A stretch of DNA of 28,659 nt. Source: a virus. Where the stretch lies: positions 1 through 28,659 of IMG/VR virus record IMGVR_UViG_3300027792_000050. One strand, 5' to 3'. Under the pieces are notes generated by a model. The model did no database searches. It had not been told where the DNA came from and saw only the letters and a program-made list of their open reading frames with translations. The translations under genes and the position numbers were made by a program. This document shows, piece by piece, positions 1 through 28,659 of this stretch (the stretch's first letter is position 1; each line of letters starts with the position of its first letter).

Positions 1-357
1 CATGGGGAGCATGTCGATGAGCAGTGGGGCGACGCGAAGAGGGGCGAGATCGTCAAGACGATGGTCTCGGAGAGGTTCAGCTTTGAGGTCGTCAAGAACC
101 GGAGCTGTGCCACCAAGGGCGTCAAGGGTCACTACGAGCAGAGCCCGACTGGCAAGGTGATGGAGGACGAGAGCCTCTACAAGATGGCCATGAAGTTCTT
201 GGTGACGGAGGACAAGAAGGCGAAGGACGACAAGTACGTCATGGGGGACCGGGGCTTCCGCACCCAGAAGGACGTGCTTACGGCCATCAGGGATGACCCA
301 GAGGTCCGCGAGGCTGTCCGCATCGCCCTGCTTGCACGCTTCACCCCAGGGTCCTGA
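1..357 (+). CDS. C-terminal part of a possible RecA/UvsX-like recombinase (5' end outside window)
   Basis: The frame is open from base 1 to a TGA at 355-357, giving at least 118 residues; the true start lies upstream, and the ATG at 61 is probably internal. The segment FEVVKNRS, followed by a polar stretch and a last segment with DPEVREAVRIALLARF, resembles the end of RecA-family proteins. In those, a VVKNK strand precedes a C-terminal region with a DNPE-type helix. The Walker motifs that would settle this are not in the window. The gene lies two bases upstream of a run of three nuclease genes, which fits a recombination module. It could equally be the end of another replication protein. The assignment is an inference from weak similarity; that this is a coding end is well supported. 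Confidence 0.35.
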   Translation, partial: HGEHVDEQWGDAKRGEIVKTMVSERFSFEVVKNRSCATKGVKGHYEQSPTGKVMEDESLYKMAMKFLVTEDKKAKDDKYVMGDRGFRTQKDVLTAIRDDPEVREAVRIALLARFTPGS

Positions 358-359
358 CG

Positions 360-794
360 ATGGCGCTGCCACGCTTCATCGAGGAAGAGACCAGCGGCAA
401 GGCGGCGCGAGCCCGCAAGCCGAAGGCTCACGAGAAGGACACGGCGAAGGCCCTTGGGGGGCGCTGCCAACCGGCGAGCGGTTCCAAGGATGGGTTCAAG
501 GGCGATGTGCGTGGGGTATCTACCCAACTGACCGAATTCTTGGTAGAGTGCAAGCGCACCGAGGACCAGTCTCTCAGGTTGCAAGCCCGGTGGCTGAACA
601 AGATCACCACTGAGGCGGGGCTCACCAGGGAGCCAGCCCTGGCGATTCAATTCGAGCCCGACGTGCTGCGCCGGCTGACCGAGCCTGGGCAGATCACGGC
701 GGAGCCAGATTGGGTTGCCATCCCTCGGAGCGTCTTCAGGCGGCTGCTCGATGCGGTCGGAGTGGAGGAGTCGGAGTGGGCCTCGGAAACCTGA
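360..794 (+). CDS. PD-(D/E)XK nuclease, Holliday-junction-resolvase-like
   Basis: A protein of 144 residues. The nuclease core is visible in order: E25 in a helix (HEKDTAKAL), a Gly/Ser-rich turn (SGSKDGFKGDV) with D49, then E63-C-K65 in the strand FLVECKR, and S71 in the following helix. This E...D...ExK arrangement is that of small PD-(D/E)XK enzymes related to archaeal-type Holliday junction resolvases, which phages use to cut branched DNA during recombination and before packaging. The start ATG lies two bases after the previous stop. The last 19 bases overlap the next gene, whose ribosome binding site is inside this one. The fold is well supported; the exact substrate is inferred from the family and from the neighbouring recombination genes. 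Confidence 0.7.
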   Translation: MALPRFIEEETSGKAARARKPKAHEKDTAKALGGRCQPASGSKDGFKGDVRGVSTQLTEFLVECKRTEDQSLRLQARWLNKITTEAGLTREPALAIQFEPDVLRRLTEPGQITAEPDWVAIPRSVFRRLLDAVGVEESEWASET

Positions 795-1735
795 TCCAGA
801 GGGGACGCCAGCAGAAGGCCGCCAAGCCTCATGTCGAGCTGGAGAGGCCCGAGCGGCCCAGAGACCTCTGGCTTCAACCGCGTATCATGGAGGCGCTCAC
901 GAGCGTCAGGGAGGTCGACGTCAAGCCGGATATGTGGCTCTCCCCATCCGTGCTTGCCGGATGGTGCCCAAGGGCTTGGACGCTGGCCTATCGCATGGGC
1001 ATCCCCCTGGTCGATGAGATCGGCCCGGACAACCGCTGGTGGATGGACGGTGGCACTGCTCACCACAGCCTGTTCCAGGAGTGGTGGATGGGACCGTCCA
1101 AGATCATCAAGGGTGGCTGGGAGTGCCCGGCGTGTGGCCACACCGTTGGCATCGACTCCAGCGACATGGTGCCGGTCTACTCCCACGGCGAGGAGATCAT
1201 CCACAAGGTGACCACGAAGAGCGCCGTGCTGTGCCCGGACGTGTGCGAGAAGTGTGGCCACAAGCCGTCGTGGCGCAGTCCCTTCAGTTACGTCGAGCCC
1301 ATCCTGTATGACCTGGAGCTGAGGGTGGTTGGCTGGTGCGACGGCATCATCGACTGGAGCCCGCACGAGGACGAGCTGTGGGACCTGAAGACGAAGGCCA
1401 GCACGGAGAGCATGGAGTGGATAAGGGAGGCCCCGGACGAGAGCAACCTGAAGCAGCTCAACTGGTATCTGGACATGGCCAAGATGGCCCACGGCAGGCT
1501 CGTCTACCTGGACCGCGCCTCGAAGCACCTGGTGGACGCCATCGTTGAGCATCCCGTCGTGGCTGATCACGAGCTGATGGCGAAGGAGAAGGAGAAGGTC
1601 ATTGCCTTCCGCGAAGCGACAAAGAACCCAGAATCCAGCATCCCTCCCTGCCCAGATGGCGGCTCGACTCGGTTCGGACCTTGCCAGTGCAGAGAGCTGG
1701 AGAGCGCCTGGAAGAATCATCGGCCTCGACCTTGA
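776..1735 (+). CDS. Cas4/RecB-like PD-(D/E)XK nuclease with Fe-S-type cysteines and a zinc ribbon
   Basis: A protein of 319 residues. The GTG start at 776 is chosen because GGAGG sits 7 bases upstream (764-768); an earlier ATG at 710 would overlap the previous gene by 85 bases. Core residues in order are H96/H97, D189 (VGWCDGII), D203-L-K205 (LWDLKTK) and Q227-x3-Y231, the RecB/Cas4 nuclease pattern. C64, in a Cas4-like N-terminal helix, and C292, C303 and C305 near the end could hold a 4Fe-4S cluster as in Cas4 and AddB. Between them lies an insertion with C117-x2-C120 and C153-x3-C157-x2-C160, a probable zinc ribbon. Cas4-type phage enzymes resect DNA ends for recombination. Overlap on both sides suggests coupled translation with its neighbours. 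The fold is confident; cluster and zinc binding are inferred. Confidence 0.75.
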   Translation: MGLGNLIQRGRQQKAAKPHVELERPERPRDLWLQPRIMEALTSVREVDVKPDMWLSPSVLAGWCPRAWTLAYRMGIPLVDEIGPDNRWWMDGGTAHHSLFQEWWMGPSKIIKGGWECPACGHTVGIDSSDMVPVYSHGEEIIHKVTTKSAVLCPDVCEKCGHKPSWRSPFSYVEPILYDLELRVVGWCDGIIDWSPHEDELWDLKTKASTESMEWIREAPDESNLKQLNWYLDMAKMAHGRLVYLDRASKHLVDAIVEHPVVADHELMAKEKEKVIAFREATKNPESSIPPCPDGGSTRFGPCQCRELESAWKNHRPRP

Positions 1736-2216
1736 GCTGGTGAACACTGGGCTCGTGGTGTTGACCGACCGAGGACACGTTCTCCGGTCGCACACCTATC
1801 ACTATCCGCTCGTCAGCACGAAGAAGATCCCGGTCTCGGAGCGCGACCGCGTTGATCGAATCCTCCACCTCGCCAACGACATCATCGGGGTCGTCAAGAC
1901 GTTCGGGGTCCAGCACATCGCCATCGAGGCTGGTGGTGCTTCGTTCGGGGCCAAGTCGCAGGCCATCCAGCGAGGGGGGCTTCTCTACGTTGTGCTCACC
2001 CAGGTCTGGCTTGCGTGTCACCTGTTCCCGGACCTCGTGACGGCCAACTCGGCCAGGAAGGTCGTGCTGGGCTACGGGGGCAAGGGGAAGGACCAGAAGG
2101 AGAAGGTCGTCGAGGCGTTGCGGCTGAGCAGCATCAGCTTCGAGACGGACCACGAGGCGGACGCCTATGTCGTGGCCCGGTGGAAGTTCGAGGACGTGAA
2201 GGAGAGGACGTCATGA
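1602..2216 (+). CDS. RuvC-fold Holliday junction resolvase
   Basis: A protein of 204 residues from the TTG at 1602. The first strand, RIIGLDLELVNTGLVVLTD, carries D43; HIAIEAGG carries E109; the last helix, DHEADAYVVARW, carries D183/H184 and D187. These are the acidic residues expected of a RuvC-type RNase H-fold nuclease that cuts four-way junctions with metal ions. NSARKVVLGYGGKG also fits the family. The start is uncertain: TTG 1602 has GGAGAAGG 4-7 bases upstream but overlaps the previous gene by 134 bases. ATG 1656 overlaps less (80 bases) but has no ribosome binding site. Both keep the whole catalytic core. The stop overlaps the next ATG as ATGA. It is one of three consecutive DNA-cutting enzymes. 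Confidence 0.75.
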   Translation: MPSAKRQRTQNPASLPAQMAARLGSDLASAESWRAPGRIIGLDLELVNTGLVVLTDRGHVLRSHTYHYPLVSTKKIPVSERDRVDRILHLANDIIGVVKTFGVQHIAIEAGGASFGAKSQAIQRGGLLYVVLTQVWLACHLFPDLVTANSARKVVLGYGGKGKDQKEKVVEALRLSSISFETDHEADAYVVARWKFEDVKERTS

Positions 2217-3262
2217 AGATCGCCAAGAAGCGTGGCGGCTTTCGAGAGGCTACGAAGGAAGAGCAGGATGCTCGCAGCACGGTTGGCGGAGGGAACCTCG
2301 TCCCTCTGTCCGGGGCCAAGGGCGGCGTCGAGGTGCTGACGACCGACGAGACGGAGGCCAACAAGGTCCACCTGCGTCTGATCGACCTGAGAGCCAAGTA
2401 CGAGGAGACCTACTTCGAGATCGCCCATCTGCTCTACCGCGTCAGCGAGGAGCGCTTGTTCACGGCGAAGAGCCTGGGCGGCTACGAGACCTTCAAGGAC
2501 TACGTGGAGCTGGAGCTGGAGTTCACCGTCCGCAAGGCCCAGATGCTCGCGGCGGTCCACTGGTGGTTCTGCATCGCGCAGGAGGGCCGACCCAAGCTCA
2601 TCCAGGGGGCTCGCGAGATCGGGTGGACGAAAGCCCATCAGCTCGTCAAGGTCGTGGACGAGAAGAACGCCGACAAGTGGTTCGAGCTGGCCAAGTCGGT
2701 GACGAAGGATGAGCTGGCCAAGCACGTCCGAGCTGCGCTCCAGTCGGCTGGCAAAACGAAGGACCGGCGCGTCAAGGACACCAAGCCGAAGATGAACCCT
2801 CCGCCGGGGATGACGCCCGATGACCCGGAGCCCGAGACGCCGACGACCGAGGAGGCCGATGCCAAGGCCAACGGCGGAGGTGTCCCCACGGAGGCCACGG
2901 AGGCCAAGGAGCCACAGGGCGTCGAGCCTCCGACGAAGGAGCAGGTGAATGAGGTGAGGGCGAAGGACGAGGAGTGGACCACCTTCTCGATGAGGGTCCC
3001 CAAGGACACGAAGGGCACCATCGACGACGCCATCGAGCTGGCGAAGAAGATCGGCAACACGGCCAACCCTGGCTACTCCCTGAGCCTCATCGCGCAGCAC
3101 TTCCTGTCGTTCTCCCACGACAAGAAGACCGCGATGGTCGGCGAGTGGCTGGCGGCGTTCGAGCGCAACACGGGGCTGCACGTCATCGCGGTGGACCCGG
3201 CAGACGAGAAGGTCATCTATGGCCACGAGTACCTGAAGGCCATCGGCGACGAGGAGGAGTGA
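2213..3262 (+). CDS. Unknown protein, possible DNA-binding protein with a charged linker
   Basis: A protein of 349 residues; the ATG overlaps the RuvC-like stop (ATGA). Three parts can be seen. An alpha-helical N-terminal region (about 45-175) includes GGYETFKDYVELEL followed by helices with AAVHWWF and GWTKAHQLVKVV. This resembles the helical DNA-binding segments of plasmid and phage partition- or replication-associated proteins with a 'grow/seat, then helix-turn-helix' layout. A Pro/Glu/Lys-rich linker spans about 190-245. The C-terminal part (about 250-349) includes WTTFSMRVPKDTKGTIDDAI and may be a ribbon-helix-helix-like or other small domain. Its place after recombination nucleases fits a DNA-associated role. 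The function is not recognised; the DNA-binding idea is an inference. Confidence 0.5.
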   Translation: MKIAKKRGGFREATKEEQDARSTVGGGNLVPLSGAKGGVEVLTTDETEANKVHLRLIDLRAKYEETYFEIAHLLYRVSEERLFTAKSLGGYETFKDYVELELEFTVRKAQMLAAVHWWFCIAQEGRPKLIQGAREIGWTKAHQLVKVVDEKNADKWFELAKSVTKDELAKHVRAALQSAGKTKDRRVKDTKPKMNPPPGMTPDDPEPETPTTEEADAKANGGGVPTEATEAKEPQGVEPPTKEQVNEVRAKDEEWTTFSMRVPKDTKGTIDDAIELAKKIGNTANPGYSLSLIAQHFLSFSHDKKTAMVGEWLAAFERNTGLHVIAVDPADEKVIYGHEYLKAIGDEEE

Positions 3263-3263
3263 G

Positions 3264-3512
3264 ATGCACGTCAGGCGTGAGGTGGCAGCGGAGACGCTTG
3301 CCACGGCGAGGAAGCTCTTGGGGTACTGGGAGCGCCGGCTGAGGAAGCCAGACGCGGAGAAGCGGGTCATCGACGGCATGGGGAACACCGAGGACGTCGA
3401 GGTCCCGGAGGGGGCGATGGTCGCCCAGACGCTTGGCGAGGAGGACACCATCAAGATGCGCGCCGAGCTTGCTGCTGTTTCGGCAGCTCTGGAAGGGCTC
3501 GCGGGGACGTGA
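3264..3512 (+). CDS. Small hypothetical protein
   Basis: A protein of 82 residues, one base after the previous stop, with GAGGAGGAG just before the ATG. It is charged and mostly helical in appearance: an N-terminal helix with ARKLLGYWERRLRKP, a short acidic linker, and a C-terminal helix ending in AAVSAALEGLAGT. There is no signal peptide, membrane segment or metal motif. It is not recognised. Its ribosome binding site and tight packing after the preceding gene support it as a real gene, probably co-transcribed with the recombination module. Confidence 0.6.
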   Translation: MHVRREVAAETLATARKLLGYWERRLRKPDAEKRVIDGMGNTEDVEVPEGAMVAQTLGEEDTIKMRAELAAVSAALEGLAGT

Positions 3513-3539
3513 TAGTCTGACCCCAAGCGGAGGTCGGAT

Positions 3540-5267
3540 ATGAAGACCGCGACTCAGTTCGCAGAGGAAGTCAGAACACTTTCGGCGAGCCTTGGTGGCG
3601 AGCCTGCTGCCCCGGCGGTGGGTGGCAACGTGGCCGAGGAGATTGCCGACTGGCGTGGACCGCTCCAGGAGATTCAGGTTCGCCTCCGTCGCATGATCCA
3701 AGGGGACATCGACAAGTTCATGGAGTCGGCCCAGAAGATCGTCCAGCGGGCCGAGGAGTCCGACTGGTCGAAGACGGTCGTCCAGAACGAGGTCGCGCGC
3801 TGGAGCGCTGACGTCAACAAGGTCTACGCCGACTTCAAGAACGCCACCCAGGGCTTCATGGACCTCGTGAAGAGCATGGGCGTCACGACCAGGCGCCACA
3901 GCACGAAGGGCAAGGCCCCGAGTGCGCGCGGCAAGATGGACTGGTCGAGCCTCGCCCAGCCTCAGCTCAAGAAGGAGGTCCACAACCAGGTGCAGCGGCT
4001 ATCCGGTGGCATCCACAGCCTCGCCGACGATGGCGCCTACATGCTCCACCAGATCGACCGCATCCTGAAGTACAAGGCCCCCAACGACGAGACCATCAGG
4101 GAGGAGATCGGAGCCCTCTACCAGGACTTCGTGGACTTCCGCGATGCCTTCGGCTCGAAGGTGTGGGGTCCCTACAACGGTCTCATCGGGCGCCTCAACG
4201 CCATCCCGGCCAAGCCCGTCGGCAAGTACGGCAAGGAGTACGCGAAGGCCATGCGGACCAAGCCGAGCCGCATGGTGGCGAGCAGCGACCTGCCCATCGA
4301 CTGTCCCGAGCTTCGTGAGGCCATCGAGCGGGACCGGATGCGGGCCACGCGCGGTGTGCTGGGCGAGGACAGGAACGAGGCCCAGGCGCTCATCGAGGGC
4401 ATCGAGGCCGAGCTTCTGGGGGAGGCGGCAGCGGAGGACAAGCCCGAGGAGGGAGTGGCCAAGAAGATGAAGGCCAAGGGCTACGGCTTCAAGGTGCTCC
4501 TGAAGGACAAGCCTCCGCTCTACACGAAGACCGAGAAGGGGGCGAAGGAGGTCCAGAAGGACTACCCGGGCTCCAAGATCGTCAAGAACGAGAGCGGCGA
4601 GATCGACGACCAGGCGGTCATCGAGGCGGCCGAGCACGGCGACCTCTTCGACTTTTTCGAGGACTTCGGGATGTTCGGCGGCTCCCCTTTTCTCGGTGAG
4701 GGCAAGCTGCTCGACCCGGAGCAGATGGTCAAGAAGATGGGCCGTGGCTGGTTCATCATGAAGAACCCGGACGGCTCCGACAACAAGGTCGAGATGGGTA
4801 GCTACTCGACGAAGAACGCTGCCATCGAGCAGGCGTGGGCGATGATCGGCTCCTACGCCGGGCGCAACAAGGTGCCGCTGCCCAAGGGTGCGCCTCCGAG
4901 GGCCGTTTCGGCCCACGCAGCCTACTCCGAGGGCGACGATCCAGTCGGCGACGAGCTGACCGAGATGTCCGAGGTCGTCAAGACCATCTTCCAGCAGATG
5001 GGCGGCGGCCGAGGGCTGTCGATGATCGGCGGGCAGGCCATGGCCATCGACGGCAACACCCTCGGCATCAAGTGGCCGAGCCGTCATCGGGCGCGCATCG
5101 GCAACTACGTCGAGGTCAAGTACCTCCCCGGCGCCGACCTCTACGACATGGAGTTCTTCAACATCAGCCCCCAGGGCAAGAAGACCGTGAAGAAGTTCAC
5201 GCGGCTCTACGGCGACCAGCTCATCCCCACCTTCGAGGACCATACAGCCTGGTACATTCGGCTCTGA
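3540..5267 (+). CDS. Large unknown phage protein with a distinct C-terminal domain
   Basis: A protein of 575 residues with GGAGG 7 bases before the ATG. Residues 1-250 are mainly helical and charged with no recognised fold. A segment around 305-355 (GFKVLLKDKPPLY...) and another around 400-430 (GRGWFIMKNPDGSDNK...YSTKNAAIEQAW) look like small beta-alpha units of the type that reads a dipeptide-like strand and then a helix. Residues 476-575 (TIFQQMGGGRGLSMIGG...LGIKWP...DLYDMEFF...YGDQLIPTFEDHT) resemble a stand-alone domain that I recall from many phage and prophage hypothetical proteins, with the pattern 'ILQQLGG..FIAMTGA...L.F.L.....DLYDVEF...YADQL...FE..TG'. Its role in those is not known. 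The gene ends right before a hairpin and promoter, so it probably closes a transcription unit. Virion or DNA-processing roles are both possible. Confidence 0.6.
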   Translation: MKTATQFAEEVRTLSASLGGEPAAPAVGGNVAEEIADWRGPLQEIQVRLRRMIQGDIDKFMESAQKIVQRAEESDWSKTVVQNEVARWSADVNKVYADFKNATQGFMDLVKSMGVTTRRHSTKGKAPSARGKMDWSSLAQPQLKKEVHNQVQRLSGGIHSLADDGAYMLHQIDRILKYKAPNDETIREEIGALYQDFVDFRDAFGSKVWGPYNGLIGRLNAIPAKPVGKYGKEYAKAMRTKPSRMVASSDLPIDCPELREAIERDRMRATRGVLGEDRNEAQALIEGIEAELLGEAAAEDKPEEGVAKKMKAKGYGFKVLLKDKPPLYTKTEKGAKEVQKDYPGSKIVKNESGEIDDQAVIEAAEHGDLFDFFEDFGMFGGSPFLGEGKLLDPEQMVKKMGRGWFIMKNPDGSDNKVEMGSYSTKNAAIEQAWAMIGSYAGRNKVPLPKGAPPRAVSAHAAYSEGDDPVGDELTEMSEVVKTIFQQMGGGRGLSMIGGQAMAIDGNTLGIKWPSRHRARIGNYVEVKYLPGADLYDMEFFNISPQGKKTVKKFTRLYGDQLIPTFEDHTAWYIRL

Positions 5268-5279
5268 CGCCCCTCACAG

Positions 5280-5300
5280 GAGCGAAACTGGGGTTCGCTC
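5280..5300 (+). terminator. Hairpin after the 575-residue gene, possible terminator
   Basis: GAGCGAA and TTCGCTC form a 7-bp stem around a 7-base loop, 13 bases after the stop codon, followed by TTCTTG. The short, imperfect T stretch makes intrinsic termination plausible but not strong. A 20-base core of this element recurs, with 17 of 20 bases identical, at 25493-25512. Confidence 0.45.
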
Positions 5301-5303
5301 TTC

Positions 5304-5332
5304 TTGACCTATAAGCTGCCATTGTTCACAAT
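5304..5332 (+). promoter_or_regulatory. Candidate sigma70-type promoter ahead of the packaging genes
   Basis: TTGACC (5304-5309) is followed after 17 bases by CACAAT (5327-5332). This would place the transcript start around 5339, two or three bases before the ATG at 5342. A second -10-like box, TATAAG (5310-5315), lies just behind the TTGACC but has no good -35. The position, between a hairpin that ends one unit and the first packaging gene, supports a promoter. Confidence 0.45.
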
Positions 5333-5334
5333 GG
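5319..5334. promoter_or_regulatory. Palindrome overlapping the promoter, candidate operator
   Basis: CCATTGT-TC-ACAATGG is a perfect 7+7-base palindrome with a 2-base centre. It covers the proposed -10 box, where a dimeric repressor would block RNA polymerase. If transcription starts earlier, from TATAAG, the same sequence would be at the 5' end of the RNA as a very tight hairpin. The binding partner is unknown. Confidence 0.4.
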
Positions 5335-5341
5335 TAGTGAT

Positions 5342-6037
5342 ATGGGAGACGTAGCACCCATCCGAGGCGGACACATTCCGGTGGCGCAGCGCGTCTCGGA
5401 TCTGCCCATCGTCAACGACGTGGATGACATGCTCCGCGAGGGACTTTCCGCGCCTGACGTGGCCAAGCACATCCAGCAGACCTTCGAGCTGCTGGTGGAC
5501 ATCCCCGAGCGCACGCTGGTGGAGGCTCTGAAGACGAGGCGCGCGAGCCTCCCTCCGCCGCCACCTACCCCGGAGGAGTGGCCGGCGGCCTTCGCGCCGC
5601 CCGCTGAGCAGCGTGTTGCCCCGAGGTCGCCTGGGCGTCTGTCCAGCGGGATGTACAGGCAGGCTGCGCGGGGCATCAACGCCTTGCTGGAGACCGAGAG
5701 CCTGTACCTCGCCCAGCGGGATCGCATCGACATGCTGATGCACCTGGAGCACAGCGTTGGGGTCCCCTACGAGGAGATGCCCAGGGAGATGAACAGCGCC
5801 TTGGAGATGCTGAAGACGCACGCGAAGCTCCAGGAGCAGTTCGGCCCGGCCATCGACCGGATGAAGATGAGCCTGGAGATCCAGGGTGGTTCGGCCACTG
5901 GCCTCGGTCAGCGAATCATGTCCGTCATGCAAGACCCTGAGAGCCGCCACAAGGTGCTCGCCATGTTCAAGAGGCTCGTCCAGGCTGCGAACATGCCGGT
6001 GATCGACGCGGAGGCAGAGCCAGTCGGTAACGGCTGA
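5342..6037 (+). CDS. Probable head-packaging protein, terminase small subunit candidate
   Basis: A protein of 231 residues immediately upstream of TerL; its stop overlaps the TerL start (TGATG). Residues about 28-66 (VDDMLREGLSAPDVAKHIQQTFELLVDIPERTLVEAL) look like a helix-turn-helix region, followed by a proline-rich linker (about 74-100). A long helical region follows (about 105-225: INALLETESLYLAQRDRIDML...). An N-terminal DNA-binding part followed by an oligomerisation helix region is the layout of small terminase subunits, and the gene order agrees. There is no Shine-Dalgarno sequence before the ATG, unlike the neighbours. The assignment rests mainly on position. Confidence 0.45.
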   Translation: MGDVAPIRGGHIPVAQRVSDLPIVNDVDDMLREGLSAPDVAKHIQQTFELLVDIPERTLVEALKTRRASLPPPPPTPEEWPAAFAPPAEQRVAPRSPGRLSSGMYRQAARGINALLETESLYLAQRDRIDMLMHLEHSVGVPYEEMPREMNSALEMLKTHAKLQEQFGPAIDRMKMSLEIQGGSATGLGQRIMSVMQDPESRHKVLAMFKRLVQAANMPVIDAEAEPVGNG

Positions 6038-8100
6038 TGGCCATCGAGCTGATCAACGGGCGCCCTCGCTCCATTCGTACTGAGGAGGAGCTGATCCGAG
6101 ACATGGTTGACTCGTTGGAGGCGATGAGCCCTGACGAGCAGGCGGCCTTTCTGCACTACCTCGACGAGATGGAGAAGGGCAACGGGGACATCCTGGACCC
6201 CTTCGTCAAGGCCGAGTACGTCGAGGAGCCCGTCGACCCGAGGACGTTCTTGCTGGACGAATACTACCTGGGGCAGGTGGGCACCCATATGTGGCCCAAG
6301 CTCCAGGACGACTTCGTGGAGCTGTTCGAGGGCGACTACTCCGAGGCCATCCTGACCGGCTCCCTGGGCTGGGGGAAGAGCTTCTTCGCGACGTGCGGCC
6401 TGGCCTACGTGCTCTACCAGATGTCGTGCCTCGCCAACCCGCAGGAGGTCTACGGGCTTGCAACGGGCACGGCGCTCGCCATCGCCATCCTGTCGGCCAC
6501 GCGCGAAGCGGCCCGACGTGTTCCCCTTGCCGAGTTGGGCTCCAAGCTCCAGCTCTCGCCCTACTTCAAGGAGAAGTGCCCCTACAAGATCGCGGCGACC
6601 ATGTACGAGATCCGCTTCCCCACCAAGAAGATGATGGTGGTGGCGGGCTCGACGTCAAGTGCGGCCATCGGGACCAACGTCTTCGCTGGGTTCCTGGACG
6701 AGATGGCGTTCATGGGCGGCAAGCGTCAGGTGGACAAGACGGGGCGCCTCGTCGAGGTTGACAAGTCGGAGGTGCTGACGAAGGCCATCGTGCGCCGGAT
6801 GAAGTCCAGGTTCATGCGGGCCGGGAAGCTCCCAGGCATCATGTTCCTGGTCTCGTCGAAGGAGAAGCCTGTCTCCTTCATCGAGGAGAAGATCGCGGAG
6901 GCGCGGCGAGGGCAGAGCCCTGGCGTCTTCCTCCGGGACTACTCGACCTGGGACGTCAAGCCCAGGGAAAACTTCAGCGGCAAGACCTTCCAGATCGCAG
7001 TGGGGAGCGAGACGGTGCGGTCCAAGATCGACCCGACGCCAGAAGACGTCGTGTGGTACAAGGACGCCAGCCTCCGCATCATCGACGTCCCCGAAGAGTA
7101 CAGGCCCGACTTCGAGTCTGACCTGGAGGGAGCGCTCCGCGACATCGCCGGCTTCGCGACCGAGAGCGTCAGCCTCTTCATCCACCGCAGAGAGAAGATC
7201 GTCGAGGCTATCGACGAGAGCTTGGCGAGCCCTCTGGACGTCGAGGAGTGGATGAGCGGCGAGCCACTGGAGTTCTGGTGGGAGAGGGTGGCGGTCCCCT
7301 TCCGGCGTTCCATCCCTGGTGGCTTCTTCGAGGAGGCGTGGAGGCCCATCAGGCACCCGTCCGCTGCGCGCTACGTTCACATCGACCCATCGCTCACCGG
7401 GGACTGCGCCGGGCTCGTCATCGCCCACATCGCTGGCTACACGGAGGTGGTCAGGAGGGACGCCCACGGGGAGTCCTTCACCGAGGTGGCACCCCTCATC
7501 GAGACCGACCTCATGCTCCGCATCATCCCGCCTCCAGGCGATGAAATCTTCCTGGGGGACATCAGGGGCATCATCTACGAGTTCCAGGCCCACGGGTTCT
7601 TGATCAGCTACGCCTCGATGGACAGCTACCAGAGCGCCGACACCAGGCAGCAGTTCCGGCTTCGTGGCATCGAGGCCGAGGTGCTCTCCGTTGACAAGAC
7701 GACCGTCCCCTACGACGCGATGAAGACGGCCCTGTACGAGAACAGGCTGCGGCTCCAGGACAACGTGCTCATCCAGAAGGAGCTTCGAGCGCTTCAGCGG
7801 GTCCAGAGCACGAAGGGAGTCATCCCGAAGTTCATGGTCGACCACCCGCCGAGGGGGACGAAGGACGTCTCTGATGGGCTGGCCGGCGTGGTCCACGGCT
7901 TGATGACCAGGCAGCCAGGGATGCCCATCGCACCGATGGTTTCCGAGCGGCACTCATCGCGCGAGGTCCGCGATGACTCCTGGGTGACCGGGGGCAAGGT
8001 GATGGTCCCACCTTCGGCTGGCGTCAGGGGCACCAAGCAGGGTATGGTGGGGCAGCGAGTGTCGGCCAAGGACATGCCGATGCCGTTCACGAGGGGATAG
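6037..8100 (+). CDS. terL: Terminase large subunit (packaging ATPase and nuclease)
   Basis: A protein of 687 residues (T4 gp17 has 610). It pumps DNA into the prohead and cuts concatemers. The N-terminal ATPase has a Walker A variant GSLGWGKS at 108-115 and a Walker B ending in FLDE with D221-E222, followed by the segment LVSSKEKP, which fits the coupling motif of the family. The C-terminal RNase H-like nuclease starts with HIDPS (D450), continues through a strand with MDSYQSAD, and ends in KDVSDGLAG with D610 and D613. It is translated from an ATG overlapping the upstream stop, so it is probably coupled to the small-subunit candidate. No intein or intron is visible. The extra length is mainly an N-terminal extension and the region between ATPase and nuclease. 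Confidence 0.93.
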   Translation: MAIELINGRPRSIRTEEELIRDMVDSLEAMSPDEQAAFLHYLDEMEKGNGDILDPFVKAEYVEEPVDPRTFLLDEYYLGQVGTHMWPKLQDDFVELFEGDYSEAILTGSLGWGKSFFATCGLAYVLYQMSCLANPQEVYGLATGTALAIAILSATREAARRVPLAELGSKLQLSPYFKEKCPYKIAATMYEIRFPTKKMMVVAGSTSSAAIGTNVFAGFLDEMAFMGGKRQVDKTGRLVEVDKSEVLTKAIVRRMKSRFMRAGKLPGIMFLVSSKEKPVSFIEEKIAEARRGQSPGVFLRDYSTWDVKPRENFSGKTFQIAVGSETVRSKIDPTPEDVVWYKDASLRIIDVPEEYRPDFESDLEGALRDIAGFATESVSLFIHRREKIVEAIDESLASPLDVEEWMSGEPLEFWWERVAVPFRRSIPGGFFEEAWRPIRHPSAARYVHIDPSLTGDCAGLVIAHIAGYTEVVRRDAHGESFTEVAPLIETDLMLRIIPPPGDEIFLGDIRGIIYEFQAHGFLISYASMDSYQSADTRQQFRLRGIEAEVLSVDKTTVPYDAMKTALYENRLRLQDNVLIQKELRALQRVQSTKGVIPKFMVDHPPRGTKDVSDGLAGVVHGLMTRQPGMPIAPMVSERHSSREVRDDSWVTGGKVMVPPSAGVRGTKQGMVGQRVSAKDMPMPFTRG

Positions 8101-8101
8101 A

Positions 8102-9898
8102 GTGGCAACACCTTTCGCACCCAGACGCCTCTGGGAGGGCTTCACTGCCAACGTCGGCAGCGCCCTGAGATCCTTCTTCGCCAGGACGCCCCAACGGCAG
8201 GTCATCGAGCTTCAGCGTGGTGGGACGCCCGCCGTTTCCATGGCTGGGCTACCCTACAACCTGGTCACGCAGTTCGGCTACGACGCGCTCGCCAACTACC
8301 TCCGTATCGATCAAGACCTCCAGCAGCGCTACACCGACTACGAGGAGATGGACGAGTACCCCGAGATCAGCGTGGGGCTCGACATCTACGCCGACGACTC
8401 GACCAGCCCCAACCTCGACCGCGAGCAGGCAATCTGGGCAGTGAGCGAGGACAAGGCCACCGCCGACGAGCTGAACAACATGCTCCATCGTCAGCTCCTC
8501 ATCGAGGAGGACATCTGGGGCGTGGTCAGGACGCTCTGCAAGTACGGGAATGTCTTCGGCGAGGCGCTGGTCACTCAGGACGGCCTGGTCGGCATCAACT
8601 ACTTGCCGCCGCCAACCGTCAGGCGCGTGCAGGGGCCGAGAGGGGAGCTGATCGGCTTCATCCAGGACATCCGGGGTGAGTTCAACATCAGCCTGGAGGA
8701 CTTCTACACGCTAGCGGCGCAGCAGCAGGCGTATCGTGACGGGAAGGAATCCAACAGGATTCCATCTGCGATGGGTCGGCAGCCTGGAGAGCTGACCGTC
8801 TTCGAGGACTGGGAGCTGATCCACTGGCGTCTCCGTGGCAAGCACCTGCGTTCCGTTTACGGTCACGCCGTCGTCGACCCAGCGCGATGGGTGTGGAAGC
8901 GGCTGGCGCTCCTCGAAGACGCCCTGCTCATCTACAAGCTCGAACGAGCCCCGGCCCGCTACGCCTTCTACATCGACGTCGGCGAGCTGGACGCCGAGCG
9001 TGGCCTGGCGTTCGTCAACAAGGTCAAGAACAGCTTCACCCGCCAGAAGTTCGTCAATCCCAACACCGGCAAGCTGGACATGCGGTTCAACCCGCTGGCC
9101 ATGGACGAGGATTTCTTCGTCCCGGTGCGGGCGGGCAAGAGGACCACGGAGATCGACGTCATCAGCGGTCCCGACTACTCCGAGACCGACACGCTGGAGT
9201 ACCACCGGGACAAGCTGGTCAGCTCCATCAAGATCCCCAAGGTCTACATGGGCTACGGGGGCGAGAGCACGCGCAACGCCCTGTCCAGCGAGGACATCCG
9301 GTTCGCCCGCACGGTGATGAGAATCCAGCGCGTGACGCGGAGCGGCTACCGTCAGGCGGCTCGCATTCACCTCATTGCGAAGGGGATGGACAGCCGAGCC
9401 GACTACGACATCAGGATGAACGTCCCGTCCCAGATCCTTGAGCTGGCCCGCGTGGAGGTCATGAGCGCGACCGCTGACCTCGCCCAGCGCATGAAGGAGG
9501 ACGTCGGTACGAAGTGGGTCCTGATGCACCTCTACAAGTTCTCCGAGGACGAAGCCGTCGCCGTGATGAAGGAGCGCAGCCAGGAGGAGATAGACAAGGG
9601 CGCGCGGGACGCCCAGATCGCGAAGATGGGGGCGGCCGAGGCCCTCACTCCTGGCGAGCGCAACAGGATGCTCCAGAGCGACCTCGACGTGAGGCTCTCC
9701 CAGCTCATCACGGCCGTCGCCAAGAATGACTGGAGGCGAGGCTTCGAGGGGCCTCGTCAGGCCGAGCGACGGGCCGAGGAGAAGCTGTCTCGCGTGCTCA
9801 GGGAAAGCAGGGACACGACACGCCGTCTGAAGGAGCTTGGCGGGCTCATGATGGAGATTCGTGGAGCACTCCGCTCTTCCACCTCGCCCCTCATGTGA
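8102..9898 (+). CDS. Portal protein, T4 gp20-like
   Basis: A protein of 598 residues from a GTG one base after the TerL stop; GAGGGG (8091-8096) serves as ribosome binding site. The portal dodecamer forms the DNA entry channel at one head vertex and the docking site for terminase and neck. Family features include YEEMDEYPEISVGLDIYADD at about residues 80-99. Others are the stem/wing region NPNTGKLDMRFNPLAMDEDF with KRTTEIDVISG, and the following YHRDKLVSSIKIPKVYMGY. This is the T4/gp20 subtype rather than the HK97 or SPP1 type. The C-terminal 100 residues are a charged helical region. Position directly after TerL agrees. Confidence 0.9.
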   Translation: MATPFAPRRLWEGFTANVGSALRSFFARTPQRQVIELQRGGTPAVSMAGLPYNLVTQFGYDALANYLRIDQDLQQRYTDYEEMDEYPEISVGLDIYADDSTSPNLDREQAIWAVSEDKATADELNNMLHRQLLIEEDIWGVVRTLCKYGNVFGEALVTQDGLVGINYLPPPTVRRVQGPRGELIGFIQDIRGEFNISLEDFYTLAAQQQAYRDGKESNRIPSAMGRQPGELTVFEDWELIHWRLRGKHLRSVYGHAVVDPARWVWKRLALLEDALLIYKLERAPARYAFYIDVGELDAERGLAFVNKVKNSFTRQKFVNPNTGKLDMRFNPLAMDEDFFVPVRAGKRTTEIDVISGPDYSETDTLEYHRDKLVSSIKIPKVYMGYGGESTRNALSSEDIRFARTVMRIQRVTRSGYRQAARIHLIAKGMDSRADYDIRMNVPSQILELARVEVMSATADLAQRMKEDVGTKWVLMHLYKFSEDEAVAVMKERSQEEIDKGARDAQIAKMGAAEALTPGERNRMLQSDLDVRLSQLITAVAKNDWRRGFEGPRQAERRAEEKLSRVLRESRDTTRRLKELGGLMMEIRGALRSSTSPLM

Positions 9899-9929
9899 TA
9901 GGATGCCTCTGGTGACCGGGAAGAGTGGC

Positions 9930-9959
9930 TTGACAGCGGCGTAATCATGGCCGTAGGTT
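9930..9959 (+). promoter_or_regulatory. Candidate promoter behind the portal gene
   Basis: A perfect TTGACA (9930-9935) is followed by GTAGGT after 17 bases, or TAGGTT after 18. The -10 match is poor, so this is tentative. It lies in one of the window's longer gaps (9899-9990). A small hairpin, CCCG-CACCAA-CGGG (9973-9986), follows shortly before the next start codon. Confidence 0.35.
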
Positions 9960-9990
9960 AGCTGCGTAACAACCCGCACCAACGGGCGAC

Positions 9991-10923
9991 ATGACACGAA
10001 AACTGGTTGACGGCGAGTACCTCTCCAAGCTCATCGCGGGCTCCTTCGAGGAGTCCATCCGTCGAGCAGACGAGATGGTCGAGCGCCATGCCGAGCTGTT
10101 CGGAGGCGGTGACGGGGTCCAGCTTCAGTCCTGGACGTTCCCCACCCACGTCATCGTCGCCAACTCGGATGGCGAGTTCTTCCGCGCCTCCCTGGGTGTC
10201 TCCGAGGACACCGGGGAGCCCCAGTTCGAGCAGGTGGAGCGGGTCAACGTCCCTGTCCGGGAAGCTCGCACCATGGCTCGCGAGGCCCGTGAGACGGCGA
10301 ACCACGCTGTCGATGCCATCCTGAACGGCGACAAGAACAAGGCCCTGGGGGCGGTCTCGGAGCTGTACAACCTCGTTCAGGGCGGCGTCAGGCTCACGGC
10401 GGAGGCCGTCGAGAACGACCTCATCGCGATGGGGGCAACGGAGACCGAGTGGCTCAGGGCCGTGCGGACCAACGAGAAGGCCATGCGGACCTTCGTCGGG
10501 GCCGATGCCAACAAGCCCACGCCGCAGCCTCGCTTCGAGAACATCCAGGAGCACACGACAGACGACCAGGGGCGCCTTCGCAAGATCGTCACCAGCTCGT
10601 TGGTCACTCTGAAGGAGCGCCTCGCCGAGATGTGCAACTCGTTGGCTCTTGCCCGCGAGGTGACGGAGGCCCACGTCCTTCGGTCGGGGACCGGGGACCC
10701 TGCGCTGTCCGCGATGGACTACGTGGAGTTCGTGGGGGCGTTCGACGCCGACCTCTGCCAGACCAAGGGCATCATCGAAGACGCCATGATGGTGTCCGAG
10801 GATGGAGATCTGTCCAGCCTGGCTCGCATCCACGATGGTGTGGCGTCCAAGATGTACGAGATGGCACTGGCGTCGGCCTTCTGCGAGAAGCTGGCCCGCC
10901 GGTTCGACGCCCCGGCGGCATAG
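9991..10923 (+). CDS. Unknown protein in the head module
   Basis: A protein of 310 residues, mostly helical in appearance, with one beta-like stretch near the start (VQLQSWTFPTHVIVANSDGEFFRASLGV, about 43-70). There are no catalytic motifs, signal peptide or membrane segments. It lies between portal and protease, where T4-related phages keep small core and internal head proteins, so a role in the prohead core or as an internal protein is possible. No clear Shine-Dalgarno sequence precedes the ATG, and the CCCG/CGGG hairpin lies just upstream. The next gene follows with a perfect AGGAGG. Not recognised. Confidence 0.55.
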   Translation: MTRKLVDGEYLSKLIAGSFEESIRRADEMVERHAELFGGGDGVQLQSWTFPTHVIVANSDGEFFRASLGVSEDTGEPQFEQVERVNVPVREARTMAREARETANHAVDAILNGDKNKALGAVSELYNLVQGGVRLTAEAVENDLIAMGATETEWLRAVRTNEKAMRTFVGADANKPTPQPRFENIQEHTTDDQGRLRKIVTSSLVTLKERLAEMCNSLALAREVTEAHVLRSGTGDPALSAMDYVEFVGAFDADLCQTKGIIEDAMMVSEDGDLSSLARIHDGVASKMYEMALASAFCEKLARRFDAPAA

Positions 10924-10933
10924 GAGGTCCAGC

Positions 10934-13333
10934 ATGAGCGCCTTCAGGCATGTCCACAACGTCCACGTTCGGCCCCTCGAAGAGGAGCTGGCCGAGATGG
11001 GGCTCAACCCAGGCAGGGTTCTCTCCGAGATCGACCGTAACACGGCGATGCTCGAAGGTGGCCCGACCCCCTTGGACCTCGCCGGTCTTCACGAGGGCTC
11101 CGACGACGTTCCCCGGTCTCTCGCCCAGTACGGCTCAACGCTCCTCGACGAGAAGCGCAAGAGCGGCAAGGGCTCTTGCAAGGGCGGCAAGGGGGACGAC
11201 GAGGACGACGACGACGAGGACGACGACGACGACGACAAGAAGGACGACGACGAGGACGAGGACGAGAACGGCAACGGCAACGGCAAGCGCAAGCGCGAGC
11301 GCAAGCGCGACGGGTCCTGCAAGTCCAATGGCGACGGGGAAGACTCCGAGGGGATGGGCGAGTCCGTGAGCATGGAGTACATCCTCCCCGAGAAGCGGAG
11401 GTCGTGGAGCCCGAAGCCCGGGGACAACGCCGTCTACGTCCTCAGCGGGAAGAACGGGGAGCATGAGGCCGACATCGAGGACATCAGCCGAGCCGATGCG
11501 AAGCTCGTGTTCGAGAACCCCATGGAGTTCTTCTCCCAGTTCGGCCGCAGCTTCGCTCATTCTGGGAAGAAGTGGGTCGAGTGGCAGTCGCCAGGCAAGG
11601 TCGTGAAGGCCAAGGTGTGGGACACGGGCCGGGACCCCTGGGCCGGGGCGAGCGAGATGGGACACGTCAGGGCGGCGATGGCGTCCAACGACTTCGACGG
11701 GAAGGACCCCATCGAAGAGGACATGGACCTCGCTCGCGTGCGCCGGCTCCTGGGCGTGGCGGAGGGCGAGAAGGTCTCCGTGGCCAAGCTGAACACCGCC
11801 ATCGAGAAGCTGAAGGCCGTCGAGGACAAGGGCGACGAGCAGAAGAGCCTGCTGTCGGCCCTGGTCCTCGCCAAGCGGCTCAAGAGCGGTGTCGGCGAGG
11901 CGATCTCCGGGGAGGTCGTCATCGAGACCGATCTGGAGGAGGCGAAGGCCACCAAGACCCCGTTGAAGGGCAAGAAGTTCGCCATGGGTCCTGGTGCTCA
12001 TCGGCTGACCTATCCGAGCGGAAAGTACGTCGATTACATCGGTGACGACTGGAAGCTCTGGATCGCTTTCGACAAGGGTGGGAAGCAGATTGGGCCAGCC
12101 AGGAGCCAGGCCGACGCTGAGAAGCTGATCGGTGAGGACACCATCGGTGAGGACACCATCTCCGACGCGCTCTACCTCATCAACGAGGGCTGGGAGCTGA
12201 CCGAGGTCTTCCAGATCGTCAAGAAGGCGCGCGGAGCGGCGGCCCGCCTTGCCAAGCGTCTGCGCCATCGCATGTACCTCATGCACCGTGGCGCGAAGAA
12301 GCTCGCGGCCAAGATCTTCCGCAAGAGGTTCAAGCGGAAGATCAAGAAGATCCAGAAGCGGAAGGAGGCCAAGTTCGGCAAGACCGGGCTGTCTCGCCTC
12401 CATCAGATGGGGCGTCGCGTCGTCATGCGGCAGCCAGGCGCCGCGAAGAAGGAGTGGTCCGAGGCCCTCTCCGACATCGCCGAGGAGATGGAGCGCGACA
12501 CGGCTCCACTCCACGAGGATGTCGGCGTCATCGAGGAGGCCGAGGAGCCCTTCAGCATCGCCGTCGAGGTCACGCTCAACGCGGCCACGACCGCCATGTA
12601 CCTGGGTGAGGTCTTCGACGCCATGGGCGACGAGGCCGGCAAGGTGCTCTTCCAGCTCTCCGACAAGGCCGTGGACCTCGCCGAGGCCATCGGGGCCAAC
12701 GGTGGTGAGCCCACCGAGGAGCAGGAGCAGCACATCCAGACCGTGCTGGAGGCCGTCATCCGGGCTCTGAAGGAGCACGAGGACGCGGGCTCGCCTTCCC
12801 TGGGCGAGGCCATCGGTATGGCCATGGTCGCCGAGGGCAAGGGGACGTGGGAGGAGCTGGTCGAGTACGTGCCCCCGAGCCCGGCAGAGCTTCAGGCGAG
12901 GATCGCCGGCAAGGGTCCCGTGCAGCACGGCTGGCAGTTCCCGACCGGGGGGACCGCCTCGCCCGACCCGACCATCGCCGGCAAGTACCTAAAGGCCATC
13001 AACATGGCCATGCAGAAGATGGACCCCCAGGCCGCCATCAAGGCCACCGAGGTGGTCGTCAAGAAGCACAAGGTGATGGACAGCAAGGGGCTGCCGGTCC
13101 ACCGCGTCGACAACATGACCGACGTGCTGCGGGTGATGTTCTACCTCTCGCAGATCACCGGGCTGAAGGCGCCGGCCTGGATGTACCGGGGCAAGCAGAA
13201 GCCCTGGTTCGTGACCTCTGACGAGGCCGAGGACCAGACCGGCAAGGCGAAGGCCACCGACAAGGAGCTGGCGACAGCTCTGAAGGCGCTGGGAGCCCCG
13301 GCTGGCGTCCTTGCGGCTCTGGCGGCAGCGTGA
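10934..13333 (+). CDS. Large unknown head-module protein with acidic and basic blocks
   Basis: A protein of 799 residues; the ATG at 10934 follows AGGAGG at the ideal distance. Residues 88-111 are almost only Asp and Glu with two Lys, followed by Asn/Gly and then a Lys/Arg-rich stretch (about 117-126). The middle has a beta-like segment (RLTYPSGKYVDYIGDDWKLW). A very basic helical region spans about 430-500 (LAKRLRHRMYLMHRGAKKL, FRKRFKRKIKKIQKRK), of the type seen in head proteins of T4-like phages encoded near portal and protease. The C-terminal third is helical and acidic. A 15-base tandem duplication (12131-12160) gives GEDTIGEDTI. The basic block could bind DNA in the head; no enzyme motif is seen. 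The assignment is by position and composition only. Confidence 0.6.
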   Translation: MSAFRHVHNVHVRPLEEELAEMGLNPGRVLSEIDRNTAMLEGGPTPLDLAGLHEGSDDVPRSLAQYGSTLLDEKRKSGKGSCKGGKGDDEDDDDEDDDDDDKKDDDEDEDENGNGNGKRKRERKRDGSCKSNGDGEDSEGMGESVSMEYILPEKRRSWSPKPGDNAVYVLSGKNGEHEADIEDISRADAKLVFENPMEFFSQFGRSFAHSGKKWVEWQSPGKVVKAKVWDTGRDPWAGASEMGHVRAAMASNDFDGKDPIEEDMDLARVRRLLGVAEGEKVSVAKLNTAIEKLKAVEDKGDEQKSLLSALVLAKRLKSGVGEAISGEVVIETDLEEAKATKTPLKGKKFAMGPGAHRLTYPSGKYVDYIGDDWKLWIAFDKGGKQIGPARSQADAEKLIGEDTIGEDTISDALYLINEGWELTEVFQIVKKARGAAARLAKRLRHRMYLMHRGAKKLAAKIFRKRFKRKIKKIQKRKEAKFGKTGLSRLHQMGRRVVMRQPGAAKKEWSEALSDIAEEMERDTAPLHEDVGVIEEAEEPFSIAVEVTLNAATTAMYLGEVFDAMGDEAGKVLFQLSDKAVDLAEAIGANGGEPTEEQEQHIQTVLEAVIRALKEHEDAGSPSLGEAIGMAMVAEGKGTWEELVEYVPPSPAELQARIAGKGPVQHGWQFPTGGTASPDPTIAGKYLKAINMAMQKMDPQAAIKATEVVVKKHKVMDSKGLPVHRVDNMTDVLRVMFYLSQITGLKAPAWMYRGKQKPWFVTSDEAEDQTGKAKATDKELATALKALGAPAGVLAALAAA

Positions 13334-13560
13334 GATGGGTTCCCCTCGAATGGCTGTTCGAGGCACCGCGAAAGCGGCGGACAGCCTATCGTAGTGGGCG
13401 CAGAGAGCTTTTAGGAGTGGAGACGCGGCGAAATATCATTGGCTTCGAGAAGCCTGGTGAGCGTAAGATAGCTCCCGAGCGGAAGCGGCCAGAGAAGTTC
13501 CAGCCCATCCTGAACAGGACAGGGCTGAGGGCGAAGACGGCGAAGTCGAGGGTCTGGTAA
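13330..13560 (+). CDS. Small basic hypothetical protein
   Basis: A protein of 76 residues from a GTG that overlaps the previous stop (GTGA); its own stop overlaps the protease start (TAATG). It begins VRWVPLEWLFEAPRKRR and is rich in Arg and Lys throughout. The overlap on both sides supports a real, translationally coupled gene, although codon use is less GC-biased than in its neighbours. It shares a W-x2-L-x2-LFE start and a PEKFQ segment near the end with the 116-residue product at 18377-18727, so it may be a shortened relative. Function unknown. Confidence 0.5.
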   Translation: MRWVPLEWLFEAPRKRRTAYRSGRRELLGVETRRNIIGFEKPGERKIAPERKRPEKFQPILNRTGLRAKTAKSRVW

Positions 13561-15212
13561 TGGCACAAATTCTCATCGACTCCATGCCCCTGGAGTTCAC
13601 CCTGGCGGAGTCCAAGGACAAGCCCGGGAAGTACATCGCCAGAGGGCAGTTCGCCAGGTCCGACAAGCCCACCGAGAACAAGCGGCTCTACGGCGCCCAT
13701 CTGTGGGAGCGAGAGATCGGTCGCCTGTCCGATTCCATGAGGGGTCGGATGGTGTTCGGTGAGCTGGATCATCCGGCCGATGGTCGAACGAAGCTCACGA
13801 GGGTGAGCCACCTCCTCACGAACCTCCATCTGGAGGGGCCGGAAGTCGTCGGAGAAGCCGAGATCCTGGACACCCCCAACGGGCGCATCCTGAAGGCCAT
13901 CCTGGACGCGAACGGGAAGGTGGGGGTCTCCAGCCGTGGCTTCGGGACAACGAAGCCCATCGCGAACGGGGTGCAGGAGGTCCAGGAGGACTTCGTGCTG
14001 CACACCTTCGACTTCGTGGCCGACCCAGCGATGAAGACAGCGTATCCCGAGGTGTTCCACGAGGAGACGCAGAAGATACCGGAGGACGGCATGGAATTGA
14101 CCCTGGAAGACCTCAAGAGGGACTACCCAGGGCTCGTGGAGGCGCTGTCGGGCGAGGCCAAGAAGGCCGCCCTGACGGAGGCCGGCGAGGCCCACGGGCG
14201 CTCCCTCTCCGAGGCGGTGGCAGAGGCGGAGGAGCGCACCGAGAGGCGGCTGCGGGAGCTGTTCTCCGGTGAGCTTCGGCGAACGGTCGAGGGCATCGAG
14301 GAAGCCGCTCGCGAGAGGGCCACCAGCGAGGCCCTGAGCGACCCCGAGGTGGCCCAGGCCAAGGTGACCCTGGAGCAGATCGCGCGGATCATCGCTCCCT
14401 TCGGCGTCCCCGTGGACCAGCAGATGGCCCTGGACGTCAAGGACGAGGAGATCGCGAAGCTCAAGGGCCAGCTCGCCGAGCGTGAGCTGGAGGTGCAGGC
14501 AGCGCGGAAGCAGGCCGAGGAGTACAAGGCCGTCGCGACCGAGGCCGCCTACCAGCTCCACCTCGAACGCCTCGTCGCCGAGGAAGAGGGTCGCGACACG
14601 ATCATCACCCTCGTCGGGGACATCTCGCAGTACGGCTCAACCACCGAGATCGAGGCCAAGGTCGAGGCCGTCAAGAACGAGCTGACCAAGGCCAGGGTGC
14701 AGGAGCAGGAGAAGGCGGAGGAGAAGGACGCTGAGGTCCAGGCGAAGCTCGAAGAGTTGGACGCCCGAATCCAGGCGGCCGAGGAGAAGGCCCAGGCGGC
14801 CGAGACCGAGAAGGCGAAGGCGAACGAGCGCACCCGCAAGGCGCTTCAGGTGGCCGAGGAGATGCAGCTCGCGCTCCACGTCGAGCAGCGACTCCGCGAC
14901 CACAAGGGTGGTGCAGACCTGCGGAAGCTTTGCGAGAGCGCGATCTCCGTGGAGGAGGTCGAGAGCATCATCGCGGGCTACGACGAGCGGCACCCGGCGC
15001 CTCCTCGCATCGACGAGGACCAGGCCCAGCGGATCAGGAACCGCGTGGCCCGTGGCACGGAGCGCGACATCAACGAGGACACTCATGGCAAGCCCAAGGG
15101 CAAGGGGAATGGCGCCAAAGAGAGCGCCAACGATCCTCTCGCGTCTCTGGGTCTGACTGAGGAGCAGTTCGATGAGTTCGCTGGGACAAAGGGTCTCGGC
15201 AACGGCAACTAG
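13560..15212 (+). CDS. Prohead protease fused to a scaffold-like coiled coil
   Basis: A protein of 550 residues. Residues 1-175 match the T4 gp21-type serine protease: NKRLYGAHLWEREIGRL, then MVFGELDHPA with catalytic H71, GVSSRGFGT with S124/S125, and FVLHTFDFVADPA. From about 185 to 460 the chain is a long Glu/Lys/Ala-rich coiled coil, as expected of a prohead core scaffold (gp22 role). A helical end and a Gly/Lys-rich tail follow. T4 makes protease and scaffold from separate genes; here they are one chain, an arrangement known from other phages. The protease would cut scaffold and capsid after assembly to make room for DNA. The ATG overlaps the previous stop, with GAGGG upstream. The capsid gene follows directly. 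Confidence 0.85.
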   Translation: MAQILIDSMPLEFTLAESKDKPGKYIARGQFARSDKPTENKRLYGAHLWEREIGRLSDSMRGRMVFGELDHPADGRTKLTRVSHLLTNLHLEGPEVVGEAEILDTPNGRILKAILDANGKVGVSSRGFGTTKPIANGVQEVQEDFVLHTFDFVADPAMKTAYPEVFHEETQKIPEDGMELTLEDLKRDYPGLVEALSGEAKKAALTEAGEAHGRSLSEAVAEAEERTERRLRELFSGELRRTVEGIEEAARERATSEALSDPEVAQAKVTLEQIARIIAPFGVPVDQQMALDVKDEEIAKLKGQLAERELEVQAARKQAEEYKAVATEAAYQLHLERLVAEEEGRDTIITLVGDISQYGSTTEIEAKVEAVKNELTKARVQEQEKAEEKDAEVQAKLEELDARIQAAEEKAQAAETEKAKANERTRKALQVAEEMQLALHVEQRLRDHKGGADLRKLCESAISVEEVESIIAGYDERHPAPPRIDEDQAQRIRNRVARGTERDINEDTHGKPKGKGNGAKESANDPLASLGLTEEQFDEFAGTKGLGNGN

Positions 15213-15244
15213 GGGCCTCCTGGGGCCGATTTGAGGAGGGAGTC

Positions 15245-16741
15245 ATGGAAGCTCGAAACATGCTCAGTGAGGCCGGTGCCAGGAGCATCAAGGATGAGTC
15301 CTACACCGCCCAGCTCGCGTCCAAGTGGGGTAAGTACCTCAAGGGCGTCAACGAGGAGCACACTCGCAAGTGCATGGCGATGCTCTTCGAGAACCAGTTC
15401 GGCGACATGCGCCGACAGCTCTCGGAGGACACGCTGGCGGTCAACGCCGGGGAGTACACGAAGTACATCTTCCCGGTGCTCAGGAGGGTCTTCCCTAACC
15501 TGATCGCCAACGAGATCGTCAGCATCCAGCCGATGACCGCCCCGGTCGGAGCCGTCTTCTACTTCGAGTACAAGTACGGCAAGTCCAAGGGCAACACGGC
15601 GGCGGGCACCAACCTGCTCCAGGGCTTCGACGAGAACTACTCGGCGGAGCTGGTGCAGTGGGAGCAGCTCTTCGGGCCGATCACGGTCGCGGCCGAGTGG
15701 TCGGGCGCGTCGCCCGGCTCGGTCATCCTCGCCTACAGCCCGGTGCGTCCGCTCGACGCGGCGCTCGGCATCCGGCTGGTGGTCGAGGAGTACAACCCGG
15801 CGACCCAGACGGTGGTCCAGCAGAAGATCGACAACGGCGTCGGCGGCTTCACGGGCGGCGGCACGGGCGTGATCAACTACGCCAACGGCCAGATCACCAA
15901 CTTCACCTTCGCGCTCGCCACCACGGCCGCGAACATCGTCCGGGCGTCGTACCAGTACGACTCCGAGGCCAACCGCCTGGTCCCCGACGTCTTCATCGAC
16001 ATCGGCCTCCAGGAGATCCGGGCCACCACGCGCAAGCTGAAGGCTCGCTGGTCCTCCGAGGCCGCCGACGACCTCCGCGCCTTCCACGGCGTGGACGCCG
16101 AGACCGAGCTGGTCAGCGGTGTCTCCCAGGAGATCAGCCTGGAGCTGGACCGGGGCATCCTGGAGGAGCTGTTCCAGGCGAGCGCGGGCATCGTGCGGTC
16201 CTTCGACTTCACCGTCCCGGCGGGCCTCGACGAGATCTCGCACATCCGGGCCGTCATGACCCAGATGAGCAACGTCTCGTTCCAGATCCACAAGCAGAGC
16301 CGCCGCGCCCCGGCCAACTGGGGCGTGACCTCCCCCGAGGTGTCGGCGAAGATCATCCAGCTCCAGACCCACATGGACTACCGGGCGCCCTGGGTCACCG
16401 ACCCGACCTCGCCCGCCGGTCCCTACGACGGCACGATGGTCCCGCCGTCCTACGGCCCGATCACGAGCCACTTCGGCATCCTCCGCCTCGGCCCCCTGTC
16501 GAACAAGTGGATGATGTACCAGGACCCGTTCTTCAGGACCAACTACATCCTGTTGGGCCTGCGGGGCCAGAGCTACCTGGACGCCGGGTTCGTCTTCGCG
16601 CCCTACGTCCCGCTCCAGCTCACCCCGACGTTCCTGGACCCCGAGGACCAGACCTACCGCAAGGGGCTGCGGACGCGCTACGCGACCAAGCTCCTGCGGA
16701 GCGAGTGGTACGGCCGGGTCCAGATCACGGGCGGGCTCTGA
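15245..16741 (+). CDS. Major capsid protein, T4 gp23-like
   Basis: A protein of 498 residues (gp23 has 521) with GAGGAGGGAG before the ATG. It forms the icosahedral shell. Family signatures are YIFPVLRRVFPNLIANEIV and IQPMTAPVGAVFYFEYKYG at about 75-115. A gp23-like middle (DDLRAFHGVDAETELVSG) and end (QDPFFRTNYILLGLRGQ, FAPYVPLQLTPT, TRYATKLL) are also present. An insertion at about 185-240 (DNGVGGFTGGG...INYANGQITNFTFA) looks like a small beta module and resembles segments of the sheath protein. LSE at residues 7-9 fits the L/I-x-E site used by gp21-type proteases, though it is much nearer the start than in gp23. Codons are very strongly C/G-ending, as expected of the most expressed gene. 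Confidence 0.93.
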   Translation: MEARNMLSEAGARSIKDESYTAQLASKWGKYLKGVNEEHTRKCMAMLFENQFGDMRRQLSEDTLAVNAGEYTKYIFPVLRRVFPNLIANEIVSIQPMTAPVGAVFYFEYKYGKSKGNTAAGTNLLQGFDENYSAELVQWEQLFGPITVAAEWSGASPGSVILAYSPVRPLDAALGIRLVVEEYNPATQTVVQQKIDNGVGGFTGGGTGVINYANGQITNFTFALATTAANIVRASYQYDSEANRLVPDVFIDIGLQEIRATTRKLKARWSSEAADDLRAFHGVDAETELVSGVSQEISLELDRGILEELFQASAGIVRSFDFTVPAGLDEISHIRAVMTQMSNVSFQIHKQSRRAPANWGVTSPEVSAKIIQLQTHMDYRAPWVTDPTSPAGPYDGTMVPPSYGPITSHFGILRLGPLSNKWMMYQDPFFRTNYILLGLRGQSYLDAGFVFAPYVPLQLTPTFLDPEDQTYRKGLRTRYATKLLRSEWYGRVQITGGL

Positions 16742-16759
16742 GGCCGACTGACCTGATGG

Positions 16760-16795
16760 CGTTGGGAGGACGGCTGGGGTAGCTGTCCCCCAACG
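16760..16795 (+). terminator. Very stable hairpin after the capsid gene
   Basis: CGTTGGG-A-GGACGGCT and AGCTGTCCCCCAACG pair in a stem of 15 bp, counting one G-U pair and one bulged A, around the loop GGGGT. It lies 19 bases after the capsid stop. No T-run follows, so it is not a textbook intrinsic terminator. It could pause or partly stop transcription, or protect the 3' end of the abundant capsid message. Confidence 0.6.
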
Positions 16796-16845
16796 GGTCA
16801 CCTTCCACCGGCCCTCCCTCGCCATCGCATGAGAGAGAGGGCAAC

Positions 16846-17259
16846 ATGACACATCGCTATGTGAAGCACCCCCAATACATGGGGAAGAGCCTCACCATCC
16901 AGCGCGGACGACAGGACAGGACTGTGGGTGACCACGATGTCCTTGTCGGGCGCGAGTGGGAGAGGTTCGTGGCTCAGGGGCTCCTCATCCCGGACCCCAA
17001 CGACGTCGAGGTGGTCCCTCCGACCAAGAAGGCAGCGCCACCCCCTCCGCCACCCAGACCGGCGCCGGCACCTGAGCCCGAGCCCATCGTGGAGCCGGTG
17101 CAGGTGAAGGCTGAGGAGCCCGAGCCCGAGCCCGATGACGACGACGAGCCAGAGCCGGAACCAGAGCGGAAGCCTGACGAGGGGTCCGTCTCGAAGTCGC
17201 CCGCATCGAAGATGAGCGGGATGGGCGGCAAACGGCGTCGGGGCAGGGGGAAGCAGTAG
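16846..17259 (+). CDS. Unknown protein with a Pro/Glu-rich tail
   Basis: A protein of 137 residues with a purine-rich ribosome binding site (GAGAGAGAGGG). Residues 1-55 form a small, probably beta-rich head (KSLTIQRGRQDRTVGDHDVLVG...VAQGLLIP). From about 58 the chain is low complexity: a run of prolines, then repeated Pro-Glu with an Asp cluster, ending in a Lys/Arg/Gly-rich tip (GGKRRRGRGK). The layout, and the segment VEVVPPTKK, resemble the product at 22294-22704. It follows the capsid gene, so a head-surface or head-neck accessory protein is possible. The extreme composition suggests a flexible extension. Function not recognised. Confidence 0.55.
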   Translation: MTHRYVKHPQYMGKSLTIQRGRQDRTVGDHDVLVGREWERFVAQGLLIPDPNDVEVVPPTKKAAPPPPPPRPAPAPEPEPIVEPVQVKAEEPEPEPDDDDEPEPEPERKPDEGSVSKSPASKMSGMGGKRRRGRGKQ

Positions 17260-17302
17260 GAGGGTCGCGTCCCTTCTTGTAGACTGAAGGAGGGAGGAGT
17301 TG

Positions 17303-18064
17303 ATGGCCCAGCCGTGTGACAAGGACAGCGCCATCGCGTGGCTTCGCAGGAAGCTGGGTTGTGGTGCTGTCGCCGTTGAGCTGACGGCTGAACAGGCCGA
17401 GGACAGCTTCGACGACGCCATCAGATGGTGGGTGGGTCGCAAGGGGCTGAAGAAGCACGCTGCCCAGAACCTCACGCCGGGCGTCCAGGAGTACACGATG
17501 CCCGTCGATTGCGACATGGTGCTGGACGTCTTCTTCCCAGGGGTGCAGCTCGACATCATCGCGGCTGTCAACCCCTACGCCTTCATCGACGTCGACCAGC
17601 TTCCAGTGGCCTACAGCTCCATCACGGGCGTCCCTGGTGGGAGCTTCTACGGGACATTCATGCAGATCCTTCAACACGCCGAGACGGCGCGCAGGATCGT
17701 TGGTAGCGAGCCCACCTGGGAGTACAGGAAGGACGAGAACGTCCTGTGGATCTTCCCGCGCAACCAGAGGAACGGTGTGGCCATCGCCAGGTACGTCTCG
17801 AACACCCTGACGTCGGACGTTTGCAGCGACCAGTTCGGGGCGAAGATCACCGTGCGGGACCGAGACATCATTCTGAAGTGGGCGCTGGCTGACGCGAAGG
17901 AGACCCTGGGGCGCATCAGGGGCAAGTACACGGAGTGGCCAACTGCTGGCGGGTCGCGTTCCCTTGATGGGGACACGCTTCGCACAGAGGGCCTGGCTGA
18001 AAAGGAAAAACTGGATGAGGAGGTCATCGGCCTCTCCGATCCGGTCCCATTCTTGACGGGGTGA
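17303..18064 (+). CDS. Neck/head-completion protein, T4 gp13-like candidate
   Basis: A protein of 253 residues from the ATG at 17303, with AGGGAGGAG 5 bases upstream. The N-terminal part, AIAWLRRKLGCGAVAVELT followed by AEQAEDSFDDAIRWW and then PGVQEYTMPVDCDMVLDVFF, matches the common start of neck proteins of T4-like phages. In these, an 'LG.P...E....Q..DA..DA...' helix pair is followed by a beta strand that reads 'eY.lP'. Such proteins form a ring under the portal after packaging, closing the head and receiving the tail. The rest includes a strand LWIFPRNQRNGVAIARYVS and a helical end. Position after the capsid gene and before other connector candidates agrees. The gp13 match is from remembered family pattern, not alignment. 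Confidence 0.55.
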   Translation: MAQPCDKDSAIAWLRRKLGCGAVAVELTAEQAEDSFDDAIRWWVGRKGLKKHAAQNLTPGVQEYTMPVDCDMVLDVFFPGVQLDIIAAVNPYAFIDVDQLPVAYSSITGVPGGSFYGTFMQILQHAETARRIVGSEPTWEYRKDENVLWIFPRNQRNGVAIARYVSNTLTSDVCSDQFGAKITVRDRDIILKWALADAKETLGRIRGKYTEWPTAGGSRSLDGDTLRTEGLAEKEKLDEEVIGLSDPVPFLTG

Positions 18065-18068
18065 TGAG

Positions 18069-18380
18069 ATGCACGACGAGAACAAGCTCTTGGAGCAGAT
18101 CGACAGCGCGATGGATCGCCAGGGCCTCCTGGAGCAGGAGAAGCCCGCGAGCGAGATGGACGACCTGAAGCTGGCGGAGGTCATCTCCAAGGCGGCCGTG
18201 AAGATCCGCAAGGACTACGGCCTGGACCTGCGGAGAGCCTTCCAGCTTCACAAGGCTCTGATGGCGGTCGCCCGCCAGTACCTTGGCCTGGAGTCGGCTT
18301 CGGCCATGGCGGCGACGTCGCGGCGCATGGAGAAGATCTTCGGTGAGGCCGTGGCCGAGGAGGAGGCCGCCAAGGGGTGA
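18069..18380 (+). CDS. Small helical hypothetical protein
   Basis: A protein of 103 residues starting 4 bases after the neck-protein stop, with no strong ribosome binding site. It is acidic and helical; the middle KIRKDYGLDLRRAFQLHKALMAVARQYLGL looks like a helical hairpin. There is no catalytic or metal motif. Its stop overlaps the GTG of the next gene (GTGA), so the two are probably translated together. A small connector accessory or chaperone is possible. Not recognised. Confidence 0.5.
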   Translation: MHDENKLLEQIDSAMDRQGLLEQEKPASEMDDLKLAEVISKAAVKIRKDYGLDLRRAFQLHKALMAVARQYLGLESASAMAATSRRMEKIFGEAVAEEEAAKG

Positions 18381-18727
18381 GCTGGATCGCGCTCGATAGC
18401 CTCTTCGAGAGGTCGCCCAACGCGCAGGCGCGCGGGAAGGGTGGCAAGACGAAGGCCCAGATGACCCCCGTCGTGGTGTCGCACTGCGTCGTGGCCGTGA
18501 GGAAGAAGGGCAAGAACACCAGGGAGGCATGGGACATCTGCCGAGCCCAGCTCACGAAGCAGGGCTACCTGAAGCCTCCCTACAAGACGAACGCGAAGCT
18601 CCCCGATGGTGTGAGGCCGACCCAGAAGGGGGTGCGTCGGGGCATGAAGCACGCCATGGAGAAGGACGCCCCGGAGAAGTTCCAGAAGTTCAGCCGCGCG
18701 CTGCGCGACATCGAACCGAGGTTGTAG
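18377..18727 (+). CDS. Basic protein with a C-x17-C, AWDIC-type motif
   Basis: A protein of 116 residues from a GTG overlapping the previous stop. It begins VSWIALDSLFERSP, then a Gly/Lys-rich linker, then SHCVVAVRKKGKN with C37 and AWDICRAQL with C55. The end (RPTQKGVRRGMKHAMEKDAPEKFQKFSRAL) is basic. A 'CV..V.......AW.IC.A.L' stretch followed by 'T.KG.RR...H' is a pattern I recall from small phage proteins and appended domains near head genes; its role there is unknown. The first residues and a PEKFQ segment recur in the 76-residue product before the protease gene. Function is not assigned. Confidence 0.5.
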   Translation: MSWIALDSLFERSPNAQARGKGGKTKAQMTPVVVSHCVVAVRKKGKNTREAWDICRAQLTKQGYLKPPYKTNAKLPDGVRPTQKGVRRGMKHAMEKDAPEKFQKFSRALRDIEPRL

Positions 18728-18729
18728 AG

Positions 18730-18996
18730 ATGCTGGATTCCATGACCGAGGGCAAGAAGAGCTACCACGCGAAGGACGGGAAGTTCACCTCCTTCAACAG
18801 CGCCAACGTCGTCCACCAGAACGGTGAGCGCTTCAAGGTCGTCAGGACCCTGGAGCCGGTCAAAACTCAGGGCGATGGCGACAAGACGAACGACGCCCCG
18901 GCGGCGGAGGCCGTCACCCAGGTGAAGGCCAAGATCAGTGCCATGGCTGGTCGCATCGCACCTCAGTGGATCGGGCTTGACGAGGTGGTGAGGTAG
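18730..18996 (+). CDS. Small hypothetical protein
   Basis: A protein of 88 residues from the ATG 2 bases after the previous stop; the next gene begins directly after its stop. It opens with polar sequence (MTEGKKSYHAKDGKFTSFNSANVVHQNGERFKVVRTLEPV) and has a helical end (VKAKISAMAGRIAPQWIGLDEVV). The start is judged by tight packing; no strong Shine-Dalgarno is present and a longer frame upstream overlaps the previous gene. Not recognised. Confidence 0.45.
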   Translation: MLDSMTEGKKSYHAKDGKFTSFNSANVVHQNGERFKVVRTLEPVKTQGDGDKTNDAPAAEAVTQVKAKISAMAGRIAPQWIGLDEVVR

Positions 18997-19560
18997 ATGG
19001 CGAAGCTCTGCCCACAGGACTGCATCAGCGGTCGCCAGCTCTTCCCAGGCGACAACTGCGAGGGGTGTGGGGACGAGCGCGCCATCCACGACATCCTGGC
19101 GGCAGAGCCAGCCATCTTGGCAGGTGTCAACATCCGGCTCTACAGCCTGCGGCGGGCCAAGAACCGCCACCCCCTCTACAAGGAGCCGAGCCACGACGGC
19201 AAGGACTGGGCCTTTCAGGGTCCGTTCGAGATGTTCGCCGAGCTGGAGTTCCCCCAGTCGTCGAACACGACGCCAGAGGTCACTGAGGTTGGCCGCCAGG
19301 TCATCTCGGACGCCATTTTGAAGGTCCCCAGGACGGAGATCGAGCGGGCTGAGGCTCCCTTCCCCAAGGAGGGTGACGTCGTCGAGTTCTGGTGGGAGGG
19401 GCAGTTCGCCACCAACAGCGGCCACAGCCAGTGGGACGTCACGAAGGCGAGCAGTGACGGCAACATCTGGTCCACGGCGCAGTTCGTCGGCTACTACATC
19501 GAGCTGAAGCGCCGCACGAAGTTTCTGGCGTTCCGCAAGACGGAGCACACGAAGATATGA
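18997..19560 (+). CDS. Neck protein candidate (T4 gp14-like) with an N-terminal cysteine pair motif
   Basis: A protein of 187 residues starting directly after the previous stop. C5-x3-C9 and C21-x2-C24 form a probable zinc site at the start. After that, RHPLYKEPSHDGKDWAFQGPFEMFAELEFP, GRQVISDAILKVPRTEI, FPKEGDVVEFWW, SQWDVTKASS and YYIELKRRTKF follow in an order like gp14-type neck proteins of T4-like phages. In those, 'DPLYgE', 'L...I.D...V.R', 'P.EGDlvyF', 'FEI..VE' and a final 'Y.L.cELF' occur. gp14 acts with gp13 to seal the filled head and bind the tail. The zinc-type start is not part of gp14 as I know it. The match is pattern-based and moderate. Confidence 0.45.
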   Translation: MAKLCPQDCISGRQLFPGDNCEGCGDERAIHDILAAEPAILAGVNIRLYSLRRAKNRHPLYKEPSHDGKDWAFQGPFEMFAELEFPQSSNTTPEVTEVGRQVISDAILKVPRTEIERAEAPFPKEGDVVEFWWEGQFATNSGHSQWDVTKASSDGNIWSTAQFVGYYIELKRRTKFLAFRKTEHTKI

Positions 19561-19874
19561 AGCCCTGGTCGAAGCAGCTCAGCGAGGCGATGGAGAAGGT
19601 GGTGCTCCACCCAGGGCTCCGCGTGAAGGTGAAGACGAAGGCGGGTGAGCTGGTAGCACAGGGCGACATCACAGACGTTGATGTGGACGTCGGCTTCGTG
19701 CGGATCGCCAACTCCGAAGACGGGGCTGACCTCCGGGTGGATGTGGACCCCAAGCACTACGTCATCTGGGTCGTTCCACCGGCTAACTATGCGCCGAGGC
19801 TCCCGGGGGAGACGACGCTCTACATCAGAACGTCGAGGCCAGGGCCGCACGCCTTCTCCAACAAGAAGATGTAA
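19557..19874 (+). CDS. Small beta-rich hypothetical protein
   Basis: A protein of 105 residues; the ATG overlaps the previous stop (ATGA). A short N-terminal helix (PWSKQLSEAMEKVVL) is followed by strands HPGLRVKVKTKAGELVAQGDI, VDVGFVRIAN and KHYVIWVVPP, then a Pro/Gly-rich end. The fold looks like a small barrel. The N-terminal pattern (xPxSxQLxxA...G.RVK) recurs in the product at 26394-26954. Its place in the neck gene run suggests a connector role, which is inferred only from position. Confidence 0.5.
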   Translation: MKPWSKQLSEAMEKVVLHPGLRVKVKTKAGELVAQGDITDVDVDVGFVRIANSEDGADLRVDVDPKHYVIWVVPPANYAPRLPGETTLYIRTSRPGPHAFSNKKM

Positions 19875-19884
19875 GGAGGAGAGG

Positions 19885-20211
19885 GTGGAGTCGAAGCGCT
19901 GGATGGAGATGGGGTACGCCTTCCCGTGCGCGTTCTGCACGAGGATGGTCATCCCGGAAGGCTCGAACGTGCCGCGCTGCTCCATGCAGGCGTGTGGTGG
20001 TCCGTTCGTCGGCAAGTCGTTCCCCTTCTACATGGGTCCTCTCACAAGGGCCACCATCGCGACCCATTGCTTCAGGTGTGGAGAGCGCGCTCACGAAGCT
20101 ATCGTCACGGGGGACAAGGGCTACGTCGGGGTGTGCAAGAAGCACCTCAACTCGACCGTCCCAACTTCTTCGGATACGCTGATCCCGGTCTCGGAGAAGC
20201 CGCCGTGCTGA
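19885..20211 (+). CDS. Cysteine-rich, probable zinc-binding protein
   Basis: A protein of 108 residues from the GTG at 19885, which follows AGGAGGAGAGG. Cysteines come in pairs: C15-x2-C18 with C32 and C37, then H61/C62-x2-C65, H70, and C84 with H87. This gives ligands for two zinc sites (CAFC...C...C and CFRC...H...C..H). Small zinc proteins of phages may bind nucleic acid or serve as structural adapters; no specific family is recognised. Its end overlaps the next gene by 7 bases. It lies between neck and tail-completion candidates, an unusual place for a transcription factor, so a structural or regulatory role cannot be separated. Confidence 0.55.
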   Translation: MESKRWMEMGYAFPCAFCTRMVIPEGSNVPRCSMQACGGPFVGKSFPFYMGPLTRATIATHCFRCGERAHEAIVTGDKGYVGVCKKHLNSTVPTSSDTLIPVSEKPPC

Positions 20212-21011
20212 AGTTCTACTTCAAGGAGAAGCCGAGCAACAAGCTGGCCTACAAGCTGGCCGAGGAATGGGTCGAGCGACTCAACGCCTTCATGCTGGCT
20301 CTCCCGCAGGAGGTGGCGAAGAGCGTCCACGAGGACGTCATGAGCTTCGCCCCGGACGACATCCCCCAGTACCCGAAGATGCTGAAGGTCGTCCAGTTCC
20401 CTGACCAGCAGGGGTGGAAGATCATCGGGGTGCTACCACCGGGCTGGAACTACTCACAGCGGCTCAGGTCTTCCGATGTCCAGCGCACGGTCCTCTACAT
20501 CCTCCCGAAGCTGAGGGCTGGGACGGTGGTCTCCAAGGCGGCTGTGGTGCTGGAGCGCAACAACCCATGGACGATGGACACGCTCCCCTACGAGCCCAAG
20601 AAGGACGAGGCCAGCATCAGAGCGCGGCGGGTGGACGAGAGCGACGTGAAGAAGATCGAGGAGCAGAGGAGGTCCGACAAGGCCACGATCATCTCCGAGC
20701 TTCGCTCGCTGGGGGTTCCCATCAGGGATACGGGCAAGGTACTCTTGGAGCGTCGGGTGAGTCGCGACATCGCCTTCGAGGTGCTACGGCGCGAGAAGGG
20801 GATCGGGATGCCTGGCAAGGCTCACTGGAGGCCAGCGGTGAGGGCCGTTTACACGCAGCACTTCAAGAAAGCGATGGAAGAGCTGATGGTGTGGATGGTA
20901 GACCCAGAGGATGAGCAGTGGAAGGAGAACCGCAACCTCCCCGTCGAGTCCGCATCGGTGATCGGGAAGGTGCAGGAGTTCCAGGATAGAATCGTCCCCG
21001 GCGGGGCGTAA
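20205..21011 (+). CDS. Unknown protein in the neck/tail-completion gene run
   Basis: A protein of 268 residues from a GTG overlapping the previous stop, with GGAGAAG 8 bases upstream. The first half is mixed (LAYKLAEEWVERLNAFMLALP; WKIIGVLPPGWNYSQRL; TVLYILPKLRAGTVVSKAAVVLERNNPW). The second half is helical and charged, with a Lys/Arg/Glu-rich segment about 140-185 and a final helix with FKKAMEELMVWMV. There are no catalytic motifs. Genes in this place usually encode connector or tail-completion proteins. Not recognised beyond that. Confidence 0.5.
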   Translation: MLKFYFKEKPSNKLAYKLAEEWVERLNAFMLALPQEVAKSVHEDVMSFAPDDIPQYPKMLKVVQFPDQQGWKIIGVLPPGWNYSQRLRSSDVQRTVLYILPKLRAGTVVSKAAVVLERNNPWTMDTLPYEPKKDEASIRARRVDESDVKKIEEQRRSDKATIISELRSLGVPIRDTGKVLLERRVSRDIAFEVLRREKGIGMPGKAHWRPAVRAVYTQHFKKAMEELMVWMVDPEDEQWKENRNLPVESASVIGKVQEFQDRIVPGGA

Positions 21012-21022
21012 GCGAGGGTGTG

Positions 21023-21580
21023 ATGGACTACGAGAGGATCAACGACGTGCTCGAAAAGGCCAACGCCGAGTTCGAGCGGCAAGAGCTGGACGATCTCCGC
21101 GACTACGAGATCGACGAGCTGGAGATGGGCCGCACCCCGACGACGGAGGATCTGGACCGCATCGAGGAGCAGGATGGCTACGTCGGCGACGGAGGCGCGG
21201 AGCCCCCCGACAACACGCCGGATGGCGATCCGGTGGAGGGTGGCGACCTGGGGGTCGACAACCTCGCGTCCGACGCCGAGCAGTACATGAGCTACGTCGC
21301 CGAGCTGGCGGTCTCCATCTCGGTCCAGACGGGCCTCTCTGACGACGACGCTCTGGACGCCATCGTCGCGGTGGCCGGCGAGCTGGCCGATGGAGGCAAG
21401 CTCCCCCCGATGCCCGACGTCGAGACGTCCTCGGCGGAGGATCTGGCCCTGTGGACGGGGGCGGCCAAGACGAGCGGCTTCCTCGATGCCGTTCTCGCGA
21501 GGGTCGACTCCGAGATGGACAAGGCGAACGTCACGGTGCCGATGGGAGAGCCCACCGGGAACGCTCCTGGGTTGGGCTGA
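21023..21580 (+). CDS. Acidic hypothetical protein
   Basis: A protein of 185 residues from the ATG at 21023, with GAGGG 4 bases upstream (a GTG codon directly before it is an alternative). It is strongly acidic: an N-terminal helix with many Glu and Asp (1-55), a Gly/Pro/Asp linker (about 58-85) and a helical C-terminal half (YMSYVAELAVSISVQTGLSDDDALDAIVAVAGELADGGKLPPMP). The latter could be a compact domain. Not recognised; it may be a small assembly factor for the neck or tail. Confidence 0.5.
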   Translation: MDYERINDVLEKANAEFERQELDDLRDYEIDELEMGRTPTTEDLDRIEEQDGYVGDGGAEPPDNTPDGDPVEGGDLGVDNLASDAEQYMSYVAELAVSISVQTGLSDDDALDAIVAVAGELADGGKLPPMPDVETSSAEDLALWTGAAKTSGFLDAVLARVDSEMDKANVTVPMGEPTGNAPGLG

Positions 21581-21583
21581 TTC

Positions 21584-22291
21584 GTGGCTGACGGTCGCAC
21601 CGGCACCGTCTTCATCGAGGACTTCGACACGGGCCTGGTGGTCACGTTTGGGTCCGTGCTGAAGACCATCGTCCTCGACGGCGAGGAGGTGCAGGACTAC
21701 GCGGTGCAGATCCCAGGCGTGACCGGCCCGGACCAGTACGACGGCTTGATCCCGGTGATCTTTCAGGAGCCAGAGGACGTCTACCAGGAAGAGCTTCTGC
21801 CGCACATCGCGATTTCAAGGAGCGCCATCACACCAGCGATGCAGCGGTGGCACCCAGTGGGCAAGGCGTACCAGGTGGCGGCGAAGGTCGCCAGGCTGGT
21901 GCGCGCTCAGGACGGTAGTGTCGGGCCTTCGCTCAACGAGGTGAAGGGCTACGCGCTGCCGTTCGACATCACCTACGACATCCACCTCCGCGCCAGGCTC
22001 CGTGGCCAGGCGAACCTCATGCTGAAGTACATGGGGCGCTACATCTGGGCCTACGGTGCCATCTACTTCACCGACAACGAGGGCGACGAGCGTGGGTACG
22101 AAGCCTACCTGGAGTCCATTGACAACCTGGACGAATTGGTAGAGTTTTCGGATAGGACGATTGGGTTCACCATGAGCCTGCGGGTTGAGGGCGAGCTTGA
22201 CTTCTCCGACCCCATCGTGGTGCCAACCCTGAGAACGGTTGGGATCTCGTTGGCTCCTCGTACTGAGGAACCTGGAATCCTGGGAGGTTGA
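21584..22291 (+). CDS. Tail terminator/completion protein candidate
   Basis: A protein of 235 residues from the GTG at 21584; the ribosome binding site is weak. A short beta start (TGTVFIEDFDTGLVVTFGSV) precedes a section with ALPFDITYDIHLRARLRGQANLMLKYMGRYIWAYGAIYFT. An acidic loop (LESIDNLDELVEFSDRTIGFTMSLRVEGELDF) and a final strand (VVPTLRTVGISL) follow. The pattern 'lPYDi.Y.v.l.Ar...da..ml......'  followed by '...f.f.v..eld' is one I associate with phage proteins just before the sheath gene, in the place of T4 gp15. Those cap the tail tube and join tail to head. The role is inferred from this pattern and from position. Confidence 0.45.
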   Translation: MADGRTGTVFIEDFDTGLVVTFGSVLKTIVLDGEEVQDYAVQIPGVTGPDQYDGLIPVIFQEPEDVYQEELLPHIAISRSAITPAMQRWHPVGKAYQVAAKVARLVRAQDGSVGPSLNEVKGYALPFDITYDIHLRARLRGQANLMLKYMGRYIWAYGAIYFTDNEGDERGYEAYLESIDNLDELVEFSDRTIGFTMSLRVEGELDFSDPIVVPTLRTVGISLAPRTEEPGILGG

Positions 22292-22293
22292 CG

Positions 22294-22704
22294 ATGCAGT
22301 GGTGGTACTACAGGGGGCAGGTGACGACCCCCATCGACATCCCTGGCAAGGGTCCGACAGTCATCCGTCCCAGGGACAAGTTCGAGGCTCCTCTGGGGGC
22401 CGTGGCGCACCTGAAGCGCCTTGGTCTCGTGGTGGCCTGCAAGCCTCAGAGGGAGGTGGTGCGACAGCCTCCCCCCACGAAAAGTGAGCCAGCTCCACCG
22501 AAGCAGCTCGAAGAGCGTGCGGTTGCGCCTGCGAGTGTGGTAGCATCCAGGGCGGAACCAAGGGCGGAGGTGGTCGAGAAGGAGAAGGTCGAAGCGACGG
22601 TCGAGGCGGTCGCTGACGATGAACCGAAGGTGTTGGAGTTGCTGGAGAAGGAGATCCCGAAGGAGGAGGAGAGGGCGAAGAGGAGCAGGCGCGACAAGAG
22701 CTGA
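22294..22704 (+). CDS. Unknown protein with a small beta head and charged low-complexity tail
   Basis: A protein of 136 residues from the ATG at 22294, with GGGAGG 6 bases upstream. Residues 1-50 form a small domain (YYRGQVTTPIDIPGKGPTVI, then FEAPLGAVAHLKRLGLVV). From about 52 the chain is Pro- then Glu/Lys/Val-rich and ends in a basic tip (AKRSRRDKS). The layout is close to that of the product at 16846-17259, and both have an EVV...PPTK segment at the junction. It lies directly before the sheath gene. Virion accessory protein or assembly factor; no function recognised. Confidence 0.5.
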   Translation: MQWWYYRGQVTTPIDIPGKGPTVIRPRDKFEAPLGAVAHLKRLGLVVACKPQREVVRQPPPTKSEPAPPKQLEERAVAPASVVASRAEPRAEVVEKEKVEATVEAVADDEPKVLELLEKEIPKEEERAKRSRRDKS

Positions 22705-22741
22705 CCTTCACAGCCCCCTCATGGGGTAGGGAGATTGTACG

Positions 22742-25480
22742 ATGGCAGAACGCCTTCATCCAGGGGTTTATGTGGAGGAGAAGCGCAGCGGTCTCGCTCC
22801 CATCCAGGGTGTCTCCACCAGCAACATGGGCACCGTCGGCTTCACCGAGCGTGGGCCGTCTGACGTTGCGACGTTGGTGACGAGCTTCCCCAACTTCCAG
22901 GACACGTTCGGCGCCTTCATCGCTGCGAGCCAGATGCCGACCCACGTCTTCGCCTTCTTCGCCAACGGCGGACGGAGGGCCTACGTCGTGCGGGTCACGG
23001 GCTCCGGGTCGGCCAAGGCCATGGGCTACCTGACGAGCGACTGGGCTGAGGAGACCATCGCGACGGGCGACGGCTCCGTGAAGGCCATGAACAGCGCGGC
23101 CCCGACCATCGGCGAGACCGACATCCAGCACATCGACATCGAGCCCGGCTCCGTCACCGTCGCCTTCAAGCAGGTGACGAACGGGGTCTCCGTCCTCGGC
23201 GACGCAATCGGCGGAGCGGCCCCGGCTATGACGCTGAACGTCATCACCGGGACGCCATTCCACGCGGGCATGGTCGGCCAGACCCTCACTCTGGCGGGAT
23301 GCACGACCCCGGCGAACAACGGCACCTTCCCGATCACGGCGGTGAGCGTGGATGGCAAGACGCTCATCTACACGAACGTCGCTGGTGTGGTCGAGGCACT
23401 TGCCGTGGCGGCGACGTGGGCCGTCAGCGTGATCGCTGAGGCGTCGGACCTCTCTCCGGTCCCGGCCGGCGTCGTGACCGAGTTCGCCGGGAAGCTCGGC
23501 ACGACCTCTGCCAACAGGGCCATCGTCCCCGGGAGCGTGACCATCAACGGGATCGCTGCTGGCGAGGCGTACTCGGACACGGGGAGCGATGGGGTCCTGT
23601 ACGAGGCTGGCGCCCCTGCGGTCCCGGCTGGCTACGTGGACTACGAGACCGGCCTCTTCACCATCACCTTCGTCACTGCTCCGCTCAACCCGGCGGACGT
23701 CACCTACGACTACACCCCGCAGCCCCCGGACACGACCGTCACCGACAACGGGGCGGGCGCCTGGAGCGGTGGCTATGCTGGGGCGGTGGCCTACGACACG
23801 GGCGTCTGGTCTCTGACGGCCAACTACGCCCCGGCGAACGGGCTGCCCGTCGAGGTCGCCTACACCCAGCGGGTGTGGCAGTTCCAGCCCATCAGCGAGG
23901 GTGACTGGGGCAACTACGTGCGCCTGGACGTGCGCGGTGACGCCGACTACTACACGCGGGCCACGGCGAGCTTCTCCAGGCACGACGTCCTGGTCTACCT
24001 CTCCGAGGATGGCGGGGTGAGCTACGACCTCCTGGAGACCTTCGAGGATCTCTCCCTCACCAACCCGACCGACGCGAGGTACATCGGGTCCATCCTCAAC
24101 AACGAGGGGGTCGGCAGCTCGCTCATCGGCCTCGTCGAGCCCTCCAACGAGGACGTGGCGCCGCGCAGCCTGTCTGGCTACCAGTGGCAGCGGGCGGTCG
24201 GGGCCGGGAACGGCACCCAGGCGCAGTTCGGAAGCTCCGGTGCGACCCCGACCATCCCGGCTCCCTTCGTCTGTGCCCCGCTGGAGACCCCGGTGCAGCC
24301 CGGCTCCGTGAGCATCGCCTACACGGACCTGAACGGCGTGGCCAGGACCATCACGGACGATGGCAACGGCAACCTCATCGGCGACGTCTTCAGCGGCGCG
24401 GCGGCTGGCTTCAACGAGATCGACTACGACACGGGCGAGTTCGCCTTCGAGACCTCGGCCGACGATGGCGCGACGTCTGGTGCGGTGGGCAACTTTACCC
24501 AGGCTGGCAACGCGGCGGTGCCGATGGTCAGCTACTACCTGGAGCCCACGGACGCCAACACGGCGGACCAGCCCACGGGCGGTCTCGACGGGAGCGCTCC
24601 GACCCGCAGCGAGCTGACGAGCCCGGCTCTCAAGAGCGACCGCAAGGGCATGTACGCCCTGCTTTCGACCGATGAGCTGATCAACCTGACCATCCCCGAT
24701 GCGGCGGGCAACGTCACCATGAGCGTCGACCAGGTGACCGAGGCCGAGACGAACGAGAAGTGGTTCGTCATCCTCGCCACGCCTCCTGGCTACACCCCGA
24801 CCCAGGCGAAGGACTGGCGCATCAACACGCTGGGCATCACGTCCAGCTACGGGGCGCTCTACTACCCCTACATCCAGATCGCCGATCCGGTCACGGACCT
24901 CCCCGTCAACATCCCGCCCGGAGGCCACATCGCGGGCATCTACGCCAGGACCGACTCCGCCAAGAGCGTGGGCAAGGCCCCGGCTGGCACCGTGGACGGC
25001 AAGCTCCTCTTCGCCACAGGGGTCGAGCGGAAGCTGGAGTTCGCCGAGATCGACGTCCTGCACCCCAACCAGGTCAACGCGATCATCAACACCCCGCAGA
25101 CCGGGCTCTGCGTGTGGGGCGCGCGGACCCTGGAGCGACCGCCGAGCGACTTCCGCTACGTCCACGTCAGGAGGCTCTTCAACTTCCTGAAGGCGAGCAT
25201 CTTCAACAGCACGCACGGCTTCGTCTTCGAGAACGTGGGAGCGCCCCTCTGGAGCAAGATCAGGCTCTCCGTCGAGAGCTTCTTGCTCACTCAGTACCAG
25301 CAGGGTCTCTTCAAGGGCGGGACGCCAGCCGAGGCGTTCGCGGTCATCTGCGACGAGACCAACAACCCCCAGAACGTGCAAGACGCGGGCGTGGTGATCT
25401 GCGACATCTACGTCGCGCCCAACACGCCCGGCGAGTTCATCGTGTTCCGCATCCAGCAGAAGGTGGCCCAGGCCGCGTAG
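22742..25480 (+). CDS. Tail sheath protein with large inserted beta domains
   Basis: A protein of 912 residues (T4 gp18 has 659). The start HPGVYVEEK (6-14), TSNMGTVGFTERGP and MPTHVFAFFANGGRRAYVVRV are typical of contractile sheath subunits. So is the end: CVWGARTLERPPSDFRYVHV, RRLFNFLKASIF, FVFENVGAPLWSKIRLSVE, and ICDIYVAPNTPGEFIVFRIQ. The C-terminal part (about 640-912) is the conserved polymerising core. Between lie inserted modules: an NNGTF-type unit around 175-220, and three units with a GSV strand, a DxGxG turn or a YxTG strand at about 264-327, 330-379 and 520-578. These probably decorate the tail outside. Upstream GGGAG serves as ribosome binding site. Codons are strongly C/G-ending as in the capsid gene, fitting high expression. 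Confidence 0.93.
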   Translation: MAERLHPGVYVEEKRSGLAPIQGVSTSNMGTVGFTERGPSDVATLVTSFPNFQDTFGAFIAASQMPTHVFAFFANGGRRAYVVRVTGSGSAKAMGYLTSDWAEETIATGDGSVKAMNSAAPTIGETDIQHIDIEPGSVTVAFKQVTNGVSVLGDAIGGAAPAMTLNVITGTPFHAGMVGQTLTLAGCTTPANNGTFPITAVSVDGKTLIYTNVAGVVEALAVAATWAVSVIAEASDLSPVPAGVVTEFAGKLGTTSANRAIVPGSVTINGIAAGEAYSDTGSDGVLYEAGAPAVPAGYVDYETGLFTITFVTAPLNPADVTYDYTPQPPDTTVTDNGAGAWSGGYAGAVAYDTGVWSLTANYAPANGLPVEVAYTQRVWQFQPISEGDWGNYVRLDVRGDADYYTRATASFSRHDVLVYLSEDGGVSYDLLETFEDLSLTNPTDARYIGSILNNEGVGSSLIGLVEPSNEDVAPRSLSGYQWQRAVGAGNGTQAQFGSSGATPTIPAPFVCAPLETPVQPGSVSIAYTDLNGVARTITDDGNGNLIGDVFSGAAAGFNEIDYDTGEFAFETSADDGATSGAVGNFTQAGNAAVPMVSYYLEPTDANTADQPTGGLDGSAPTRSELTSPALKSDRKGMYALLSTDELINLTIPDAAGNVTMSVDQVTEAETNEKWFVILATPPGYTPTQAKDWRINTLGITSSYGALYYPYIQIADPVTDLPVNIPPGGHIAGIYARTDSAKSVGKAPAGTVDGKLLFATGVERKLEFAEIDVLHPNQVNAIINTPQTGLCVWGARTLERPPSDFRYVHVRRLFNFLKASIFNSTHGFVFENVGAPLWSKIRLSVESFLLTQYQQGLFKGGTPAEAFAVICDETNNPQNVQDAGVVICDIYVAPNTPGEFIVFRIQQKVAQAA

Positions 25481-25492
25481 CGAGAGGGCCTA

Positions 25493-25512
25493 GAGCGAAA
25501 CCGAGTTTCGCT
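25493..25512 (+). terminator. Hairpin after the sheath gene, second copy of a dyad element
   Basis: AGCGAAAC-CGA-GTTTCGCT-type pairing gives an 8-bp stem with a 3-base loop, 13 bases after the sheath stop, followed by TTGG. It is 17/20 identical to 5280-5299. Its 3' arm ends 2 bases before the GGAGGAG of the next gene, so it could act as a partial terminator or affect translation start. Confidence 0.5.
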
Positions 25513-25529
25513 TTGGAGGAGATGAGACA

Positions 25530-25955
25530 ATGGACGCAACCATCACCAACCTGAGCACCAAGCGGGTGTTCATCCCCGGACCCAATCTCGACCTCGCGCC
25601 CACGGGCGACCCGGACGGGAAGGATGTCCAAGCGTGGCCCAACGTCACGGTGAGCGACCTCGACGGCAATGACCGGATCAAGGAGCTGGTCGTGGCCGGG
25701 TCCATCTCGGTCAGGATGGACGACGCCAGCTATGACGTGGCGGAGGCCACGCAGGGGGCGCTCGTCTACGGGCACCTGCCGCTGATCGCCCACGCAGACC
25801 TCCCCCTGGCGGCGGCCAACGGAGCCACGGTCTTCGTGACGGACGGTCGCAAGGTCGGCGAGGGCGCGGGGGCCGGAACGGGTGTCCCGGCCTACTTCGA
25901 CCTGGCCTCGACGACCTGGATGGTCTTCTCGACCGACACGGCCGTCCTGGTCTGA
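25530..25955 (+). CDS. Small virion protein of the tail module (unknown)
   Basis: A protein of 141 residues with GGAGGAG 8 bases upstream. It is beta-rich: an N-terminal half with TKRVFIPGPNLDLAPTG and IKELVVAGSISVRM, then a distinctive C-terminal stretch HADLPLAAANGATVFVTDGR followed by KVGEGAGAGTG and YFDLASTTWMVFST. The 'LP.a.a.Ga..fVTDGRk.GE..GaGTG..v' pattern is one I recall from phage virion proteins such as decoration or fibre-associated parts, where it forms a compact sandwich. Its place between sheath and tube suggests a tail accessory. Function not established. Confidence 0.55.
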   Translation: MDATITNLSTKRVFIPGPNLDLAPTGDPDGKDVQAWPNVTVSDLDGNDRIKELVVAGSISVRMDDASYDVAEATQGALVYGHLPLIAHADLPLAAANGATVFVTDGRKVGEGAGAGTGVPAYFDLASTTWMVFSTDTAVLV

Positions 25956-25973
25956 CGGTAGTCGGAGGGAAGC

Positions 25974-26390
25974 GTGGCACAGACCCCTGTGGTCATAGAG
26001 CAGCGCATCAACGCTGGGCAGCAGTTCAATGAATCGCTGCCCAGCACGACGCCTGTCGATGCGATGGCGATCAGGAAGTTCCCGGTGTCCAACCAGGGCG
26101 GCCTGTTCGACTTCGACTTCACCGGGCCGGATGCGTCGTTCGTGACCTATCAGATCGACCAGGTGTTCGTGGACTTCGGGGACGCTGCGCCTGGGGAGGT
26201 CTCCATCATCAACAGCGACGCGATACCCAAGCGGGTCGTCCTTGCGTCGCTGCCTGCTGGTGGGACCTTCCTGCGCGTGGACCCGATCATGCTCGCCTGG
26301 GACGAGAAGCTGGTCCTCAAGACGACAGGAGCCACGTTGGCCCTGTACGCCAGGGTCCAGGCGAGCCCCCGGCGGATCAAGCAGGAGTAG
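25974..26390 (+). CDS. Small beta-rich virion protein (unknown)
   Basis: A protein of 138 residues from a GTG with CGGAGGGA upstream. Almost the whole chain reads as strands: GGLFDFDFTGPDASFVTYQI, QVFVDFG, PKRVVLASLPAGGTFLRVDP, and KLVLKTTGATLALYARVQ. This is typical of jelly-roll or Ig-like virion proteins. No enzyme motif or signal peptide is seen. It is part of the closely spaced set between sheath and tube and is probably exposed on tail or head. Not recognised. Confidence 0.5.
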   Translation: MAQTPVVIEQRINAGQQFNESLPSTTPVDAMAIRKFPVSNQGGLFDFDFTGPDASFVTYQIDQVFVDFGDAAPGEVSIINSDAIPKRVVLASLPAGGTFLRVDPIMLAWDEKLVLKTTGATLALYARVQASPRRIKQE

Positions 26391-26393
26391 GCG

Positions 26394-26954
26394 ATGGAGA
26401 GGCCCCTCTCAGAACAGCTTGCCGACGCCGTGAGGAGCGAAGCTCTGCGGAGCGGAGGGTTCCGCGTCAAGCTCCTTCGGCTGACCCATGAGGGCTACCC
26501 GGGCAAGGCGGTCCACGGGGTGCTTCCTCTGGTCGTCGTTGGGCACGAGGCCCTGACGGATGTCGAGTGGGGTCAGTGGGTGCGGGAGAACGCGACCGCT
26601 GCCTACGGGACCGCCTACGCCCAGAAGCTCGTCGAGACCGGCGTGGACCTCAAATCCATGCTCCCCACTGCGCCTCTCGGACGGATGCTCCGCATCTCGA
26701 AGGAGGCGCGGTGGAGGTCTCTGGCGGAGCGGTACAGGTCCCTCAACGAGGCTGGGGCGATCTTGGCCATGGTCGAGAAGTGGCCGTCGCTGTACAATCT
26801 GATGGCAGAGGAGATGGCTGAGGAGGAGATGACCCTGGACGTGTTCATCGACAGGGTTCGCGCGATGCCCACTCCGTGGGAAGTCGGCCAAGGCCGAGAC
26901 CTCACGCTGGGCGACCTCATCGGCCGGGGCGTCGTGCTGACCCCCAACTGGTAG
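26394..26954 (+). CDS. Hypothetical tail-module protein
   Basis: A protein of 186 residues; the ATG is 3 bases after the previous stop and uses the GGAG within it. The N-terminal helix and strand (PLSEQLADAV...GGFRVKLLRLTHEG) resemble the start of the 105-residue product at 19557. The rest is helical (WRSLAERYRSLNEAGAILAM, YNLMAEEMAEEEMTLDVFID) and ends with WEVGQGRDLTLGDLIGRGVV. No known fold is recognised. Position just before the tube gene fits an assembly or chaperone role. Confidence 0.5.
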   Translation: MERPLSEQLADAVRSEALRSGGFRVKLLRLTHEGYPGKAVHGVLPLVVVGHEALTDVEWGQWVRENATAAYGTAYAQKLVETGVDLKSMLPTAPLGRMLRISKEARWRSLAERYRSLNEAGAILAMVEKWPSLYNLMAEEMAEEEMTLDVFIDRVRAMPTPWEVGQGRDLTLGDLIGRGVVLTPNW

Positions 26955-26969
26955 GAGAAGGAGAAGACC

Positions 26970-27587
26970 ATGGGACGATCAGCGGCAACCGATCCGCTTC
27001 ATGCTTTCAGGTTCCACGCCCGCATGGTTCCGGGCGACGCCTCTCCGGTCAACGGCATCCCCGGAGCTTCTCCAGGTGACGCGCTCCAGCCCTTCGAGAG
27101 CGGCCCGGGGTACATCGCCGGGCAGGGAGCCGAGGCCGGCTTCCAGAGCATCACGGCGCCCGAGCTGACCCAGGAGATGGCCGAGTACCGCGAGGGCATT
27201 CGGACCTACACGCAGAAGTTCCCTGGCGTCCCGAGCGTCAACGACATCACCCTCATCAGGGGGTGCGCTCGGTTTGACACGGCCTTCTTCGCATGGATTC
27301 TCGCCGCCGCCGAGGGCGACGAGTATCGCGGGGACCTCACCCTCTACCACATCCAGCGTCCCAAGCGCAGCGTGGCCATCACGACGGGGGCCAGCGGGAG
27401 CGCTCAGATGGCGGCGACCGAGATCGAGCTGACGGACGCCAACACGAAGCGGTACATCCTGCGGGACGCCTTCCCGATCAGGGTCAAGATCGCGGGCGAC
27501 CTCGACGCTTCGACATCCGACGTCTCGCTCTCGGAGATGGACGTCGCCTACGAGCGGTTCGACGTCGAGCTGCCCTCCGCTGCGTAG
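26970..27587 (+). CDS. Tail tube protein, T4 gp19-like
   Basis: A protein of 205 residues (gp19 has 163) with GGAGAAGGAGAAG before the ATG. It forms the inner tube of the contractile tail. Family signatures are HAFRFHARM at about 11-19, GAEAGFQSITAPELTQEMAEY and REGIRTYTQKFPGVP, then ITLIRGCARFDTAFFAWI. The C-terminal half consists of strands (LTLYHIQRPKRSVAIT, YILRDAFPIRVKIAGDL, VSLSEMDVAYERFDVEL) that form the tube barrel. The extra length over gp19 comes from a loop at about 20-50 (VPGDASPVNGIPGASPGDA). The gene order sheath - small genes - tube agrees. Confidence 0.87.
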   Translation: MGRSAATDPLHAFRFHARMVPGDASPVNGIPGASPGDALQPFESGPGYIAGQGAEAGFQSITAPELTQEMAEYREGIRTYTQKFPGVPSVNDITLIRGCARFDTAFFAWILAAAEGDEYRGDLTLYHIQRPKRSVAITTGASGSAQMAATEIELTDANTKRYILRDAFPIRVKIAGDLDASTSDVSLSEMDVAYERFDVELPSAA

Positions 27588-27663
27588 CCTGAAGGAGCGG
27601 CCCAGAGCCAACTAGGCTGGTCTTCGGGTCTGCCGTGCGGCATCATGGGCCAGAGAGGTCCCG
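27588..27663 (+). other. Gap between tube gene and homing endonuclease
   Basis: 76 bases. AGCC-AACTA-GGCT and TGCCG-TG-CGGCA are two weak dyads. A purine-rich stretch, GAGAGG, 6 bases before the ATG at 27664 can serve as ribosome binding site. No promoter or terminator can be supported. Confidence 0.4.
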
Positions 27664-28533
27664 ATGGCGCAGCGGCGATTCTTGGACATTGCTCATCCTC
27701 GCTTCCTTGACTACCATTGTGGCATGGTTTTCAAGCGCGGCGACAAGCCATGGAACATCAAGACCGTCGATAGTGACACACGGGGCAGGCTCGTCGACCT
27801 TTACCTTTCTGGGATGCCTGGCGAGGCGGCGGGCCGGGAGCTTGGCCTGACGAAGCACTCTGCGATGAAGGTGCTCCGAGAGGAGGGCGTCGTTCGTGGG
27901 GCTCCTGTGGTGAACAGGACGAACGCCAGGGGCGCGAGGACCGTTGGGTTCATCGAGAGCTTCTGGACGCGCTGGAGCCCGGAGAGCGCCTGGGTGTGGG
28001 GTTTGGTCTTCGGTGACGGCTGGGTCACAGAGAGAGATGTTCACCTGTCCGGGAGCCAAGAGGTCATCGACCTCGTCAAGGCTGCGAGCGGGTGCAAGGC
28101 CAAGGTGTATCAGCGAGAGGGGTGCGTGTCCTTGTACCTGGGTGGCCTGGATATGGTGGAGGCGGCTGGTCGTGTCGGGCTCACCCCAGGCCCCAAGTCG
28201 AGCACCATCGAGTGGCCTGAGATGCCGGTCGAGTTCGACTGGCACTTCATTCGTGGGCTCTGGGATAGTGACGGGTGCTGGAGCACATGGAGGAGGGAGA
28301 CGCATCCCCTTCTAACGGCTACGCTCGCGTCTAACAGCCGTGGTATGTTGGAGGCCGTCATCGAGAGAGCCAGGGTCGCGGGTGTGGAAGGGAGCCTGAA
28401 TCAGCCACGGGAGAAGCACTGGCACGCGAGATTCTTCGGAAGCAACGCGGAAGCCCTTGGTCGGCTCATGTACTCTGGGTCGTCGGAGGCCATGAGATGC
28501 CCTCGCAAGTGGGCGGACTTCAGGGGGTGCTGA
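27664..28533 (+). CDS. LAGLIDADG homing endonuclease
   Basis: A reading frame of 289 residues. Residues about 35-75 (TRGRLVDLYLSGMPGEAAGRELGLTKHSAMKVLREEG) are a helix-turn-helix. Two LAGLIDADG helices follow, WVWGLVFGDG (110-119, catalytic D118) and FIRGLWDSDG (195-204, D203), so one chain has both active-site halves. Such enzymes cut a long target site and spread their own gene. The first eight residues, MAQRRFLD, equal the start of the tail gene directly downstream, and 9-20 resemble it weakly. The endonuclease itself may therefore begin at M21 (ATG 27724), with the first 20 codons derived from the invaded or a related tail gene. Codon use is less biased than in the virion genes. The enzyme type is confident, the start is not. 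Confidence 0.87.
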   Translation: MAQRRFLDIAHPRFLDYHCGMVFKRGDKPWNIKTVDSDTRGRLVDLYLSGMPGEAAGRELGLTKHSAMKVLREEGVVRGAPVVNRTNARGARTVGFIESFWTRWSPESAWVWGLVFGDGWVTERDVHLSGSQEVIDLVKAASGCKAKVYQREGCVSLYLGGLDMVEAAGRVGLTPGPKSSTIEWPEMPVEFDWHFIRGLWDSDGCWSTWRRETHPLLTATLASNSRGMLEAVIERARVAGVEGSLNQPREKHWHARFFGSNAEALGRLMYSGSSEAMRCPRKWADFRGC

Positions 28534-28534
28534 A

Positions 28535-28659
28535 GTGGCGCAAAGAAGATTTCTGGACATGATGCAGCAGTACCCGTTCTGGGTGCTGGATGCTTCTGGT
28601 TTCGCAGGGAATCCGCTCTTCAGCGTCTTCGATCCGGTGCTGGGCTTCTCTGGCTGTTC
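28535..28659 (+). CDS. Start of a tail protein, possibly tube-related (3' end outside window)
   Basis: 41 codons from a GTG one base after the endonuclease stop; a GGGGG-type ribosome binding site lies 6 bases upstream. The product starts MAQRRFLDMMQQYPFWVLDA and continues with NPLFSVFDPVLGFSGC. The 'hPFWl.D....P.l.P..GFSs.TAPE' start is one I know from phage tail proteins encoded next to the tube gene and thought to be tube-like. Only the N-terminal part is present, so this remains tentative. It is probably the target gene, or a neighbour of the target site, of the homing endonuclease. Confidence 0.5.
   Translation, partial: MAQRRFLDMMQQYPFWVLDASGFAGNPLFSVFDPVLGFSGC

Follow-up and report, generated by a model that had tools for sequence, protein, structure and literature searches.

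We describe here a mobile LAGLIDADG homing endonuclease gene that has most probably inserted itself into the start of a phage tail gene, capturing the native start of that gene and carrying a recoded start that restores it, in what would be a natural equivalent of a home-and-rescue element. The window, by which we mean the whole stretch of DNA analyzed, is a virus contig of 28,659 bases (IMG/VR record IMGVR_UViG_3300027792_000050). Its gene order is of the contractile-tail type, with the sheath gene followed by several small genes, the tail tube gene, the endonuclease ORF and, at the contig end, a further tail gene. The features relevant to this work are the following (positions in the window; L002, L003, L004 and L017 are related sequences described below):

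22742-25480: sheath gene.
26970..27587, + strand: tail tube gene (gp19-like), 5' of the insert (Pfam PF06841, E=1.8e-13; PHROG tail tube).
27588..27663, + strand: leader of the tail gene, left 5' of the endonuclease and parted from the tail gene by the insert; 27609-27651 is nearly invariant in L002, L003 and L004.
27653..27658, + strand: GAGAGG, the native Shine-Dalgarno-like sequence of the tail-gene start, now putatively serving the endonuclease.
27664..27689, + strand: native 5' end of the tail gene, ATGGCGCAGCGGCGATTCTTGGACAT, encoding MAQRRFLD plus AT, in frame with the endonuclease and identical to the empty allele of L002.
27664..28533, + strand: endonuclease ORF, 289 aa (PF14528, E=3.5e-6; PHROG endonuclease, 9.1e-11; AlphaFold model; best PDB match 2dch).
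27688..27711, + strand: IAHPRFLD, a third and degenerate version of the start, situated at the left insert end (BLOSUM62 score of 24 against MAQRRFLD); its first two bases (AT) are native.
27690..28560, + strand: insert of exactly 871 bp, defined by comparison with L002.
27724..27726, + strand: Met21, the probable ancestral start of the endonuclease, aligned with the initiator Met of L017.
27994..28020, + strand: first LAGLIDADG motif, VWGLVFGDG, with D118 and G119 invariant in alignments of 38 and 33 rows.
28249..28275, + strand: second LAGLIDADG motif, IRGLWDSDG, with D203 and G204 invariant in the same alignments.
28522..28529, + strand: AGGGGGTG, a putative Shine-Dalgarno-like sequence for the rescued tail gene, within the end of the endonuclease ORF.
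28535..28560, + strand: recoded tail-gene start carried in the insert, GTGGCGCAAAGAAGATTTCTGGACAT, encoding V/MAQRRFLD plus AT, defined by comparison with L002 and between the copies.
28561..28659, + strand: native tail gene, from codon 9 to the contig end; 99/99 bases as in L002, where the empty allele encodes 222 aa.

The endonuclease ORF opens with ATG at 27664 (MAQRRFLDIAHPRFLDYHCG...), and the tail gene, truncated by the contig end at 28659, opens with GTG at 28535 (VAQRRFLDMMQQYPFWVLDASG...); both read MAQRRFLD. Over codons 1-8 the two starts differ at 7/24 bases, with all differences in codons 2-8 being synonymous, and at 8/27 when codon 9 (ATT vs ATG) is included. This recount agrees with a preliminary description of the region, according to which both frames open with MAQRRFLD and differ at 8 of 27 positions, nearly all of them synonymous. 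When the first eight residues of the endonuclease ORF were scored against those of the next ORF (BLOSUM62), the window gave a value of 40, while the maximum in a chance control of 5,000 mismatched pairings of 64 endonuclease loci was 27, and the own-pair score was 17 or lower at every other locus. The match is not exceptional if it is not tied to the start codons; it is the start-to-start position, together with the empty site in L002, that settles the duplication. The same start duplication was found in none of the 63 related endonuclease loci (0/63), and with looser criteria their flanks yielded only one longer repeat and probable chance matches. The repeat in question is a 197-bp direct repeat (L034:2559-2754 and L034:3829-4025, 79% identity) that flanks a related endonuclease gene and looks noncoding; it may represent a further duplication tied to endonuclease insertion.

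A search with the tube protein led to three related phage contigs (L002, L003 and L004). The first of them is almost the same virus without the endonuclease: there is one mismatch in the 6,720 bp left of the insert (99.985% identity), none in the 99 bases to its right, and 100% identity across a further 7,036 bp. The tail-gene start of L002 is single and uninterrupted; the gene (6695-7363, 222 aa) opens with ATGGCGCAGCGGCGATTCTTGGACATGATGCAGCAG, and the native ATG is the start in L003 and L004 as well. With respect to this allele, the window has an exact 871-bp insert after GGACAT, inside codon 9, the boundary being ambiguous by the 7-bp TGGACAT common to both ends. Two near-identical genomes, the window (HEG+) and L002 (HEG-), thus differ in the presence or absence of the endonuclease at a single site, and on grounds of parsimony a gain in the window lineage rather than a loss in L002 is the simplest reading. 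Since the upstream copy equals the empty allele of L002, the native start is the upstream MAQRRFLD, and it is the downstream copy that was imported with the insert. L003 and L004, with 74-80% DNA identity, likewise have an empty site and one start copy directly after the tube gene, and the same arrangement was observed in L010, a remote relative located on a contig of a Phycisphaerae MAG. Nor was the endonuclease found at any other position in the L002, L003, L004 and L010 genomes. The contig that holds L010 (JAJDDX010000500.1, 183 kb) is binned with a Phycisphaerae genome and has a relative of the tail gene (59%) in the same gene order; the binning is possibly a hint at the host group, or else the contig could be a misbinned phage. 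No match in phages was obtained when the 222-aa product of L002 was used as query, and its family and position make it presumable that the tail gene is essential.

These relatives bear on the proposal, made in the preliminary description, that the insertion took place in one of two tail paralogues arranged in tandem, whose start signals the enzyme uses. The use of the tail start signals holds, with the ORF beginning at the native ATG, preceded by its own AGAGAGG. As for the tandem genes, the tail gene (L002:6695-7363) and the preceding tube gene (26970-27587) are indeed distant paralogues, with 34% identity in the alignment. However, the comparison with relatives lacking the endonuclease, which that description had itself recommended, revealed the tube gene followed directly by one MAQRRFLD gene in L002, L003, L004 and L010, and the right flank of the insert corresponds to a single L002 gene from codon 9 on; L002 refutes this explanation, to which we attach next to no probability.

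On the left side of the insertion everything up to the eighth codon of the tail gene is native (leader, ribosome site and ATG included) and runs in frame into the endonuclease, while at the right end a ribosome-binding-like sequence, a GTG and seven synonymous codons are joined exactly to native codon 9. As far as the contig reads, the tail protein sequence is unchanged. The GTG at 28535 is located one base after the endonuclease stop codon, a spacing suggestive of translational coupling for the tail gene. All the evidence for the occupied allele comes from one sequence, an assembled contig that ends 99 bp past the right junction, and these two facts could speak for a chimeric metagenome assembly in which an endonuclease fragment was joined to a tail gene. 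Such an artifact would not, however, yield an in-frame fusion, a ribosome-binding-like sequence and the first eight residues of the host protein written in other codons, and we consider it very improbable. The position of the contig end also fits an assembler that stopped at a branch, if HEG+ and HEG- alleles co-occurred in the sample.

The leader left upstream of the endonuclease includes a stretch of about 43 bases, CAACTAGGCTGGTCTTCGGGTCTGCCGTnnGGCATCATGGGCC, present at 27609-27651 in the window, 6640-6682 in L002, 6640-6682 in L003 and about 6625-6667 in L004. Hardly any of its bases vary among phages with otherwise 74-80% identity, and the ribosome site falls inside a short hairpin in all three predicted folds. 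This leader was not found at other loci in the sequences searched and is absent from L010; it is possibly a conserved regulatory element.

Motifs, fold and the presence/absence polymorphism identify the inserted ORF as a LAGLIDADG homing endonuclease. It consists of an N-terminal extension of about 20 aa, a helix-turn-helix-like domain and the LAGLIDADG nuclease, for which the match to Pfam LAGLIDADG_3 was above the cut-off; the four motif residues mentioned above (D118, G119, D203, G204) are invariant in the 33-38 aligned sequences. The AlphaFold model has a mean pLDDT of 83.7, with residues 1-31 below 50. When it was used in Foldseek, the best match was 2dch (archaeal I-Tsp061I, E=4.8e-9), followed by inteins, I-AniI and I-DmoI, and a profile search of PDB sequences also placed I-Tsp061I first. 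Met21 aligns with the initiator Met of a related endonuclease (L017, MVIKQNKG...), and the extension before it lies outside the homologous part. Judging from this alignment and the model, Met21 is the probable ancestral start, and the added N-terminus of some 20 residues, 8 of them native and 12 from the insert, is probably unstructured. A single-sequence search of viral contigs gave no relatives of the endonuclease; tblastn in phages returned 7 records with 22-26% identity, and a profile search gave 79 related loci. In composition the gene differs from those of the phage, with a GC3 of 0.78 vs 0.88, and with AGA making up 16% vs 3% of Arg codons. In five of the related loci (L035, L061, L066, L068 and L088) the endonuclease domain is found near the N-terminus of long ORFs (~500-700 aa) with no intervening stop, and these are possibly fusions to host genes or inteins.

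Removal of exactly 871 bp gives the empty allele, as expected of an intein or a self-splicing intron, in which case the downstream copy would be incidental; in addition, the ORFs of introns are commonly fused to the upstream exon. The details of the insert argue against both. For an intron, there is no Rfam group I or II match in the region, about 60 of the 871 bases lie outside the stretch from Met21 to the endonuclease stop, with little room for a ribozyme, and in any placement the junction fails the ends of group I (exon end U, intron end G) and group II introns. For an intein, the in-frame TGA at 28531-28533 means that the insert is not open through both flanks. The start codon and the seven matching codons would in either case be left unexplained, and a splicing element seems to us barely credible.

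The preliminary description had also suggested that the relation between the two frames extends beyond the start, with residues 9-20 of the endonuclease aligned to YPFWVLDASG in the tail protein. A better alignment is that of residues 9-16, IAHPRFLD, with MAQRRFLD itself. This third copy of the start is encoded by ATTGCTCATCCTCGCTTCCTTGAC, directly after the eight native codons, and its score of 24 was reached by none of the 6,746 in-frame and none of the 47,992 six-frame 8-mers of the window. Three residues are changed and the start codon is lost in this left-end copy, while the right-end copy has kept the protein, which fits a left copy that does no more than extend the enzyme, and a right copy on which the tail gene depends. 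The presence of the third copy suggests that the unit was probably already fused to a related tail-gene start before entering the present phage, the junction with its left end being located at or close to that start codon.

The presumed native site, GGCGATTCTTGGACAT/GATGCAGCAG, is rebuilt at neither junction. At the right junction there are 6 mismatches, located in the left half (-8, -9, -14, -15, -17 and -18), and at the left junction 19/24 positions of the right half are mismatched. When the leader and native start are compared with the insert end, the longest identical stretch is 7 bp. Had the codons been identical, the right junction would contain the complete native site and the two starts would form a 26-bp near-perfect repeat. 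From these mismatches we infer that the empty site would be cut and the occupied site spared. An earlier suggestion that the downstream copy was recoded, and thereby made resistant to the enzyme, is borne out as to which copy changed, the upstream one being identical to the empty allele; the resistance would follow from the six right-junction mismatches. Over 48 bp, L003 departs from the native site at 5 positions and L004 at 7, some of them (-8, -9) shared with the right junction, and the recoded block is therefore no more divergent than ordinary alleles.

With respect to the origin of the recoded block, we favor a donor allele from a diverged phage, with selection possibly keeping the block in its present form. 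This is close to another option of the preliminary description, arrival of the enzyme with flanking DNA from a related phage, which is plausible and preferred for the recoded block, although the donor was not found. The block shares 18/24 bases with L003, 17/24 with the native start and 15/24 with L004, and its distance to the native start (7/24) can be set beside those of L003 (5/24) and L004 (6/24). The 33 bases past the junction are identical in L003, so that a crossover there would leave no mark. The lower GC3 and higher AGA share of the enzyme gene are further points in favor of a donor. A donor with the recoded start (GTGGCGCAAAGAAGATTTCTGGAC; GTGGCGCAAAGAAGATTTCTGGACATG) was not found by a pattern search of viral sequences, by profile in viral and genome contigs, or in 397 genomes of the class to which the L010 genome belongs. 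The predicted folding of the start regions, -19.8 kcal/mol for the recoded one vs -22.4 with native codons, does not discriminate.

The block could instead have been made in place, by a duplication of the 5' end at the time of insertion, after which selection for escape from cutting and recombination would have driven the downstream copy apart. In line with this, every one of codons 3-7 is changed without effect on the protein, the codons CAA AGA AGA TTT are rare in the phage (0.063, 0.03, 0.03 and 0.043), and CGG to AGA is the largest possible synonymous change. However, the flanks are one base from L002 in ~6.8 kb, which places the changes before the split unless the insertion is older and was lost in L002. 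Any synonymous change forces two-codon amino acids to the rare codon, and L003 likewise has CAA and TTT there. The first codons of genes tend to be AT-richer, and the distance of 7/24 is like that of natural alleles. Recoding in place thus appears rather unlikely to us. We are similarly doubtful, if slightly less so, about a broader version in which selection on the element fixed the synonymous recoding, restoring the gene and abolishing both self-cutting and recombination between the starts, while the element moved between the tail genes of related phages and left worn copies behind (MAQRRFLD, IAHPRFLD).

In the overall explanation that we consider probable, a mobile endonuclease gene has landed in a conserved, tube-like tail gene, within its 5' end and at the site which the enzyme presumably cuts. 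The enzyme would now be expressed from the start signals of the tail gene (native leader, AGAGAGG and ATG) and would cut empty alleles near GGACAT/GATG, and repair from the HEG+ allele would copy the enzyme and the rescue start into the cut allele. The tail protein would be started by AGGGGGTG and the GTG at 28535. Recoding would block self-cutting at the right junction, and would also do away with a direct repeat through which the insert might otherwise be deleted or left out during repair. The rescue block most likely derives from a diverged phage, in which it opened the same gene. The sequence permits both cutting of the unoccupied allele and restoration of the host gene through the carried block.

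Several known systems share part of this arrangement. The seg and mob genes of T4 are usually located between genes, and their products cut at distances of hundreds of bases or more from the genes themselves, while Aeh1 mobE (in nrdA) and T4 mobA are associated with host genes split into two proteins (PMC2988022). As in those cases, the window has an endonuclease gene without a splicing element that is polymorphic among close phages. Unlike seg and mob genes, it is fused to the first eight native codons of the tail gene instead of lying between intact genes, and unlike Aeh1 mobE and T4 mobA the host gene is restored here, not split. This would be a third way to persist in conserved coding sequence without splicing: to take the start and supply a new one.

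A closer likeness is found in the mitochondrial mobile ORFs (mORFs) of Glomus atp6, atp9, cox2 and nad3 and of Allomyces atp6, which have duplicated host-gene ends; in three of the four Glomus cases a LAGLIDADG endonuclease is involved, and the C-terminal copies of Glomus atp6 have 63.5% of bases and 91% of residues in common, the foreign copy making a hybrid gene (PMC3630166). These mORFs and the window have in common an endonuclease within a host gene and a diverged, protein-conserving copy of the displaced part. In the mitochondrial cases considered, however, it is the 3' part that is carried, in front of the endonuclease or together with it, and the gene's own 3' end stays behind, whereas here it is the 5' part, placed after the endonuclease, the native 5' end drives the endonuclease, and the genome is that of a phage. 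The window would thus be a mirror image of the fungal mORFs, and the strategy seems to have arisen at both gene ends, in unrelated genomes. In the literature searched, with most subscription papers outside its coverage, no phage case of a duplicated host-gene end was found, and as far as that literature goes the replacement of a 5' end from a position after the enzyme, in a phage, appears to be new.

Cases reported in Tremella also combine intraspecific presence/absence with a foreign host-gene part that replaces the native one (PMC7315562). The window resembles them in both the polymorphism and the carried foreign copy; they differ in that their duplicated piece is at the 5' end of the insert, is exon-sized rather than eight codons long, and resembles the following exon though it is called N-terminal. 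The window shows how elements of this type can swap short host-gene pieces for foreign codons. Home-and-rescue (HomeR) drives, whose design is reportedly Cas9-based and directed at insects, are engineered and unrelated to the present element, but work alike. These synthetic drives are described as a cutting element in a needed gene with a rescue that its own nuclease does not cut (PMC7968924). The window would offer a compact natural system for analyzing how much recoding protects such an element from its own enzyme and from recombination.
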